A DNA stretch of 64,000 nt from Vibrio tubiashii ATCC 19109 (GTDB lineage Bacteria > Pseudomonadota > Gammaproteobacteria > Enterobacterales > Vibrionaceae), in the NCBI RefSeq assembly GCF_000772105.1, contig NZ_CP009354.1, positions 806,001-870,000 on the forward strand, in the 5' to 3' direction. Shown here piece by piece: positions 1 to 64,000 of the stretch. How positions within the stretch are numbered: position 1 is the stretch's first letter; each line of letters begins with the position of its first letter. Below the pieces are notes generated by a model. The model was given only the letters and a program-made list of their open reading frames with translations. It was not told the DNA's origin and did not search any database. The translations under genes and the position numbers were made by a program.

Positions 1-662
1 GCTTTACTATTGTCGAGTTCGTATTCATGACATGACGACTTCATGTGCAGATTTAAGAATGCGAGCTTTTTCCCGTTGATTGAACCATGTAGTTCAATGC
101 CTGGGCGTACAGGGCGTTTGTGGCCAGAGCTGCTTTCATGCAGAACCATAACATCTGTGTTGACCGAAATTAAAGGCTCTTTGTCGAAGAGTCCTTTGCG
201 GTACGCAATACCTACATTTTGTGGCATGACAGTATCTTTTAAGAGCTCAAATGAACTTATTGATGTATAGGCTTTGTCACTTAGTAGTTCTTCGATAGCT
301 TTCGCATCAGATATTTCTTGAAAGAAGTAAATGTCTGATTTCAGCTGTTGGGCTAGGCTCTGGAGGGATGACACCTTTTCTCTGTGATCATTAATAGTTC
401 TAACTGGTTTAGGCCAACTAAGCGCGTTGCAGTATGTAAGTCTCGGTGGTTTTTTACTTAGCTTATCCCTTATTTCATCTGGTAATGTGGTGTCACGGTT
501 ATCCGGCCAATTTAGGGGACCACAGAAGTCCTTCCATTCTTTAAACCTTTCTTCAGACATTAAATGCTCAGTGTTCCATGTCGTTAACGTTAAAGGAGCT
601 GCAGAAACAAGGCCAGAGTACCCTATCAATAGCATCATTGTGATAATGTGTTTTGTGTTCAT
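1..662 (-). CDS. Secreted endonuclease/exonuclease/phosphatase (EEP) family protein, 3' end cut by window edge
   Basis: A long open frame runs from an ATG at 660-662 to the window edge, giving 220 residues without a stop. Residues 1-21 look like a signal peptide (basic start, hydrophobic core, ending VSA). After it come features of the DNase I-like EEP fold: TTWNTEHL at about 27-34 (the metal-site Asn), FFQEI at about 113-117 (the metal-binding Glu), and a NLHMKSSC segment near the visible end, matching the conserved His-bearing strand. The C-terminal Asp/His motifs lie outside the window. EEP enzymes cut phosphodiester bonds in nucleic acids or act on phosphorylated lipids; which applies here cannot be told. 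The likely location is periplasmic or extracellular. It belongs to the accessory segment between the window edge and the ssrA-linked integrase. The family call is good; the substrate is unknown. Confidence 0.72.
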   Translation of the reverse strand, partial: MNTKHIITMMLLIGYSGLVSAAPLTLTTWNTEHLMSEERFKEWKDFCGPLNWPDNRDTTLPDEIRDKLSKKPPRLTYCNALSWPKPVRTINDHREKVSSLQSLAQQLKSDIYFFQEISDAKAIEELLSDKAYTSISSFELLKDTVMPQNVGIAYRKGLFDKEPLISVNTDVMVLHESSSGHKRPVRPGIELHGSINGKKLAFLNLHMKSSCHEYELDNSK

Positions 663-1087
663 TGTGTTACCTGTACCAACTTGTTAATGGATTTTAAGAA
701 ATCTCTAGAAGTAGTAAGTATAGGTAGGAGCTCTTGATATGCGGTGGGACCTATATCTATTTATGAAGGTTTGGTTAGTCTGAGAAAGAGTAGAGAGTTG
801 CCAGTTTTTCCCTGACTCATAACTAATGAGATAGTGGTGATGAGAACGGGTATATCGATAGTTGTCTAAATCATTTCTGCCCCAAAGCGAGTTAAACTTG
901 ATAAGTATCAAGGTCTAAGATTGTTCATTCGACCTACTTTCACTCATGTTTCAAAACGTATCTCTGAGTCAACAAGAAAGTTCTACTTTGTCGTAAAGTA
1001 ATAAGTAAAGCATGGATCTGTAGGGGTAGGCTAAGCCAATCACTCTATTGTTTCTCCAAGCGAATTGTAATTTCACGACAGGTGAGA
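663..1087. other. Intergenic stretch without a recognisable gene
   Basis: These 425 bases separate the EEP-family gene (reading left) from the 3' end of the LysR gene. A 68-codon open frame on the minus strand (705-911) has no ribosome-binding site and low-complexity composition, so I do not call it. The upstream promoter of the EEP gene should lie here. No repeat, RNA gene or clear terminator is seen. Confidence 0.5.
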
Positions 1088-1969
1088 TTATTTCAACATG
1101 TGGTCAATAAATGTTCGTACTTTATGGGGGGTGATCGCCGCACTTGGGTAGACAAAATAAAGCTCGGTGGACCAAGTATAATCAGTGAGTAGATTCACCA
1201 GTTCTTTTTGTTCAATATAATCACCGACCAAAAAATCCAAAGCACACGCAATGCCCACTCCATTTTTGGCCATCTCGACCAACATAGCTTCTGAATCTGA
1301 TCGAATCGTTGAATTTAACTCGACAAATTCATGCGATTCATCTGCAAAGTTAAATCGCCATTTATCCTTTGTTAGACAACTTCGGTAGTTCATACAGCGA
1401 TGCATTTTTAAGTCTGATGGGATATTAGGTGTCCCATTTTTCTCTAAGTAGTCTCTAGAAGCGACAACCTTTGTGCCGATGCTCTTAATCTTCCTACACC
1501 GAAAGCTGCTATTGGGCATATCGCCGATATGAAAGGCGAGATCTATACCCTCTGAAACAAGGTCATCCAGTGTATAGCCATACATGACCTCTAGTTCTAC
1601 ATTGGGATAAATTTGAGCAAACGAGCTGATCTTTTGCATGAGATTCAAATCGTGCTCAAGAACAATTGGCAGGCGTATCCTAAAAGAGCCGCTCAGAGTG
1701 TCATTTCGTTGGTCGATGACGTCATGAGCTTCTTTAATGTCATCGAGAACCTTTGAGTATCGTTCATAGAGGTATTGCCCTTGCTCCGTTAAAGATAATG
1801 TTCTGGTTGTTCGCTGAATAAGCGTACATTGCAACTCATTCTCTAACTGGCGTATTTGCTTGCTGACAACAGACTTAGACAGTACCAATTCATCAGCAGC
1901 CTGTGAGAACGAATTATGCTTCACTACGGTGTAAAAGGTAGTGACCAAGTTTAGGTTCAGGTTTTTCAT
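1088..1969 (-). CDS. LysR-family transcriptional regulator
   Basis: This 293-residue protein has the standard LysR layout. An N-terminal winged helix-turn-helix covers about residues 1-60 (FYTVVKHNSFSQAADEL then SKSVVSKQIRQLE), and a type 2 periplasmic-binding-like effector domain fills the rest. I chose the ATG at 1969 over one 21 bases upstream because AGAGGT lies at ribosome-binding distance before it. The gene is divergent from the adenosylhomocysteinase-like gene and its nucleoside transporter, the classic arrangement in which a LysR protein controls its neighbours in response to their substrate. A T-N11-A palindrome lies in the shared promoter region. The effector is not known from sequence. 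Family assignment is secure; the regulatory target is inferred from position. Confidence 0.9.
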   Translation of the reverse strand: MKNLNLNLVTTFYTVVKHNSFSQAADELVLSKSVVSKQIRQLENELQCTLIQRTTRTLSLTEQGQYLYERYSKVLDDIKEAHDVIDQRNDTLSGSFRIRLPIVLEHDLNLMQKISSFAQIYPNVELEVMYGYTLDDLVSEGIDLAFHIGDMPNSSFRCRKIKSIGTKVVASRDYLEKNGTPNIPSDLKMHRCMNYRSCLTKDKWRFNFADESHEFVELNSTIRSDSEAMLVEMAKNGVGIACALDFLVGDYIEQKELVNLLTDYTWSTELYFVYPSAAITPHKVRTFIDHMLK

Positions 1970-2053
1970 CGGAGTACCTCTAGTAGTCATTCTATTCTAA
2001 TGTATTACTACTAAAAGAGCTCACGAGTTCCTTTGCACACCTCACATTATAGT

Positions 2054-2066
2054 TTCTCTATGAGAA
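2054..2066. promoter_or_regulatory. Candidate LysR-type operator (T-N11-A palindrome)
   Basis: TTCTCTATGAGAA is a perfect inverted repeat (TTCTC/GAGAA) of the T-N11-A form typical of LysR binding sites. It lies in the 181-base gap between the divergent LysR gene and the adenosylhomocysteinase-like gene. Binding is inferred, not shown. Confidence 0.5.
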
Positions 2067-2150
2067 CAATCTTTCCACGTAGCTTTGTTTTTCTAAACCT
2101 CAATTTCACTCATTCTGTGTTCATACCAATTTCCACAAAAGGATACAGAA

Positions 2151-3359
2151 ATGACGAATATCACCCATGACGTAGCAGATCTAACTCTTGCACCAGAAGG
2201 TACGAAGCGGATTGACTGGGCGCGTGCACACATGCCAATTATGCGAAGTCTTATCGAACGCTTAGAGAAAGAACAACCATTTAAGGGATTAACCATCGGT
2301 ATTTGCCTTCACGTAGAAGCTAAAACTGGCGTATGGATGGAAGCTTTAACAAAAGGTGGAGCCAAAGTCGTTTTGACCGGTTCCCCCGGCTCAACTCAAG
2401 ATGAAACCGCAGCAGCACTGGTGAAAGATTACGGCGTTCACGTATTTTCTCATCGTAATGAGTCATTTGAAGACCACATTCGCTATTGTGAAAATGTTCT
2501 TAGTTTTAATCCAGACATCATTGCTGACAATGGTGCCGATTTACATGAGCTTGTGTTTACGCACCCTGAGTTTGAGCATCTACAAAGTTCACTGTTAGGT
2601 GCAACAGAAGAAACGACCACAGGGGCTAACCGTCTACGTGAAGATTTTAAGTCTGACAAGTGGTCAACGTTAATCATTAACGACACCATGTCTAAACGTA
2701 TCATCGAAAATCGCTTTGGCGTTGGCTCTTCTGTTGTTGACGGCATGATGCGAGCAACAAACGTGATGCTTCATGGCAAGAAAGTGGTTGTGATCGGCTA
2801 TGGTTACTGTGGATCTGGTACTGCTCAACGTCTACGTGGCATGGGCGCTCATGTCACAGTCGTTGAAAGTAACTCGCTCACGAAACTTGAAGCGCATATG
2901 GAAGGTTTCTACACCTCAACACTTGAAAAGGCATTGCCTGATGCTGACATGGTTGTGACTATCACTGGCCGTGATGATGTTTTGCGAAAAGAGCACTTCG
3001 AGCTCATGCGTGATAAGACAATTATTGCAAACGCAGGTCATTTCCAACGTGAAATTAATCTGTCTGAACTCAAAGATATGAGTCAGGGTATTAATCGTAT
3101 TCGCCCACACGTAACAGCCTATCAAATAGAAGGGGAAGATAAAGAGTTGTTTGTGCTCTCTGATGCCAACTTAGTCAATCTATCTGCCGGTGATGGTAAC
3201 CCAATCGAAATTATGGATTTAGGGCTCGCACTTCAAACGCTAAGTCTTGAGCGTATCGCGCTTAATGCTAAATCGCTCTCTAAGATACCGCAGCCGGTAC
3301 CATACGACATTGAAATGATGGTGGCTGAGCTGGCTTGTGAGCACTGGATCAATCACTAA
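2151..3359 (+). CDS. S-adenosylhomocysteine hydrolase-like protein (divergent paralogue)
   Basis: This 402-residue protein has the whole adenosylhomocysteinase fold: CLH near 52-54, DNGADL at 126-131, EETTTG at 153-158, NDTMSK at 177-182, an NAD-binding GYGYCGSG at 216-223, NAGHF at 294-298 and a NLSAGDGNP segment at 343-351. It differs from canonical enzymes at several active-site places. The Asp of K-x-K-F-D-N is Glu (186), the GYGDVGKG loop is GYGYCGSG, and the His of the usual GHPS motif is Asn (350). It also lacks the C-terminal Lys/Tyr tail, as short archaeal-type forms do. Canonical enzymes split S-adenosylhomocysteine to adenosine and homocysteine using bound NAD. Vibrios normally use the Pfs/LuxS route instead, so a related nucleoside thioether may be the substrate. 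An AAGGA ribosome site precedes the ATG. It pairs with the downstream nucleoside transporter. Confidence 0.85.
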   Translation: MTNITHDVADLTLAPEGTKRIDWARAHMPIMRSLIERLEKEQPFKGLTIGICLHVEAKTGVWMEALTKGGAKVVLTGSPGSTQDETAAALVKDYGVHVFSHRNESFEDHIRYCENVLSFNPDIIADNGADLHELVFTHPEFEHLQSSLLGATEETTTGANRLREDFKSDKWSTLIINDTMSKRIIENRFGVGSSVVDGMMRATNVMLHGKKVVVIGYGYCGSGTAQRLRGMGAHVTVVESNSLTKLEAHMEGFYTSTLEKALPDADMVVTITGRDDVLRKEHFELMRDKTIIANAGHFQREINLSELKDMSQGINRIRPHVTAYQIEGEDKELFVLSDANLVNLSAGDGNPIEIMDLGLALQTLSLERIALNAKSLSKIPQPVPYDIEMMVAELACEHWINH

Positions 3360-3370
3360 TCCCAACAGAG

Positions 3371-3398
3371 CGGTAGGCCATTTAGGTCTGCCGTTTTT
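3371..3398 (+). terminator. Intercistronic hairpin with T-tract
   Basis: CGGTAGGCC and GGTCTGCCG pair (with G-U pairs) around ATTTA and are followed by five T. It lies between the adenosylhomocysteinase-like gene and the CNT transporter, so it may partly terminate and lower transporter expression. Confidence 0.55.
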
Positions 3399-3422
3399 AT
3401 TTGAAAGAACAAGGACATTTCT

Positions 3423-4688
3423 ATGCAAACCCTATTTAGTCTACTTGGCATGGTAGCGTTACTCGGTATCGCTTATGCCTTTTCTATGAACCGAAAATCT
3501 ATCAATTTAAGAACGGTGCTTGGCGCATTTGTCATTCAATTTTTAATCGGTGCGTTCGTTCTGTTTGTGCCCATAGGTAAAGACCTTCTCCAGCATGTAT
3601 CAAATGGAATCAATGCTGTTCTTGGCTATTCTGCTGATGGCATTGGATTCTTATTTGGTGGTTTAGCCAGTGATAAGATGTTTGAAGTATTTGGTGGCGG
3701 CGGCTTCGTCTTTGCCATTCGCGTATTGCCGGTAATTGTCTTCTTTTCTGCTTTAGTATCTGTTTTGTACTATTTTGGCATTATGCAGATCTTCATTCGT
3801 TTCCTTGGAGGAGGCCTTCAGAAACTGCTAGGCACAAGTAAATTTGAGTCGATGTCGGCAACGGCAAATATCTTTGTTGGTCAAACCGAGGCACCTCTTG
3901 TCATTGCACCGTATATTAATAAACTTAGTCGGTCAGAGTTGTTCGCAGTGATGTGTGGTGGCCTTGCATCTATCGCTGGTACGGTACTCGGTGGATTTGC
4001 TGCAATGGGTGTAAACATGGAGTACTTAATTGCGGCATCATTTATGGCAGCGCCTGGTGGCTTGTTGTTTGCCAAGATTTTATTGCCAGAAACTAAGAAA
4101 CCTGAAGAGTTGGAGGCAGACCGTAAAAATAGTGAGGTAAGTGAATCAATAGAAGCTCACAAGCCAAGCAATGTTATTGATGCTGCCGCTGAGGGAGCAT
4201 CAAATGGGGTTGCTTTGGCGATTAATGTGGGTGGTATGCTTTTAGCATTTATTGCTTTAATTGCTCTTTTAAATGGCCTATTAGGTTTAGTCGGTGGGTT
4301 TGTTGGGCTACCTGAACTTTCATTAGAACTTATTCTTGGCTACCTCTTTTCACCTCTTGCCGTGATAATCGGTATTCCACTAGAAGAAGCATTTAGTGCT
4401 GCAACGTTTATTGGTCAAAAATTAGTTCTTAATGAATTTGTTGCCTATGTTAATTTTACCGAGTTCTTAATTAACAACCCGCTATCTGAGCGTACCACCG
4501 CTATTATCACTTTTGCCCTGTGTGGTTTTGCTAACTTCTCAGCAGCCGCAATGTTGTTAGGCGGCCTAGGTAGTATGGCAAAAGAAAGGCGCTCTGAGAT
4601 TTCTAGCCTGTGTTTATATGCCATTCTCGCCGGTACGTTATCTAACTTAATGAGTGCAACAATCGCTGGTCTGTTTTTGTCCTTTTAA
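3423..4688 (+). CDS. CNT-family (NupC-like) nucleoside transporter
   Basis: The 421-residue polytopic inner-membrane protein carries the concentrative nucleoside transporter signatures. GQTEAPLV lies at about 153-160, in the first substrate-binding repeat. The second repeat has EEAFSAATFIGQKLVLNEF near 322-341, including the conserved NEF. About eight to ten hydrophobic segments and Gly-rich re-entrant regions fit the family length of about 400. The family imports nucleosides with Na+ or H+. An AAGGA site lies seven bases before the ATG. Its position 63 bases after the adenosylhomocysteinase-like gene suggests the two work together: import of a nucleoside or nucleoside thioether, then its hydrolysis. 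The exact substrate cannot be read from sequence. Confidence 0.9.
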   Translation: MQTLFSLLGMVALLGIAYAFSMNRKSINLRTVLGAFVIQFLIGAFVLFVPIGKDLLQHVSNGINAVLGYSADGIGFLFGGLASDKMFEVFGGGGFVFAIRVLPVIVFFSALVSVLYYFGIMQIFIRFLGGGLQKLLGTSKFESMSATANIFVGQTEAPLVIAPYINKLSRSELFAVMCGGLASIAGTVLGGFAAMGVNMEYLIAASFMAAPGGLLFAKILLPETKKPEELEADRKNSEVSESIEAHKPSNVIDAAAEGASNGVALAINVGGMLLAFIALIALLNGLLGLVGGFVGLPELSLELILGYLFSPLAVIIGIPLEEAFSAATFIGQKLVLNEFVAYVNFTEFLINNPLSERTTAIITFALCGFANFSAAAMLLGGLGSMAKERRSEISSLCLYAILAGTLSNLMSATIAGLFLSF

Positions 4689-4693
4689 TCTAT

Positions 4694-4735
4694 AGAGAAA
4701 GGCTTTGAGAGGCTCAAGAAGCCTTTCTCTATTTC
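4694..4735 (+). terminator. Terminator after the nucleoside transporter
   Basis: AGAGAAAGGCTT (4694-4705) pairs perfectly with AAGCCTTTCTCT (4719-4730), followed by a short T-rich run. Confidence 0.75.
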
Positions 4736-4930
4736 TTGTATGGCACTAAATATAGTGGACTGTAGTGGCTGAGTGAGTTTGGCCACTTGATTGGAGGTTT
4801 GCAATACTTGAAGTCATTCATAAATCACTAATTTAGGAAACTCGCTGACACGTTTCTGTCCAAAAATGAGTTGCAAGCAATTTAGGTAGCATTAGCGCAT
4901 GTGCTTGGGTTTTGAGTTGTATTGGGGCAT

Positions 4931-4960
4931 TTAAGGGCGCTAGTTGCTCCGCGCCCTTAA
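4931..4960 (-). terminator. Hairpin downstream of the integrase gene
   Basis: TTAAGGGCGC and GCGCCCTTAA form a perfect 10-bp stem with a 10-base loop just past the integrase stop. The T-tract is poor on the minus strand, so it is termination-like rather than a textbook terminator. Confidence 0.5.
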
Positions 4961-4969
4961 TGATACAGG

Positions 4970-6214
4970 TTAGCTCGTAACTACCTTTAGCTGCTTTGTC
5001 CCAGTAACAGATAAACTTCCTTGAGACGCTGTGATTATATGCCCACTCCACCAGCTCATCATGGGACGGCGTCTATCTAGAAAGTCAGTACGATTATAGG
5101 CACTGCGTATTTGGTTTTTATCAACGTGAGCGAGCGCTACTTCAATTAAATCTGGTTCGAACCCTTGTTCATTGAGTGTCGTACTGGCTATTGAGCGTAA
5201 GCCATGACTAACTAGTCTATTTGCAAATCCCATACGCTTTAAAGCCATGTTCGCCGTTTGACTATTGCAGTGTTTTTTCGGGTCCCTATCTGAAGGGAAG
5301 ATAAACTCTCGATGGCCACTAATTGGCTGTAAGTATTCCAAGATAGCAACGGCCTCATCGGTCAATGGGATACGGTGTTCACGGCCCTTTTTCATACGTG
5401 CTGGTGGAATAGTCCAAATTCGTTCTTCTAGGTTAATCTCTTCCCATCGGGCGCCAGCAGCTTCAGCTGGGCGTGTCATGGTGTGTAGTTGCCACTCAAT
5501 AAGGCTACGCGTTACTTTCTTAATTGAGGCGGTCGCTAGAGCATTCATTAGTTCGGGGAGCTCTTCGGGAGTTAATGTGGCCATGTGCTGCTTTTTCGGT
5601 TTCTTAAATGCTTCTTTGATCCCGGCGAGTGGGTTAGAGAACACAAGCCCGCAGTTAACCGCATAAGTCATCACTTCATTAATCCGTTGAACCAGGCGCT
5701 TGACCGTTTCGAGGTTGCCACGGGCTTCAATTGGTCTTAATGCCATGATCACATTCGGAGCGGTCAGCTCACTGATTGGAGTATCACCAAATTTGGGGAA
5801 GAAATACATTTCAAACGAACGCCAGATATCTGTGGCGTAATCTACCGTCACGGCATCTTTCTTAAGTTCGAACCACTGAGAGGCTACATTAAAAAGAGTA
5901 TGCTCAGAAATACTCTGTTGTTCACGCTTCTTTGCTTCGCGGTGTTCTTTAGGGCTAATTCCTAGAGCAATCAGCTCTTGAACTTCCATTGTTAGTTTTC
6001 GGGCAGTTGCAAGGGTAATGATCGGGTAGGTGCCCAAAGATAGGTTGGTGCGTTTATCGCTAACGGGATCTTTGTAGTTGACCAACCAACGTTTAACTCC
6101 GTTGGGTGTAATGCGTAGGCGAAGGCTATTTACATCGGTAAGGACGTATTCCTTGGATTTAGGTTTTGCTGATTTGAGTTGCTTGTCACTTAGGTATGAA
6201 GTCGTTTTCGCCAT
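4970..6214 (-). CDS. P4-type tyrosine integrase at the ssrA 3' end
   Basis: The 414-residue protein has the arrangement of phage P4-like island integrases: an N-terminal DUF4102-type domain (about 1-90), a SAM-like core-binding domain (about 100-200) and a C-terminal tyrosine recombinase domain. Catalytic residues are visible: Arg in TRPAEAAGARW, Lys in MKKGREHRIPL, SHGLR (His-x-x-Arg), LAHVDKN (second His) and the Tyr of SAYNRTDFLDRR. No frameshift is seen, so it is probably functional. It starts 167 bases from the 3' end of ssrA and reads away from it. tmRNA 3' ends are classic attachment sites for such integrases, including the VPI island of V. cholerae at the same locus. It would catalyse integration and excision of the DNA to its left. 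Confidence 0.95.
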   Translation of the reverse strand: MAKTTSYLSDKQLKSAKPKSKEYVLTDVNSLRLRITPNGVKRWLVNYKDPVSDKRTNLSLGTYPIITLATARKLTMEVQELIALGISPKEHREAKKREQQSISEHTLFNVASQWFELKKDAVTVDYATDIWRSFEMYFFPKFGDTPISELTAPNVIMALRPIEARGNLETVKRLVQRINEVMTYAVNCGLVFSNPLAGIKEAFKKPKKQHMATLTPEELPELMNALATASIKKVTRSLIEWQLHTMTRPAEAAGARWEEINLEERIWTIPPARMKKGREHRIPLTDEAVAILEYLQPISGHREFIFPSDRDPKKHCNSQTANMALKRMGFANRLVSHGLRSIASTTLNEQGFEPDLIEVALAHVDKNQIRSAYNRTDFLDRRRPMMSWWSGHIITASQGSLSVTGTKQLKVVTS

Positions 6215-6218
6215 TATC

Positions 6219-6266
6219 GGTACACAGATTTGTTTGCTGTGTACACAGTGTATTCATTTGTGTACC
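6219..6266. promoter_or_regulatory. Inverted/direct TGTGTAC repeats in the integrase promoter region
   Basis: GGTACACA (6219-6226), TGTGTAC (6238-6244) and TGTGTACC (6259-6266) lie just upstream of the integrase ATG. The outer pair is a perfect inverted repeat and the two right-hand copies are direct repeats 21 bases apart. They could be arm-type integrase or excisionase sites, or an autoregulatory operator. Confidence 0.5.
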
Positions 6267-6344
6267 TAAAACACAAAGTCACCCTCGGAAGCGATAAGAT
6301 ACTGACGGATCGTAAGTTGTTGATTTTACTATATTGCAGACAAT

Positions 6345-6368
6345 AAAAAAGACGCCCTAGGACGTCTT
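6345..6368 (-). terminator. ssrA terminator
   Basis: Read on the minus strand, AAGACGTCC and GGGCGTCTT pair around TA and are followed by TTTT, 13 bases after the tmRNA CCA end. Confidence 0.8.
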
Positions 6369-6380
6369 AGTTATGATATT

Positions 6381-6405
6381 TGGTGGAGCTGGCGGGAGTT
6401 GAACC
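6381..6405 (-). other. Probable island attachment site (attL/attR) within ssrA 3' end
   Basis: P4-type integrases next to ssrA recombine at the tRNA-like 3' segment, leaving the gene intact. I found no second copy of this segment in 1-6300, so the other att site must lie left of the window. Exact core limits cannot be set from one side. Confidence 0.4.
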
Positions 6406-6747
6406 CGCGTCCAAAAACCATTCATCATTGGTACTACATGCTTAGTCGATCTTTAAATTCACCAAGTACCTGCGAACCGACACGCTAGTAAATGACTATC
6501 CTGAATTAGAATTCGCCGTTCATCTCTCAGGCGGGAGAATCCGGGCTAGCGCGTTTGGGTTTGATCTCTCGTTGGTCCCCGTCTTACGTGCGGAAGCTAG
6601 GGCGAGAGAGCTCTGAGCAGGTTATTAAGCTGCTAGTGCGTAGTTTTCGTCGTTTGCGACTATTTTTTTGCGGCTTTTTACGTGGCCAACCGCCCCACGG
6701 CATGCACCTCAGACTGCAAAATTCCTGTCGAATCCTAAATCAGCCCC
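6381..6747 (-). ncRNA. ssrA: tmRNA (transfer-messenger RNA)
   Basis: The 5' end GGGGCTG lies at 6747 and the tRNA-like 3' end, closing with GCTCCACCA, at 6381, giving 367 nt. The T-arm GGTTCAACTCC is present. The resume frame GCA AAC GAC GAA AAC TAC GCA CTA GCA GCT TAA encodes the tag ANDENYALAA. tmRNA enters stalled ribosomes with SmpB, adds this degradation tag and frees them. The gene lies 67 bases downstream of smpB on the same strand. Its 3' end faces the integrase, so this end also serves as the probable attachment site of the island at left. Confidence 0.97.
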
Positions 6748-6814
6748 AAAGTGTTCTTCGCATAGTACCAGAAAAGTGCAACCTGTCTAGACTTGTGCGT
6801 TTAAGTGCTCAATA

Positions 6815-7300
6815 TTAGCGCAGTGAACTCTTCATTACGCGCGCTTTTTCGCGAGCCCAATCTTTTTCTTTAAGATCAGTACGTTTATCGTGCAGCTTCT
6901 TACCTTTCGCTACGCCGACTTTCATCTTCACCCAGGAGCGAGACCAGTATAGGGAGAGGGCCGCAAGTGTCATACCTTCGCGGTTGATTCGACCTAGCAG
7001 GTTATCAAGTTCGCGACGGCTCATTAATAATTTACGCACACGGGTAGGGTTCGCCACAACGTGTGTCGATGCTTGGTTAAGAGGGGTAATGGTCATGCCA
7101 CTCACGAAGGCTTCGCCGTCACGCATAAACACGTAGCTTTCTGCGATGTTAGCTTTGCCTTGACGAAGGGCTTTTACTTCCCAGCCTTGAAGCTCCACAC
7201 CTGCTTCGATTTCATCGTCGATGAAATACTCGTGGCGAGCTTTCTTATTGACAGCGATGGTATTGCTACCCGCTTTTTGTTTAGATTTTTTCTTTGCCAT
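6815..7300 (-). CDS. smpB: SsrA-binding protein SmpB
   Basis: The 161-residue protein matches SmpB throughout: a basic N-terminus ([10 protein letters not shown]), the OB-fold core with [17 protein letters not shown] and [14 protein letters not shown], and a basic C-terminal tail ([19 protein letters not shown]). The tail inserts into the mRNA channel in trans-translation. It binds tmRNA and delivers it to stalled ribosomes. Length is typical. It lies directly upstream of ssrA in the same direction. A TATAAT hexamer sits at 7310-7315, only nine bases from the ATG, and no Shine-Dalgarno is visible, so the transcript may be nearly leaderless. Identification is secure. Confidence 0.97.
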
Positions 7301-7418
7301 AATGGCTGCATTATACGGCTAGGAGTTAAGTTAGGAAATCCCTTTATTTGCGCTGAGTGCAAATAAAAGTAAAATTGCACCAAGCTTGAAGTTCAAGCAG
7401 ATGTTACGAGGAGTCAAT

Positions 7419-7862
7419 ATGAAGCAAGTTAGTCGTTCTGCTTTAGTGTCGTTTAGTGCCCAGCAGATGTTCAATCTAGTGAACGACGTCGCGAGCTACC
7501 CTGAGTTTTTACCGGGTTGCTCTGGTTCACGTGTGATTGAGTCGAGCTCGGATGCGATGGTGGCTTCTGTTGATGTTGCAAAAGCAGGGATTAGCAAAAC
7601 GTTTACTACGTCGAATGAGCTGGTTGATGGTGAGGCGATCCTGATGAATTTAGTCGATGGGCCGTTTAAAACACTTAAAGGTGGATGGTTCTTTACTCCG
7701 CTTGATGAGCAGGCGTGTAAAGTCGAGCTTAAGCTTGAGTTTGAGTTTTCAAGCAAGATGATTGAAATGGCGTTTGGTAAGGTTTTTAACGAACTGACCA
7801 GTAATATGGTCAACGCTTTTACGAAGCGCGCAAAACAGGTGTACCCAGCTTATGAGTATTGA
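7419..7862 (+). CDS. ratA: RatA/COQ10-like START-domain protein
   Basis: This 147-residue SRPBCC (START-like) protein belongs to the RatA/Coq10 family. It begins [18 protein letters not shown], with the family motif [12 protein letters not shown] near residues 22-33 and a long C-terminal helix. The ATG at 7419 follows GAGGAG at 7408-7413, so the earlier in-frame ATG at 7386 is rejected. In E. coli the protein was reported to block 70S ribosome assembly (hence 'ribosome association toxin'); relatives bind ubiquinone. It overlaps rnfH by 11 bases, a conserved gene pair. The family is certain; which biochemical role holds here is open. Confidence 0.9.
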
Positions 7863-8205
7863 GTCTGAAATGATTCATGTTGAAGTCGTCTATGCTCTGC
7901 CGCAAGAGCAGCGCGTATTTACGCTAGTGGTTAATCAGTCAATGACCGTCGAAGAGATCATTGCTCAGTCTGGCGTGCTTGAGTTGTACCCAGAGATTGA
8001 CTTAAAGAAGAATAAGGTCGGCGTATTTAGTCGTAATGTTAAGTTGGATGCTACGATCAATGATAAAGACCGCATCGAGATTTATCGCCCACTTCTAGCC
8101 GATCCAAAAGAGATCCGCCGCAAGCGAGCTGAGCAAGCCAAAGCCGCAGGTTCTGCTGATCCGGTCACGGGTGGTAAGAAAAACCCGTTGAGGAAGGAAG
8201 GATAG
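7852..8205 (+). CDS. rnfH: RnfH family ubiquitin-like protein (UPF0125)
   Basis: The 117-residue protein has the RnfH beta-grasp domain ([19 protein letters not shown], then [13 protein letters not shown] and [24 protein letters not shown]). The C-terminal tail is basic and disordered. The family is widely co-encoded with ratA; its function is not settled. The start overlaps the end of ratA by 11 bases, indicating translational coupling. The stop at 8203-8205 is followed within four bases by a composite hairpin repeat. A methionine at residue 8 is an alternative start. Confidence 0.9.
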
Positions 8206-8208
8206 ATA

Positions 8209-8438
8209 GAACGGGCTTCGCCCTATGGACCGCTCCGCTTCTGGATAACGAGATCGGACTTCGTCCTTCCGGAAAGCTAGAGTTGATTTCTCAACCACAG
8301 TGGATCAACTTAGTTTTCCAGTTTTCCAGTTTTCCAGTTTTCCAGTTTTCCAGTTTTCCAGTTTTCCAGTTTTCCAGTTTTCCAGTTTTCCTAGGACGAA
8401 GTCCGTTCCCGCATCCCGTTTCCGTAGCTAGGCGTTCC
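8209..8438 (+). repeat. Composite intergenic repeat, copy 1
   Basis: The head holds small hairpins (GGGC-TTC-GCCC at about 8213, GGAC-TTC-GTCC at about 8252) and the unit TGGATAAC. A GTTGA-TTTC-TCAAC hairpin follows, then an array of GTTTTCCA, and finally an inverted head copy (AGGACGAAGTCCGTTCCC). The element starts four bases after the rnfH stop and lies in the convergent gap rnfH/bamE. Confidence 0.85.
8313..8391 (+). repeat. Tandem array of GTTTTCCA (9 full copies plus a partial)
   Basis: Nine perfect 8-bp units run from 8313 to 8384, then GTTTTCC merges into the inverted head copy. There are no spacers between units. Open frames crossing it encode only short periodic peptides and are not genes. 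Confidence 0.95.
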
Positions 8439-8442
8439 AAAC

Positions 8443-8473
8443 AAAAAAGGGTTGACGTATTACGCCAACCCTT
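8443..8473 (-). terminator. bamE terminator
   Basis: AAGGGTTGACGTA and TACGCCAACCCTT pair and, on the minus strand, are followed by a run of T. Near-identical hairpins follow nadK, rluF and the exported-protein gene ending at 40272. Confidence 0.85.
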
Positions 8474-8480
8474 CAAATCT

Positions 8481-8536
8481 TCTCCAGCTCTCCAGCTCTC
8501 CAGCTCTCCAGCTCTCCAGCTCTCCAGCTCTCCAGC
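8481..8536 (-). repeat. Octamer array in the bamE 3' untranslated region (7 copies)
   Basis: Seven perfect copies of TCTCCAGC (GCTGGAGA in the bamE message) fill the space between the bamE stop codon, two bases away, and the terminator. Confidence 0.95.
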
Positions 8537-8538
8537 TC

Positions 8539-8898
8539 TTAGTTAATACTCTCAAAAAAGTCTTTGCTTGGCGGGAAATCGCCAGCGACATTAACGAGTT
8601 GGCCTTCACCGTTGAAGTCAACGATGAGGTTTTTCTGAATTGAGTCGTTGTGACCTTCGGTATGGTGGTAGATGTAGTACCACGTATCAGGATAACCATT
8701 TTCTACGAGCATAGGTGAGCCCATTACATAACGGACTTGCTCTTTAGTCATACCAAACTTTAATTGCTCTACTGCAGATTGCTCTACGTAGTTGCCTTGG
8801 TTGATATCAATGCGGTATACCAACTTTTCTAATAGCGAGCAGCCTGTCAGCATTGTCATAGCGAGTGGTACAGCGATAAGCCACTTTTTTAATTGCAT
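8539..8898 (-). CDS. bamE: Outer membrane assembly lipoprotein BamE
   Basis: The 119-residue lipoprotein has a signal ending in the lipobox LTGC at about residues 18-21, then the SmpA/OmlA domain: [38 protein letters not shown] and [12 protein letters not shown]. BamE joins BamABCD at the outer membrane and helps insert beta-barrel proteins. I start at the ATG at 8898 (MQLKKW) because the ten extra residues of the longer frame do not fit a signal peptide. Its stop codon abuts an octamer array, which is unusual. It sits between rnfH and recN, as in other vibrios. Confidence 0.95.
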
Positions 8899-9023
8899 AC
8901 TTAAATTCTTGTAACTGATAAAAATCAAACTCAGCCGATAATAAACAAGCTAAGCGCTAAAGTAAAAAGCTGAGAGCATTTTGAATTGATTCAGACCATG
9001 ATTTTTGAATTTGGTTGCAAAGT

Positions 9024-9060
9024 CGAGTCAAAATTCTTCATTGAAAGGAACTTTGACTCG
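9024..9060 (-). terminator. Long hairpin after recN
   Basis: CGAGTCAAAATTCTTC and its near-complement GAAAGGAACTTTGACTCG form a long stem 12 bases past the recN stop. It lacks a good T-tract, so the call is moderate. Confidence 0.5.
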
Positions 9061-9072
9061 AAAAAGCGGGGA

Positions 9073-10737
9073 TTAAGCGGCGATAAGCAGCTCTTTAGCG
9101 TTGGCTAGTGTTGAATCAGTAATTTCACTTCCGCCTAGTAGTCGGGCTAATTCTGATACGCGTTGCTCATTGTTTAAGCAGTGCATCTGCGTTTCGGTTT
9201 TACCTGCTTTGGTTTGTTTCGCGACGAACAGCTGTTGGTGACCACAACCCGCGACCTGAGGAAGGTGAGTGACACACAGAACTTGAGTGGATTCGCCAAG
9301 TTTACGTAGCATTTTGCCAACCACAGCGGCTGTTGGGCCACTAATACCCACATCGACTTCATCGAAGATCAGGCTAGGAGTATCGACTTTTTGTGCTGTG
9401 ATCACTTGGATTGCTAGCGATATGCGCGAAAGCTCACCACCAGAGGCAACTTTGGCAATAGGTTGCATTGGTTGCCCAGGGTTAGTTGAGACAACAAAGC
9501 ACACTGTGTCCATGCCAAGTGGGGATGGGTGAGTGCCTTCATTGGATACCTCAATACGGAACTGCGCTTTTTCCATACTAAGCTCGTGCATGCTAGCCGT
9601 GATCAGCTTATTGAGTTCTTTGGCATAACGAATGCGCGATTTATGGAGCTTTTCTGACGTTGTTAGGAAGCTTTGATATTTGTTTTCTACTTCTTGTTCA
9701 AGTTCTTCTAGGCGTTCGTCCGAGCAATCAAGTGCTTCTATTTGACCGAGTAGATCTTGATGATGTTGGTAAAGTTCATCAGGCATAACATGATGCTTTC
9801 TCGCAATCGACATGACTTTAGAGAAACGTTCTTCCACGTAAGCCATACGTGCAGGATCGACATCAATGTTGTCCAAATAATTACGAAGTTCACTATTCGC
9901 TTCTTCAACTTGAATAATAGCTTCAGAAAGCATATTGGGTAACTCAGCCAATTTTTCATCCAACTCAGCGAGCTGGATTAAGGAGTGATTGGCCGATTGC
10001 AAAATACCAAGCGCGTTAACTTCTTCACCTTCGTAAATAAGTTCGATGGCTTGTTGGCAGGTAGAGGCAAGTTCTCCACTGTTTGAGAGACGCTTGTGTT
10101 CTTGTTCGAGTTCTTCATATTCATCCTCGCCAAGAGAGAGTTCATTAAGCTCTTTGATTTGGTACTCAAGAAGTTGTTTCTGAGCTAGGTTTGCCGCACT
10201 GTTTTCTTTCAACTGCTTAAGGTTGTTGTCTGATTGTCGCCAAGACTGGTAGGCGTTACGCGTGCTCTTAAGCTGGTTAGAGTGACCTGCATATTGATCC
10301 AACATTGCCATTTGGTACTCACTTTTCATCAATTGATGATGGGCATGCTGACCATGGATGTTGATTAACAGTTGCCCCAAAGTTTTTAATTGAGAAAGTG
10401 GGACAGGACTACCGTTAATAAAAGCACGTGAGCGGCCTTCTTTACTGATGATACGGCGCAGAATACAGTCGCTACCATCTAATAAATCGTTGTCTTCTAG
10501 CCAGCGAGTAGCATTGATATTGTTCTCTAAAGAGAAAGCCGCGCTTACTTCAGTTTTCTCTTCACCTTGCCGTACCATGCTGGCTTCCGCGCGCCCGCCT
10601 AAACACAAACCGAGAGCGTCAATGGCGATGGATTTACCTGCGCCAGTTTCACCGGTAATGGTTGTCATTCCTTTGGATAGCTCTAGCTGTAGAGACTTAA
10701 CAATTGCAAAATTATTAACACTTAGATGAGCCAGCAT
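9073..10737 (-). CDS. recN: DNA repair ATPase RecN
   Basis: The 554-residue SMC-like protein has Walker A GETGAGKS at residues 29-36, a long coiled-coil centre (about 150-380, rich in Glu, Leu and Gln), the ABC signature SGGELSR and a Walker [14 protein letters not shown] near the C-terminus. RecN acts in double-strand break repair, holding DNA ends or sister chromatids for RecA. Length matches the E. coli protein (553). Two LexA boxes sit directly upstream, so it should be strongly SOS induced. It follows nadK on the same strand but is separated from it by a composite repeat and its own promoter. Confidence 0.97.
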
Positions 10738-10765
10738 TTTGTCGTACCTGTTTAAATGAACAATA

Positions 10766-10803
10766 CTGTATAAGAAAACAGTATATACTGTTTCTTTATA
10801 CAG
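10766..10803 (-). promoter_or_regulatory. Two LexA (SOS) boxes upstream of recN
   Basis: CTGTATAAGAAAACAG (10766-10781) and CTGTTTCTTTATACAG (10788-10803) both fit CTGT-N8-ACAG. Their centres are 22 bases apart (two helical turns), allowing cooperative LexA binding over the recN promoter, as with the multiple boxes of E. coli recN. Confidence 0.9.
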
Positions 10804-10836
10804 TAAAGTGGCGAAGGGAAAATTTTGTGATCAGGA

Positions 10837-11083
10837 GCGGGAACGGACTTCGTCCTATGGATCGCTTCGCTGCTGGAAAACGGGATCGAGCTTCGCCCTT
10901 CTGGAAAGCGAGAGTTGACTCCTCAACCACAAAAGAGCAACGTTAGTTACCCAGTTACCCAGTTACCCAGTTACCCAGTTACCCAGTTACCCAGTTACCC
11001 AGTTACCCAGTTACCCAGTTACCCAGTTACCCAGTTACCCAGTTATCCATAGGACGAAGTCCGTTCCCACATCCCGCTTCCTT
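10837..11083 (+). repeat. Composite intergenic repeat, copy 2 (most complete copy)
   Basis: The head begins GCGGGAACGGACTTCGTCC and includes TGGAAAAC and TGGAAAGC. A GTTGA-CTCC-TCAAC hairpin and a GAGCAAC spacer lead to the octamer array, and an inverted head copy ends the element. The two ends carry a perfect 24-bp inverted repeat (10839-10862 and 11045-11068). It lies between the recN promoter and the nadK 3' end. Confidence 0.9.
10946..11049 (+). repeat. Tandem array of GTTACCCA (12 copies) plus one GTTATCCA
   Basis: Twelve identical 8-bp units are followed by one variant unit that belongs to the right terminal inverted repeat. Unit uniformity suggests recent expansion by slippage. Confidence 0.95.
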
Positions 11084-11102
11084 AGAAAAGTGCGCCAAAA
11101 CT

Positions 11103-11130
11103 AAAAAGGGTTGACGCAGTACGCCAACCC
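11103..11130 (-). terminator. nadK terminator
   Basis: GGGTTGACG and CGCCAACCC pair (one mismatch), followed on the minus strand by five T. A single degenerate octamer (TCTCCGGC, 11140-11147) lies between this and the nadK stop. Confidence 0.8.
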
Positions 11131-11149
11131 CTCGAAACTTCTCCGGCTC

Positions 11150-12034
11150 TTAAAACAACCGACTCGACCAGCCCAACTTGTTTCTCAATACATGGTAGTA
11201 GCTGTAATCTTTCGGGTGGATCAGCTTAAGTACATTCGGGCTTTGGTAGATGTGGACTTCATCCCCAGGTGAGACTGGCAATGATACTTGACCGTCACAG
11301 CCCACTTCTTGCATTCCGCGGTTATCTGGAGAAACGACAAGCTTAATGTGGCGCGCGCTATCGACCACTAGTGGTCGACTAGATAAGGTATGCGGGAACA
11401 TCGGCACCAGTGAAATGGCATTCAAACTTGGTGACAGAATAGGGCCGCCGCCGGAGAGTGAGTAGGCGGTTGAGCCGGTTGGCGTAGATACAATGAGGCC
11501 ATCCGCACGCAAAGAGAACGCGAAGCTATCATCGATGTAAACTTCGAACTCAATCATATGGGCGACTTGCCCAGGGTGAAGCACCGCTTCGTTTAGCGCG
11601 GCATTGTGGCTTTTAACTTGCCCATGTCGATGCACTTCTGCTTCGAGCAAAAAGCGCTCTTCTTCGATAAACTCGCCATTCAGTACGGCAGATAAGGCTG
11701 TTTGGAAATCTTCTGGGTTTAGGTCGGTAAGGAAACCCAAATTACCTCTGTTTACACCTATGACAGAAATATCAAAGCGAGAGAGGACACGCGCAGCGCC
11801 TAGCATGTTGCCATCACCACCGACGACGATCGCTAAGTCGGCAATGCGCCCAAGTTGAATCAGGCTAGCGAAATCGTCACTAGGAATATCATCTAAGATT
11901 TCACTCAATCGATCGTCGATATACACTTTATAACCTTCGCTTTGAAGCCAGGTATACAGCTCTCTATGAGTCGCTATAGCTTGCTGATCTCTTGGTTTAC
12001 CAATGATGGCGATCACTTCAAAAGGTTTTTTCAT
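11150..12034 (-). CDS. nadK: NAD kinase
   Basis: The 294-residue enzyme has GGDGN at residues 72-76 (ATP/NAD site), the NE motif in [10 protein letters not shown], and [16 protein letters not shown], all diagnostic. NadK phosphorylates NAD to NADP in the cytoplasm and sets the NADPH supply. GGAAAACCT precedes the ATG. It is divergent from grpE, with the grpE sigma-32 promoter overlapping its upstream region, an arrangement shared by many gammaproteobacteria. Nothing in it is unusual. Confidence 0.97.
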
Positions 12035-12055
12035 AGGTTTTCCGCACCAAATAGG

Positions 12056-12083
12056 CTTGATTCGACAATCTTCATCCCCATAA
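12056..12083 (+). promoter_or_regulatory. Sigma-32 heat-shock promoter of grpE
   Basis: CTTGATT (12056-12062), a 13-base spacer and CCCCATAA (12076-12083) match the RpoH consensus CTTGAAA-N13-CCCCATnT. Confidence 0.85.
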
Positions 12084-12178
12084 TAATGGCAAGTTAGCTA
12101 TTTATGCGAATTTTTGTGTATCCCAATACGATAAACGTGATGTGTTGGGAACCAATAAAGTTGAATTCTGGAGATATC

Positions 12179-12775
12179 ATGAGCAACGAAGAAAACAAAG
12201 TTACAGAAGAAGAGCTGGATCAAATCATCGAAGAAGCAGAGAAAGTAGAAGCGGCTGCTCAAGAAGCGGAAGCAGAGCTTGAAGATATTGGTGATGAGAA
12301 AGACGCTAAGATTGCTCAACTAGAAGCAGCGCTACTAACAAGTGAAGCGAAAATTCAGGAACAGCAAGATGGTGTGCTACGTGCGAAGGCTGAAGTTGAA
12401 AACATGCGTCGCCGTACTGAAACTGAGATCGATAAAGCGCGTAAATACGCTCTAAACAAGTTTGCGGAAGAACTGTTGCCAGTTATCGATAACTTAGAGC
12501 GAGCAATTCAAGCCGCTGACACTGAAAACGAAGTGGTTAAGCCACTGCTTGAAGGTGTGGAACTGACGCACAAAACGTTTGTAGACACGGTTTCTAAGTT
12601 TGGTCTAAAAGAGATCAACCCTGAAGGTGAAGTGTTTAACCCAGAAATGCACCAAGCGATGTCTATCCAAGAGAGCCCTGACCACGAAGCTAATACGGTT
12701 ATGTTTGTTATGCAGAAAGGTTACGAGCTTAACGGTCGCGTGATTCGCCCTGCAATGGTAATGGTTGCTAAATAA
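12179..12775 (+). CDS. grpE: Nucleotide exchange factor GrpE
   Basis: The 198-residue protein has an acidic N-terminus, a long dimerisation coiled coil (about 20-100, with [20 protein letters not shown]) and the C-terminal beta domain (PEMHQAMS and [20 protein letters not shown]). GrpE drives ADP release from DnaK. The ATG at 12179 follows TCTGGAGA at good distance; the frame opens upstream but those residues are not GrpE-like. It is transcribed from a sigma-32 promoter, consistent with dnaK and dnaJ 3 kb away. A terminator follows directly, so it is monocistronic. Confidence 0.97.
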
Positions 12776-12803
12776 TTTTCACACTTAACGTGTTTTAAAC
12801 AGA

Positions 12804-12829
12804 AGAGAGGCTTAGGCCTCTCTTTTTTT
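12804..12829 (+). terminator. grpE terminator
   Basis: AGAGAGGC and GCCTCTCT form a perfect stem followed by seven T. Confidence 0.92.
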
Positions 12830-13059
12830 ATCCCCTCAGACCAGTTGTGTTATCTCTCAATAAATAATTGATTTGGTGAATTATTCTTAGTATGAAGTTT
12901 AACCGAAAATTAATTTCTGATTTGAAACTTGTAACATTATCGTAAACAAAGTCTTTATTTTGTAACCTTTGTGTGTATTATGTGCGAACTCTGTCGGAAA
13001 AACTGGCGGAATAAACTATAAAACCATAAATTGAAAACACAACATTCTGGAGATGGATG

Positions 13060-14337
13060 ATGGATAAATCGCTTTCAAGCAAGATTTTTGTAGGCTTGTT
13101 TGCTGGTCTACTGATCGGTACTGCGATCCAGTACTTATTTAGCGGGATTGCAATCTTTGATACTTACCTTCTAGGCGCTGCTGAAGGCGCGGGCGGTATG
13201 TTCGTATCACTGATCAAGTTACTTGTTGTACCTTTGGTATACGTTTCAATCGTATGTGGTATTGTTGACCTGAAAGACATCACTGCCTTTGGTCGTCTTG
13301 GTGGTAAAACCTTTGCTCTATACATTATTAACACCATCATCGCGATTACTGCGGCGCTTACAGTTGGTATGATTTTCCAACCAGGTGCTGACGCGAACCT
13401 AGCAGGTACGATTTCAGAAACGGTTAAACTCACAACAACTGAAACACCTGATATCTTCTCACTAGTAGTTAACATTGTACCAAGCAACCCTGTTCAAGCG
13501 TTTGCTAATGGTGACATGCTACAAATCATCTTCATGGCAATCCTGACAGGTCTTGCTATTCAAGCTCTTGATTCACGCGGTGGTCCGGCTATTCGCACAT
13601 TCAAGATGGCTAACGAAATCATGATGAAGCTGGTTGGTCTTGTAATGAGCCTTGCTCCATACGGCGTATTTGCGCTGATGATTCAACTAGGTGCAACGCT
13701 AGACGCGAACACGCTAATGTCTGTAGCAGGCTATGTAGCGCTTGTTGTGGCAATGCTAGTGTTCTGGATCTTCTTCTTCTACCCAATGGCAGTAGGCATT
13801 GCGACAGGTACTTCTCCAAAGACGTTCCTACGTGCAACTCGTGAGCAGATCCTATTCTCTCTATCTACTGCAAGCTCGAACGCGACGATCCCTGTAACAA
13901 TGCGTACTCTGACTGAGAAACTACACGTTTCAAAATCAGTAGCAGGTTTTGGTGTACCACTAGGTGCAACCATGAACATGTCTGGTGTGTCTATCTACAT
14001 CGCACTAGCGACTATCTTCGTTGCAAACGCATTTGGTCAGCCAATCAACACTGCTGATGTGTTCACTCTAGGTCTTACTATCTTGCTTCTATCTATCGGT
14101 GCTGGTGGTGTTCCAGGTGGCGGCGTTGTAATGGTCGGCGTTCTTCTTCACCAACTAGGTCTTCCACCAGAAGGTCTTGCAATCATCGCAGCTGTTGACC
14201 GTATCAACGATATGTTCTGTACATCTTCTAACGTAGTGGGCGATACCGCTGTCAACACTATCGTTGCAAAAACAGAAGGTGAAATCGGCAAAGAAGAAGC
14301 AGAAGTAGAAGCGAAACCCGCTCAAGCGAATGCTTAA
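13060..14337 (+). CDS. Dicarboxylate/amino acid:cation symporter (DAACS/SLC1 family)
   Basis: The 425-residue membrane protein has the glutamate-transporter fold. Typical segments are LIKLLVVPLVYVSIVCGI (about 51-68), the Ser-rich reentrant loop FSLSTASSNATIPVT (about 267-281), GATMNMSG (about 305-312) and GAGGVPGGGVVM (about 347-358), then DRINDMFCTSSNVVGD. These line the substrate and Na+ sites. The family imports acidic or neutral amino acids or C4-dicarboxylates with Na+ or H+; the residue set does not let me choose. Two ATGs are adjacent; I prefer 13060 because TCTGGAG then lies seven bases upstream (13057 would leave four). Strong codon bias suggests high expression. It is monocistronic with its own terminator. 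Confidence 0.9.
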   Translation: MDKSLSSKIFVGLFAGLLIGTAIQYLFSGIAIFDTYLLGAAEGAGGMFVSLIKLLVVPLVYVSIVCGIVDLKDITAFGRLGGKTFALYIINTIIAITAALTVGMIFQPGADANLAGTISETVKLTTTETPDIFSLVVNIVPSNPVQAFANGDMLQIIFMAILTGLAIQALDSRGGPAIRTFKMANEIMMKLVGLVMSLAPYGVFALMIQLGATLDANTLMSVAGYVALVVAMLVFWIFFFYPMAVGIATGTSPKTFLRATREQILFSLSTASSNATIPVTMRTLTEKLHVSKSVAGFGVPLGATMNMSGVSIYIALATIFVANAFGQPINTADVFTLGLTILLLSIGAGGVPGGGVVMVGVLLHQLGLPPEGLAIIAAVDRINDMFCTSSNVVGDTAVNTIVAKTEGEIGKEEAEVEAKPAQANA

Positions 14338-14360
14338 TCATTAAAGTGTCGGAATTTGAA

Positions 14361-14385
14361 AGCGAGCCTTAGGGCTCGCTTTTTT
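14361..14385 (+). terminator. Terminator after the DAACS symporter
   Basis: AGCGAGCC and GGCTCGCT form a perfect stem with loop TTAG, followed by T5. Confidence 0.92.
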
Positions 14386-14396
14386 GTTGAAGAGAA

Positions 14397-14428
14397 TGGA
14401 GAACTGGAAAGCTAGATAACGAGAAAAC
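14397..14428 (-). repeat. Degenerate octamer array (4 units) on the left of the four-helix-bundle gene
   Basis: TGGAGAAC, TGGAAAGC, TAGATAAC and GAGAAAAC follow one another in exact 8-base register. They match the TGGAnAnC complement of the octamer family found elsewhere in the window. Orientation is opposite to the long array at 14913. Confidence 0.6.
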
Positions 14429-14445
14429 TAGGCACTAAGGAGCTG

Positions 14446-14787
14446 TTAGGTACGAAATTTTCTTATTAGAGAGGCAAGGATCTTTGCGATACGATTGCAC
14501 TGTTCGCATAATTTGTCTCGGTCAGTTAAGGATATATAGCCAAACTCCGCAGCAAGTAGAAGTTGAGTGTTCAATTCTCCTGTAGATCCTTTCGCGACAC
14601 TTAAAAAGTATGCAGTTTCTTTATTGCTTTCTCTTTCCATCCCTTCGGCAATGTTACTTGAGATAGAGATACAAGAGCGCCTAATTTGATCTCGAAACGA
14701 GTAATCGCTTATGTGATTAACTTTTGGGTAGACTTGCTTACATAGCTCAAAACTGATTTGCCACACATGTAAATTTTGATATTTCAT
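14446..14787 (-). CDS. Four-helix-bundle protein (23S rRNA intervening-sequence protein family)
   Basis: The 113-residue protein begins MKYQNLHVWQISFELCKQVY and contains FRDQIRRSCISISSNIAEGMER and FLSVAKGSTGELNTQLLLA, the signature of the four-helix-bundle family first seen in intervening sequences of 23S rRNA and related in fold to the Avd protein of diversity-generating retroelements. These form basic pentameric barrels thought to touch nucleic acid; the biological role of stand-alone copies is unknown. A GTG nine bases earlier is an alternative start; no strong ribosome site helps decide. It is inserted between the DAACS symporter and dnaK, flanked by octamer arrays in inverted orientation (14397-14428 and 14913-15068). 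That makes it a candidate partner or cargo of the repeat family. The family call is secure, the link to the repeats is inference. Confidence 0.88.
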   Translation of the reverse strand: MKYQNLHVWQISFELCKQVYPKVNHISDYSFRDQIRRSCISISSNIAEGMERESNKETAYFLSVAKGSTGELNTQLLLAAEFGYISLTDRDKLCEQCNRIAKILASLIRKFRT

Positions 14788-14912
14788 TCTGAACACTGAA
14801 GAAATGAAACACCCTAAACCTTGATGAGCGCTTTATCGCATGAAAATAGTATGAAGAAACTCAGCAAGTTTAAAATTAGTTGACGACACTTGTTCTCTGG
14901 AAGAGATAATAA

Positions 14913-15068
14913 TCCAGCTCTCCAGCTCTCCAGCTCTCCAGCTCTCCAGCTCTCCAGCTCTCCAGCTCTCCAGCTCTCCAGCTCTCCAGCTCTCCAGCTC
15001 TCCAGCTCTCCAGCTCTCCAGCTCTCCAGCTCTCCAGCTCTCCAGCTCTCCAGCTCTCCAGCTCTCCA
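14913..15068 (+). repeat. Tandem array of TCCAGCTC, about 19.5 copies, upstream of dnaK
   Basis: Nineteen perfect 8-bp units (14913-15064) and a half unit form the longest array in the window. It ends about 105 bases before the dnaK sigma-32 promoter. Three overlapping open frames cross it on both strands, but they encode only repeats and are not genes. The flanks to 14788 and 15173 hold no other recognisable gene. Confidence 0.96.
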
Positions 15069-15173
15069 AATCTTTTTTAACTTTTTTTCACTTCGTCCCT
15101 TGAAAAGCCATTTGCCGCCCTTATCTATTGGGCATAGAGAAGCAAACATCATTATTTTTGTTTGTGAGCAAGG

Positions 15174-15201
15174 GTTGAAACCCGATTCTCCATCCCCACA
15201 T
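15174..15201 (+). promoter_or_regulatory. Sigma-32 heat-shock promoter of dnaK
   Basis: GTTGAAA (15174-15180), a 13-base spacer and CCCCACAT (15194-15201) fit the RpoH consensus 48 bases before the dnaK ATG. Confidence 0.88.
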
Positions 15202-15248
15202 AGGGGATATAGCAAAACGAAAATAGAAATTTATTCGGAGATAGCCTG

Positions 15249-17168
15249 ATGGGTAAAATCATTGGTATTGACTTAGGTACTACTAACTCATGTGTTGCTG
15301 TACTAGACGGCGACAAACCACGTGTAATTGAAAACGCAGAGGGTGAGCGCACCACTGCATCGGTAATTGGTTACACAGACGGTGAAACGCTAGTAGGTCA
15401 ACCTGCAAAACGTCAAGCAGTTACTAACCCAACTAACACGCTATTTGCAATTAAGCGTCTTATTGGTCGTCGTTTCGAAGACGAAGAAGTTCAGCGCGAC
15501 ATCGAAATCATGCCTTACAAAATCGTTAAGGCTGACAACGGTGATGCTTGGGTAGAAGCGCAAGGCCAGAAAATGGCAGCTCCTCAGGTTTCTGCTGAAA
15601 TCCTAAAGAAAATGAAGAAAACTGCAGAAGACTTCCTAGGTGAGGAAGTAACTGGCGCAGTTATCACAGTACCTGCTTACTTTAACGATGCTCAGCGTCA
15701 AGCAACTAAAGATGCTGGCCGTATCGCAGGTCTAGAAGTTAAACGTATCATCAACGAACCAACAGCTGCAGCTCTAGCATACGGTCTAGACAAGCAAGGC
15801 GGTGACCGCACTATCGCTGTATACGACCTTGGTGGTGGTACATTCGATATCTCTATCATCGAGATTGACGAAGTTGAAGGCGAGAAAACGTTCGAAGTAC
15901 TAGCAACTAACGGTGACACTCACTTAGGTGGTGAAGACTTCGATAACCGCATGATCAACTACCTAGTTGAAGAGTTCAAGAAAGAGCAAGGTATCGATCT
16001 TAAGAACGATCCTCTAGCAATGCAGCGTGTTAAAGAAGCAGCAGAAAAAGCGAAAATTGAGCTTTCTTCTACTTCTCAAACAGACGTAAACCTACCTTAC
16101 GTAACTGCAGATGCGACTGGTCCTAAGCACATGAACGTTAAAGTGACTCGTGCGAAACTAGAATCTCTAGTTGAAGACCTAGTTCAACGTTCTCTTGAGC
16201 CTCTAAAAGTTGCTCTAGCTGACGCAGACCTATCTGTGAACGACATTACTGACGTTATCCTAGTTGGTGGTCAGACTCGTATGCCAATGGTTCAAGCGAA
16301 AGTTGCTGAGTTCTTCGGTAAAGAAGCTCGTAAAGACGTGAACCCTGATGAAGCAGTAGCAATGGGTGCTGCAGTTCAAGGTGGTGTACTTGCTGGTGAT
16401 GTTAAAGATGTACTTCTACTAGACGTTACTCCTCTGTCTCTAGGTATTGAGACTATGGGCGGTGTAATGACTAAGCTAGTTGAGAAGAACACAACTATCC
16501 CAACGAAAGCGAACCAAGTTTTCTCTACAGCAGAAGACAACCAGAATGCGGTTACTATCCACGTTCTTCAAGGTGAGCGTAAGCAGGCGATGTACAACAA
16601 GTCTCTAGGTCAATTCAACCTAGAAGGTATTCAGCCAGCACCACGTGGTATGCCTCAAATCGAAGTAACTTTCGACCTAGATGCGGACGGTATCCTACAC
16701 GTATCTGCGAAAGATAAGTCGACTGGTAAAGAGCAGAAGATCACTATCCAAGCTTCTGGCGGTCTAAGCGACGAAGATATCGAGAAAATGGTACAAGAAG
16801 CAGAAGCTAACAAAGAAGCGGACAAGAAGTTCGAAGAGCTAGCTACTGCACGTAACCAAGCTGACCAAATGATTCACGGTACTCGTAAGCAAGTGGAAGA
16901 AGCAGGTGATGCACTTCCAGCTGACGAGAAAGAGAAGATTGAAGCAGCTATCTCTGAGCTAGAAGAAGCACGTAAGGGCGAAGACAAAGAAGCGATCGAC
17001 GCTAAAGTTCAAGCACTTATGGCAGCAGCTCAAAAGCTAATGGAAATCGCTCAACAGCAAGCTCAAGCACAGCAAGGCGCTGAAGCTGGTGCAGAACAAG
17101 CACAGCCTCAACAAGATGACGTAGTTGATGCTGAGTTTGAAGAAGTTAAGGAAGACGGCAAGAAGTAA
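15249..17168 (+). CDS. dnaK: Molecular chaperone DnaK (Hsp70)
   Basis: The 639-residue Hsp70 opens with the phosphate-binding loop [14 protein letters not shown]. It continues through the ATPase domain ([43 protein letters not shown]), the linker [13 protein letters not shown] near residue 388, the substrate-binding beta domain and helical lid, and a Gln/Ala-rich tail ending near [11 protein letters not shown]. It folds and refolds proteins with DnaJ and GrpE. A sigma-32 promoter lies upstream and GGAG precedes the ATG. Codon use is strongly biased, as in highly expressed genes. It is followed by dnaJ, but a heptamer array separates them. Confidence 0.99.
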
Positions 17169-17202
17169 TTCTTGATTCGACATACTTAATTTAATTTCTT
17201 GC

Positions 17203-17228
17203 GGGCGTTTGAGGAAACTCATACGCCC
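17203..17228 (+). other. Hairpin in the dnaK-dnaJ gap
   Basis: GGGCGTTTGAG and CTCATACGCCC pair with one mismatch around a GAAA tetraloop. There is no T-run directly after it, so it may be an mRNA stabiliser or weak attenuator that lowers dnaJ relative to dnaK. Confidence 0.5.
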
Positions 17229-17265
17229 GTATGTTTGTAACTAAGATGTCAGTCTAGATAATGGT

Positions 17266-17338
17266 TCTCGAATCTCGAATCTCGAATCTCGAATCTCGAA
17301 TCTCGAATCTCGAATCTCGAATCTCGAATCTCGAATCT
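17266..17338 (+). repeat. Tandem array of TCTCGAA (10 copies)
   Basis: Ten perfect 7-bp units (17266-17335) plus a partial unit fill the dnaK-dnaJ gap. Period and sequence differ from the octamer family. Each unit contains TCGA, so the array is rich in short palindromes. Confidence 0.95.
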
Positions 17339-17414
17339 TTATCTAGAATGATACAAACACCAAGCGGTGTGATTCCCATCCTCCGTTTGCAGTACTACAT
17401 TGGTGACGAAGAAC

Positions 17415-18557
17415 ATGTCAAAACGTGATTTTTACGAAGTATTAGGCGTAAGCCGCGATGCATCAGAGCGTGATATTAAAAAGGCCTACAAGCGCCTAGC
17501 GATGAAATTCCACCCAGACCGTAACCAGGGCGATGAAAGCGCAGCAGAAAAGTTTAAAGAAGTAAAAGAAGCGTACGAAATTCTTCTCGATCCGCAAAAG
17601 AAAGCTGCTTATGACCAATACGGTCATGCTGCTTTTGAACAAGGCGGTATGGGCGGCGGCGGCTTTGGTGGTGGCGGTGCTGATTTCGGTGACATCTTTG
17701 GTGATGTGTTCGGTGATATCTTCGGTGGCGGTCGTCGTGGTGGCGGTGGTCATCGTGCTCAGCGCGGTGCTGACCTTCGTTACAACATGGAACTGTCACT
17801 TGAAGAAGCGGTTCGTGGTGTATCTAAAGAGATTGAAGTACCAACGCTGGTTCACTGTGACAGCTGTGAAGGTAGCGGCGCTAAGAAAGGCACTTCTGCG
17901 GAAACTTGTGGCACCTGTCATGGCCATGGTCAGGTTCAGATGCGTCAAGGTTTCTTTGCGGTTCAACAAACCTGTCCTACCTGTCATGGTAAAGGCAAGA
18001 TCATTAAAGACCCATGTAATGTATGTCATGGACAAGGTCGTAAGCAGAAGACTAAGACCCTTAACGTTAAGATCCCAGCTGGCGTAGATACGGGCGATCG
18101 TATTCGTCTTTCTGGTGAAGGTGAAGCGGGAGAGCATGGCGCTCCGGCGGGTGACCTGTACGTTCAAGTTCATGTCAAAGAGCACCATATCTTTGAGCGT
18201 GATGGCAACAACCTTTACTGTGAAGTACCTGTGAGCTTTGCTATGGCAGCACTGGGTGGTGAAGTTGAAGTGCCAACACTTGATGGTCGTGTAAACCTTA
18301 AAGTTCCAACAGAGACCCAAACTGGTCGCATGTTCCGTATGCGTGGTAAAGGTGTCAAAGGTGTTCGTGGCGGTGGTGTTGGCGATCTGATTGTTAAACT
18401 AGTTGTCGAAACGCCAGTAAACCTTAGCTCGCGTCAGAAAGATCTGCTAAAAGAATTTGAAGAGTCTTGTGGTGGTGAAGCGGCAACGAAACATAAGCCA
18501 AAATCAGAAGGCTTCTTCAACGGTGTGAAGAAGTTCTTTGATGACCTAACTAGCTAA
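17415..18557 (+). CDS. dnaJ: Co-chaperone DnaJ (Hsp40)
   Basis: The 380-residue type I Hsp40 has a J domain (1-70, with HPD in [10 protein letters not shown]), a Gly/Phe-rich stretch (about 75-120), four zinc motifs ([32 protein letters not shown]) and two C-terminal beta domains. It delivers substrates to DnaK and triggers ATP hydrolysis. I start at [11 protein letters not shown] (17415); the five residues before it are not family-like. No separate sigma-32 promoter is obvious, so it is probably read through from dnaK across the heptamer array. Confidence 0.98.
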
Positions 18558-18576
18558 CTTTAGCACTAAGATTTTG

Positions 18577-18604
18577 AAAGCCTGCTTCTCAGCAGGCTTT
18601 TTTA
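18577..18604. terminator. dnaJ terminator
   Basis: AAGCCTGC and GCAGGCTT form a perfect stem followed by T5. It abuts the stop codon of the convergent pilin gene, and the hairpin may serve both directions. Confidence 0.92.
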
Positions 18605-19033
18605 TTGCCAACAATTGGGTGGCGTCATTTCACCTGTTTGATTGATGGTCAGTTGGTTATAGTGATTGTCGGAACACTGATCCTTTAACTGCGCGCCGAT
18701 AGGTTCTGCCTTGATAGTATATGCAGACGCTGTGGCAGAAATAGACACAGTGAAATGCTCAGTATCTAAGGTGCAGAATCTACACCTCCCTCCAGATAAC
18801 ACCGATGTTGCTGCCGATTGGTAACTCCCAGAATAGTGCTGTTCGAGTTCGATCTGAATCTTGGCTAGATCCGCCAGTGCAGCAGTCCGATGTGCCTTGA
18901 GTAAGTGGCTTTGATAGCTTGGATACGCGATTGCCGCGACTATCGAGATAATGGCTAAAGCGAGCATCAATTCGACAAGTGTCATTGCTTTTACTCGATA
19001 TTTTCTTGAATTACATAACTTTTTTCGAATCAT
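18602..19033 (-). CDS. pilE: Type IV minor pilin, PilE-like
   Basis: The 143-residue prepilin has a basic leader of 16 residues, then MTLVELMLALAIISIVAAIA, the hydrophobic N-terminal helix of type IV pilins with Glu at +5. The residue before the cleavage site is Ala (VKA/MTLVE) rather than the near-invariant Gly. A cysteine-bearing globular domain follows (CRFC, and a Cys pair near the end). It is divergent from the fimT-pilW-pilX-pilV cluster and convergent with dnaJ, a location shared with the competence (chitin-regulated) pilus minor pilins of V. cholerae. It is probably a tip or assembly-priming subunit. The gene name is by position and similarity. Confidence 0.85.
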   Translation of the reverse strand: MIRKKLCNSRKYRVKAMTLVELMLALAIISIVAAIAYPSYQSHLLKAHRTAALADLAKIQIELEQHYSGSYQSAATSVLSGGRCRFCTLDTEHFTVSISATASAYTIKAEPIGAQLKDQCSDNHYNQLTINQTGEMTPPNCWQ

Positions 19034-19136
19034 TTCGAATGCTTCCTATCAGGTTGTTCGCCTATTTTTCTAAGCTGCTAGCATGTCTTCAAGTTGGAAA
19101 CTTCTTTACATTTGACTTTGCATAGGAATTTGGGAA

Positions 19137-19646
19137 ATGTCTCGCGGGTTTACTCTGTTAGAGCTATTAATCACGATGCTGGTGTTGGCTGTAATACTTT
19201 CAGTCGCTGTACCCAGTTTTCATAATCTCCATCTCAATAGTCAAATGCTCAGAGCAGCCAACGAGCTCAATGGTTTTTTAAACCAAGCCCGTTCTGAAGC
19301 GATTTGGAGAAACCGTGATTTATGGGCGCATTTTACCTTCACTTCTTCGCCAGTTTTAGCCAAAGATTGGACGGTGACACTGACAGATTCAGACACCAGA
19401 GGAGAGGGCAACAAAATTCTATTCTTACAGGGCACTTCATTTAAAGACTTACAACTCGATTGGACTTATACCGCAGATAGAATCAAATTCGATGGTCTGC
19501 GCGGTCGAATTAAAGATGGTAGCTTGAGCTTCTACCCCGAAGGTCACGCTAGCCAAGCGCTGATTGTAAAAAGTTCCTACGCGGGTAACCGAATCATGCT
19601 CTGCGCGCTAAGTGAAAGTAGTTATGGTTTTCCCAACTGTGCGTAA
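19137..19646 (+). CDS. fimT: Type IV pilus minor pilin, FimT/GspH family
   Basis: The 169-residue pseudopilin starts MSRGFTLLELLITMLVLAVI: a three-residue leader, Gly/Phe cleavage site and Glu+5. A GspH-type domain follows (RAANELNGFLNQARSEAIWRN). FimT proteins of naturally competent bacteria can bind DNA at the pilus. It heads a tight cluster with pilW, pilX and pilV (overlaps of 23, 4 and 11 bases), so it is one operon. The C-terminal Cys pair (MLCALSESSYGFPNCA) is typical of minor pilins. Confidence 0.87.
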   Translation: MSRGFTLLELLITMLVLAVILSVAVPSFHNLHLNSQMLRAANELNGFLNQARSEAIWRNRDLWAHFTFTSSPVLAKDWTVTLTDSDTRGEGNKILFLQGTSFKDLQLDWTYTADRIKFDGLRGRIKDGSLSFYPEGHASQALIVKSSYAGNRIMLCALSESSYGFPNCA

Positions 19647-20274
19647 TTGTCGTCAACGTGGGGCAAGTCTAGTCGAGCTCCTGATCGCTTCGATCATGGG
19701 AGTTATGGCGATTGGAGTTATCGGAACGGTATTTACTAGCGGACAAAAGCTCGCCACCGAGAGAGGAAAGCAATTGCTGCTTGCGCAAAACCTATCGAGT
19801 ACCCTATTGCAAATAAAAGAGGACATTCACCGAGCAGGTTTTAATGGCATTGCAGCTATCCCTGCCCAGTTGTCTGGAGCGACTTCTCATCTTTATATCG
19901 ACAATGAGCTAGGGGTACTTGGCTATGTTTACCGCATCGCTTCTACGGGAAGCGCTTCATTTCGCAATGTCGTCTATAAACGTGAAGAGTCAGAAACCAT
20001 AGAGCTAGGAGACTCACTCAAGCTGTGCGAAAAGCACACTAGCGAGCCTCTCTCAATTTCCTCCGCTTCTTCATCTGGGCTCGGAGGTTACTGTTTTAAT
20101 TTGTTTAACCCTAAACAAATATCTGTGACAGAGTTTTCGCTCAATAAAGAAGTGGTCAAAGGTGGCGAGGCGGAGACGCGAATGGTGACCATATCAATCC
20201 ATGCGCACCTTCTTTCTGACACTGAGATAACTTATCAATCCAATCTCACTGCGTTACTTAGGAACTGGCAATGA
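19624..20274 (+). CDS. pilW: Type IV pilus minor pilin, PilW family
   Basis: The 216-residue protein has leader residues ending RQRG, cleavage before ASLVELLIASIMGVMAIG (Glu+5 kept) and a long globular domain with two conserved cysteines (KLCEKH and GGYCFN). PilW is one of the minor pilins that prime type IV pilus assembly with FimU/FimT, PilV, PilX and PilE. The ATG at 19624 overlaps fimT by 23 bases; a GTG at 19612 is also possible. The stop overlaps the next start as ATGA. Confidence 0.82.
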   Translation: MVFPTVRNCRQRGASLVELLIASIMGVMAIGVIGTVFTSGQKLATERGKQLLLAQNLSSTLLQIKEDIHRAGFNGIAAIPAQLSGATSHLYIDNELGVLGYVYRIASTGSASFRNVVYKREESETIELGDSLKLCEKHTSEPLSISSASSSGLGGYCFNLFNPKQISVTEFSLNKEVVKGGEAETRMVTISIHAHLLSDTEITYQSNLTALLRNWQ

Positions 20275-21515
20275 GGCGCACCATTGAAAGAGGGTTTGCG
20301 ACTCTACTTATTACCAGCGTTGTTTTGGTCACGGCTTTGTTAGTCGGGTTAACTAGCTATAAAGTTCTGTTTTATCAGATTAAACGAGCACAAAACGAAG
20401 TGAAGGTTAGGCAGGCTCACTGGCAATCTGAAGCGGGTGTAGAATGCGCCTACGCTTATGTAAATGCATTTCCGGATCAGCTTAACGCGCTTTCTTCTGC
20501 GGCTAACACCTTGCTTAATGATGTATGTAAAGAAACCTTGCAACTAGAAGCGCTTTATATCGAACCGCTCAGCGAAGACAACTACCTAGTACACGCCGAC
20601 AGTGAAAACTATCGAATTAATCGCCGTTTTCATCACAGTGAGGTGAGTGGTATGGGCGCAATACAATCGACAGCGGATTTACGTTTGATTGGGAGCATCG
20701 ATATTGCTCCAGATGCGCCAAGAGAGGTTCGATCTGATGGTTTTTATGACTGCGTGGCGGTGAGGTATCTCTCTAAAGTGGCGTATGAAACCGGGGGAAG
20801 CACAGGAACATTGTCGACCAGCGCGCCTATGGTTAACGGCCCCTATTCAGGATTTAATGGCGAGTGCGCTCCAGAGTACAAAACTTCTCTTTCTAGCAAC
20901 CAAAGCACCTCTGAAACTGGCAACTTGTTTAAAAACGATTACCAGCAAGACTCGCAGCTTAATACGTTTCACAATTACTTTAATATGGCGAAAAACGCTG
21001 AAAATATTGCGCGCGCTAAGCTGCAATATCAGGTGATCTCGTTAGCGACTGTTTCTGACGGCCACAACTGCGCTGATGTGATTAATAGCCACTTAACATC
21101 GACCAATAACAGGCTATGGATAGAAGGGCACTGCATCATCACCACTCCTTTGAACATTGCTTGGCCTTCGTCACTAGTGGTAGAGAATGGTATTTTCTCT
21201 TCGACAGGTTCAAATGTATTTGCCGGATCTTTCTATCACTTAGTGGACATGTCGTCATTAGACTTTAGCGTGTCGAGTCTGAATGATTATTGGAATGCAG
21301 TCAGTTTTAAAAGTTCTATTCAGGCTTGGCTGAGTAGTCATACTGTCTATTTTGATAACGGATCATTTCATCCCAAAGGTGGGTTGCACTTTGATGCGCC
21401 GGGTGGGGAAGTTGTACTGAAAGGCTCCTATGACTTAGATTATTCAGCGGCGAATAACCCTATTGAGGGGCGTAAAGCGTTTGCTTGGTATCCCGGAGGC
21501 TGGTATGGGCAATAG
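20271..21515 (+). CDS. PilX-like minor pilin / pilus assembly protein
   Basis: This 414-residue protein begins with a short leader and a hydrophobic helix (RGFATLLITSVVLVTALLVGL). It lacks the Glu+5 of ordinary pilins, as PilX/GspK-type tip proteins do. The following QAHWQSEAGVECAYAYVNAF resembles the PilX N-terminal region. The remaining 330 residues are Ser/Asn-rich with few recognisable motifs. It overlaps pilW by four bases and pilV by 11, so it is co-translated with them. Function as the fourth minor pilin is inferred mainly from position and N-terminus. Confidence 0.7.
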   Translation: MRRTIERGFATLLITSVVLVTALLVGLTSYKVLFYQIKRAQNEVKVRQAHWQSEAGVECAYAYVNAFPDQLNALSSAANTLLNDVCKETLQLEALYIEPLSEDNYLVHADSENYRINRRFHHSEVSGMGAIQSTADLRLIGSIDIAPDAPREVRSDGFYDCVAVRYLSKVAYETGGSTGTLSTSAPMVNGPYSGFNGECAPEYKTSLSSNQSTSETGNLFKNDYQQDSQLNTFHNYFNMAKNAENIARAKLQYQVISLATVSDGHNCADVINSHLTSTNNRLWIEGHCIITTPLNIAWPSSLVVENGIFSSTGSNVFAGSFYHLVDMSSLDFSVSSLNDYWNAVSFKSSIQAWLSSHTVYFDNGSFHPKGGLHFDAPGGEVVLKGSYDLDYSAANNPIEGRKAFAWYPGGWYGQ

Positions 21516-21924
21516 TCGGCGAGGCTTTACTTTATTGGAAGTGCTAATTGCCTTGTTGCTGATCGGTATTGCGAGTCTAGCTTTGGTTAAGTTACAGGTT
21601 TACATCGAGCAAAGAAGTGATTTTGCGATTAAGAGTATTGAAGGATTAAACCTGATAGAAAATAAACTGGAGTGGTTTCGTACCCGAGGTGCAGACCCAA
21701 GTCAGTCTGGCGTCGCGGTGGCAGATTTCGATTTGATAAGCAGTGGTTCAGACTCTCTACATTCATATCAGCTTGTTTGGCAAATTAGTACGCCATCTGC
21801 TGAACTTTCCTCTTCTCTTAAACAGATAACGATAACCGCACAGTGGCAAGATCGTCTAGGAGAGCCCCATCAATTAACTCTTAACACAATGATTGCGAGA
21901 GATGGTGAATTTATAAGCAGATAG
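21505..21924 (+). CDS. pilV: Type IV pilus minor pilin, PilV/GspI family
   Basis: The 139-residue prepilin starts MGNSRRGFTLLEVLIALLLI with Gly/Phe cleavage site and Glu+5. A compact domain follows, including NLIENKLEWFRTR as in GspI/PilV proteins. GGAGG at 21496-21500 fixes the ATG at 21505 inside the end of the PilX-like gene; the longer frame from 21463 is rejected. It closes the minor-pilin operon. In V. cholerae the equivalent set belongs to the DNA-uptake pilus and is induced with competence, so the same is likely here. Confidence 0.85.
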   Translation: MGNSRRGFTLLEVLIALLLIGIASLALVKLQVYIEQRSDFAIKSIEGLNLIENKLEWFRTRGADPSQSGVAVADFDLISSGSDSLHSYQLVWQISTPSAELSSSLKQITITAQWQDRLGEPHQLTLNTMIARDGEFISR

Positions 21925-22195
21925 ATTCATATTGTGAATTGGTAGATCTATTTTACTAACCTGCATACGTTATATTTTGCATTTTGGTTTCATTATTGTT
22001 TAGTAATCTCGAGTGTTTGTGTTTTGACTTTGTTGCACGTAGATGGCGTTTTTGCAAAATATGTCTCCAATTATGGAAAAACCTCTAGATTGTTGTGCTT
22101 TATTAGAGTGGATTCACTAAAATACTTGGTGAAAAATAGACCGACATAATAAATGCATAAAGGTCTACCGCGACAACATCACATATGGAGTTACC

Positions 22196-23755
22196 ATGAG
22201 TAACCAAGCAATTAATAAAGCTCCGTCACCAAAGCCTAGTGGTATGGACCGCTTCCTAAACTTTATTGAACGAGCGGGTAACAAGATCCCAGATCCTGCC
22301 ATCCTGTTCTTTTGGGCACTGATCATTACATGGGGTGCATCTGCCCTTCTTTCTAACTTCACGTTCGACCTTATTAATCCACGTTCGGGTGAAGCGCTTG
22401 CAATCAACAACCTTCTGACTGGCGAATCTCTAGCAAGCTTTCTAGCGAACATGGTTACTACCTTTACTGGTTTTGCACCACTAGGTATCGTGCTTGTAGC
22501 GATGCTAGGTGTTGGTGTTGCTGACTCTTCTGGCTTCATTACAACTGGCCTGAAGAAAATGCTTAACTTCACACCAGCTAAGCTTCTTACACCAATGCTA
22601 ATCCTTGTAGCAATCGTATCGCACACTGCAGCAGATGCGGGCTACGTACTGGTTATTCCTCTTGGTGGTATCATTTTCCACGCAGCTGGTCGTCACCCTC
22701 TAGCAGGTATCGCAGCGGCGTTTGCTGGTGTATCAGGTGGTTTCTCTGCTAACTTTATCCCTTCAGGTATTGATCCACTATTAGCAGGTTTCACGCAAAC
22801 AGCAGCACAAGTTCTTGACCCTGAGTACGTAGTTAACCCACTGGCGAACATTTTCTTCACGGGTATTTCTTCAGTCATCATCGTAGCGATTGGTTGGTAT
22901 GTTACTGAGAAAATCATTGAACCTCGTCTAGCTAATACACCAGTGGATGAAGATGCAGAAAAAGCACCGGATCTAGGTTCATTCACTGAGCTAGAGTCAA
23001 AAGCGTTCCGTTACGCAGGTTGGGCTATGCTTGCGGGTATCGCTCTATTGGTTGTTGCTCTGATCCCAGAAACATCAGCACTGCGTTCTCCAGAAGGTGA
23101 AATTACAGCGTTCTCAGCACCAATTATGAAGTCGATTGTTCCATTGATCTTCATTTTGTTTATCATCCCTGGTTATGTTTACGGTAAAGTGTCGGGTACG
23201 TTCAAAACCAGTAACGATATTATCAAAGCAATGGCAGATACTATGTCGACCATGGGCGCTTACATCGTAATGTCGTTCTTCTGTGCTCAGTTCCTATCGG
23301 CGTTCGCTCAGTCAAACATTGGTACTCTTCTAGCGCTATACGGTGCTGAAGGCCTGAAAGCGATGAACCTACCAGGTGAAGCAACAATCATCGGTATGAT
23401 TCTTCTAACCGCGGCGGTTAACCTTCTAATCGGTTCTGCGTCAGCGAAATGGGCTCTGATTGGTCCAATCCTAGTTCCAATGCTAATGGCAGTTGGTATT
23501 TCACCAGAACTGTCTCAAGCGGCTTACCGTGTTGGTGATTCTGTTTCGAACATCATCTCTCCTCTGATGGTCTTCTTCCCACTTGTGGTGGTTTACTGTC
23601 AGCGCTACGTGAAGTCGACTGGTATCGGTACTCTAGCTTCACTAATGATGCCATTCTCTATCGCAATGCTGATTGGTTGGTCTATCTTCCTAGTTGCGTA
23701 CTGGATGCTAGGTATCCCTCTAGGTATTCAAGCACCTTACACTTACACGATGTAA
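22196..23755 (+). CDS. AbgT-family transporter, copy A
   Basis: This 519-residue membrane protein is of the AbgT family (p-aminobenzoyl-glutamate transport / MtrF-like). It has the family start FIERAGNKIPDPAILFF (about 23-39), the MLGVGVADSSGFI segment, SHTAADAGYVLVIPLGGIIF and GVSGGFSANFIPSGIDPLL, with the second half repeating the pattern (SAKWALIGPILVPML). Members import aminobenzoyl-glutamate or export sulfonamides; substrate cannot be told here. GGAG precedes the ATG. A close paralogue follows 335 bases later with a terminator between, so the two are separate transcripts. Strong codon bias suggests good expression. Confidence 0.9.
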   Translation: MSNQAINKAPSPKPSGMDRFLNFIERAGNKIPDPAILFFWALIITWGASALLSNFTFDLINPRSGEALAINNLLTGESLASFLANMVTTFTGFAPLGIVLVAMLGVGVADSSGFITTGLKKMLNFTPAKLLTPMLILVAIVSHTAADAGYVLVIPLGGIIFHAAGRHPLAGIAAAFAGVSGGFSANFIPSGIDPLLAGFTQTAAQVLDPEYVVNPLANIFFTGISSVIIVAIGWYVTEKIIEPRLANTPVDEDAEKAPDLGSFTELESKAFRYAGWAMLAGIALLVVALIPETSALRSPEGEITAFSAPIMKSIVPLIFILFIIPGYVYGKVSGTFKTSNDIIKAMADTMSTMGAYIVMSFFCAQFLSAFAQSNIGTLLALYGAEGLKAMNLPGEATIIGMILLTAAVNLLIGSASAKWALIGPILVPMLMAVGISPELSQAAYRVGDSVSNIISPLMVFFPLVVVYCQRYVKSTGIGTLASLMMPFSIAMLIGWSIFLVAYWMLGIPLGIQAPYTYTM

Positions 23756-23781
23756 TTGTTGGTCACCGACCACTAAATGAC

Positions 23782-23814
23782 AAAGCCTCGCTAATTAGCG
23801 AGGCTTTTGTTTTT
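23782..23814 (+). terminator. Terminator between the two AbgT genes
   Basis: AAAGCCTCGCTAA/TTAGCGAGGCTTT is a perfect palindrome followed by a T-rich run. The rest of the 335-base gap (23815-24090) is AT-rich and should hold the promoter of copy B; I see no clear operator. Confidence 0.92.
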
Positions 23815-24090
23815 GTAGTGGAATATAAACCCAGCAAATGTCTATTTCCTGGGTTTTTGAAATGTAAAAATTAATTTTTATTGGTTGTTAATTCTATTAA
23901 ATCGATTTTGTATAACATTAATAACAGATCTGAATGTTGCGCGTTGGCCTATTGTCTTGTTATAGCCATTTACTATGGTTTTTTATCTTGCTCACTCTTC
24001 TTAGCGCGGTTTTACACCCTATATTCTGTTTGTTAATGTGCCCGCCCAATTTATTAAATGTGACTCAGTTAAAAGTTTAGGGTGTCATCT

Positions 24091-25647
24091 ATGAGTGAAG
24101 TTGCAGCGCAAGAAACCAAGCCTTCAGGGGTTTTAGGTTTCATTGAGCGTGCTGGTAAAAAAATCCCAGATCCAGTGATTATTTTCATGTTCTTGTTTGC
24201 GTTTTCTCTGGTCATTACCGGATTGATGGATGGCGTAAGCTTTGAAACCATCGGCAAGGGCGGGGAGGCCGTTGAGTTCTCAATTAAGAACATGTTAGCG
24301 GCGGAAAATTTCCGTTGGATGTTTGAGAACGCTCTACTGCAAAACTGGCTAGCATTTGGTCATGGTGTCCTTGGCGTTATCTTGATTGTGATGCTAGGTG
24401 TTGGTATTGCGGAAAACTCTGGTCTATTGACTGCGGTCATTAAAAAAGTAGGTCTAAAGATTAGTGACCGCTTACTTCCACTGTTGGTTGTCTTCCTTGG
24501 CATCATGAGTTCTATTGCGGCGGATGCAGGCTACTTAGTGCTGATTCCTCTTGCGGGTCTACTTTACGCAGGACTAGGCAAAAACCCATTGATTGGTATG
24601 GCAGCGGCGTTTGCAGGTGTATCAGCAGGTTTTAGTGCTAACTTACTTCCAGCGACACCTGTCGATGTCGTTTTAGGTGTAAACGCGAAGATCTTTGCTG
24701 AATCACAAAACGTTCCTTTCGTTGGTCGCAACGGTGAAGAGCTCAACCCTGCGACGATGCACTATTTCTTCGTCTTAGTGTCCACCTTCTTGCTTGCTGC
24801 AGTAGGTGCTTGGGTGACTACTCGCTTTATCACTCCTCGTCTGGAAAAGATGTCTTATCAACTGCCTGAGGAGGTAAACTTTGATGAGTTTGAACTTACG
24901 GAGAAAGAGCAAAAAGGCCTGCGTTGGGCGGGTGTCGGCCTAGTAGCGACTCTAGCTGCGATCTACGGCTTGGCGATTGGCCCATTAGCGACTTACACCA
25001 ATGACGCAGGAAAAGAGGTAACCCCTTACCTAGATAACATCATCCTTCTTATCTCTTTAGTGTTTGCGGTTGTTGGTCTGTGTTTTGGTGTGGCAACAGG
25101 CAAGTTCAAGAAGTTGCAAGATGTTGTAAGTGCGATGGTTAAGCAGATGAACACCATGGGTTATGTGTTAGTGCTGACCTTCTTCTGTTACAACTTCTTA
25201 GCGCTACTTAGCTACTCAGGTTTAGGCACTTATGTGACCTACCTAGGCGCGACTTTCTTACAGTCACTGGGCCTGCAACAGTTCCCAGCGTTAATGCTGC
25301 TTGGCTTTATTCTAACTACTGCTGTGATTAACTTGTTTGTAGGTGGCCTAACATCAAAGTGGATGCTGCTTGGTCCAATTTTCGTTCCTATGCTGTATCA
25401 AGTTAACCCGAACATGACGCCAGACTTAGTCACCGCGGCTTACCGTGTTGCTGACTCTTCAACCAACATCATTACACCAATGATGAGCTATGCGGGTGTG
25501 GTACTGGCCTTTATGCGTAAGTACAAACCTGAGCTGACATTTGGTGACGTGATTGCCATTATGGTGCCATACTCTGTCGCTTTCTTGACTCTGTGGTCGG
25601 CAGTATTGATTGGTTTCTTTACCTTTGGTTTACCGTTAGGTTTTTAA
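24091..25647 (+). CDS. AbgT-family transporter, copy B
   Basis: The 518-residue paralogue of copy A shows FIERAGKKIPDPVIIFMF, LGVGIAENSGLLTAVIKK, IAADAGYLVLIPLAGLLY, GVSAGFSANLLPATPVDVV and the matching second half (TSKWMLLGPIFVPML, ADSSTNIITPMM). The loop between repeats is longer and acidic (QLPEEVNFDEFELTEKEQKG). I start at the ATG at 24091 with AGGGTG before it; a GTG nine bases upstream is possible. Differences from copy A in the putative substrate loop (PATPVD versus PSGIDP) suggest distinct substrates rather than recent duplication. Confidence 0.9.
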   Translation: MSEVAAQETKPSGVLGFIERAGKKIPDPVIIFMFLFAFSLVITGLMDGVSFETIGKGGEAVEFSIKNMLAAENFRWMFENALLQNWLAFGHGVLGVILIVMLGVGIAENSGLLTAVIKKVGLKISDRLLPLLVVFLGIMSSIAADAGYLVLIPLAGLLYAGLGKNPLIGMAAAFAGVSAGFSANLLPATPVDVVLGVNAKIFAESQNVPFVGRNGEELNPATMHYFFVLVSTFLLAAVGAWVTTRFITPRLEKMSYQLPEEVNFDEFELTEKEQKGLRWAGVGLVATLAAIYGLAIGPLATYTNDAGKEVTPYLDNIILLISLVFAVVGLCFGVATGKFKKLQDVVSAMVKQMNTMGYVLVLTFFCYNFLALLSYSGLGTYVTYLGATFLQSLGLQQFPALMLLGFILTTAVINLFVGGLTSKWMLLGPIFVPMLYQVNPNMTPDLVTAAYRVADSSTNIITPMMSYAGVVLAFMRKYKPELTFGDVIAIMVPYSVAFLTLWSAVLIGFFTFGLPLGF

Positions 25648-25670
25648 TCTTTCCGAGCTCTCTATTCACA

Positions 25671-25698
25671 ACGCCCAGCTTAAAATGCTGGGCGTTTT
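25671..25698 (+). terminator. Terminator after AbgT copy B
   Basis: ACGCCCAGC and GCTGGGCGT form a perfect stem followed by TTTTG. Confidence 0.88.
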
Positions 25699-25725
25699 GT
25701 TATACTCGATTTGAAACGCTATAAT
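25697..25725 (+). promoter_or_regulatory. Sigma-70 promoter of tadA
   Basis: TTGTTA (25697-25702), a 17-base spacer and a perfect TATAAT (25720-25725). Transcription should start near 25732, which rules out the frame start at 25711. Confidence 0.75.
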
Positions 25726-25740
25726 CCATCCCCCAAATTA

Positions 25741-26292
25741 ATGCTGCGAGCAAACATAGTGTCTACTGAGCAAGAAGCCCCACAATTTTCTGAACAAGAT
25801 CATCATTTTATGCGCTTGGCACTTAAGCTTGCCGAAAAAGCAGAAGCTGAAGGTGAAGTGCCTGTTGGCGCTGTACTGGTAAAAGAGGGCGAAGTGATTG
25901 CTGAGGGGTGGAACCAATCCATCGGTGAGCATGATGCGACGGCTCACGCCGAAATGCAGACCTTACGTAAAGCTGGGCAAGCGTTGCAGAACTACCGTTT
26001 GTTGGACACGACGCTGTATGTCACTTTAGAGCCATGCCCTATGTGCGCAGGCGCACTTCTACATAGTCGAGTCAAACGAATCGTATTTGGGGCGCGCGAT
26101 CTCAAAGCAGGGGCAGCAGGAAGTGTGTTGAATCTATTTGAACACCAAGCGGCTTACCACTATGCGGATGTTGAATATGGCCTACTAGAAGATGAGTGTC
26201 GTATTCAGTTACAGACATTTTTTAGACGTCGTCGTAAGGAGCAAAAAGCGCAGCGTAAAAAAGCGAGAAAGTTGCAGCAGAGGGGCCAGTAG
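25741..26292 (+). CDS. tadA: tRNA-specific adenosine deaminase TadA
   Basis: The enzyme (183 residues from 25741) has the zinc deaminase motifs HAEM (catalytic Glu) and PCPMCAGAL, plus EVPVGAVLV and NLFEHQAAYHY. It changes A34 to inosine in tRNA-Arg(ACG). The basic C-terminal tail (RRRRKEQKAQRKKARKLQQ) helps tRNA binding. The start is uncertain: the promoter predicts transcription from about 25732, so the ATG at 25741 would have a very short leader; a GTG at 25759 is the other choice. It is convergent with a tiny basic-protein gene. Confidence 0.93.
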   Translation: MLRANIVSTEQEAPQFSEQDHHFMRLALKLAEKAEAEGEVPVGAVLVKEGEVIAEGWNQSIGEHDATAHAEMQTLRKAGQALQNYRLLDTTLYVTLEPCPMCAGALLHSRVKRIVFGARDLKAGAAGSVLNLFEHQAAYHYADVEYGLLEDECRIQLQTFFRRRRKEQKAQRKKARKLQQRGQ

Positions 26293-26299
26293 GTTTTCA

Positions 26300-26327
26300 A
26301 GCAAACATCTTAGCTAAGATGTTTGCT
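26300..26327. terminator. Palindrome between tadA and the small basic protein gene
   Basis: AGCAAACATCTTAG and its exact complement form a 28-base perfect palindrome, eight bases past the tadA stop and nine bases from the convergent small gene. It probably acts in both directions though T-tracts are weak. Confidence 0.65.
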
Positions 26328-26335
26328 CTCTGGGT

Positions 26336-26470
26336 TTATACAGCGATTAACTGCATAAATGCGCGGTGACGTGCAATCACCTTTTTCTTATTGTTGCTTA
26401 ACATACGCTTACGGCGGTTTGCGGCAACGGTTTTATTAAGGCGTTTTGACTGCATTTTACGTCTTTGCAT
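26336..26470 (-). CDS. Small, extremely basic protein (44 residues), unrecognised
   Basis: An ATG at 26470 is preceded by a perfect AGGAGG seven bases away. The 44-codon frame starts MQRRKMQSKRLNKTVAANRR and ends HRAFMQLIAV. Fifteen of 44 residues are Lys or Arg and none is acidic, as in small ribosomal or ribosome-associated proteins. I do not recognise a named family. It is convergent with tadA and shares a palindromic terminator with it. The ideal ribosome site and clean boundaries make it a real gene in my view, likely acting on RNA or ribosomes, but function is unknown. Confidence 0.72.
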   Translation of the reverse strand: MQRRKMQSKRLNKTVAANRRKRMLSNNKKKVIARHRAFMQLIAV

Positions 26471-26637
26471 AAAACAACCTCCTATTGTGGTTAAAATAAA
26501 ATCAATCACGAACGGTATCGAAGGTAACTGATATTCAGACGGTTAACGTCTTATACCTGCTCATTGTTACGATTTTAAGAAAGTTCGCAAGTAATCTTCG
26601 ACACGATATTATATGTGGGCGAAGGAGAGGAAATTCA

Positions 26638-26670
26638 AGAGCGCAATCTTTAAACAAAATTGCGCTCTTA
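26638..26670 (-). terminator. Hairpin after mltF
   Basis: AAGAGCGCAAT and ATTGCGCTCTT form a perfect 11-bp stem a few bases past the mltF stop; the T-tract is weak. Confidence 0.65.
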
Positions 26671-26677
26671 AGAGTGA

Positions 26678-28210
26678 CTATTCGTTGGTGCTTTCACTTG
26701 CAGAAACAGGCTCTGCCGCTGAGATAGGCATTGCATCTGAGAGTGCGGTTTCAGGCACTTGGATTACAGTAAGGTCGTCTATGCTTACGTCGTCGCTAGA
26801 CGTTGTCTGCTGCTCAACATGACCAATGATACTTTGGTAATAGCGACGGATATTTTCTACGTAATTACGCGCTTCATCACCGCGGGCAAAACCATAGCGA
26901 GTTTGGCTGTAGTATTTCTTTTGACGCAGCAGTGGCAGACGATCTTTTACATCGGACCACGCATCTGGGTTACCCCCTTGACGTTTGGTTAGGCGTCTCG
27001 CATCCATCATATGCCCATAACCCACGTTATATGAAGCCAGCGCAAACCAGATCTTTTCATGCTCTTCAATCGAATCAGGAATGCGATCGACCATTCTACG
27101 CAGGTATTCAACACCGCCGCGTACCGATTGCTCAGGATCGAGACGGTTAGTCACTCCAACACTCTTTGCCGTTGGCAAGGTCAGCATCATCATACCGCGT
27201 ACACCAGTCGGCGATTTTGCCACCGGATTCCAGTGAGACTCTTGGTAAGCCAATGCCGCGACTAAGCGCCAATCAAACTCATCAGAATACTTCTTAAATA
27301 AAGGCGACCATTTAGGCAGTTTGGAATCGAGCGCACGAATGAAGGCACGGGTATCGACGTAATCAAAGCTGCCAATGTGACCAATGTATTTCTCTTCTAA
27401 AGAAGCTAAGTGGCCGGATTGATTAACCGCACCGAAAAACTCAATCAATAAGCCATATAAGCTTTCATCCTGAGAAGGGCGCAAGAACCACGAGATAGGT
27501 TGGTCTTCAGTCAGTTCGAATGCTAACGCAATGTCAGGGTAAATGCGCTGTGATAACGAAACCTCGACCGAGTCCGCGACCGTGAATCTAAGTTCGCCTT
27601 GAGAGACGGCTTTAAGCAGATCGTTAACGTCAGCATTTGGGTCGATATAGTAAGAAAAATCTGGATGCTGAGCCTGAATGTCGGTCAGAGTCTTATTGAA
27701 GTGAGAATCTCCAACAATACTCAGAACGTCTTTCCCTTCATTTTTCTCAATCAATTCAGCTTGTTTTGCCAGTAACTGCTTTAAGTTTCTTGGACGCCAG
27801 TTGCCTTTTTTGTAGACCACTTGTTGGCTTACGTAATAGTAAGCAGGGCCGGGGCGGAAGTTTTTAAGCCTTTCTGGAGATTGGCTAAGCCCGGCGGCAA
27901 TGATGTCGATCTCTCCTTTTTCTAGCGCAGGGTAAAGGCTAGAGATACGATAAGCAGGCTTCATTTCAAGTTGAACGCCCAATTCGTTGGCAAACTCGCG
28001 CGCCAGTTCATAGTCAAGACCCGCTGGGCCGTCTGGGCCAATGTAATACGATAGTTGATTATTGAGTGTGCCCACGCGCAGGACGCCACGCTCTTTAATT
28101 AAGTCGAGTTCACTTTTAGGTTCAGATTCTATTTGGCAGCCAGAGAGTAGCAAAGCTGCAAACATAACTAGGCTCAGTGACTTAAAGTGACTTATATAAT
28201 ACTTCTTCAT
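26678..28210 (-). CDS. mltF: Membrane-bound lytic murein transglycosylase F
   Basis: The 510-residue lipoprotein has a signal with lipobox LLSGC near residues 21-25. A type 3 solute-binding-like regulatory domain follows (about 35-260, with GVLRVGTL and GLDYELAREFANELG), then a C-terminal SLT lytic domain (about 285-450) with AYQESHWNPVAKSPTG carrying the catalytic Glu. It cleaves peptidoglycan with formation of 1,6-anhydro-muropeptides, at the outer membrane. I start at MKKYY (28210); five extra residues upstream are possible. It is divergent from purL. The tail after the SLT domain is Ser/Ala/Glu-rich and poorly conserved. Confidence 0.93.
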   Translation of the reverse strand: MKKYYISHFKSLSLVMFAALLLSGCQIESEPKSELDLIKERGVLRVGTLNNQLSYYIGPDGPAGLDYELAREFANELGVQLEMKPAYRISSLYPALEKGEIDIIAAGLSQSPERLKNFRPGPAYYYVSQQVVYKKGNWRPRNLKQLLAKQAELIEKNEGKDVLSIVGDSHFNKTLTDIQAQHPDFSYYIDPNADVNDLLKAVSQGELRFTVADSVEVSLSQRIYPDIALAFELTEDQPISWFLRPSQDESLYGLLIEFFGAVNQSGHLASLEEKYIGHIGSFDYVDTRAFIRALDSKLPKWSPLFKKYSDEFDWRLVAALAYQESHWNPVAKSPTGVRGMMMLTLPTAKSVGVTNRLDPEQSVRGGVEYLRRMVDRIPDSIEEHEKIWFALASYNVGYGHMMDARRLTKRQGGNPDAWSDVKDRLPLLRQKKYYSQTRYGFARGDEARNYVENIRRYYQSIIGHVEQQTTSSDDVSIDDLTVIQVPETALSDAMPISAAEPVSASESTNE

Positions 28211-28344
28211 TAACGACGATCTCATACATCCAGTACGGCATTTATATCAAAGTGTCATAACAAGGCAAGCCAATCAGTGATTCGGCGAGATAAGAGTTCT
28301 TAAATTCTCAATCTTGCTGTATTTCAAAATTGACAAAAAAAATG

Positions 28345-28360
28345 ACGCAAACGGTTGCTT
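28345..28360 (+). promoter_or_regulatory. PurR operator of purL
   Basis: ACGCAAACGGTTGCTT fits the PurR consensus (ACGCAAACGTTTnCnT). It lies just upstream of the purL -35 element. Confidence 0.85.
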
Positions 28361-28366
28361 TTGGTG

Positions 28367-28395
28367 TTACATCACAAAAACAATTGCTATATAAT
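28367..28395 (+). promoter_or_regulatory. Sigma-70 promoter of purL
   Basis: TTACAT (28367-28372), 17-base spacer, perfect TATAAT (28390-28395). This gives a 5' leader of about 120 nt. Confidence 0.75.
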
Positions 28396-28425
28396 GCGCT
28401 CGCATCAAAGAGGTGGAATCGGCAT

Positions 28426-28459
28426 AGGTTTGAAAAACCTTCGGGAATAGCTTCGAAGG
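28426..28459 (+). promoter_or_regulatory. Alternative hairpins in the purL leader
   Basis: AGGTTT (28426-28431) pairs with AAACCT (28435-28440), while CCTTCG (28438-28443) pairs with CGAAGG (28454-28459). The two stems share 28438-28440, so they cannot both form. No known riboswitch class is recognised. Confidence 0.35.
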
Positions 28460-28525
28460 AAATACAGTAACCCACTGAATTTATTCCAATATCACTTTAA
28501 TCAATTGCATAAGAGACCTAAGCGC

Positions 28526-31500
28526 ATGAGAATTTTTCGTGGCTCCCCAGCTCTATCTGAATTTCGTGTTAACAAGCTTCTAGAGCTTTGTCGTGAACTA
28601 GGCCTACCTGTAACAGGTATTTACGCTGAGTTTGCACACTTTGCTGATCTAACGACAGACTTAGATGCGTCTGAAGTTGAGAAACTAGAAAAACTACTGA
28701 CTTACGGTCCAACAATTGAAGAGCACGAGCCAGAAGGTCTTCTTCTGCTTGCTACTCCTCGTCCTGGTACTATCTCACCTTGGTCTTCAAAATCGACTGA
28801 CATTGCTAATAACTGTGGTCTAGATAAAGTGGTTCGTCTAGAGCGTGGTACGGCTTATTACATTGAAACGTCTGCTGAACTGACAGAGCTTCAATTAGTC
28901 GAGCTTAAAGCAATTCTTCACGACCGCATGATGGAAGTGGTTTTCACTGATTTTGAATCTGCACAAGCACTTTTCCAAGTGGCTGAACCAGCACCAGTGG
29001 CGGATGTTGACCTACTTAAAGGCGGCCGTGCTGCGCTTGAAAACGCAAACGTTACCCTAGGTCTTGCACTTGCTGATGACGAAATCGAATACCTTTACGA
29101 CGCGTTCGTCAACAAGCTAGATCGTAACCCAACAGACATCGAACTGATGATGTTTGCACAGGCGAACTCGGAGCACTGTCGTCACAAGATCTTCAACGCA
29201 GACTGGACTATCGACGGCGTTAAGCAAGAGAAGTCTCTGTTTAAGATGATCAAGAACACATTTGAAACCACACCAGAAAACGTGCTGTCTGCGTACAAAG
29301 ATAACGCAGCAGTTATGGTGGGCTCTGATGTAGGTCGTTTCTTCCCGAACCCAGAAACTCGCCAGTACGGTTACAACCAAGAGAAAGCGCACATCCTAAT
29401 GAAGGTGGAAACGCACAACCACCCAACAGCTATCTCTCCTTGGCCGGGCGCATCTACAGGTTCTGGTGGTGAAATCCGCGACGAAGGCGCAACAGGTATT
29501 GGCGGTAAGCCAAAAGCCGGTCTAGTTGGTTTCACGACATCTAACCTACGTATTCCTGGTTTTGAACAGCCATGGGAAACAGACTTCGGTAAGCCAGGTC
29601 GCATCGTTAACGCACTAGATATCATGCTAGAAGGCCCACTTGGTGGCGCGGCGTTCAACAACGAATTTGGTCGTCCAAACCTACTTGGTTACTTCCGTAC
29701 TTACGAAGAAAAAGTGAACTCTCACGCTGGCGAAGAAGTTCGTGGTTACCACAAGCCAATCATGATTGCTGGTGGTATGGGTAATATCCGTGACGAGCAC
29801 GTACAGAAGAAAGAGATCCCAGTCGGTGCAAGCTTAATCGTTCTTGGTGGTCCTGCAATGAACATCGGCCTTGGTGGCGGTGCAGCATCTTCAATGGCGT
29901 CTGGTCAATCAGCAGAAGATTTAGATTTTGCTTCAGTACAGCGTGAAAACCCAGAAATGGAGCGCCGTTGTCAGGAAGTGATCGACCGTTGTTGGCAGCT
30001 TGGCGACGAGAACCCAATCGCATTCATCCACGATGTGGGCGCGGGCGGTATCTCTAACGCACTTCCAGAGCTTGTAGACGATGGCGAGCGTGGCGGTATC
30101 TTCCAACTGCGTGATGTTCCAAACGACGAACCGGGTATGAGCCCACTTGAGATCTGGTGTAACGAATCTCAAGAACGTTACGTAATGGCGGTTGCGCCAG
30201 AGAACATGGAAGTATTCGATGCGATCTGTAAGCGTGAGCGCGCACCATACGCGGTAGTGGGTGTGGCAACGGAAGAACGTGAACTGAAACTTGAAGATTC
30301 ACACTTCGACAACACGCCAATCGACATGCCTATGGATGTGCTTTTAGGTAAGACGCCTAAGATGCACCGTGATGCGAAGACGCTAAAAGCGAATAACCCT
30401 GCAGTTAACCGTGACGGCATTGAGCTAAACGAAGCAGCAGAACGCGTTCTACGTCTACCTACGGTTGCAGAGAAAACATTCCTTATCACGATCGGTGACC
30501 GCACGGTAACAGGCCTAGTAGCGCGTGATCAAATGGTTGGTCCATGGCAGGTGCCAGTAGCAAACTGCGCAGTAACAGCAGCAAGTTACGACACATACCA
30601 TGGTGAGGCGATGTCGATGGGTGAGCGTACGCCAGTGGCTCTACTAGACTTCGGTGCTTCAGCTCGTCTAGCGGTTGGTGAAGCGATCACGAACATCGCA
30701 GCGACAAACATCGGTGATATCAAACATATTAAACTGTCTGCCAACTGGATGTCTCCAGCAGGTCATCCTGGTGAAGATGCAGGTCTTTACGAAGCGGTGA
30801 AAGCGGTAGGTGAAGAGCTATGTCCAGCTCTTGGTCTAACTATCCCTGTAGGTAAAGACTCAATGTCGATGAAGACCAAATGGGAAGAGAATGGCGAGCA
30901 GAAAGAAGTCACGTCTCCGTTATCTCTAATCATCACTGCGTTTGCTCGTGTTGAAGATGTGCGTAAGACAATCACTCCTCAGCTTCGTACCGACAAAGGC
31001 GACACTAGCCTTGTTCTTATCGACCTAGGTAACGGTCAAAACCGTCTAGGCGCAACTGCATTAGCACAGGTTTACAAGCAGCTTGGTGATAAGCCAGCAG
31101 ACGTAGATAACGCTGCGCAGCTAAAAGGTTTCTACGAAGGCGTTCAAACTCTAGTTGCGAACGATCAAGTAGTGGCTTACCACGATAAGGGTGATGGCGG
31201 TCTATTCGTTACTTTAGCTGAGATGGCATTCGCAGGTCACTGTGGCGTTAAAGCTGACATCGCTGACCTAGGTGATGATGCTCTAGCTACGCTATTCAAC
31301 GAAGAGCTAGGCGCAGTACTTCAGGTTAAGAACGATTACCTAGACTCTGTACTGTCTACGCTAGCAGCAAATGGCCTAGAAGCGTGTTCACACGTAATCG
31401 GTTCTGTAGAAGCGTCTGATGAGCTAGTGATTACTTCTGGTGAGACAGTAGTTCTTGAGCGTAACCGTACTGAACTACGTACTATCTGGGCAGAGACAAC

Positions 31501-32422
31501 GCACAAGATGCAAGGTCTACGTGATAACCCGGCATGTGCTGACCAAGAGCACGAAGCGAAGAAAGACAACTCTGACCCAGGTTTGAACGTTAAGCTAAGC
31601 TTCGATGTGAACGAAGACATTGCAGCACCTTACATTGCTAAAGGTGCTAAGCCTAAGATGGCAATTCTACGTGAGCAGGGCGTTAACTCTCACGTTGAGA
31701 TGGCGGCGGCATTTGACCGTGCTGGCTTTGAAGCAACTGATATTCACATGAGCGACATCCTAACAGGTCAAGCCGTTCTAGAAGAGTACCAGGGCTTAGT
31801 GGCTTGTGGTGGTTTCTCTTACGGTGACGTACTAGGTGCGGGTGAAGGTTGGGCGAAATCTATTTTGTTCAACGAGCAAGCTCGTAATCAGTTCCAAGGC
31901 TTCTTCCAGCGTGAAGATACTTTCTCTCTAGGTGTGTGTAACGGCTGTCAGATGCTATCAAACCTGAAAGAGCTAATCCCAGGTGCAGACCTATGGCCAC
32001 GATTCGTGCGTAACGAATCTGAGCGTTTTGAAGCTCGCTTCAGCCTAGTGGAAGTTCAGAAGTCTGACTCTGTATTCTTCGACGGCATGGCAGGTTCTCG
32101 TATGCCAATCGCAGTGTCTCACGGCGAAGGCCGCGTAGAAGTGCGTGATGCTGACCACCTAGCAGCGATTGAAGCTTCAGGTACGGTTGCGGTTCGTTAC
32201 GTGGATAATCACGGTAACCCAACGCAGCAATACCCGAACAACCCGAACGGTTCGCCAAACGCAATCACAGGTCTAACGACTCAAGATGGCCGTGTGACGA
32301 TCATGATGCCACACCCTGAGCGTGTATTCCGTACAGTCGCGAACTCTTGGTCTCCTGAAGGTTGGGGTGAGAACGGTGCTTGGATGCGTATGTTCCAAAA
32401 CGCACGTAAGAACGTAGGCTAA
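28526..32422 (+). CDS. purL: Phosphoribosylformylglycinamidine synthase (large, single-chain)
   Basis: The 1298-residue enzyme covers the N-terminal PurS-like and linker regions, two AIR-synthase-related halves ([33 protein letters not shown]; later [11 protein letters not shown]) and a C-terminal class I glutaminase (GVCNGCQML with the nucleophile Cys; MPHPERVFR with the His). It makes FGAM from FGAR, Gln and ATP in purine synthesis. I start at [14 protein letters not shown], since the seven extra residues upstream are not conserved. A PurR box and strong promoter precede it. Codon bias is high. Nothing is truncated. Confidence 0.98.
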
Positions 32423-32458
32423 TTAAGCCGAGATTTGTTCTCTACACTGTAAATAGTG

Positions 32459-32492
32459 AAGCGCTGGTTGAAAGGCCAGCGCTTTCTTTTTT
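32459..32492 (+). terminator. purL terminator
   Basis: AAGCGCTGG and CCAGCGCTT form a perfect stem followed by a T-rich tract. Confidence 0.92.
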
Positions 32493-32497
32493 AGAAT

Positions 32498-32747
32498 CGG
32501 GAAGCGGGAACGGACTTCGTCCTATGGATCGCTTCGCTGCTGGAAAACGGGATCGGGCTGCGCCCTTGTGGAAAAGAGAGTTGACTCCTCAACCACAACA
32601 GAGCAACTTTAGTTATCCAGTTATCCAGTTATCCAGTTATCCAGTTATCCAGTTATCCAGTTATCCAGTTATCCAGTTATCCAGTTATCCAGTTATCCAG
32701 TTATCCAGTTATCCAGTTATCCAGTTATCCAGTTATCCAGTTATCCG
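32498..32747 (+). repeat. Composite intergenic repeat, copy 3
   Basis: The head (GGAC-TTC-GTCC and GGGC-TGC-GCCC hairpins, TGGAAAAC unit), the GTTGA-CTCC-TCAAC hairpin and the GAGCAAC spacer are nearly the same as copy 2. The array of GTTATCCA follows, with no right-hand inverted head. It lies between purL and a DUF3622 gene, five bases past the purL terminator. Confidence 0.9.
32612..32747 (+). repeat. Tandem array of GTTATCCA (16 copies) plus one GTTATCCG
   Basis: Sixteen identical units and one terminal variant run without spacers. The open frame across it is not a gene. Confidence 0.96.
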
Positions 32748-32809
32748 GCTCTATTTTTGAAAAACTAATAGCCAACAGCCACTTTTTGCGCTCTAATACC
32801 GCGCTTGCC

Positions 32810-32850
32810 AAGGGATGGCTAAATCCCTCAATATTCCATTAGAATCCCTT
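32810..32850 (+). promoter_or_regulatory. Competing stems in the DUF3622 gene leader
   Basis: AGGGAT (32811-32816) can pair with ATCCCT at 32823-32828 or with ATCCCT at 32844-32849, the latter directly before the AGGAA ribosome site. Only one can form at a time, so translation could be switched. No known class is recognised. Confidence 0.35.
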
Positions 32851-32861
32851 AGGAAATGAAA

Positions 32862-33212
32862 ATGTCGAACAACAAAAAATTTGCCATTCGTGTTACTGAA
32901 AAGCGTAACGGTTGGTGTGCAGAGATCACTCGCCAAGTGACTTCACGTAAAACGTCAGTATCAAAACGTGAAACTGGCTTTGAAACTGAATCAGCAGCAC
33001 AAGAGTGGGCTGAAAAAGAACTAGCAGGTTTTATTCAAAACCAAGCTGTACGTAACGAGCGTAAAGGTGAAGCACGTAAAGTTCGTATCGAACGTGAAGA
33101 GCGACTAGCTCAAGAAGCCGCTGAGAAGAAAGCACGTTACGAAGAAGCGAAACGCGCAGCTGCAGCGCAAGCTGAACTTGACGATGAAGACGATTTCTTC
33201 GAAGAAGAGTGA
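32862..33212 (+). CDS. DUF3622-type protein
   Basis: The 116-residue protein has an N-terminal compact domain (KKFAIRVTEKRNGWCAEITR through GFETESAAQEWAEKELAGF), then a charged coiled-coil (RNERKGEARKVRIEREERLAQEAAEKKARYEEAKRA is 36 residues and is not quoted in one motif elsewhere) and an acidic tail. It resembles the DUF3622 family known mainly from Vibrio and relatives; function is unknown. I start at the second ATG (32862) because AGGAA then lies six bases upstream. It is monocistronic, after a composite repeat and before a strong terminator. Confidence 0.75.
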   Translation: MSNNKKFAIRVTEKRNGWCAEITRQVTSRKTSVSKRETGFETESAAQEWAEKELAGFIQNQAVRNERKGEARKVRIEREERLAQEAAEKKARYEEAKRAAAAQAELDDEDDFFEEE

Positions 33213-33230
33213 TAAGTCGTCATTCAGTAA

Positions 33231-33257
33231 AAAACCGCCAGCGAGGCGGTTTTTTTG
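33231..33257 (+). terminator. Terminator after the DUF3622 gene
   Basis: AAAACCGCC and GGCGGTTTT form a perfect stem with loop AGCGA, followed by T7. Confidence 0.93.
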
Positions 33258-33275
33258 TATCTAATCAACGACAGA

Positions 33276-33467
33276 TTACCGGAACTGACCAGCTTCAGGT
33301 AAGAAATCAAATCCAGCAGAGGCCAACTTGGTTTCTAGCGCTGATTTATCAATGTCAAAGAAAGCAACAAGCTTGTCTAAATCACCGCCGAAGTCATCAC
33401 GTAGCTTCATGTTGACGATACTCATCAACATGACAGGATCCATTGATTCAAAGTTGGCTAAGTTCAT
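33276..33467 (-). CDS. DUF4250 domain-containing small protein
   Basis: The 63-residue protein starts [20 protein letters not shown] and continues KLRDDFGGDLDKLVAFFDID, the DUF4250 pattern; no function is known. Its ATG overlaps the stop of yaeP by one base (TAATG), so the two are translationally coupled. Reading is convergent with the DUF3622 gene and the terminator between is likely shared. Confidence 0.8.
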   Translation of the reverse strand: MNLANFESMDPVMLMSIVNMKLRDDFGGDLDKLVAFFDIDKSALETKLASAGFDFLPEAGQFR

Positions 33468-33673
33468 TACTTATCCTCAAAATCTGAGATCAGCAAGTTT
33501 GCTGCCGAAAATGCTGCTTTTTCACGAGCCTCTTTAGGCAAAGACTCATCCGCAGCGATGTCGTTTAACGCTCTTACTGCGCATGAAATAGCTTGTGGGA
33601 CATAGGCTTGATCACCGCTTCCAATCTGTGCGTACAGTTCGCGAACTAATTCACAACAGCCGTATACTTGCAT
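33467..33673 (-). CDS. yaeP: UPF0253 family protein YaeP
   Basis: The 68-residue protein matches YaeP of E. coli across its length: [20 protein letters not shown], then [15 protein letters not shown] and [19 protein letters not shown]. The family is a small helical protein of unknown function. In E. coli it neighbours rof, which is not seen here; instead a DUF4250 gene overlaps its stop. Upstream runs about 118 bases of promoter region. Confidence 0.88.
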
Positions 33674-33791
33674 GGCTTATACTCCGATAAATGATAACTG
33701 CTCTCAAATATACACACTCAAATTGTGAAACTCAAAGCGTAAGCTTGTCCTAACGCAAAGCGTACGACGACGTGTTCAAAACCTAACCAAA

Positions 33792-34445
33792 TTAATTGGT
33801 TTGCAGTTGTTGCTCTAGCTGGAAGGTGACCTCTGGGGCGAGCTGGAGTTGCTTTGCTAGCTCTTGAAGATAAGCCTTTTCCATAAAGTTTTGTTCATCA
33901 ACCACAATCAAAGAGGCTAGATACACCTCTGAGGCCTGCTGTGGTGATTGAGCAAGCCTTGCTATTTCACCTGGGTCGAGTGGCTTGTTGAGCTCACTGT
34001 GAATCAATTGCTGAAGTTGGGTATTGGCCCCTGCTTGAGTAAGAGTGGATTCAATACGCTCCATCTCTTCATTATCGACGTGGCCATCAGCTTTCGCGGC
34101 GGCAATCATTGCTTTGATGATCAACTCGTCATGGATATTGTCATTTGAATTAAAGGTTTCTTGTGGAGATGAAGTAGACTGCTTGTCTTGATAGTCGTTG
34201 TAGACTTTGTAAGCCAAAGCGCCAAGCGCAGCAACGCCACCAATCTTTAGCACGTTTTTGCCGACTTTTTTGCCCATCTTTTTATTCTTCTTCGAACCCA
34301 TTAATAGGCTCACTAAGCCACCACCTACGGCCCCAGCGCCCAAAGATTTCAGAGTGTTTGAATTGGATTGTTGCTTAAGCTGCTGTTGCCCTTTTTGGAC
34401 AAGGTCTGAGCTAAGGGCTTGATTGAGTAAGCTTTTAAGATCCAT
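33792..34445 (-). CDS. TerB-like DUF533 inner-membrane-associated protein
   Basis: The 217-residue protein has an amphipathic N-terminus, a Gly/Lys-rich segment with a hydrophobic stretch (LGAGAVGGGLVSLLMGSKKN then KIGGVAALGALAYKVY, about 35-83), and a C-terminal TerB-like helical domain (IIKAMIAAAKADGHVDNEEM). This is the DUF533/YebE family, in the tellurite-resistance TerB clan because of the acidic helix motif; its role is unknown, possibly envelope stress. It is followed, downstream, by yaeP and, upstream, by purN, with separate transcripts. Confidence 0.85.
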   Translation of the reverse strand: MDLKSLLNQALSSDLVQKGQQQLKQQSNSNTLKSLGAGAVGGGLVSLLMGSKKNKKMGKKVGKNVLKIGGVAALGALAYKVYNDYQDKQSTSSPQETFNSNDNIHDELIIKAMIAAAKADGHVDNEEMERIESTLTQAGANTQLQQLIHSELNKPLDPGEIARLAQSPQQASEVYLASLIVVDEQNFMEKAYLQELAKQLQLAPEVTFQLEQQLQTN

Positions 34446-34510
34446 ACGTTACCTCCGTCATTTTTTGTCAGAATAAGGTAGCGAAGATGAATGGAGGATT
34501 AACAGTCGCA

Positions 34511-34539
34511 AAGAAAAAGACGAGCATGAGCTCGTCTTT
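34511..34539 (-). terminator. purMN terminator
   Basis: AAAGACGAGC and GCTCGTCTTT form a perfect stem; on the minus strand it runs into TTTTTCTTT. Confidence 0.9.
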
Positions 34540-34564
34540 GGATTTGATTGGGTTTAGCAGTGTA

Positions 34565-35206
34565 TTAGTCTTCTGCGTGACCGTGGATTCCAAGCAGCTT
34601 ACCATCGAGGTAGGCCTCTTTTTCATCTTTCATTACCAAGCGCTCTTCCACTAACCATTTTACCACCATAGGGTAAATACGGTGTTCTTGAGTTTGAACA
34701 CGTTCAGTCAGTGTCTCGACGGTATCTTCGTCAAAAATAGGCACTTTCGCTTGCAGAATCACAGGGCCACCATCAAGTTGCTCTGTCACAAAGTGAACGC
34801 TAGTACCGTGTTCTTCATCACCAGCATGGATAGCACGTTGGTAAGTGTTCAATCCAGGGTATTTAGGTAATAGAGAGGGGTGGATGTTAATCATGCGTCC
34901 CATATAGTGACGAACGAATTCGCCACTTAAGATACGCATGTAACCCGCAAGCACGATGACATCAGGTTGATACTCATCGATCTGCTTCATCAACTCATGG
35001 TCAAAGGCATCACGAGTATCGAATGCTTTAGGGTCAAGGAAATGTGCTGCTGAACCTGCTTTTTCTGCTCGTTCTAAAGCATAGACGCCTGCTTTGTTAG
35101 AGAATACGGCAGTGACTCGGCCACCTGTAATTTGGGTGTTACATGCGTCAATAATCGCCTGTAAGTTGGAGCCATTTCCTGAAACTAAAACAACAATACT
35201 CTTCAT
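34565..35206 (-). CDS. purN: Phosphoribosylglycinamide formyltransferase (folate-dependent)
   Basis: The 213-residue enzyme has VLVSGNGSNLQAIIDAC at the nucleotide site, the catalytic Asn/His/Asp set (INIHPSLLPKYPGLNTYQRA) and GTSVHFVTEQLDGGPVI. It transfers formyl from 10-formyl-THF to GAR in purine synthesis. It starts two bases after the purM stop, so it is co-translated with it. Length is typical for PurN. PurR control comes from the operator upstream of purM. Confidence 0.97.
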   Translation of the reverse strand: MKSIVVLVSGNGSNLQAIIDACNTQITGGRVTAVFSNKAGVYALERAEKAGSAAHFLDPKAFDTRDAFDHELMKQIDEYQPDVIVLAGYMRILSGEFVRHYMGRMINIHPSLLPKYPGLNTYQRAIHAGDEEHGTSVHFVTEQLDGGPVILQAKVPIFDEDTVETLTERVQTQEHRIYPMVVKWLVEERLVMKDEKEAYLDGKLLGIHGHAED

Positions 35207-35208
35207 GC

Positions 35209-36249
35209 TTATTTGATCTCTACTTGTTCTTCGCCTGCTTCAGCGTTTGCGATTTCGCCAATTACCCATGCATTCTCACCTTCGTCCTGAAGAAGCTTAA
35301 CAGCAGCATCTGCTTGATCTTTTGGTAGAGCAATAACAAGGCCAACACCACAGTTAAATGTGCGGTACATTTCGTGAGTGGTTACGTTGCCTTTTTCTTG
35401 TAGCCATTTGAAGATAACAGGCCATTCCCAGCTGTTTCCATCAACAACGGCTTTAGTGCCTTGTGGAAGAACGCGTGGGATGTTTTCCCAGAAACCACCA
35501 CCGGTGATGTGAGAGATTGCATGGATATCGTGCTTCTCAATCATCTTAAGTGCTGATTTGATGTAAATTTTTGTTGGTTCTAGTAGGTGCTCACCAATAG
35601 TGCGGCCTGCTAGCTCTTCGTTTTTGTCTGCGCCAGATACTTCAAGAATCTTACGGATCAACGAGTAACCGTTTGAGTGTGGACCGCTTGAACCTACAGC
35701 GATAAGTGCATCACCAGCGGCAACTTTAGTGCCGTCGATAACGTCTTCTTTTTCAACGACACCAACACAGAAGCCCGCAACATCGTAGTCTTCGCCTTCG
35801 TACATTCCTGGCATTTCAGCCGTTTCACCACCGATTAGCGCACAACCTGCTTGTACACAGCCGTCTGCGATACCAGATACTACGTCAGCAGCCGTATCGA
35901 CATCGAGTTTGCCTGTTGCGTAGTAATCTAAGAAGAACAATGGCTCAGCACCTTGTACGATTAGATCGTTTACACACATAGCAACAAGATCAACACCAAT
36001 AGTGTCGTGCTTTTTCATATCCAGAGCTAAGCGCAGTTTAGTACCAACGCCGTCTGTACCTGAAACAAGAACTGGCTGCTTGTATTTAGTTGGCAGTTCG
36101 CATAGTGCGCCAAAACCACCAATACCACCCATTACCTCTGGGCGACGTGTGCGTTTTACTGCACCTTTAATACGGTCAACAAGCGCATTGCCTGCATCGA
36201 TGTCAACGCCAGCGTCTTTGTAGCTAAGAGAAGTGTTATCAGCACTCAC
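35209..36249 (-). CDS. purM: Phosphoribosylformylglycinamidine cyclo-ligase (AIR synthetase)
   Basis: The 346-residue ATP-grasp-like enzyme shows [20 protein letters not shown] at the start, the [13 protein letters not shown] motif, [20 protein letters not shown] and [11 protein letters not shown]. It closes the imidazole ring, FGAM to AIR, directly after PurL in the pathway. It is first in the purMN operon and divergent from upp. A palindromic PurR operator lies 67 bases upstream. Confidence 0.98.
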
Positions 36250-36315
36250 AGGGAAGTCCTCTGGTTTAAAGTTGGATATGAAAACGGCGCTATTCTACCA
36301 GTGGATAAACACAGA

Positions 36316-36331
36316 TAGCAAACGTTTGCGC
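36316..36331. promoter_or_regulatory. PurR operator between purM and upp
   Basis: TAGCAAACGTTTGCGC contains the perfect 12-base palindrome GCAAACGTTTGC, the core of PurR sites. On the minus strand it reads GCGCAAACGTTTGCTA. It should repress purMN and may also affect divergent upp. Confidence 0.88.
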
Positions 36332-36427
36332 AAGTTTTTTCTTTTGTCATAGAACAAGAAATTGAGAACGAAATCGTTTATAATCTGAAGGTTTGTTTAA
36401 AAATCATCACATAAGCCGGAGATGGAA

Positions 36428-37054
36428 ATGAAAGTTGTTGAAGTAAAACACCCTCTTGTTAAGCACAAACTTGGTCTAATGAGAGAAGGTGACATCAGCA
36501 CTAAGCGCTTTCGCGAGCTAGCTACAGAAGTTGGTAGCTTGCTTACTTACGAAGCGACTGCAGACTTTGAAACAGAAAAAGTAACCATTGAAGGTTGGAA
36601 TGGTCCAGTTGAAGTTGACCAAATTAAAGGTAAGAAGGTAACAGTTGTGCCAATCCTGCGTGCAGGTCTTGGTATGATGGATGGCGTTCTTGAGCATATG
36701 CCGAGTGCACGTATCAGTGTTGTTGGTATCTACCGTGATGAAGAAACACTAGAACCTGTTCCTTACTTCAACAAGCTAGCATCAAACATGGATGAGCGTA
36801 TTGCGCTTGTTGTTGACCCAATGCTAGCGACTGGCGGTTCAATGATCGCAACAATCGATCTGCTTAAAGAGAAAGGTTGTAAATCGATTAAAGTTCTTGT
36901 GCTTGTTGCTGCACCTGAAGGTATTGAAGCACTTGAAAAAGCGCACCCTGATGTTGAGCTATTTACAGCTGCTATCGATGAGAAGCTAAACGACAAAGGC
37001 TACATCGTTCCTGGTCTTGGCGACGCAGGCGATAAGATCTTCGGTACAGTATAA
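36428..37054 (+). CDS. upp: Uracil phosphoribosyltransferase
   Basis: The 208-residue salvage enzyme begins [16 protein letters not shown] and contains the PRPP site [10 protein letters not shown] and [11 protein letters not shown], matching E. coli Upp in length. It makes UMP from uracil and PRPP. GGAG at 36418-36421 fits the ATG at 36428 (spacing six) and not the one at 36422 (spacing zero). A TATAAT lies at 36379-36384. It is divergent from purM, as in E. coli and vibrios. The downstream terminator is followed at once by a composite repeat. Confidence 0.98.
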
Positions 37055-37077
37055 GCTGAAGATGCTAAGTGAATGAC

Positions 37078-37107
37078 AAGAGGAGCCGATTGGCTCCTCT
37101 TTTGTTT
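37078..37107 (+). terminator. upp terminator
   Basis: AAGAGGAGCC and GGCTCCTCTT form a perfect stem with loop GATT and a T-rich tail. Confidence 0.92.
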
Positions 37108-37110
37108 TAT

Positions 37111-37192
37111 GGAACGGACTTCGTCCTTTAGATCGCTGCGCTGCTGGAAAACGGGAGCGGGCTTCGCCCTGCTAGGGGAAGAGCAAGGTGAT
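37111..37192 (+). repeat. Composite repeat head, copy 4 (no octamer array)
   Basis: GGAACGGACTTCGTCC starts the head, with TGGAAAAC and a GGGC-TTC-GCCC hairpin, then it breaks off (GCTAGGGGAAGAGCAAGG) into an ERIC-like palindrome instead of an octamer array. Confidence 0.85.
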
Positions 37193-37196
37193 ATTT

Positions 37197-37301
37197 CGTC
37201 ATTCCCTAGACTGACGCAGGAAGGAGTAGGGAATCTCAATAAGTCAGCGACTAGCTTGAAGAGATCCCCAACTCGTTCGTACCTCACTCTTGAGGATGAC
37301 A
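37197..37301. repeat. ERIC-like imperfect palindrome, copy 1
   Basis: This element of about 105 bases has ends GTCATTCCCTAGA and its near-complement (TCTTGAGGATGAC). Internally GAGTAGGGAATCTC is complementary to GAGATCCCCAACTC. The whole can fold into one long stem, like enterobacterial ERIC units. Confidence 0.85.
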
Positions 37302-37317
37302 AGCTAACCTTTGAAAT

Positions 37318-37347
37318 AAAAAAGGGTTGGCATTAAGTGCCAACCCT
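37318..37347 (-). terminator. rluF terminator
   Basis: AGGGTTGGCA and TGCCAACCCT form a perfect stem with loop TTAAG, running into TTTTT on the minus strand. Confidence 0.88.
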
Positions 37348-37356
37348 CGAAAAATT

Positions 37357-37404
37357 TCTCCAGCTCTCCAGCTCTCCAGCTCTCCAGCTCTCCAGCTCTC
37401 CAGC
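37357..37404 (-). repeat. Octamer array in the rluF 3' untranslated region (6 copies)
   Basis: Six copies of TCTCCAGC end exactly at the base before the rluF stop codon, so the message reads stop codon then GCTGGAGA repeats, then the terminator. This is the same layout as at bamE. Confidence 0.95.
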
Positions 37405-38439
37405 TTACTTCTTCAAACTCAAAGTGCCGCCAGAGCGTGGTTTTGCAGGGCGCTGTGATTTATCACTGGAAGGCTTATAGAAAGTCTTACCTTTATTTGG
37501 CTTGGCTTTTGAGTCGCTTGAGTTGTTACCACTATCGCGGCCTTTCTTCGAGTTTGGTGCATGGCGGAACTCATCGGCGTTACGGCCTTTAAAAGTACGA
37601 TTCTTTTGATTACGACGCGCTTTAGAGTCTTGGTTTTCTTCGCGGCTATCAAACAGCTTAGCATCAGTCGCTTTGCGAATGCGTTTACCCTTGCTATCTA
37701 CTTTGGATGCCTCTTCAGTGCCGCTAGAGTCTTCACACATTACCAGAATCTCGGCTACTTCCGCATCTGTTAGGTAACGCCATTGTCCATTAGGAATCCC
37801 ATCAAGCGAGATGTTCATAATGCGTACACGGCGAAGCTTGAATACTTCATAGCCTAATGCTTCACACATACGACGGATTTGGCGGTTGAGACCTTGAGTA
37901 AGCACAATGCGGAACGAGAATTTAGTCTCTTTAGTCACAGTACAAGGAAGAGTGATGGTATCGAGGATATTCACCCCTGAAGACATCTGCTTAATAAACT
38001 CTTCAGTGATCGGCTTATCTACGCGAACCACATACTCTTTTTCGTGGTTATTACCGGCGCGAAGAATCTTGTTTACGATATCGCCGTCGTTGGTTAAGAA
38101 GATCAACCCGTCTGAAGGTTTGTCTAAGCGACCAATCGGGAAAATACGTTTCTTGTGGCCGATGAAGTCAACGATATTACCCGGAATATCACGTTCTGTG
38201 GTACAGGTAATACCCGTCGGCTTATTGAGTGCGATGTAAACAGGTTTATCAGTGGCAGCTGCGATTGGCTTATCATCAACTCGGACGTCATCACCTAGCT
38301 GAACCTTGGTGCCCATTTCAGGTACTTTACCATTAATGGTGACGCGGCCTTGCTCGATGAGGCGGTCAGCTTCACGGCGTGAGCAAAAACCTGTTTCGCT
38401 GATAAACTTATTGAGGCGTTTAGCGTTATCTTGTGACAT
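37405..38439 (-). CDS. rluF: 23S rRNA pseudouridine(2604) synthase RluF
   Basis: The 344-residue enzyme has an N-terminal S4 RNA-binding domain ([20 protein letters not shown]), the RsuA-type catalytic segment [19 protein letters not shown] with the catalytic Asp, and [19 protein letters not shown]. Together with [17 protein letters not shown] it matches RluF. It makes pseudouridine in 23S rRNA (2604, partly 2605). The C-terminal 110 residues are a disordered Lys/Arg/Ser-rich extension ([19 protein letters not shown]), longer than in E. coli RluF. An octamer array abuts its stop. Confidence 0.93.
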
Positions 38440-38533
38440 GTTGTTCTCCTAACGTTTCACAACGGCGGTTTAAAGGTGTGCTGACCAATAAATCAGCACA
38501 TAGAGGGCGCGCATTCTAGCACTGTGCTACGCG

Positions 38534-39115
38534 TTAACCCAGTCGTTTTTGGTGGCGTTCACGAGTTTCGATTTTTTTCTCGGCGCTTTTTCGCAGTAAG
38601 ACGTACACGGCACCGGTGCCACCATGGAAGCGCTGGGCACTGTGAACACATTGCACTTCTTTAATTTGCATCAGCCATTGAGAGACAAAACTCTTCATCA
38701 GTGCTGGTGGGTTAGAACGCTCACCTTTGCCATGAACAATGACCACGGTACGAATATCCATCCGCATACATTGCTTTAAGAACTTAACCACTTCATCGCG
38801 TGCTTGTTCGAGGGTACGTTTGTGTAAATCGAGTCTTGCTTGTATTGGGTATTTAGCAAGACGTAACTTTTTGTACACACCGTCTTGGACGCCATCACGT
38901 TTGAACTCGATAATATCGTCTGGCTTTATCATCTCAGCATGATCGATGGACAGATATTCAGGGTCTTCTTCTGTTAACCAGATGGCGGCCTCACGCTTAG
39001 CAAGTTGTGCATCGGTTACCTGATGTTGCTTTTTATGTTCGGTCGTATCTTGCTGAAGAGGTTTTACATCGCCCATCATTTGTTGAAATAGGCTTAGGTC
39101 ATCATCATGAGACAT
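38534..39115 (-). CDS. smrA: Smr-domain DNA endonuclease SmrA
   Basis: The 193-residue protein matches E. coli SmrA (YdaL). The N-terminus is acidic (MSHDDDLSLFQQMMGDVKPL), followed by EFKRDGVQDGVYKKLRLAKY and a C-terminal Smr domain with ARLDLHKRTLEQARDEV, VVIVHGKGER and HGGTGAVYVLLRK. Smr domains nick nucleic acid; SmrA has been reported to cut DNA in vitro, but its cellular role is unclear. It is upstream of rluF on the same strand with a gap of 94 bases. Confidence 0.9.
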   Translation of the reverse strand: MSHDDDLSLFQQMMGDVKPLQQDTTEHKKQHQVTDAQLAKREAAIWLTEEDPEYLSIDHAEMIKPDDIIEFKRDGVQDGVYKKLRLAKYPIQARLDLHKRTLEQARDEVVKFLKQCMRMDIRTVVIVHGKGERSNPPALMKSFVSQWLMQIKEVQCVHSAQRFHGGTGAVYVLLRKSAEKKIETRERHQKRLG

Positions 39116-39198
39116 AGCTACATCTCAGAGTAGTAAATCAATATCAACATTATACCTGTGAAGGTAAGGGGGGGATCAAGAGTTTGCTAGATGAGAAA

Positions 39199-39232
39199 TA
39201 AAAAACCGAAGCAGACAAGGTATCTACTTCGG
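39199..39232 (-). terminator. Terminator of the DUF3149 gene
   Basis: On the minus strand ACCGAAGTAGA and TCTGCTTCGGT pair (one mismatch) and run into TTTTTTATTT. Confidence 0.8.
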
Positions 39233-39273
39233 TGCATAGCGAATGTCTATTCTATGAATAGGGCTAAGCGATT

Positions 39274-39414
39274 CTAGTGAGGAGATTTGTCGTTCATCAC
39301 TTTGTAGATGAAGTAACCGCCGTAGAACAGCATTAGACCGAAGGCGCCAAAGATGACAATCATTGAAGATAGACCTACCGCATTACCAAATAGGAGATCA
39401 AGCCAAAAGTCCAT
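39274..39414 (-). CDS. DUF3149-type single-pass membrane protein (46 residues)
   Basis: An ATG at 39414 follows GGAGG five bases upstream. The 46-residue product starts MDFWLDLLFGNAVGLSSMIV and has one hydrophobic helix (about 15-38) ending in a short charged tail NDKSPH. This matches the DUF3149 family of tiny membrane proteins; function unknown. It has its own terminator, so it is a monocistronic gene between smrA and the tRNA-Pro. Confidence 0.83.
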   Translation of the reverse strand: MDFWLDLLFGNAVGLSSMIVIFGAFGLMLFYGGYFIYKVMNDKSPH

Positions 39415-39612
39415 AGTTCCTCCAAAGAGTACAAAGTGAGATGACAAGGGTTAAGGTAAAACACGGTTAAATATGCAACACTGATCTGGATCAATTGTTG
39501 TTATTAGGTTGCGGATTTGTTCTTGTTGATGTGTTTTTGCTCACACTTTATACGTGTTAGATGATGTTTTATACAAACGGACAATAAAATTGAAAAAGTT
39601 ACTTAAAATGGC

Positions 39613-39640
39613 TTGCGTTAGAAATCAGAATCCGTATTAT
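39613..39640 (+). promoter_or_regulatory. Promoter of the tRNA-Pro transcript
   Basis: TTGCGT (39613-39618), 16-base spacer, TATTAT (39635-39640), with a GC-rich discriminator as in stable-RNA promoters. It lies about 40 bases before the tRNA relic. Confidence 0.55.
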
Positions 39641-39679
39641 ACGCCTTCGTTGACGGGCAATGAGCTCGAATAAACATCT

Positions 39680-39746
39680 CGTGAAGAGCGTGCTAGGTAA
39701 CGCATCTCGGGGTTTTGGAATAGCGGACCAGAGGGCGACCCTCTCG
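39680..39746 (+). pseudogene. Decayed tRNA-Pro relic
   Basis: CGTGAAGAGCGTGCTAGGTA then ACGCATCT matches the acceptor and D-arm of the intact tRNA-Pro just downstream (CGGTGAATAGCGCAGCTTGG, TAGCGCATCT) with few changes. The anticodon loop is disrupted by extra bases (CGGGGTTTTGGAATAGC), GGACCAGAGGG is kept, and the T-arm is lost. It lies between the promoter and the working tRNA, so it is still transcribed. There is no foldable tRNA, so I call it a relic. Confidence 0.6.
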
Positions 39747-39772
39747 TAACGCGAGTTTCCAAGTCAACATTT

Positions 39773-39849
<77 letters not shown>

Positions 39850-39856
39850 TATATAG

Positions 39857-39888
39857 AAAAAGGCTCTGCAGAAATGCAGAGCCTTTTT
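39857..39888 (+). terminator. tRNA-Pro terminator
   Basis: AAAAAGGCTCTGCA and TGCAGAGCCTTTTT form a perfect 14-bp stem. Confidence 0.95.
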
Positions 39889-39896
39889 CGTATTTA

Positions 39897-40102
39897 GGAA
39901 CGGGCTACGCCCTATGGAAAGCGGGAACGGACTGCGTCCTAAGGAACGCTGCGCTTTTGGAAAATGGGATCGGGCTGCGCCCTGCTGGACAACTAGAATT
40001 GACTCCGGAATAGAAAGTGGAGCAGATTTAGTTATCCAGTTATCCAGTTATCCAGTTATCCAGTTATCCAGTTATCCAGTTATCCAGTTATCCAGTTATC
40101 CG
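39897..40102 (+). repeat. Composite intergenic repeat, copy 5
   Basis: Two head modules stand in tandem (GGGC-TAC-GCCC, TGGAAAGC, GGAC-TGC-GTCC, TGGAAAAT, GGGC-TGC-GCCC, TGGACAAC). A decayed spacer (GAATTGACTCCGGAAT) and the octamer array follow. It runs directly into an ERIC-like palindrome, in the convergent gap tRNA-Pro/exported protein. Confidence 0.88.
40031..40102 (+). repeat. Tandem array of GTTATCCA (8 copies) plus one GTTATCCG
   Basis: Eight perfect units and a terminal GTTATCCG; the same terminal variant ends the array at 32747. Here the last two bases overlap the start of the ERIC-like element. Confidence 0.95.
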
Positions 40103-40205
40103 TCATTCCCTAGAGTGACGAAGGAAGGAGTAGGGAATCTCCATGAGTCATCGACTTGCTTTAAGAGATCCCCAACTCACTCATTCTTCGCTCTTGAGGA
40201 TGACA
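40101..40205. repeat. ERIC-like imperfect palindrome, copy 2
   Basis: It has the same 105-base structure and ends as the element at 37197, with GTCATTCCCTAGAGTGACGA on the left and CTCTTGAGGATGACA on the right. Confidence 0.88.
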
Positions 40206-40222
40206 GCTTAATTTATTGAAAT

Positions 40223-40251
40223 AAAAAGGGCTGACACAGAATGCCAACCCT
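40223..40251 (-). terminator. Terminator of the exported-protein gene at 40272
   Basis: AGGGCTGACA and TGCCAACCCT pair imperfectly and run into TTTTT on the minus strand; related in sequence to the bamE, nadK and rluF terminators. Confidence 0.75.
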
Positions 40252-40271
40252 CCAAGATTTCTCGTTTCTCG

Positions 40272-40700
40272 CTAATTCACATCACAACTGATCTCTTTGA
40301 TTGGTGTTTCTGACGTCGTAAAGCAGATGTATGCCTCAACGGGATTATTTGGCCCGATGCGAATATAGCCAGCTTGCACCTCATCTTGGTTAAAAGAGAT
40401 GGAGTGTGACTGGCCTTTCTGATTGTCAAAATAGATGGCTTCAAAGCTGCCTTGCATTTGATTAGCAACGCGATCACGAGTATGAGATGTAGTAAAAGTC
40501 ACATTAGCACAGCGCATGGGCGGCTTTTCTTTAATAAGAATTTGACCACTTTCTCTATCCAGAACACCACCTTTTGTCTCTGAAGCTATATCAATAGGTT
40601 GGTAATATTCTATGGTACATGTGGCTTTGGCAAAGGCATGCGCGGAAAATAAGCTTAAGGAAGCAAGAAAGTAGCCTAAAGCTTTTGATTCTTTCGACAT
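40272..40700 (-). CDS. Exported protein of unknown function
   Basis: The 142-residue protein has a signal peptide (MSKESKALGYFLASLSLFSA then HAFA/KA, cleavage near residue 25), so it is likely periplasmic. The mature part has four cysteines that could form two disulphides (TCTIEYY, RCANVTF, YICFTT, SCDVN) and no recognisable domain. I do not know the family. It is downstream of a TraB/GumN-family gene on the same strand, 114 bases away, and may share its transcript. Confidence 0.7.
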   Translation of the reverse strand: MSKESKALGYFLASLSLFSAHAFAKATCTIEYYQPIDIASETKGGVLDRESGQILIKEKPPMRCANVTFTTSHTRDRVANQMQGSFEAIYFDNQKGQSHSISFNQDEVQAGYIRIGPNNPVEAYICFTTSETPIKEISCDVN

Positions 40701-40814
40701 TGATGATTCAGTTTATTTGGTAAGTTTGATTCAAGCGTACCATCTTGCCACGTCCTAAGTATGTTAAAACGCTGCAAAATTAATGTATCGATCGGTCACA
40801 GTTAATAAGCAGCT

Positions 40815-41678
40815 TTAGTATTTAAACTCGCAGTTTGACGTTTTGCTCTTTGATAGCTGTGTTACTTTAAAACCTTCATCTTTCAGTAGCTTCAACACGC
40901 TTTGTTCACCTAATAAATGTAGGGTTCCAACGACAATGACATATGACCCTTTAGATTTAGGTAACCATTTGGGGTTGGAAAGTTTTTCTGCCCAATCAAG
41001 GTTGCGGTCGATAAGAAATGATTTTTCAAAATCCGGAGACATTTGTGTTAGTGAGGCAAATTCTTCTAGTTTACTCATATCACCCGCTTTCCAGCTTTCG
41101 ATTAGGCAATGTGTCGCATCTTCAGAATGATCGAACTCCTCGATAGCGCTGATCAATAGCTCTTTGCCAGATTCTTTCTGCCCAGTCAGTAAATCAATTT
41201 GAAATTGCAGGGACTCAAGGCTTATCACAGGCTTTTCCCATAAGTTAGCTTTGTATGCGAGCCTAACATCTACCCCATCTGCGGCAGAGTAACCAAGGTA
41301 TTCAATTTGCCTCATCTGAATGGCGAGAGCAGCAGCCCATGGCGGAGTGTGTAACAGTTCATTTGCGTTCATCTCTAACAAATTAGAAATACCGATGAGT
41401 TCGTTTTGTTGAGCTGTTGAAAGCACATCTTTAGATAGTAGCGTTGTTGGCGGGTACTTAATCCCCCCGTTTTGGCGAACGTCGGTTTCAACGATCAAGC
41501 CTTGGCTTGTCTTAAGTCGGTTGAAGACTATTTCAGGTAAGGGATACATACTCTTATCGCCAACATGAACAGAGCCTATGACTGTGTATTGCAGCCCACC
41601 TTTTTCAATGTTCCAGATGAGAGGCTCGGCTTGGATGCTTGCTGACAACACCAATAGTAAGAGAAGTAATTTACGCAT
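40815..41678 (-). CDS. TraB/GumN family exported protein
   Basis: The 287-residue protein has a signal peptide (MRKLLLLLLVLSASIQA) and the TraB/GumN (Tiki-like) fold: IGSVHVGDKSMYPLP near residues 34-48, SYVIVVGTLHLLGEQSVLKL near the C-terminus, and a central helical part. The GSxHxG and GxLHL motifs carry the putative metal-binding histidines. Eukaryotic Tiki relatives are metalloproteases; bacterial members are mostly uncharacterised. It likely acts in the periplasm. It reads away from the hexosaminidase gene, which starts 405 bases to the right. Confidence 0.85.
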   Translation of the reverse strand: MRKLLLLLLVLSASIQAEPLIWNIEKGGLQYTVIGSVHVGDKSMYPLPEIVFNRLKTSQGLIVETDVRQNGGIKYPPTTLLSKDVLSTAQQNELIGISNLLEMNANELLHTPPWAAALAIQMRQIEYLGYSAADGVDVRLAYKANLWEKPVISLESLQFQIDLLTGQKESGKELLISAIEEFDHSEDATHCLIESWKAGDMSKLEEFASLTQMSPDFEKSFLIDRNLDWAEKLSNPKWLPKSKGSYVIVVGTLHLLGEQSVLKLLKDEGFKVTQLSKSKTSNCEFKY

Positions 41679-42083
41679 TAATGGATCCTTACCGATGCGG
41701 AAAAATTGTTGAAATCCGTTATTTCAACGGAGTTTGACGAGGAAAAAGTGAGTACAACATCACGTTTTCGTATCCAAGTCATCTTTAGATATTACGATAA
41801 CAAATGCCGTGTTGTGATCTTTCTTCACTTTAAATTGTGTTTTGCACCCGAAAGCTGTGATTTGGTTCTCAGTAATCTCGTTAAATTAACTACGTCGAAA
41901 TTGACGAGTTGGATAAGTTTATGTTTTTTATCGCTTAAATTTAACTTGAAAATGTAAAGTTTGAATCTGATCACTTTCGGTGATGATTAATTTTACGATG
42001 AAAAATAACTCGCGATATGTTGTTTGCATCTTAGTTTTAGAGCCAACTTTTTTCGGCTTAATTTACGTTTTGGGGTAAGTAAG
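41679..42083. other. Divergent promoter region of the TraB/GumN gene and the hexosaminidase
   Basis: The 405 bases hold no gene. ATCAC-TTTCG-GTGAT (41970-41984) is a perfect inverted repeat and a candidate operator for the hexosaminidase. TTGTGATCTTTCTTCAC near 41813 is a poor CRP-like half-pair. AT-rich stretches leave room for both promoters; none is clear-cut. Confidence 0.4.
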
Positions 42084-44735
42084 ATGTTTAAACAGAGTCT
42101 GATCGCGGCGTCGGTTATCACTACATTATCAGGTTGTTCTTCGTTTCAATCTAATGAGCAAAGTGTTGTTAACTCACTGGCGAACAATCTAGATATTCAA
42201 TATGAAGTGCTAACTAACCACGGCGCAAATGAAGGTCTTGCATGTCAAGACATGGGGGCTGAGTGGGCGTCTTGTAACAAAGTAAACATGACGCTAGTTA
42301 ACCAAGGTGAAGCGGTTGACTCTAAAGATTGGGCTATTTACTTCCACAGCATTCGTCTGATTTTGGATGTTGAAAACGAGCAGTTCAAAATCTCTCGCGT
42401 AACGGGTGACCTACACAAACTAGAACCAACCGATAAGTTTGATGGTTTTGCTGCGGGTGAAGAGGTTGTGCTTCCTCTTGTTGCTGAATACTGGCAGCTA
42501 TTTGAAACTGACTTCATGCCAGGCGCTTTCGTTGCTGCACCAAATGCAGAGCCTAAGATGATCGCTTCTCTTAACACAGAAGACGTTGCATCTTTCGTGA
42601 CAGGCCTTGAGGTTAACAACCTAAAACGTACGCCAGATGACAACAACGTATTTGCAAACGCTGTGTCTCGTTTCGAGAAGAACGAAGACCTAGCAAAACA
42701 AGACGTATCAACCACGTTACTACCAACGCCAATGTCTGTTGAAGCAGGTAAAGGTACGGTAGATATCGCGGCGGGTATTGCGCTGCCTAAAGACGCATTC
42801 GATGCGACTCAATACGCAGCAATTCAAGATCGTGCAGAAGTGGTAGGTGTGGACGTTGGTGGTGATCTTCCTGTAAGCATCACTGTTGTTCCTGCAGACT
42901 TCACTGGTGAATTAGCGAAATCTGGTGCTTACGAAATGAGCATCAAAGGCGACGGTATTGCGATTAAAGCGTTTGACCAAGCAGGTGCTTTCTACGCGGT
43001 ACAATCTATCTTTGGCCTGGTAGATAGCCAAAATGCTGATTCTCTACCACAACTGTCTATTAAAGATGCGCCGCGTTTTGATTACCGTGGTGTGATGGTG
43101 GACGTGGCTCGTAACTTCCACTCTAAAGACGCAATCCTCGCAACGCTTGACCAAATGGCAGCGTACAAGATGAACAAACTACACCTTCACCTAACGGATG
43201 ATGAAGGTTGGCGTTTAGAAATCCCGGGTCTGCCTGAGCTGACTGAAGTGGGTGCTAACCGTTGTTTCGATTTGGAAGAGAAAAGCTGTTTACTGCCTCA
43301 GCTTGGCTCTGGTCCAACATCAGACAACTTTGGTTCTGGCTTCTTCAGCAAAGCAGACTACGTGGATATCTTGAAGTACGCGAAAGCACGTAACATCGAA
43401 GTGATTCCTGAAATCGATATGCCAGCGCACGCTCGTGCAGCAGTGGTATCAATGGAAGCACGTTACGACCGCCTAATGGAAGAAGGTAAAGAAGCGGAAG
43501 CGAACGAGTACCGCCTGATGGATCCTCAAGATACATCGAACGTAACGACGGTTCAGTTCTACAACAAGCAAAGCTTCATCAACCCATGTATGGAATCTTC
43601 AACTCGCTTTGTGGATAAGGTGATTTCAGAAGTGGCAGCAATGCACGCCAAGGCTGGTGCGCCACTAACAACATGGCACTTCGGTGGTGATGAAGCGAAG
43701 AACATCAAGCTAGGTGCTGGTTTCCAAGATGTGAACGCTGAAGACAAAGTAAGCTGGAAGGGTACGATTGACCTATCTAAACAAGACAAGCCATTCGCAC
43801 AGTCTCCACAATGTCAGACGCTAATTACAGACGGTATGGTAAGCGACTTTGCTCATCTGCCAAGCCATTTTGCGGAAGAAGTATCGAAGATTGTGGCAGA
43901 GAAGGGCATTGCAAACTTCCAAGCATGGCAAGATGGTCTTAAGTACAGCGAAGGTGAGAAAGCGTTCGCAACAGAAAACACACGTGTTAACTTCTGGGAC
44001 GTTCTTTACTGGGGTGGTACATCATCAGTGTATGAGTGGTCTAAGAAAGGTTACGACGTGATCGTTTCTAACCCTGACTACGTTTACATGGACATGCCAT
44101 ACGAAGTGGACCCGAAAGAGCGTGGTTACTACTGGGCAACACGTGCAACTGATACTCGTAAGATGTTTGGCTTTGCACCAGAGAACATGCCTCAGAACGC
44201 AGAAACCTCTGTAGACCGCGATGGTAACGGCTTTACTGGTAAAGGTGAAATCGAAGCGAAACCTTTCTACGGTCTATCGGCACAGCTTTGGTCTGAGACA
44301 GTACGTAACGACGAGCAATACGAGTACATGGTATTCCCTCGCGTACTTGCAGCGGCGGAGCGTGCATGGCACCGTGCAGATTGGGAAAACGACTACAAAG
44401 TGGGTGTTGAGTACTCGCAAAACTCTAACTTAGTCGACAAAGCGGCGCTAAACCAAGATTACAACCGCTTTGCCAACCTACTTGGTCAACGTGAACTGGC
44501 GAAGCTAGAGAAATCAGGTATCGACTACCGCCTACCTGTACCAGGTGCGAAAGTAGAAGATGGAACGCTTTCAATGAACGTTCAGTTCCCTGGTGTGAAG
44601 CTTCAATACTCTCTAGACGGCAAAAACTGGCTAACTTACGCAGACAATGCTCGTCCAAATGTAACTGGTGAAGTCTTCATCCGCTCGGTGTCAGCGATGG
44701 GTGACAAGGTCAGTCGTGTGACTAGCGTGAAATAG
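42084..44735 (+). CDS. GH20 beta-N-acetylhexosaminidase (chitobiase) lipoprotein
   Basis: The 883-residue enzyme starts MFKQSLIAASVITTLSGCSS with lipobox LSGC at about 15-18. It continues with a chitobiase N-terminal carbohydrate-binding-like domain (to about 190), a GH20b domain, the catalytic barrel with HFGGDEAKN (the Asp-Glu pair) and WDVLYWGG, and a C-terminal Ig-like domain. It releases GlcNAc from chitin oligosaccharides by substrate-assisted catalysis, probably anchored at the outer membrane. I chose the ATG at 42084 because the upstream 20 residues are not signal-like. High codon bias suggests strong expression. It acts before NagE, NagA and NagC, encoded 6-10 kb to the right. Confidence 0.95.
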   Translation: MFKQSLIAASVITTLSGCSSFQSNEQSVVNSLANNLDIQYEVLTNHGANEGLACQDMGAEWASCNKVNMTLVNQGEAVDSKDWAIYFHSIRLILDVENEQFKISRVTGDLHKLEPTDKFDGFAAGEEVVLPLVAEYWQLFETDFMPGAFVAAPNAEPKMIASLNTEDVASFVTGLEVNNLKRTPDDNNVFANAVSRFEKNEDLAKQDVSTTLLPTPMSVEAGKGTVDIAAGIALPKDAFDATQYAAIQDRAEVVGVDVGGDLPVSITVVPADFTGELAKSGAYEMSIKGDGIAIKAFDQAGAFYAVQSIFGLVDSQNADSLPQLSIKDAPRFDYRGVMVDVARNFHSKDAILATLDQMAAYKMNKLHLHLTDDEGWRLEIPGLPELTEVGANRCFDLEEKSCLLPQLGSGPTSDNFGSGFFSKADYVDILKYAKARNIEVIPEIDMPAHARAAVVSMEARYDRLMEEGKEAEANEYRLMDPQDTSNVTTVQFYNKQSFINPCMESSTRFVDKVISEVAAMHAKAGAPLTTWHFGGDEAKNIKLGAGFQDVNAEDKVSWKGTIDLSKQDKPFAQSPQCQTLITDGMVSDFAHLPSHFAEEVSKIVAEKGIANFQAWQDGLKYSEGEKAFATENTRVNFWDVLYWGGTSSVYEWSKKGYDVIVSNPDYVYMDMPYEVDPKERGYYWATRATDTRKMFGFAPENMPQNAETSVDRDGNGFTGKGEIEAKPFYGLSAQLWSETVRNDEQYEYMVFPRVLAAAERAWHRADWENDYKVGVEYSQNSNLVDKAALNQDYNRFANLLGQRELAKLEKSGIDYRLPVPGAKVEDGTLSMNVQFPGVKLQYSLDGKNWLTYADNARPNVTGEVFIRSVSAMGDKVSRVTSVK

Positions 44736-44756
44736 CGGATTAATTTCCCATAAAAA

Positions 44757-44796
44757 CAAAAATGCCCGACCATTGATTTGGTCGGGCATTTTTTAT
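44757..44796. terminator. Shared terminator, hexosaminidase / POT transporter
   Basis: AATGCCCGACCA and TGGTCGGGCATT form a perfect stem with A-rich left and T-rich right flanks, so it can work in both directions between convergent genes. Confidence 0.93.
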
Positions 44797-44804
44797 TTTT
44801 ACTA

Positions 44805-46196
44805 TCAAGCAACTTGAGCTTGTTGCTCTTCAACTTGTTCTGCATTGCTGATTGGAGACTCAGCACCGTGCATCCAACGAACTAATGTATTTGAGAACAT
44901 TAATAGGATGACACCAGAAACGGTTGCGGCAATGGCGATGCCACCAAAGATAGACATTGCACCTAGCTCACCTACATGAGAACCAATTAAACCTGCGACA
45001 TAGTTAGCAATGGCGTTGAAACCAAACCATGCACCCATCATCAGTGATGCAAGGCGAAGTGGTGCTAGTTTTGTTACCAGTGATAGACCGATTGGTGATA
45101 GGCAAAGCTCACCCAGAGTATGGAAGAAGAATGCACCGACGAGCCACAGCATAGAGGTCTTAACGGCTGTATCGCCACCTTGCTCCATAACAGCACCCAC
45201 CATACATAGGAAGCCTAGTGCCAAGAAGAACAGAGCCAAGGCAAATTTGACCGGTGAATTCGGCTCTTTTTTACCTAGCTTAACCCAGAAAGCGGCAAGT
45301 AAAGGCGCTAAAGTAATGATAAAGAATGGGTTAAGTGACTGGAACCAAGCGGCAGGCACTTCAAAGCTACCGATCATGCGATCTGTGTACTGCTGAGTAT
45401 AGATATTCATCAGGCCGCCAGCTTGCTCAAAGCCTGCCCAGAATACGATGACAAATAGCCCCATAACTAGAATAACCTTCAAACGATCAACTTCTTGCTT
45501 AGTTAAAGGCTGTTTTTGTGCCGATTTTTTATTTTCTAAGTCACGAGCAGCAGCAGGTACAGTACCAATTTCGCCCAACCAAGATTTCGCCATCGTCATT
45601 TGCATGATAAGGCTAATGACCATACCTATGCCCGCGACAACAAAGCCCGCTTTCCAGCCAAATTCATTGGTGACAGAGCCTGAAACAACACCAGCAATAA
45701 GTGCACCCAAGTTGATACCCATGTAGAAGATAGTGAATGCGCCGTCACGACGGTTGTCTCCCTCTTCATACAGGTCACCAACCATAGTTGAGATGTTTGG
45801 TTTAAAGAGACCATTACCAGCAATCAGCAGTGCCAAACCAAGGTAGAAGCTGTGAACAGCACTCATGCCGACCATTTCAGCTGGCAGTGCTAGCGTGAAC
45901 TGGCCAATAGCCATTAGAGCACCACCCATTAGAATTGAGCGGCGTTGACCTAGGTAGTTATCCGCTAACCAGCCACCGATCATTGGCGTAATGTAAACGA
46001 GTCCAGTATAGATGCCATACAGATCGAGAGCATCTTTAGTCGACCAGCCCAAGCCGCCGTTAAGGGTTGTATCTGTCAGATAAAGAACAAGAATGGCACG
46101 CATTGCGTAGTAGGAAAAACGCTCCCACAGCTCAGTACCAAACAAAAGGAATAGACCACGAGGGTGGCCAAGGATTTGTTGATGTTGGTTTGTCAT
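44805..46196 (-). CDS. Proton-dependent oligopeptide transporter (POT family)
   Basis: The 463-residue MFS protein has the POT signature ELWERFSYYAMRAILVLYL (ExxERFxYY, about 22-40), KPNISTMVGDLYEEGD and FTIFYMGINLGALIAG, with 12-14 membrane segments. Members import di- and tripeptides with H+ (DtpA/B and YjdL types). The tail is short and acidic. It is convergent with the hexosaminidase gene and shares a terminator with it. Substrate range is inferred from the family. Confidence 0.92.
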   Translation of the reverse strand: MTNQHQQILGHPRGLFLLFGTELWERFSYYAMRAILVLYLTDTTLNGGLGWSTKDALDLYGIYTGLVYITPMIGGWLADNYLGQRRSILMGGALMAIGQFTLALPAEMVGMSAVHSFYLGLALLIAGNGLFKPNISTMVGDLYEEGDNRRDGAFTIFYMGINLGALIAGVVSGSVTNEFGWKAGFVVAGIGMVISLIMQMTMAKSWLGEIGTVPAAARDLENKKSAQKQPLTKQEVDRLKVILVMGLFVIVFWAGFEQAGGLMNIYTQQYTDRMIGSFEVPAAWFQSLNPFFIITLAPLLAAFWVKLGKKEPNSPVKFALALFFLALGFLCMVGAVMEQGGDTAVKTSMLWLVGAFFFHTLGELCLSPIGLSLVTKLAPLRLASLMMGAWFGFNAIANYVAGLIGSHVGELGAMSIFGGIAIAATVSGVILLMFSNTLVRWMHGAESPISNAEQVEEQQAQVA

Positions 46197-46548
46197 AAAT
46201 TTTACTAATGTGATTTATTAAAGATTTTTATTTGTTGTTACGTATACTCCTTAGTGGATCTATCTGCAATGCTCTAAACTATAAGTGGCATTTATGGTTT
46301 TTGTTTAAATCCTTGAATTGACAGAAGTATTTCCTTTAATTGCTCAAAAAATGACGTGCTACAAACTTAGTTTTCAAAATCGAGATTGTTGTTTTTACAA
46401 TACGCTGTCACATCAAAGAGTAATGAGAAGTAGGCAATATTGACAAGGGTTGGTTGGTAAGTAACCAAATGGGTTGATTTTCATCAATTGAAGAAGCTTG
46501 CGGTGAAAAAAAAGAGGCTCTATGAGCCTCTTTTAAGTTTGTTTTTGA
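46197..46548. other. Gap between POT transporter and asnB
   Basis: The 352 bases carry the promoter region of the transporter gene at the left and the asnB terminator at the right. The middle is AT-rich with no gene or repeat that I can support. Confidence 0.5.
46510..46534 (-). terminator. asnB terminator
   Basis: AAAAGAGGCTC and GAGCCTCTTTT form a perfect stem with loop TAT; on the minus strand it runs into a T-rich tract. Confidence 0.9.
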
Positions 46549-48213
46549 TTAGTAAGAGTCGTTATGAACGCTTTGAACTGCTCGACCTGATGGATCGGCC
46601 ATGTTCTTGAATGACTCATCCCATTCAATAGCCTTAGCTGACGAACAAGCTACCGATGGGCCTCCTGGGACACATTCTGCTGCTGATGGAAGCGGGAATA
46701 GCTCTTCAAAGATCTCGCGGTATACATAGCCTTCTTTTGTTGTTGGCGTGTTGTATGGGAAGCGGTAGGCTGCTGTTTCCATTTGTTGATCAGAGACTTT
46801 CGCTTCTGCCACTTCTTTTAGCGTATCGATCCAGCTGTAACCTACACCATCAGAGAACTGCTCTTTCTGACGCCATGCAATTGAGTCTGGTAGGTAATGC
46901 TCGAAGCACTCACGGAGGATGTGTTTTTCCATCTTACCGTTGCCACACATCTTGTCTTCAGGGTTTAGACGCATTGCCACGTCGATAAATTCTTTATCTA
47001 GGAATGGTACTCGACCTTCAACACCCCACGCAGCCAGCGATTTGTTAGCACGAGCACAGTCAAACATGTTGAGTGCTAGTAGCTTACGTACTGTTTCCTC
47101 ATGGAACTCTTTTGCGTTTGGCGCTTTATGGAAGTAGAGGTAGCCACCGAAGATTTCATCGGCACCTTCACCAGAAAGAACCATCTTAATACCCATTGCT
47201 TTGATCTTACGGCCCATAAGGAACATAGGTGTCGAAGCGCGGATGGTGGTTACGTCGTAGGTTTCAATGTGGTAGATAACGTCACGGATGGCATCTAAGC
47301 CTTCTTGAATCGTGTAGGTCATCTCATGGTGAACAGTACCGATCTTGTCTGCGACTTCACGGGCTGCTTTCAGATCTGGTGCACCTTCTAAGCCAACCGC
47401 AAATGAGTGTAGCTGTGGCCACCATGCTTCTGACTTTTCATCATCTTCGATACGCATAGCAGCAAAACGCTTAGCAACAGCAGAAGTGATTGAAGAATCT
47501 AGACCACCAGATAGAAGTACACCATAAGGAACGTCTGTCATTAGTTGACGCTTAACCGCAGCTTCTAGCGCTTCAGTCAGTTCTTCTTTGCTGGTGCTGT
47601 TACCTTGAACTGCAGCATACTCGTTCCAGTCACGAATGTAGTAACGCTGTGGCTCTGCATCCCCACTACTGTAGTAGCAACCTGGAGGGAATTCGCTTAC
47701 TGTTTTACATACTGGTACGAGCGCTTTCATTTCTGATGCTATGTAATAGTTGCCGTGCTCATCGTAACCTTGGTATAGAGGAATAATACCGATATGGTCA
47801 CGACCAACGAGGTAGGTATCTTTCTCTTCATCGTATAGAACAAAAGCGAAAATACCGTTAAGTTCTTCTAGAAGATCTGCACCGAGATCTTGATACAAAG
47901 CTAGGATCACTTCACAGTCAGAATCGGTTTGGAAGTCGTATTTTCCTTCGTAGCGCGCACGAATTTCTTTGTGGTTGTAGATCTCGCCATTGACCGCAAG
48001 GATGTGCTTTTTATCAGAGCTATATAGAGGCTGCGCACCACTATTTAGACCAACAATCGCCAAACGCTCGTGAGCTAGAATTGCTTTCTCTGAAGAATAA
48101 ATACCAGACCAGTCAGGGCCACGATGGCGAAGCTTCTTCGACATTTCTAAAGCAACAGGGCGTAGCGCTTCTGCATCACTCTTTATGTCAAGAATACCGA
48201 AAATCGAACACAT
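46549..48213 (-). CDS. asnB: Glutamine-hydrolysing asparagine synthase B
   Basis: The 554-residue enzyme has an N-terminal class II glutaminase (MCSIFGI, nucleophile Cys2; RHRGPDWSG; NGEIYNH) and a C-terminal synthetase domain (LLSGGLDSSITSAVAKR; VLSGEGADEIFGGYLYF; RVPFLDKEFIDVAM). It makes Asn from Asp, Gln and ATP. Length equals E. coli AsnB (554). It is monocistronic, with its own terminator. Nothing in it is unusual. Confidence 0.98.
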   Translation of the reverse strand: MCSIFGILDIKSDAEALRPVALEMSKKLRHRGPDWSGIYSSEKAILAHERLAIVGLNSGAQPLYSSDKKHILAVNGEIYNHKEIRARYEGKYDFQTDSDCEVILALYQDLGADLLEELNGIFAFVLYDEEKDTYLVGRDHIGIIPLYQGYDEHGNYYIASEMKALVPVCKTVSEFPPGCYYSSGDAEPQRYYIRDWNEYAAVQGNSTSKEELTEALEAAVKRQLMTDVPYGVLLSGGLDSSITSAVAKRFAAMRIEDDEKSEAWWPQLHSFAVGLEGAPDLKAAREVADKIGTVHHEMTYTIQEGLDAIRDVIYHIETYDVTTIRASTPMFLMGRKIKAMGIKMVLSGEGADEIFGGYLYFHKAPNAKEFHEETVRKLLALNMFDCARANKSLAAWGVEGRVPFLDKEFIDVAMRLNPEDKMCGNGKMEKHILRECFEHYLPDSIAWRQKEQFSDGVGYSWIDTLKEVAEAKVSDQQMETAAYRFPYNTPTTKEGYVYREIFEELFPLPSAAECVPGGPSVACSSAKAIEWDESFKNMADPSGRAVQSVHNDSY

Positions 48214-48392
48214 ACAACTTCCCTTTAAAATAAAATTAACTTGTTGAGTTCAATTTGCCATTCTGATTAAAAAAATCAACCGTGTTTGATGAAAAAGTTT
48301 AATGAACTCGGTTGTTATTAAATTTTATTTAATTAAATGGTAGTTTTGGTGAATGAAGTCTAAGTGTTGCTTTTTTTTTGTTCGGTGGAGGC

Positions 48393-48419
48393 AAAAAAGG
48401 CAGCGATTTGCTGCCTTTT
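48393..48419 (-). terminator. Terminator of the CPA2 antiporter gene
   Basis: AAAAGGCAGC and GCTGCCTTTT form a perfect stem, running into TTTTTT on the minus strand. Confidence 0.92.
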
Positions 48420-48427
48420 GACTGAGA

Positions 48428-50011
48428 TTATTTAGAGAAGTTGGGTTTGAGTTGATCGCAGACATGCCTCGCAAAACCGCTACCTGCCTCACTGTAGATG
48501 TTAAATGCAGCGTCCACACCACCCTCAACCAACGCATCTAGCTGATCTGGGTATTCTGCAATTGCGGCGATTTGACCTTGGAAGTTTTTACGCTGTAGTT
48601 GTTCTAAAGCGATTTGGTTACCTTGGTGGTGCGGCATCGCAAGTAATACGAGTTTTACGTTGGCTACGTCTAATATGCGTTCCCAAAAATCAGGGTCGGT
48701 AGCATCGCCTTCAATTACGTTTCTACCGTGAGCTTTGTGTTGATGGGCCGCATCTTCGCGAACTTCGATACCTAAGCTGATTTTTCCATAGCGATTTCTC
48801 AGTTCGTCGTAAGCACCAGTACCAATTCGACCCATGCCAAGGATCAGAACTTGAGCATGACCTGGGCTGATCAGTTGATCGCGGATGTTGAGGTTTTCTG
48901 CTGCATGTTCGCGTAACCAACGACCTGAGCGTTGATAAAGCGAGTGACCGTGGCGACTCAGTGGCGCGGCTAGTACAAACGAAATTGAAACAGCAATGGC
49001 AAGGGCGACCAGAATATCACCGCTCATCCAGCCCATTTTAAAGGCTAATCCACCAACGATAAGACCAAACTCACTGAAGTTAAATAGGCTTAATGACGCA
49101 AGTAGAGAGGTGCGCACGCGAAACTTAAATGCATTAAGCACTAAGAAGTAGAGAATCCCTTTTAGTGGCAGTAGCAACATGAACAAAATTGCGAGTGCAA
49201 AGCCAGAAAGCGTTGGCTGAGCGGATAAGCCGATATTTAGGAAGAAGCAGACTAGGAATAGTTCTTTTAGGTTGAATAGAGATTTAGATAATTCCGACGC
49301 TTTCTTATGTCCGGCGAGTAACATGCCAAGGATAAGAGCGCCGAGATCTGGCTTCATGCCGACTAATTCGAATAGACCCGCACCTGCAACTAGGGCAAAG
49401 AAAATCCCTAGAAGTACCAGCATTTCTCCGTGGCCGACCCAATCAAGCATTTTGAAGAATAGAGGTCTGAGTAATGGTAAGGCAAATAGCGCAATAGCGT
49501 ACCATTCTGGAAGTTTGCCCGTTGAAGCGGTTAGGAACACAACGGCGAAGATGTCCTGCATGACCAGAATACCAATCGCAATGGTGCCGTAGGTAGCATT
49601 CATCTCCCCTTTCTCTTGCAGTGACTTCACAGCAAAGACGGTACTGGAGAAGGATAGGGCAAATCCAAGCAAGACGATTTGATCGATAGACATCGCCGCT
49701 AGCGAACTGACCCCTAAGAATTTGAAACAGAACAGCGCAACACTAAAGAGTGCAGTGGACAATAGATTGTGTAAGGTCGCACCTGCCCAGATCTCTTTAG
49801 AGAGTAGGGTCTTGATATCGAGCTTCAGACCAATAGTAAAAAGAAGCAGTGTTACACCGAGATCAGCAAGTGTGATGATGGTGTCGTTAGACTGAAAGCC
49901 GAAAGCGTGCAGCCCGAAGCCTGCCAATAAAAAGCCAACCAGTGGGGGGAGGTTGCATTTCAGTGCAATAAATCCGGCGAGAAACGCCGCTGAAATCAAG
50001 ATCAGTTCCAT
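48428..50011 (-). CDS. CPA2-family cation:proton antiporter with TrkA-N domain
   Basis: The 527-residue protein has a 12-13 segment Na+/H+ exchanger domain (LPPLVGFLLAGFGLHAFGFQ; LGVTLLLFTIGLKLDIKTLL; FALSFSSTVFAVKSLQEKGE) and a C-terminal Rossmann RCK/TrkA-N domain (VLILGMGRIGTGAYDELRNR; VIEGDATDPDFWERI). It belongs to the KefB/YbaL-like group, which moves K+ or Na+ against H+, gated by nucleotide or redox ligands. The ion is not determined by sequence. It is downstream of nagC on the same strand but separated by the nagC terminator. Confidence 0.9.
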   Translation of the reverse strand: MELILISAAFLAGFIALKCNLPPLVGFLLAGFGLHAFGFQSNDTIITLADLGVTLLLFTIGLKLDIKTLLSKEIWAGATLHNLLSTALFSVALFCFKFLGVSSLAAMSIDQIVLLGFALSFSSTVFAVKSLQEKGEMNATYGTIAIGILVMQDIFAVVFLTASTGKLPEWYAIALFALPLLRPLFFKMLDWVGHGEMLVLLGIFFALVAGAGLFELVGMKPDLGALILGMLLAGHKKASELSKSLFNLKELFLVCFFLNIGLSAQPTLSGFALAILFMLLLPLKGILYFLVLNAFKFRVRTSLLASLSLFNFSEFGLIVGGLAFKMGWMSGDILVALAIAVSISFVLAAPLSRHGHSLYQRSGRWLREHAAENLNIRDQLISPGHAQVLILGMGRIGTGAYDELRNRYGKISLGIEVREDAAHQHKAHGRNVIEGDATDPDFWERILDVANVKLVLLAMPHHQGNQIALEQLQRKNFQGQIAAIAEYPDQLDALVEGGVDAAFNIYSEAGSGFARHVCDQLKPNFSK

Positions 50012-50029
50012 ATTAGTTTTGTTTCGTCC

Positions 50030-50060
50030 TAAAAAAACGGGCTACATATCGTAGCCCGTT
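50030..50060 (-). terminator. nagAC terminator
   Basis: AACGGGCTAC and GTAGCCCGTT form a perfect stem, running into T-rich sequence on the minus strand. Confidence 0.93.
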
Positions 50061-50097
50061 ATTCTAACTCAATTAGTTGCTTACTGGGGGGAGAAGA

Positions 50098-51312
50098 TTA
50101 ATCTTCTAACAATTTTTGTAGCAGAACTCCGTTTAACATTGCGCGTTTTATCATTGCGAATGCACCTAGGGTAGGCTGCTTATCAATTTGCGAGGCAACA
50201 ATTGGTAAATCTGTGTGGAAAGTGGTGAGAGATTGGTTCTCAACGTTACGGCGAATCGCTGGGAAAAGAATCTCTTCACATTGAGTAATGTCGCCAGCAA
50301 TCACAATCTTTTGCGGGTTAAACAAGTTGATCGTAATCGCAATTGCCTTACCCAATTGGTTACCAACACGTACTAAGCTCTGTTTAGCCAGTTCATCACC
50401 CATATTGGCATGCTCACAGACGTCAGAGATGCTGATGGTTTCAAGTTCAGTTAAGCTTGATTCATAACCTTGTTTGATCAGCTTGTTGACTCGTTCAACG
50501 ATCGCTGGGTTAGCGGCTACAGTTTCTAGACAGCCAAAGTTGCCACATTGGCATTGCTCGCCAAGGGGATCAATTTGAATATGACCGATTTCACCGACGT
50601 TGCGGTTAAAGCCCAGGAATACTTGACCGTTAACGATAATACCCGCGCCTGTCCCTCGGTGAACACTGACAAGAATGGAATCTTGGCAATCTTGGCTAGC
50701 GCCAAAGTAGTGTTCAGCAAGCGCCATACCACGAACGTCGTTACCAACAAAACATTGTACATGGAAGGTATTATGAATCAGCTCAGATAGCGCAAGGTTG
50801 TCAATCGAGATATTTGGCATGTATTCAACCACGCCAGTTTCTGGATTGACGAGGCCAGGCAAGGCAACACCAATCGCAATAAGTTGATTGATATTGGTCT
50901 GGTTATCTTGAATAAAGGCTTTTAACTGGGAAAGTAACCCTTCGACCAGTTCTTCTTGGGTTGTATAGAAGAACTCGTTGTAATCTGAGGCAAGCTCTTT
51001 GCCGCCCAAATCGTACAAACTGAACTGAAGGTAGTCACGACCGAGTCGAATCGCTACTGAGTGGAAAGGCTCAACTTCTGTTGTCAAAGAGATCGCTCGG
51101 CGTCCCCCTGTAGAAGCTTGTTGCGCGACCTCTTTAATCAGGCCGCGCTCTAGAAGTTGGCGGGTAATTTTTGTAACACTGGCAGGCGCCAGTTGGCTAA
51201 CATCAGCAACTTGAATCCTCGAAATTGGACCTTGCTGATCGATCAGCCTGTAAACAGCTGCACTATTTAGTTGTTTTACTAAATCTACGTTACCTATTTG
51301 TCCGCCATTCAT
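50098..51312 (-). CDS. nagC: N-acetylglucosamine repressor NagC (ROK family)
   Basis: The 404-residue regulator has an N-terminal winged helix (ISRIQVADVSQLAPASVTKI then TRQLLERGLIKEV) and a ROK sugar-binding domain with GEIGHIQIDPLGEQCQCGNFGCLE, whose His and Cys residues bind zinc. It represses amino-sugar genes and is released by GlcNAc-6-P. It starts two bases after nagA, so the two are one operon. Its operator is probably in the nagA-nagE gap. Confidence 0.96.
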   Translation of the reverse strand: MNGGQIGNVDLVKQLNSAAVYRLIDQQGPISRIQVADVSQLAPASVTKITRQLLERGLIKEVAQQASTGGRRAISLTTEVEPFHSVAIRLGRDYLQFSLYDLGGKELASDYNEFFYTTQEELVEGLLSQLKAFIQDNQTNINQLIAIGVALPGLVNPETGVVEYMPNISIDNLALSELIHNTFHVQCFVGNDVRGMALAEHYFGASQDCQDSILVSVHRGTGAGIIVNGQVFLGFNRNVGEIGHIQIDPLGEQCQCGNFGCLETVAANPAIVERVNKLIKQGYESSLTELETISISDVCEHANMGDELAKQSLVRVGNQLGKAIAITINLFNPQKIVIAGDITQCEEILFPAIRRNVENQSLTTFHTDLPIVASQIDKQPTLGAFAMIKRAMLNGVLLQKLLED

Positions 51313-51314
51313 TC

Positions 51315-52451
51315 TTAATTTTGCTCGTATTGTCCGTTAACAACTGTCGCCTGAACATTGAAGTCACGATCAAATACGGTAAGGTTAGCCACCATGCCTT
51401 TTTTAACTCGGCCTAGTTGCTCTTCCAACCCCATTGCTTTCGCAGGATACAGAGTAGCCATGCGCAGTGCTTCGTCCAGTGCGATACCGACGTGCTCAAC
51501 CGTGTTTTGAACTGCTTCAATCATTGTTAGTGCTGAGCCGCCAAGTGTGCCGTTTTCATCAACACACTTACCATCTCGGTAATATACTTTCTTACCAACA
51601 AAAATAAAGTAATCCATGTCAGCGCCTGCAGGAGCTGTGGCATCGGTCACTAATACTAATTTTTCGCCCTTAATTTTGTGAGCGATACGAATGTTTGCAT
51701 AGTCTACGTGGAAGCCGTCAGCAATGATGCCCGCATAAACGTCAGGGGTATCGTAGATTGCGCCTACAACACCTGGTTCACGGCCTACCATTGGCGTCAT
51801 TGCATTGAATAAGTGAGTGGCAAATGAGATACCTGCGTCAAAGCCTTTACGGGCTTCGGCATAAGTGGCGTTTGTGTGACCAATTGATACCACAATACCC
51901 GCGGCTTTTAAGCGCTCGATATGTGCCGGGTCATTGTGTTCTGGAGCCAGTGTTACTTTTGCAATGACGTCTGTGTTTTCACACATGAAGTCGATCATGC
52001 TGTCTTCAGAAGGACGGATATGATCGACACTGTGAATGCCTTTTTTCATCACATTCAGGTATGGACCTTCAAGGTGCAGACCCAAAGATTGATTCTGATA
52101 CTGAGCGTGATAGTCGCGCGCAGCAGCTACTGCTTGGCGCATGTCTTCGTCAGATGAAGTGATTAGCGTTGGAAGGAAGCTTGTACAACCAGACTTAAGA
52201 TTCGCTTCATGCATGATTTGCATAGTTTCAGCGGTAATCTCGTCGTTTAGCATCACGCCACCACAACCATTTAACTGCAGGTCAATAAAGCCTGGGCTTA
52301 GGTTTGCGCCGTTTAGATCTCTTTTTTCAATGTCTGAAGGAAGCTCTGAGATTGGGCAAACTGATTCGATCAGGTTGTTGTTAATGATTACCGCATGTTC
52401 AACGAGGACGTCGCTGCCGGTATAAATTTTACAGTTAGTTAGCGCATACAT
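51315..52451 (-). CDS. nagA: N-acetylglucosamine-6-phosphate deacetylase
   Basis: The 378-residue amidohydrolase has the metal and active-site motifs [45 protein letters not shown] and VTDATAPAG (catalytic Asp). It converts GlcNAc-6-P to GlcN-6-P and acetate in the cytoplasm. It heads the nagA-nagC operon and is divergent from nagE, which supplies its substrate. No nagB follows here, as in other vibrios. Confidence 0.97.
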
Positions 52452-52731
52452 GGTTAGCTAATCCTTATAAGTTTAGAATCTTAATGCCTTCGGTTATCTA
52501 TTGAAGCTGCGTTTCACTACATAGTTGTACTTTATTTGTAAGCTTCAATTAGATCGCAAAATATCTTTAGCAAACGAAAAAATGAGTTCTCAATATTATG
52601 TAAGCATCATGGTGAATGCTTCAATGGTAAGTGATTCACGTCGCATTGGCGTTAGGTGCTATTACTAAGCCAGACAATCACTTTGGCCTTGTTAGTACTG
52701 TAAGAGTACCGCGAAACTGACTCAATGAATG

Positions 52732-52756
52732 CTATTTTTTTGTATTGTAAAATAAG
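52732..52756. promoter_or_regulatory. Candidate NagC operator in the nagA-nagE gap
   Basis: CTATTTTTTTGTATTGTAAAATAAG (25 bases, shown by position: ends CTATTTT and AAAATAAG) resembles the TTATTTT...AAATAA form of NagC sites. The 482-base gap holds no gene; it also has the CRP-like site at 52799. Confidence 0.45.
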
Positions 52757-52798
52757 TTTTATGATCTCGCTAGCAAAAACCTTCCGGATCACCTGTTT

Positions 52799-52818
52799 CT
52801 GGTGATTATGATCACAAA
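52799..52818. promoter_or_regulatory. Candidate CRP site upstream of nagE
   Basis: TGGTGATTATGATCACAA fits TGTGA-N6-TCACA with one mismatch. CRP activation of nagE is expected from the E. coli nag regulon. Confidence 0.65.
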
Positions 52819-52933
52819 TGATGAGGTTTTAATTTGCGGAGCAAAATTAATGTCATAAACTGAGCAGGACTAAATTGAGCGGCTAAAAAAAGTGGCTCAG
52901 CCAAAATACAAAATCCTATAGGGGGAACTTAAG

Positions 52934-54508
52934 GTGAATATTCTTGGATATGCGCAAAAGTTAGGTAAAGCTCTTATGCTTCCTATCGCAACGCTTCCAG
53001 TTGCGGCGCTCTTACTACGTTTGGGTCAAGGTGACCTATTAGACATTCCATTTATGGCGCAAGCTGGTGGCGCTATCTTTGGTCAACTTCCACTACTATT
53101 CGGTCTAGGTATCGCGATTGGTCTTTCTAAAGACGGTCAAGGTGCTGCAGGTCTAGCGGGTGCGGTTGCTTACTTCGTACTTACGGCGACAGCAACAACA
53201 ATCAACGCTGACGTTAACATGTCATTCTTCGGTGGTATCATCGCTGGTATTATCGCTGGTCACTCTTACAACGCTTTCCATGCTACACGTCTTCCTGAGT
53301 GGTTGGCATTCTTCTCTGGCAAACGTCTAGTACCAATCATGGCTGGTCTATTCGCGCTAGTTGCAGGTGCTATCTCTGGTGTTGTATGGCCAACAATCCA
53401 AGGTGGTCTTGACGCACTAGCACACGCAGTTTCTACTTCTGGTGCTATTGGTCAGTTCGTATACGGTACTCTTAACCGTGCACTTATCCCTGTAGGTCTT
53501 CACCACGTTCTTAACTCTTACTTCTGGTTCGGTATGGGTACGTGTCAAGAAGTTCTAGTAACTGGCGCTCAAGCTGCTGGTCAAGCACTTCCTGCTCTAC
53601 AGCAACTTTGTGTAGACCCAGCTCTAGCTAAGACTCTTGTTGCTGGTCAATCTCACACGTTTGAGTTTGCTAACTCTGTAACTCCAGAAATCACTGCAAC
53701 TGTTAAAGAAGTAACTGAAACAGTTAAATCTGGTGACCTACACCGTTACTTCGGCGGCGATAAGTCTGCTGGTGTATTCATGAACGGTTTCTTCCCAGTA
53801 ATGATGTTCGGTCTACCTGGTGCAGCTCTAGCTATGTACCTAGCAGCTCCTGCTGAAAAACGTAGCCAAGTTGGTGGTGCACTATTCTCAGTAGGTTTCT
53901 GTTCTTTCCTAACTGGTATCACAGAGCCTCTAGAGTTCATGTTCGTATTCCTTGCACCTGCGCTATACGCAATGCACGCAGTATTTACAGGTCTATCTCT
54001 AGTTGTTGCTAACATGTTTGGTACTCTGCACGGCTTCGGCTTCTCTGCAGGTCTAATCGACTTCATCCTTAACTGGGGTCTAGCAACTAAGCCGGTAACT
54101 CTACTACTAATCGGTCTAGGTTTCGGTGCTCTATACTTCTTCACTTTCAGCTTCGCAATCCGCGCATTCAACCTGAAGTCGCCAGGTCGTGAAGATGACG
54201 ACGAAGAAGTAGGTGCTGCTCCTGCTGGTGAAGCGAAAAACGGCGACCTAGCGCGTCAATACCTAAAAGCTCTAGGTGGTCATGACAACCTAACTTCAAT
54301 CGACGCTTGTATCACTCGTCTACGTCTTACTCTAAAAGACCGCTCTGTAGCTGACGAAGTTGTACTTAAGAAGCTTGGTGCGAAAGGTGTTGTTAAGCTA
54401 GGTGAGAACAACCTTCAAGTTATCCTTGGTCCTCTAGCTGAAATCGTTGCTGGCGAAATGAAAGCAATCGGTGCTAACGAAGACCTATCTGATGTAAAAC
54501 TTCCTTAA
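52934..54508 (+). CDS. nagE: PTS transporter subunit EIICB, N-acetylglucosamine
   Basis: The 524-residue protein has an EIIC membrane domain (LMLPIATLPVAALLLRLGQG; PVGLHHVLNSYFWFGMG; FGLPGAALAMYLAAPAEKR; TGITEPLEFMFVFLAP) and a C-terminal EIIB domain (SIDACITRLRLTL with the phospho-Cys). It imports and phosphorylates GlcNAc. Unlike E. coli NagE (648 residues) it lacks a fused EIIA, so it needs EIIA-Glc in trans. The start is GTG at 52934 with GGGGGAAC upstream. Very strong codon bias suggests high expression. It is divergent from nagAC. Confidence 0.96.
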   Translation: MNILGYAQKLGKALMLPIATLPVAALLLRLGQGDLLDIPFMAQAGGAIFGQLPLLFGLGIAIGLSKDGQGAAGLAGAVAYFVLTATATTINADVNMSFFGGIIAGIIAGHSYNAFHATRLPEWLAFFSGKRLVPIMAGLFALVAGAISGVVWPTIQGGLDALAHAVSTSGAIGQFVYGTLNRALIPVGLHHVLNSYFWFGMGTCQEVLVTGAQAAGQALPALQQLCVDPALAKTLVAGQSHTFEFANSVTPEITATVKEVTETVKSGDLHRYFGGDKSAGVFMNGFFPVMMFGLPGAALAMYLAAPAEKRSQVGGALFSVGFCSFLTGITEPLEFMFVFLAPALYAMHAVFTGLSLVVANMFGTLHGFGFSAGLIDFILNWGLATKPVTLLLIGLGFGALYFFTFSFAIRAFNLKSPGREDDDEEVGAAPAGEAKNGDLARQYLKALGGHDNLTSIDACITRLRLTLKDRSVADEVVLKKLGAKGVVKLGENNLQVILGPLAEIVAGEMKAIGANEDLSDVKLP

Positions 54509-54535
54509 TTACGACACGTAAACTAAGAAAGTGAT

Positions 54536-54561
54536 GAAAGCCTCCTTCGGGAGGCTTTCTT
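54536..54561 (+). terminator. nagE terminator
   Basis: GAAAGCCTCC and GGAGGCTTTC form a perfect stem closed by a UUCG loop. Confidence 0.88.
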
Positions 54562-54754
54562 GCGTTTTGAGGGTTTCGAAACTGATCCCTGCTAGCTTAT
54601 TAACCATACAGAGAAAAAAAAGACGTTTTGCTTCGAGATATTGTTGTGTAATCCACCATAATTGTGGATCATTAGACGCTATGTACTTGACGGTCATTTG
54701 AATCGTCTAAGTAAGAATTATCTGAACAATACTAAAACAATTGAGGTGCTATAG

Positions 54755-56425
54755 ATGAGTGAAGCTGAGGCTCGTCCATCGAATTTCATTCGCCAAATCA
54801 TTGATAAAGATTTAGCGGATGGTAAACACACTAGCGTGCATACTCGTTTCCCGCCAGAGCCAAACGGCTATCTGCATATCGGTCACGCTAAGTCAATTTG
54901 CTTAAACTTTGGTATTGCTCAGGACTACCAGGGAAAGTGTAACCTACGTTTTGATGACACTAACCCAGAAAAAGAAGACGTTGAATACGTTGAGTCAATT
55001 AAGAATGATGTGAGCTGGTTAGGCTTCGAGTGGGATGGGGACGTATGTTACTCATCAAACTACTTCGATAAGCTATACGGTTACGCAGTGGAATTAATTA
55101 ACAAAGGCTTAGCGTACGTTGAAGAGCTAAGTCCTGAGCAGATCCGTGAGTATCGTGGCACACTTACCCAGCCTGGTAAGCCAAGCCCGTACCGTGATCG
55201 CACACCTGAAGAAAACTTAGCACTATTTGAGAAGATGCGTGACGGTGGGTTCGAAGAAGGTAAAGCGTGTCTACGTGCAAAGATTGATCTAGCATCTTCT
55301 TTCATTGTGCTGCGCGATCCTGTTCTTTACCGTGTGCGCTTTGCTGAGCACCACCAAACGGGTGACAAGTGGTGCATCTACCCAATGTACGACTTTACGC
55401 ACTGTATTTCGGATGCACTAGAAGGCATTACCCACTCACTGTGTACGCTTGAGTTCCAAGATAACCGTCGTCTGTATGACTGGGTACTAGAGAACATCAC
55501 TATTGATTGCCAACCTCACCAGTACGAGTTTAGTCGCCTAAACCTAGAGTACACGGTGATGTCTAAGCGTAAGCTAAATCAACTTGTCACTGAGAAACTA
55601 GTGAATGGTTGGGACGATCCGCGTATGCCGACTATTTCTGGTCTACGTCGTCGCGGCTTCACGCCTGCTTCTATTCGTGAGTTCTGTAAACGTATTGGTG
55701 TTACCAAGCAAGACAACATGATTGAGATGAGTTCTCTTGAGTCTTGTATTCGTGATGACTTGAACGAAAACGCACCTCGCGCAATGGCTGTGCTTGATCC
55801 GGTTAAGATCGTTATCGAGAACTTCGAAGAAGGCAAAGTAGAGTCTTTGACGGTAGCAAATCATCCAAACAAACCTGAGATGGGCGAGCGCGAAGTACCG
55901 TTCACTCGCGAAGTTTGGATTGAGCGTGAAGACTTCCGTGAAGAAGCGAACAAGAAGTACAAGCGTCTGGTTCTGGGTAAAGAAGTGCGCCTACGTGGTG
56001 CTTACGTGATCAAAGCTGAGCGTATCGAAAAAGATGCAGAGGGTAACATTACCACTATCTTCTGTAGCTACGATGCAGACACGCTAGGTAAGAACCCAGC
56101 TGACGGCCGTAAAGTGAAGGGTGTTATTCACTGGGTGTCTGCTGATAAAGGTCTTCCAGCTGAGATTCGTCTATACGATCGCTTGTTCACTGTGCCAAAC
56201 CCAGCAGCAGCGGATAACTTTGCTGAGACAATCAACCCTGAGTCACTTGTTAAGCTGAATGGTTTTGTTGAGCCAAGCCTCGCTCAAGCGCAAGCTGAGA
56301 AGGGTTTCCAGTTTGAGCGTATGGGTTACTTCTGTGCGGATATTAAAGACTCGAAGCCAGAGACTTTAGTGTTTAACCGTACTGTAGGTCTTCGCGATAC
56401 TTGGGCGAAAATCGAAGCTAAGTAA
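54755..56425 (+). CDS. glnS: Glutaminyl-tRNA synthetase
   Basis: The 556-residue class I synthetase has the HIGH motif in [17 protein letters not shown], the KMSKS variant [11 protein letters not shown], and the C-terminal anticodon-binding beta barrels ([38 protein letters not shown]). It charges tRNA-Gln. Length is close to E. coli GlnS (554). It follows nagE in the order found in other vibrios, but nagE has its own terminator. A 5' leader of over 100 bases could hold its promoter. Confidence 0.98.
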
Positions 56426-56445
56426 TCGTATTGCACTCTAGTTTG

Positions 56446-56473
56446 AAAGCCAGTCCTCGTGACTGGCTTTTTT
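56446..56473 (+). terminator. glnS terminator
   Basis: AAAGCCAGTC and GACTGGCTTT form a perfect stem with loop CTCGT, followed by TTT. Confidence 0.93.
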
Positions 56474-56503
56474 ATTGATGGCGATTGGTATTAAATAGCA
56501 GGC

Positions 56504-56534
56504 AATAAAAAACGCCAGCTTTTGGCTGACGTTT
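56504..56534 (-). terminator. fur terminator
   Basis: On the minus strand AACGTCAGC and GCTGGCGTT pair around CAAAA and run into TTTTATTG. Confidence 0.88.
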
Positions 56535-56557
56535 TAAAGTTGGCTGTTAAGACGAAA

Positions 56558-57007
56558 TTATTTCTTCGACTTATGCGCGTCTGGGTTGTCTTTGCAGCTA
56601 CCGTCAGCACATTTACCGTAAAGGTATAGGCTGTGGTTAGTCAAAATAACATTGTACTGGGCCGCGATTTCTTTCTGACGCTCTTCAATGATGTCATCAG
56701 AGAATTCAATCACTTCACCACAATCTAGACACACTAGATGGTCATGGTGGTGCTGAGTTGACAGTTCAAATACAGATTTGCCGCCTTCAAAGTGGTGGCG
56801 AGTTACGATACCTGCATCATCAAATTGGTTTAATACGCGGTATACAGTCGCTAGACCAATCTCTTCACCTAGATCAATCAGCTTTTTGTACAGTTCTTCA
56901 GCACTGATATGTTGGCATTCAGGTTGCTGTAATACTTCTAAAATCTTTAGTCTTGGAAGGGTAACTTTAAGACCAGCATCCTTAAGCGCTTGGTTATTGT
57001 CTGACAT
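56558..57007 (-). CDS. fur: Ferric uptake regulator Fur
   Basis: The 149-residue regulator starts MSDNNQALKDAGLKVTLPRL (winged helix, with ISAEELYKKL and GLATVYRVLNQFDDAGIV). The metal region follows: HHFEGGKSVFELSTQHHHDH, LVCLDCGEVIEF and KCADGSCKDNP. It represses iron-uptake genes when loaded with Fe2+. The longer frame to 57061 is not conserved. A promoter at 57060-57087 overlaps an AT-rich Fur-box-like run, so autoregulation is likely. Confidence 0.98.
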   Translation of the reverse strand: MSDNNQALKDAGLKVTLPRLKILEVLQQPECQHISAEELYKKLIDLGEEIGLATVYRVLNQFDDAGIVTRHHFEGGKSVFELSTQHHHDHLVCLDCGEVIEFSDDIIEERQKEIAAQYNVILTNHSLYLYGKCADGSCKDNPDAHKSKK

Positions 57008-57059
57008 ATACTTTCCTGTTGATGATCTGCAGTTATTAACAGAATTCAATATTCCTATC

Positions 57060-57087
57060 ATTATAGGGTAGTACTGATAAACAATAA
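57060..57087 (-). promoter_or_regulatory. fur promoter
   Basis: On the minus strand TTATTG (57082-57087), 16-base spacer and TATAAT (57060-57065). The following ATAATGATAGGAATATT resembles a Fur box. Confidence 0.65.
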
Positions 57088-57210
57088 ACCACGAACTTCA
57101 AAGGGTTACTAGTATTTTTTTATAAACAAGTGAGAAGTCACTGATAAAACATGTCAGACCAGTTACAATTGGTTAACAAGTGAGGAAGAGTAATCAGTTA
57201 AGGACAAGGA

Positions 57211-57714
57211 ATGAATAAGTCATTGGCTAAAATTTATAAGCCTGGAGTAGTTAAATTTGCGCTCAACTCTTGGCCACCTTTTTGGGGGGCGGGGATCAAG
57301 ATACTCTCAATTAGTGACGACTTTCGCGAAGTCAAAATGAAACTGAAGTTACGTTGGTGGAACAAAAATGCCAATCGCACTCAATATGGTGGCAGCATTT
57401 TCTCTTTAACCGATCCTGTCTACTCCTTGATGTTAATGGGAATATTAGGTGAGCGCTACTACGTCTGGGACAAGGAAGCGAGCATCAACTTTATCAAGCC
57501 AGGGCAAAGTGATCTGTTTGCTGAGTTTTGTGTCACTCAAGATCAGCTTGAAGATATTTTAAGGCAGACGGCTGACGGCGATAAATGTTTCCCAGAGTTC
57601 ATCATTTATGTCAAAGACAAACACGGTAATGTAGTGTCTGAAGTGCAGCGTAAACTGTATGTGCGTAAAAAACCGCAATTTCGAGAAGAGGATGCAGAGG
57701 AACAAACGGCATAA
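57211..57714 (+). CDS. DUF4442 hot-dog-fold protein
   Basis: The 167-residue protein belongs to the DUF4442 family (hot-dog fold, thioesterase-like): PPFWGAGIKILSISDDFREV, KMKLKLRWWNKNANRTQYGG, SIFSLTDPVYSLMLMGILG and KEASINFIKPGQSDLFAEF. No catalytic role is proven; acyl-CoA thioesterase activity is a family-level guess. It is monocistronic between the divergent fur and convergent fldA. Confidence 0.85.
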   Translation: MNKSLAKIYKPGVVKFALNSWPPFWGAGIKILSISDDFREVKMKLKLRWWNKNANRTQYGGSIFSLTDPVYSLMLMGILGERYYVWDKEASINFIKPGQSDLFAEFCVTQDQLEDILRQTADGDKCFPEFIIYVKDKHGNVVSEVQRKLYVRKKPQFREEDAEEQTA

Positions 57715-57740
57715 AAAAACCTCCGTAACGGAGGTTTCTT
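57713..57740. terminator. Shared terminator, DUF4442 gene / fldA
   Basis: AAACCTCCG and CGGAGGTTT form a perfect stem with loop TAA, with A-rich left and T-rich right flanks. Confidence 0.92.
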
Positions 57741-57755
57741 AATTCGGCGAGGAGA

Positions 57756-58289
57756 TTAGTCTTCTAGCTCAGCTAGGCACATCTCTTCGTGAATCTGCTT
57801 ACACCAGCTGTTCACGCGCTCATCAGTTAGCTCTGGCTGGCGGTCTTCATCGATACATAGACCAACGAATTGGCTGTCATCGCCTTCAACTAGGCCTTTA
57901 GATGCTTCGAACTCATAGCCTTCAGTTGAAGTGTAGCCAAGGATAGTACCACCTTTAGCTTCAACGATATCACGTACTGTACCCATAGCGTCACAGAAGT
58001 ACTCTGCGTAGTCTTCTTGGTCACCACAGCCAAAGATTGCGACTAGCTTAGTCGAAAAATCGATTTGCTCTAGCTCTGGGAAGAAGTCATCCCAGTCACA
58101 TTGTGCTTCGCCGTAGTACCAAGTTGGGATACCAAGAAGCAGAAGATCGAAGTTATCAATATCTTCTTTGCTGCTTTTAGCGATATCTTGAACGTGAACC
58201 AGTTGTTTACCTAGTTGCTTTTGAATCATCTTTGCAACAGCTTCAGTGTTACCTGTGTCGCTACCAAAGAAGATGCCTACACTTGCCAT
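57756..58289 (-). CDS. fldA: Flavodoxin FldA
   Basis: The 177-residue FMN protein has the phosphate loop FGSDTGNTEAVAKMI (about 8-22), the 60s loop GIPTWYYGEAQCDWDDFF and the 90s loop FGCGDQEDYAEYFCDAMG. It is the long-chain type. It carries electrons at low potential, e.g. to IspG/H, MetH or pyruvate-formate lyase activation. It is next to a DUF2788 gene and ybfF upstream; all read left and may be one transcript. Confidence 0.97.
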   Translation of the reverse strand: MASVGIFFGSDTGNTEAVAKMIQKQLGKQLVHVQDIAKSSKEDIDNFDLLLLGIPTWYYGEAQCDWDDFFPELEQIDFSTKLVAIFGCGDQEDYAEYFCDAMGTVRDIVEAKGGTILGYTSTEGYEFEASKGLVEGDDSQFVGLCIDEDRQPELTDERVNSWCKQIHEEMCLAELED

Positions 58290-58333
58290 AGATTCGTTAC
58301 CTTTACTAATTTCTGTTGTGGGCTCGGTTGATA

Positions 58334-58555
58334 TCAGCCGATACCACCACCTTCCCAGCTAAGCTGAATAATGCCTTTGGCGATAAACCCAGCACAGCCA
58401 AGGAATAGGACTAACCATACAATGCGACGACCGAAAGGGGGAACATTGCCCGCTTTTAAGACATCTTTTATCGCCATACCGATAAAGAAAAAGATAGACG
58501 CGAAAAGCAGATCGAGACCAATTGACTCGAGCATGTTCATGTAGTCGTAGAGCAT
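58334..58555 (-). CDS. DUF2788 small membrane protein
   Basis: The 73-residue protein has two hydrophobic helices (about 14-32, DLLFASIFFFIGMAIKDVL; and 45-63, IVWLVLFLGCAGFIAKGII). This is the DUF2788 family, common next to fldA in vibrios; function unknown. The gap to fldA is 44 bases and to ybfF 93 bases, so they are probably co-transcribed. Confidence 0.85.
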   Translation of the reverse strand: MLYDYMNMLESIGLDLLFASIFFFIGMAIKDVLKAGNVPPFGRRIVWLVLFLGCAGFIAKGIIQLSWEGGGIG

Positions 58556-58648
58556 GGAATCCCTTTATGCCAAATTACTTGCGCCGCACTATACCACTGT
58601 TACTGAATAAAGTTAACGGGCATAGTACAACTGATCTCTCATTCTGTT

Positions 58649-59413
58649 TTACGCAATGAACTTGCGGATAGCACGTAATACTTCAGCCGGCTTTTCAGCG
58701 TGTAACCAATGTCCGGTATTAGCGATAACATGGGCTTTGGCATTGCTGAACTGCTGTTTAACTTGCCCTTGGTGCTCTGCGGTTAAGTAATCTGAATCGC
58801 CACCTTTGATAAACAAGGTAGGCGTCGAAATTGTTTCAATAGTTTGCCAACCAAGAATCTCCCAGTAGTTTTCCCACAAGCTTTCGACATTAAAGCGCCA
58901 AGCCAAATGTTCACCTGTGTTATACAAAGATTTACCGAGAAACTGGCGAACACCTTCTAGTTCGATATGTTCGGCCAAAATGTTTAGCGCTTGCTTACGC
59001 TGAGTGGGTTTTTGCTCGATGACGGCTTTGAGTCCGTTGAACACATTATCATGACGACTTTCTGTGTATTGAACCGGTGCCATATCTAAAACAAGCAGCT
59101 TATGAATCTGATCTTGCGCGATTTCCGCTAACTTCATTGCTACCTTGCCACCCATAGAGTGGCCGACTACGGTGTAGTTAGCGAGGTTAAGGTGTTGCAG
59201 CAATGCATAGACATCTTGCGCCATTAATGGATAGCTAAGTTCATCACTCTGAAAGGAGAGGCCATGGTTGCGCAGGTCAATACTCAGAACTTGATGATCC
59301 TCTTTTAGATCGCGAGCAAGTAAACCTAAGTTGTCTAAATTACCAAACAACCCATGGATCAATACAATGGTGTGACCCTCACCTTCGAGTTTGTAGTTGA
59401 GCAGATGTGACAT
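58649..59413 (-). CDS. ybfF: Alpha/beta-hydrolase esterase YbfF
   Basis: The 254-residue enzyme has IVLIHGLFGNLDNLGLLARD (oxyanion region, about 16-35), the nucleophile elbow VVGHSMGGKVAMKLAE (catalytic Ser), an Asp in IKGGDSDYLT and the His in NTGHWLHAEKP. E. coli YbfF hydrolyses short acyl esters including acyl-CoA; its natural substrate is unsettled. It is divergent from seqA, as in E. coli, where ybfF and seqA are also neighbours. Confidence 0.93.
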   Translation of the reverse strand: MSHLLNYKLEGEGHTIVLIHGLFGNLDNLGLLARDLKEDHQVLSIDLRNHGLSFQSDELSYPLMAQDVYALLQHLNLANYTVVGHSMGGKVAMKLAEIAQDQIHKLLVLDMAPVQYTESRHDNVFNGLKAVIEQKPTQRKQALNILAEHIELEGVRQFLGKSLYNTGEHLAWRFNVESLWENYWEILGWQTIETISTPTLFIKGGDSDYLTAEHQGQVKQQFSNAKAHVIANTGHWLHAEKPAEVLRAIRKFIA

Positions 59414-59505
59414 TTTATTCTATTCGTGACAGGTAAACCGTAGAGTCTCTTTAAAGATCTCGCTATAATCCCCCAGAGTTTAAACATAGAGATTGTGAAA
59501 AGCGA

Positions 59506-60045
59506 ATGAAAACAATTGAGGTTGATGAGGATCTATACCGTTACATCGCAAGTCAAACCCAGCATATTGGTGAGAGTGCTTCGGACATTTTACGTCGTCT
59601 TTTGATGACTGAAGGTCAAGCGCCTGTTGCCAAGCCGCAGGTTGTGGCGCAACCAAAGGGTGTAGTGGTTAGCAAAGATGCAATAAAAGAAGAAACAGTA
59701 GATAGCGTTAAAGAGATGCGATCATTGCTCATCTCTGACGAGTTTGCTGGTCTTAAGAAAGCGATTGACCGCTTTATGCTGGTCCTAGCAACGCTGCATC
59801 GCATTAACCCGAATGACTTTTCAGAAGCGACTCAGGTTAAAGGTCGTAAGCGTGTTTACTTCGCTGATAATGAGCAAACACTGCTGGCTAACGGTAACAC
59901 GACTAAGCCGAAATCAATCCCTGGTTCACCATTTTGGGTCATCACCAATAATAACACTAGCCGCAAGAGGCAGATGGTTGACCAACTGATGGCGAGGATG
60001 AACTTCCCATCAGACCTGATTGAGAAAGTGACAAACTCAATCTAG
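59506..60045 (+). CDS. seqA: Replication initiation regulator SeqA
   Basis: The 179-residue protein starts with the multimerising helix-turn-strand (MKTIEVDEDLYRYIASQTQH then IGESASDILRRLLM). After a linker comes the hemimethylated GATC-binding domain (RMNFPSDLIEKVTNSI at its end, KGRKRVYFADNEQTLL inside). SeqA delays re-initiation at oriC by holding newly copied GATC sites. It is upstream of pgm, with a long hairpin between them. Confidence 0.97.
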   Translation: MKTIEVDEDLYRYIASQTQHIGESASDILRRLLMTEGQAPVAKPQVVAQPKGVVVSKDAIKEETVDSVKEMRSLLISDEFAGLKKAIDRFMLVLATLHRINPNDFSEATQVKGRKRVYFADNEQTLLANGNTTKPKSIPGSPFWVITNNNTSRKRQMVDQLMARMNFPSDLIEKVTNSI

Positions 60046-60057
60046 AGAATTCTGATA

Positions 60058-60105
60058 GAAACCTCATAATGCACAACTTAGTTAACGTATTATGAGGTTT
60101 TTTTA
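60058..60105 (+). terminator. Hairpin between seqA and pgm
   Basis: AAACCTCATAAT and ATTATGAGGTTT form a perfect stem with a long loop, followed by T-rich sequence. Confidence 0.8.
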
Positions 60106-60135
60106 TTTCTACACATTTTTAAGAAAGGATGTCAA

Positions 60136-61782
60136 ATGGCTATGCACCCACGAGCGGGACAAAAAGCTCAACAGCAAGACCTGCATAATATTCCAGCCCT
60201 CGTTGCAAATTATTTTCTTCTCCAACCTGACTCTTCGAATCCTGACCACAAAGTTGAATTTGGTACATCTGGTCACCGTGGTAGCGCAGACAAGTCTACA
60301 TTCAACGAACACCATATTTTGGCGATTGCTCAAGCGGTAGCGGAAGTTCGCGCAGAAAAAGGCACAACAGGTCCATTGTTTGTTGGTAAAGACACGCATG
60401 CGCTATCTGAGCCGGCATTTTCAACAGTTGTAGAAGTGCTCGTGGCTAATGGTGTGCAAGTGATTGTTCAGCAAGACAACGGTTATACGCCAACGCCGGG
60501 TGTTTCTCACGCTATTCTGACTTACAACCTGAAACATCAAGACAAAGCAGACGGGATTGTGATTACACCGTCTCATAACCCACCGCAAGATGGCGGTATT
60601 AAGTACAACCCAACTCATGGTGGTCCTGCGGAAGGTGAATTGACACAAGCGATTCAAGACCGTGCAAATGTACTTATCGCTGAAGGTTTGCAAGGTGTTA
60701 AGCGTATGCCGCTAGGTGAAGCTAAAGCTTCAGAACTGTTCATCGAGCGCGATCTTGTTAAGCCATACATTGATGACTTAGTTAATGTCATTGATATGGA
60801 AGCGATTCAAAAAGCAAACCTAAAAATTGGAGTCGATCCACTTGGCGGCAGTGGTATCGACTACTGGCGTCAAATCGGCTCTGCTTACAATCTAGATCTG
60901 ACTTTGGTTAGCGAAGCGATTGACCCATCATTCCAGTTTATGTCGTTAGATAAAGACGGCGTGGTTCGTATGGACTGTTCATCGCCTTACGCAATGGCGG
61001 GTCTGTTAGCGCTAAAAGATGAATATGACTTGGCGTTTGGTAATGACCCTGACTACGACCGCCATGGCATTGTTACGCCAAAAGGTCTGATGAACCCGAA
61101 CCATTTCTTAGCAGTGTGTATCGACTACTTATACCGTCATCGCGAAGGGTGGGGCAAAGACGTTGCTGTTGGTAAGACGTTAGTATCAAGCGCACTAATT
61201 GACCGCGTAGTTGCCGACCTTGGTCGCGAACTATGTGAAGTCCCTGTTGGCTTTAAATGGTTTGTTGATGGCCTATATGAAGGTAAATTTGGTTTTGGTG
61301 GCGAAGAGTCAGCAGGGGCCTCTTTTCTGCGTAAAGACGGTACGCCTTGGTCTACCGATAAAGATGGCATCATTCTATGTCTTCTTGCTGCCGAAATTAC
61401 AGCAGTCACTGGTAAGAACCCTCAAGAATACTACGAAGAACTAGCAGCGAAGCATGGTGCTTCTGAATACAACCGTATTCAAGCTGTGGCAAATGGTCCG
61501 CAAAAAGATGTACTGAAGAAACTGTCTGCTGAGATGGTAACGGCAGAAACGTTAGCAGGCGAAGCGATCACTGCACGTTTGACGCATGCTCCGGGCAATG
61601 GCGCTGCAATCGGCGGTCTGAAAGTGACGACGGAAAATGGTTGGTTTGCGGCTCGCCCATCTGGCACTGAGGATATTTACAAGATCTACTGTGAGAGCTT
61701 TAAAGGTGAAGAGCATTTGAAGCAGATCGAAGCAGAAGCACAAGAGATCGTGAATCAGGTATTTGCTGACGCTGGTCTTTAA
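60136..61782 (+). CDS. pgm: Phosphoglucomutase (alpha-D-glucose specific)
   Basis: The 548-residue enzyme has the substrate start [16 protein letters not shown], the phosphoserine loop [16 protein letters not shown], the Mg site [23 protein letters not shown] and the phosphate-binding [12 protein letters not shown]. It interconverts glucose-1-P and glucose-6-P. AAAGGAT precedes the ATG at 60136. Length matches E. coli Pgm (546). It ends at a strong terminator followed by an inverted composite repeat. Confidence 0.98.
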
Positions 61783-61805
61783 TTCTGACGATTAAGTGTT
61801 GTATC

Positions 61806-61834
61806 AAGGGCTGACTATTTGTCAGCCTTTTTTT
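61806..61834 (+). terminator. pgm terminator
   Basis: AAGGGCTGAC and GTCAGCCTTT form a stem with loop TATTT, followed by T7. Confidence 0.93.
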
Positions 61835-61845
61835 GTTGAAGCTTT

Positions 61846-62055
61846 GGAACGGGCTGCGCCCTTCGGGAACGGACTTCGTCCTATGGATAACTGGATAACT
61901 GGATAACTGGATAACTGGATAACTGGATAACTGGATAACTAAAATTGCTCCGTCATAGTTTAGTTGTCAACTCTAGCTCTCTAGAAGGGTGAAGCCCGAT
62001 CCCGCTTTCCATAGCGCAGCGTTCCCGCTCTCTATAGGACTAAGTCCGTTCCCGC
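61846..62055 (-). repeat. Composite intergenic repeat, copy 6, inverted
   Basis: Read on the minus strand it starts GCGGGAACGGACTTAGTCC one base after the DUF1853 gene stop, then heads with GCGCTGCG... and TGGAAAGC, GGGC-TTC-ACCC, a decayed GTTGAC spacer and GAGCAATTTTA. The GTTATCCA array and inverted head copies end it. Its arrangement mirrors copies 2 and 3. Confidence 0.88.
61884..61939 (-). repeat. Tandem array of GTTATCCA, 7 copies (TGGATAAC on the plus strand)
   Basis: Seven perfect units; the opposite strand orientation agrees with the inverted element around it. Confidence 0.95.
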
Positions 62056-62056
62056 T

Positions 62057-62806
62057 TTACCCCGGCCAAGTGTCAGGCACTACAAACCAAAATTGACCGT
62101 TTTGCGTCTGAGCATGGACGAACCTTCCGTTGGGTTTATCGATAGGGTTGACGAATTCTTCTAGTCCAACCGCCCAAAGTGGTTTTTCGAGTTCATACAG
62201 CAGTTCGCCAATCTGGTCCCACTGACTTTGGTAGCACCAATATCCGGTGATTTGGCTAGGGTTTATCGTGAGCCCTAGACACTCTTCCGGAATGGTCTCT
62301 GGTGAAAAAGGATTGATATAAAGACGCCCTTGGATTAACAGATGCTCAGTGAGATCAGAGTAGTGAGGGTATTGTTCAAGGAATTCCGGAGATGCACTCA
62401 TTTTTAATTGATGAGAGAGCATTCTAGCGAGTTTCTTGTCTAGCTGATCGTGGGCATTCGGTCCGTACCAAACGCCTTTATGTAAAAGATAGAACTTAAT
62501 CGCGACTTCCCAGTGTTCTTTCTGATGTGACTCAAGGTTGTCCAGAATGAGATCAATTGCGCCTATGGTCTGGCCTGACGCTTTGTTGATTTGAATCTCT
62601 TCTTCGAGCAGCGAATATTTTGAACTATTGCTGATGAGCTCAGTGCATAGGTGCTGGTAGATGAATCCTAATCGAGGGTTGCCTTGATAGTCATCTTGTT
62701 TTAGAGGAGTGATATTCAGCGCTTTGACATCGACAAATGGTGGTGTCAGGTTAAATAGCGATGGCGTTTCATGTACCCAGTGATAAAAACGTTGTAAAGC
62801 GTTCAT
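62057..62806 (-). CDS. DUF1853 family protein
   Basis: The 249-residue protein shows DUF1853 features: FNLTPPFVDVKALNI near the start, LGFIYQHLCTELISNSSKYS, IDLILDNLESHQKEHWEVAI then KFYLLHKGVWYGPNAHDQLD, and a C-terminal WAVGLEEFVNP. The middle resembles PD-(D/E)XK nuclease-like cores (WEVAIKFYL), but activity is unproven. It is convergent with pgm, and its stop codon is followed within one base by an inverted composite repeat. It is divergent from ybgI. Confidence 0.8.
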   Translation of the reverse strand: MNALQRFYHWVHETPSLFNLTPPFVDVKALNITPLKQDDYQGNPRLGFIYQHLCTELISNSSKYSLLEEEIQINKASGQTIGAIDLILDNLESHQKEHWEVAIKFYLLHKGVWYGPNAHDQLDKKLARMLSHQLKMSASPEFLEQYPHYSDLTEHLLIQGRLYINPFSPETIPEECLGLTINPSQITGYWCYQSQWDQIGELLYELEKPLWAVGLEEFVNPIDKPNGRFVHAQTQNGQFWFVVPDTWPG

Positions 62807-62928
62807 CCTTAAACCTATATCTGCTTGAACGCCACTATTGTAGCTAGGTGCTGGTAAGGTTGCTATGGTTCGAATACACTTTGCTCACTAAGATAAAGCG
62901 CAATGTTAGCAATTAGATGGAAGCTGTC

Positions 62929-63687
62929 ATGAACAACTTACAATTAGAAAAAATCCTCAACGAGAAGCTCTCTCCTCAGTTAATCAAAGACTATGCACCT
63001 AACGGATTGCAGGTTGAAGGTAAAGAGCAGATTAGAAAGGTCGTGACTGGTGTGACGGCTTCTCAAGCATTGATTGATAAAGCGGTTGAGTTAAACGCTG
63101 ATGCGCTACTGGTTCATCATGGTTATTTCTGGAAAGGTGAGCCAGAACCTATTCGTGGTATGAAAGGCAAGCGCATTCGCACTTTGATAAAAAACGACAT
63201 TAATTTAATGGGTTACCATCTGCCACTTGATATCCACCCGGAGCTAGGTAATAACGCTGAACTTGCTCGCTTACTCGATATTGAAGTAGAAGGCGGCCTA
63301 GAAGGGCACCCTCAATCAGTGGCTATGTTTGGGCGTTTGAAATCTCCAATGACAGGGGCTGAGTTTGCCACCAAGATTAATCAAGTACTTAAACGCCAGC
63401 CTCTTCATATTGCGCCGGAAAATGCAGATATATTGATTGAAACGGTCGGGTGGTGTACTGGTGGTGGTCAGGACTTTATTGAATTGGCAGCTAGACACGG
63501 TTTAGATGCGTTTATTTCGGGTGAGATCTCAGAGCGCACTACTTACTCTGCTCGTGAGCAAGACATTCACTACTTTGCAGCAGGTCACCACGCGACAGAG
63601 CGCTACGGAATCAAAGCTCTAGGCGAGTGGCTAGCCACTGAACATGGCCTAGATGTTGAGTTTATTGATATTGATAATCCGGTTTAG
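62929..63687 (+). CDS. ybgI: Nif3-like dinuclear metal protein YbgI
   Basis: The 252-residue protein matches E. coli YbgI along its length: DYAPNGLQVEGKEQI (about 21-35), DALLVHHGYFWKGEPE, LPLDIHPELGNN, GWCTGGGQDFIELAAR and FAAGHHATERYGIKAL. The His and Asp/Glu residues bind a two-metal centre in a toroidal hexamer. It is reported as a GTP cyclohydrolase I type 2-like family, role unproven. I start at MNNLQLEK (62929) with GGAAGC upstream; four extra residues are possible. gltA lies downstream, convergent. Confidence 0.93.
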   Translation: MNNLQLEKILNEKLSPQLIKDYAPNGLQVEGKEQIRKVVTGVTASQALIDKAVELNADALLVHHGYFWKGEPEPIRGMKGKRIRTLIKNDINLMGYHLPLDIHPELGNNAELARLLDIEVEGGLEGHPQSVAMFGRLKSPMTGAEFATKINQVLKRQPLHIAPENADILIETVGWCTGGGQDFIELAARHGLDAFISGEISERTTYSAREQDIHYFAAGHHATERYGIKALGEWLATEHGLDVEFIDIDNPV

Positions 63688-63691
63688 GTAG

Positions 63692-63770
63692 AGTGGGAAC
63701 GGACTGCGTCCTATGGAACGCTGCGCTTTTGGAAAACGGGATCGGGCTTCGCCCTGCGAGAGAAAAGCTC
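63692..63770 (+). repeat. Composite repeat head, copy 7 (no octamer array)
   Basis: GTGGGAACGGACTGCGTCC starts seven bases after the ybgI stop. TGGAAAAC and a GGGC-TTC-GCCC hairpin follow, then it gives way to an ERIC-like palindrome, as in copy 4. Confidence 0.85.
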
Positions 63771-63775
63771 GTTTT

Positions 63776-63874
63776 TCCATAGAGTGACGAAGGAGCGAGT
63801 AGGGAATCTCACACGGTGATCTACTCGCTAGAAGAGATCCCCAACTCACTCGTGCCTCGTTCTTGAGGATGACA
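63776..63874. repeat. ERIC-like imperfect palindrome, copy 3
   Basis: It resembles the elements at 37197 and 40101 (GAGTGACGAAGGAGCGAGTA, GAGATCCCCAACTCACTC, TTGAGGATGAC), but its left end has lost GTCATTCCC. Confidence 0.82.
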
Positions 63875-63886
63875 ACTAATCTAATA

Positions 63887-63920
63887 AAAAAGGGCTAATG
63901 TTCGCACATTAGCCCTTTGA
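63887..63920 (-). terminator. gltA terminator
   Basis: AAAGGGCTAATGT and ACATTAGCCCTTT form a perfect stem with loop TCGC; on the minus strand it runs into TTTTTTATT. Confidence 0.92.
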
Positions 63921-63939
63921 CTTTTTTGCTAGTCAGCTA

Positions 63940-64000
63940 TTATTCACGCTCATGCAGAGGTGAGAACTCGCGTTGTACTTCACCAGTGTAAAGCTGACGT
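63940..64000 (-). CDS. gltA: Citrate synthase, C-terminal 19 residues (cut by window edge)
   Basis: The minus-strand frame ending in TAA at 63940-63942 reads RQLYTGEVQREFSPLHERE. RQLYTG followed by a short basic/acidic tail is the typical end of bacterial citrate synthase, whose conserved Arg of the R-P-R-Q-LYTG region lies just outside the window. Citrate synthase condenses acetyl-CoA and oxaloacetate. The neighbouring ybgI and pgm match the gltA neighbourhood of vibrios, which supports the call. Confidence 0.68.
   Translation of the reverse strand, partial: RQLYTGEVQREFSPLHERE

Follow-up and report, generated by a model that had tools for sequence, protein, structure and literature searches.

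The element at 10839-11068 of the window – the whole 64-kb stretch of Vibrio tubiashii DNA analysed here, corresponding to C1:806001-870000 of a 5.54-Mb, six-contig genome (G000) – belongs to a dispersed family of intergenic repeats whose tandem arrays of short units are polarised with respect to replication and turn over at sites that are themselves kept. We favour, at somewhat better than even confidence, the explanation that the family is an ancient REP-like repeat of intergenic gaps, inherited vertically within a Vibrio clade, with arrays that would lengthen through slippage on the lagging strand next to a hairpin seed.

The element reads, in order, as a head of hairpins with TGGAAAAC/TGGAAAGC linkers, GTTGACTCCTCAAC, a GAGCAAC spacer, twelve copies of GTTACCCA, one of GTTATCCA and an inverted head, with a GTTGA-loop-TCAAC hairpin between the head and the spacer. 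The head (10839..10902, plus strand, recognised from sequence and genome repeats) comprises the hairpin GGAC-TTC-GTCC, CGCTTCGCT, a degenerate GAGCTTCGCCC hairpin and the TGGAAAAC linker, and is followed on the same strand by a seed, or S, module that ends in the first array unit (10903..10952; 28-copy alignment, folds of five other copies and pair counts). The octamer array, twelve units of AGTTACCC and a last one of AGTTATCC, occupies 10945..11049 on the plus strand according to TRF (unit AGTTACCC, 13.1 copies) and the comparison with a sister genome. An inverted head unit on the minus strand (11045..11068) closes the element, the outer 24 bases at 10839-10862 and 11045-11068 being perfectly complementary by sequence and fold. 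This agrees with the first-pass annotation, which had described a composite with perfect 24-bp terminal inverted repeats around a 12-unit octamer array, and reading also confirmed its claim that the same modular order recurs at 8209, 32498 and 39897 and, inverted, at 61846. As single-stranded DNA the whole element folds with z = -5.5 on the plus strand and -6.5 on the minus strand, none of 200 shuffles being as good; the outer 24-bp arms are the main source of this stability, and the head with three units folded alone does no better than shuffles (z = 0.28). The absence of coding capacity noted earlier also holds, as no frame of at least 80 aa overlaps 10839-11068, and a coding origin of the element is thereby rejected or weakened; mechanical frames do overlap other arrays (8283-8546, 14814-15215, 14890-15249 and 39914-40219). 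At the gathering score Rfam identifies within the window only a tmRNA gene (6381-6747, minus strand) and one tRNA gene (39773-39846, plus strand); with no match at 10839-11068, a known structured RNA is rejected or weakened as the identity of the element.

A 24-base head pattern with up to three mismatches matches the window eight times against an expectation of 0.00, and the octamer arrays there are all versions of AGYTNYCC: AGTTATCC, AGTTTTCC, AGTTACCC and AGCTCTCC. Plus-strand composites lie at 8209..8411 (array AGTTTTCC x10 at 8312-8391; TRF, reading and relatives), at 32505..32746 (array AGTTATCC x17 at 32611-32746; TRF, reading and the sister genome) and at 39897..40205 (array AGTTATCC x9 at 40030-40101, then an ERIC-like unit at 40102-40205), and the inverted composite on the minus strand spans 61846..62054 with its array at 61884-61940 (reading and the sister genome). 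TRF also reports four arrays missing from the first-pass list, at 8481, 14913, 17266 and 37357. The first, on the plus strand within 8444..8539, is a TCTCCAGC x7.4 array (8481-8539) that follows a terminator-type seed and ends at the stop of a minus-strand frame. The second, at 14880..15068 on the plus strand (TRF and reading), consists of a third type of seed (ACTTGTTCTCTGGAAGAGATAATAA) and an array of TCCAGCTC x19.5 (14913-15068); this long AGCTCTCC array lies upstream of a 639-aa frame, directly after a TTGAC...GATAAT stretch that we take to be promoter-like, and the ACTTGTTCTCTGGAAGAGATAATAA motif is seen again at arrays 264603, 2725601 and 3085121 and in relatives. The third is a plus-strand heptamer array, TCTCGAA x10.4 (x7.4 in the sister genome), at 17266..17338, with no strict head motif within 400 bp. 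The fourth (37357-37405, TCTCCAGC x6.1) ends a plus-strand series at 37111..37405 of head, ERIC-like unit (37198-37302), terminator and array, so that of the two copies previously called head-only, the one at 37111 loses that description; the one at 63692 (site 63694..63875, plus strand; pattern match and reading) is a head with an ERIC-like unit (about 63775-63875) and is array-free. The same site in the relative G065 contains a TCCCGCA heptamer array.

Contig C1 is 3.29 Mb long and starts at dnaA, and the GC skew of sampled stretches flips sign near 1.6 Mb; for these reasons we take the plus strand of the right arm and the minus strand of the left arm as lagging-strand templates. A query of head plus spacer, with 40 of the 65 first-look candidates scored, has at least 52 matches in its own genome at E<=0.1, a number that is not a census. 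All of them lie on C1, on the plus strand from 0.12-1.27 Mb and on the minus strand from 2.11-3.20 Mb, the exceptions being the window's inverted copy and short inverted units. An array-start pattern, which misses arrays opening with a partial unit, occurs at 33 places in the whole genome, three of them on C2, and its reversed control at none; 29 of the 30 places on C1 have the lagging-template orientation, and none of the 30 falls within 1.27-2.11 Mb, a 0.84-Mb stretch around the terminus (P about 1e-4).

The same polarity is seen in 62 tandem arrays collected in G000, a set gathered mostly around heads and pattern matches rather than a random sample, in which two arrays (115748/115899 and 3248465/3248517) are counted as two pieces each. 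Of the 49 arrays on C1 with strict AGYTNYCC units, 48 have them on the template of the lagging strand, and on C2 such units run forward in two arrays and in reverse in one; ten of the 62 arrays are without a strict unit. Strict head motifs within 400 bp are commoner on the fork-upstream side in 50 of the 51 arrays that have any – including the reversed copy in the window, two of whose hairpins are still fork-upstream – and equal in the other one. Headless arrays of the strict unit on C1, with no strict motif within 400 bp, keep the orientation in four cases out of four (110001, 174573, 820913 and 881307). The first-pass view of a REP/BIME-like multi-copy repeat with an unusual tandem core is supported, and that of a self-contained mobile unit with terminal inverted repeats as its boundaries is not supported: a strict head motif lies within 400 bp on the far side of only 15 of the 62 arrays, and 11 have none on either side.

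Gene direction can be rejected as the cause of the polarity. Using frames called by a simple longest-frame rule, 39 of the 62 arrays lie in convergent gaps, 11 in (+,+), 9 in (-,-) and 3 in divergent gaps; orientation is the same in (+,+) and (-,-) gaps, and in the symmetric, convergent gaps 31 of 32 strict arrays have the replication orientation. Regional samples, scored for units of 5-12 bases in three copies, yielded neither tandem arrays nor head hairpins in 400 kb of spaced stretches around the terminus; one 6-mer array, and neither 7-8-mer arrays nor head hairpins, in 400 kb of C2; and 13 tandem rows in 464 kb of the arms including the dense window, 12 of them 7-8-mers and 9 of those in the window. 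Because the arms outside the window gave only 3 in 400 kb, the whole-genome array-start pattern is the stronger regional evidence. Unit type also differs between the arms, with AGTTCTCC in 8 of 24 left-arm against 0 of 32 right-arm octamer arrays on C1, a bias that hints at copying between neighbouring arrays.

A seed of one of three kinds precedes 53 of the 62 arrays; a rough classifier, which mislabels some of them, assigns 26 to the S module, 22 to terminators and 5 to the third motif, with 9 unclassed. In some S modules the first array unit forms the end of the 3' arm of a hairpin, and among five copies folded the best has z = -5.6 and two are near 0, no better than shuffles. Over 28 aligned copies 85% of the cells of this hairpin pair, compared with 31-52% when slid, but the same alignment has no covariation beyond shuffles; the pairing may therefore reflect shared descent, and maintenance of the hairpin by selection is rejected or at least weakened. 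The two edges of the arrays differ. Near-match units continue past the perfect array on the far side in seven and on the seed side in none of 61 G000 arrays (P = 0.016 in a symmetric test; one of the seven is the reversed C2 array), and in the sister genome G069 on the far side in four and on the seed side in one of 33, the latter case consisting of a single array that a variant unit interrupts. An asymmetry in flank folding energy is weak, the 70 nt on the side of the seed forming the more stable of the two folds in only 37 of 62 arrays.

Comparison with G069, which is about 93-95% identical to most of the window and 86% identical over its last 3.8 kb, reveals turnover of arrays at kept sites. 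The G069 stretches cover part of the G000 sites, and among the 21 array pairs that could be aligned 19 differ by at least one unit, lengths being equal at C1:949725 and C1:838611. Five sites carry another unit in G069. At C1:816945, the element at 10839-11068, G000 has twelve AGTTACCC units and, at the far edge, a single AGTTATCC, and G069 has AGTTATCC x10, together with an adjacent TCTCCAGC array found in G069 only. At C1:843357 (window 37357) the content from the ERIC-like unit to the array is replaced, with AGCTCTCC in G000 and AGTTATCC in G069, where the gap equivalent to 37111-37405 holds the spacer and AGTTATCC x8. The array of the composite at window 39897 (C1:846030) is AGTTATCC in G000 versus AGTTTTCT units in G069, and AGTTCTCC at C1:2210554 and CGTTATCC at C1:2570997 both correspond to AGTTATCC in G069. 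At C1:980253 an array in G000 is matched by none in G069. In an alignment read by eye, 61846-62054 has the G069 order with its inside flipped between inverted head units, and the sole reversed strict array on C1 therefore appears to be an inversion relative to G069.

Beyond the sister genome, a genus-wide search of the kind that the first-pass annotation had proposed finds the head not only outside the window in its own genome but in 26 of the 196 genomes of the genus (E<=1e-4), with at most four candidates scored per genome and several matches extending over only about 30-40 bases; octamer array starts are found in 7 of the 196. At 78 of 80 named nadK loci recN was found, and at none of the 80 was there an AGYTNYCC array of three units. 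The recN-nadK gaps of other named species (23 whole and 9 represented by their first 200 bases) are without the element, although head remnants are present in two of the loci (L072 and L073), and in G063 the gap has a head without spacer or array; the junctions of the element-free gaps are too diverged for reading a target duplication. Sixteen of 22 loci from other species (G020, G063, G129, G119, G187, G189 and G065) align to G000 sites at about 71-93%, from which it follows that the sites are old and the arrays in them young. C1:529046 has AGTTCTCC in G020 versus AGTTATCC in G000 and G069, C1:434336 has AGTTCTCC in G129 versus AGCTCTCC in G000, and at C1:949725 G129 has about one and a half units and G000 and G069 nine; at C1:814312 (window 8312) AGTTTTCC is the unit in four species, G000, G069, G020 and G063.

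Relatives also contain 7-mer arrays after similar seeds. TCTCGNN array starts occur in 10 of 14 genomes searched, the reversed control giving one in G017 and three in G003. On C1, arrays of TCTCGAA (13), TCTCGCT (7) and TCTCGAT (1) from eight other Vibrio genomes follow the fork direction in 21 of 21 cases, and arrays of TCTCGCA and TCTCGTA do so in 9 of 15, giving 30 of 36 for all heptamers, counts that are less independent than they appear since some sites are common by descent. Orientation was assigned with the origin at dnaA and the terminus at the mid-point of the contig, in G009 and G017 without the length of C1, and the G069 contig was identified by comparison with G000. We note that six TCTCGTA/TCTCGCA arrays, among those on C1 of G072, G175, G031 and G017, run against the replication orientation, and that arrays of these two units may be a different class; two further heptamer arrays lie on C2.

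How might such arrays arise? In E. coli, slippage at hairpins on the lagging strand is an established process. In the explanation we favour, REP-like head hairpins lie beside a short seed – S module, terminator hairpin or third motif – and the 7-8-bp array begins immediately 3' of that seed on the template of the lagging strand; the lagging-strand polymerase would meet the array first and the seed and head hairpins next. A pause at these hairpins, with the nascent 3' end still within the array, would allow that end to slip back by whole units, and the array to grow or shrink; homogenisation would proceed from the seed side, leaving older units at the far end. This pause-and-slip step, which we infer, would account for the fixed polarity, the hypervariable copy number, the sharp seed-side edge, the change of unit at kept sites and the variant units at the far end. 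It does not predict the absence of arrays from the terminus or their scarcity on C2, nor does it explain the likeness of the switched octamer units, the arm bias of AGTTCTCC or the first spread of the heads. Loss of the hairpin nuclease SbcCD is rejected or weakened as a contributor, SbcD – the one component searched for – being found in eight of eight genomes.

An alternative that we regard as unlikely is that the heads, with seed and array, spread as single-strand mobile elements in the manner of IS200/IS605 or REP/REPIN sequences, mobilised by a Y1 transposase acting on single-stranded lagging-strand template, which would fix their orientation and make the arrays a by-product. The orientation fits insertion into the lagging-strand template, and in P. 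fluorescens SBW25 the two sides of the genome carry tandem REP arrays in forward and in reverse orientation, respectively (PMC3116915). A search of 11 genomes for the Y1_Tnp family gave matches in four: G071 (11), G119 (2) and G187 (1), all of which have head matches and in which the identification is at family level only, RAYT or otherwise, and the genome studied here, with only a 72-position match. The latter is a fragment at C1:152932-153147 on the minus strand, the sole such match in this genome. However, Y1_Tnp has no match in the head-rich genomes G020, G063, G069, G129 and G192 (39-72 first-look head candidates per genome) or in G189 or G065; headless strict arrays on C1 are oriented nonetheless (four of four), sites are common to several species, and the diverged recN-nadK junctions demonstrate no target duplication. 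With Y1_Tnp absent from five head-rich relatives and present in three others, Y1/RAYT mobilisation is rejected or weakened, as is spread on plasmids or phages, since the plasmid and phage collections have no match to the repeat.

It is improbable, in our estimation, that the arrays serve transcription, as Rho-loading tracts or as spacers that stop read-through between convergent genes. C-containing, G-poor arrays resemble rut tracts, and the array strand here has one G per 8 bases; 39 of 62 arrays are between convergent frames, 16 of these ending within three bases of the frame that faces the fork. A role in the transcript should track gene direction, yet the 11 (+,+) and 9 (-,-) arrays keep the replication orientation, and array length differs widely between sister genomes. 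We similarly give little weight to a dedicated lagging-strand process that would write and rewrite the C1 arrays from a restricted set of units (AGYTNYCY, and TCTCGNN in relatives) and copy them between sites on the same arm, marking the arms of C1 with replication-oriented, terminus-excluded arrays. Least probable of all is a role as chromosome landmarks, to which a protein with a part in organising or segregating chromosome 1 would bind and for which SlmA or FtsK sites are a partial parallel: it would suit the strict polarity, the exclusion from 0.84 Mb around the terminus (0 of 30 C1 pattern matches, P about 1e-4), the few matches on C2 (3 of 33) and the 400-kb samples from the terminus (free of arrays and head hairpins) and from C2 (free of octamer and heptamer arrays and of head hairpins), but only 7 of the 196 genomes of the genus have octamer array starts, sister genomes differ in unit and copy number, and a reversed copy is tolerated.

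With dozens of arrays sharing a common unit, seeds and fork polarity, the family is a natural experiment on strand-specific repeat expansion, in which homologous sites in relatives display length change, unit replacement, loss and inversion. If lagging-strand hairpin slippage is the true explanation, the direction of growth of bacterial microsatellites can be tested directly at these loci; if it is false, something particular to chromosome 1 writes repeats. The loci could also be used as typing markers for the clade. Among the papers listed by searches of the open-access literature, no title or abstract opening describes these arrays, which does not prove that no such description exists.

Among known systems, the REP, BIME and REPIN sequences of E. 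coli and Pseudomonas are alike in being short intergenic hairpins present in tens of copies, some as inverted pairs, and the family has the multi-copy short intergenic palindromes that characterise them, with at least 52 head-plus-spacer matches, all on C1. It differs in the sequence of the hairpin and in having a 7-8-bp satellite on one fixed side. REP hairpins are preceded on their 5' side by a conserved tetranucleotide, for instance GTAG; the bases before the head hairpin here are GGGAAC/GGGATC. We do not file the family under REP/RAYT because five head-rich relatives, the sister among them, lack the Y1 transposase expected there, and the genome studied here has the 72-position fragment only. 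IS200/IS605 elements prefer the lagging-strand template, but the sister and other head-rich relatives have no matching transposase and no ends of the IS200/IS605 kind were identified. Terminal inverted repeats like those of MITEs are present at 10839-11068, but with far-side strict head motifs at only 15 of 62 arrays the inverted ends are not regular, and we do not file the family there either. The neighbouring unit GTCATTCC...GGATGAC, which we take to be ERIC-like, shares several gaps with heads (37198-37302, 40102-40205 and about 63775-63875 in the window), but the head and arrays are other sequences; the genome has 18 copies of its core, GAGATCCCCAACTC, and 15 of the 17 on C1 share the replication orientation, a less strict polarity than that of the arrays. 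A V. cholerae ERIC family is tabulated in PMC2267715. Tandem REP arrays of P. fluorescens SBW25, oriented oppositely on either side of the genome (PMC3116915), are the nearest precedent that we met.

VNTR loci, which are used in MLVA typing of V. cholerae, are likewise short perfect tandem units that vary in copy number between relatives, as do 19 of the 21 array pairs here. The present arrays differ from typical VNTRs or minisatellites in that many are dispersed and share one degenerate unit, one fork polarity and defined seeds, and in that whole arrays change unit; they behave like a hairpin-seeded VNTR on a REP-like repeat.
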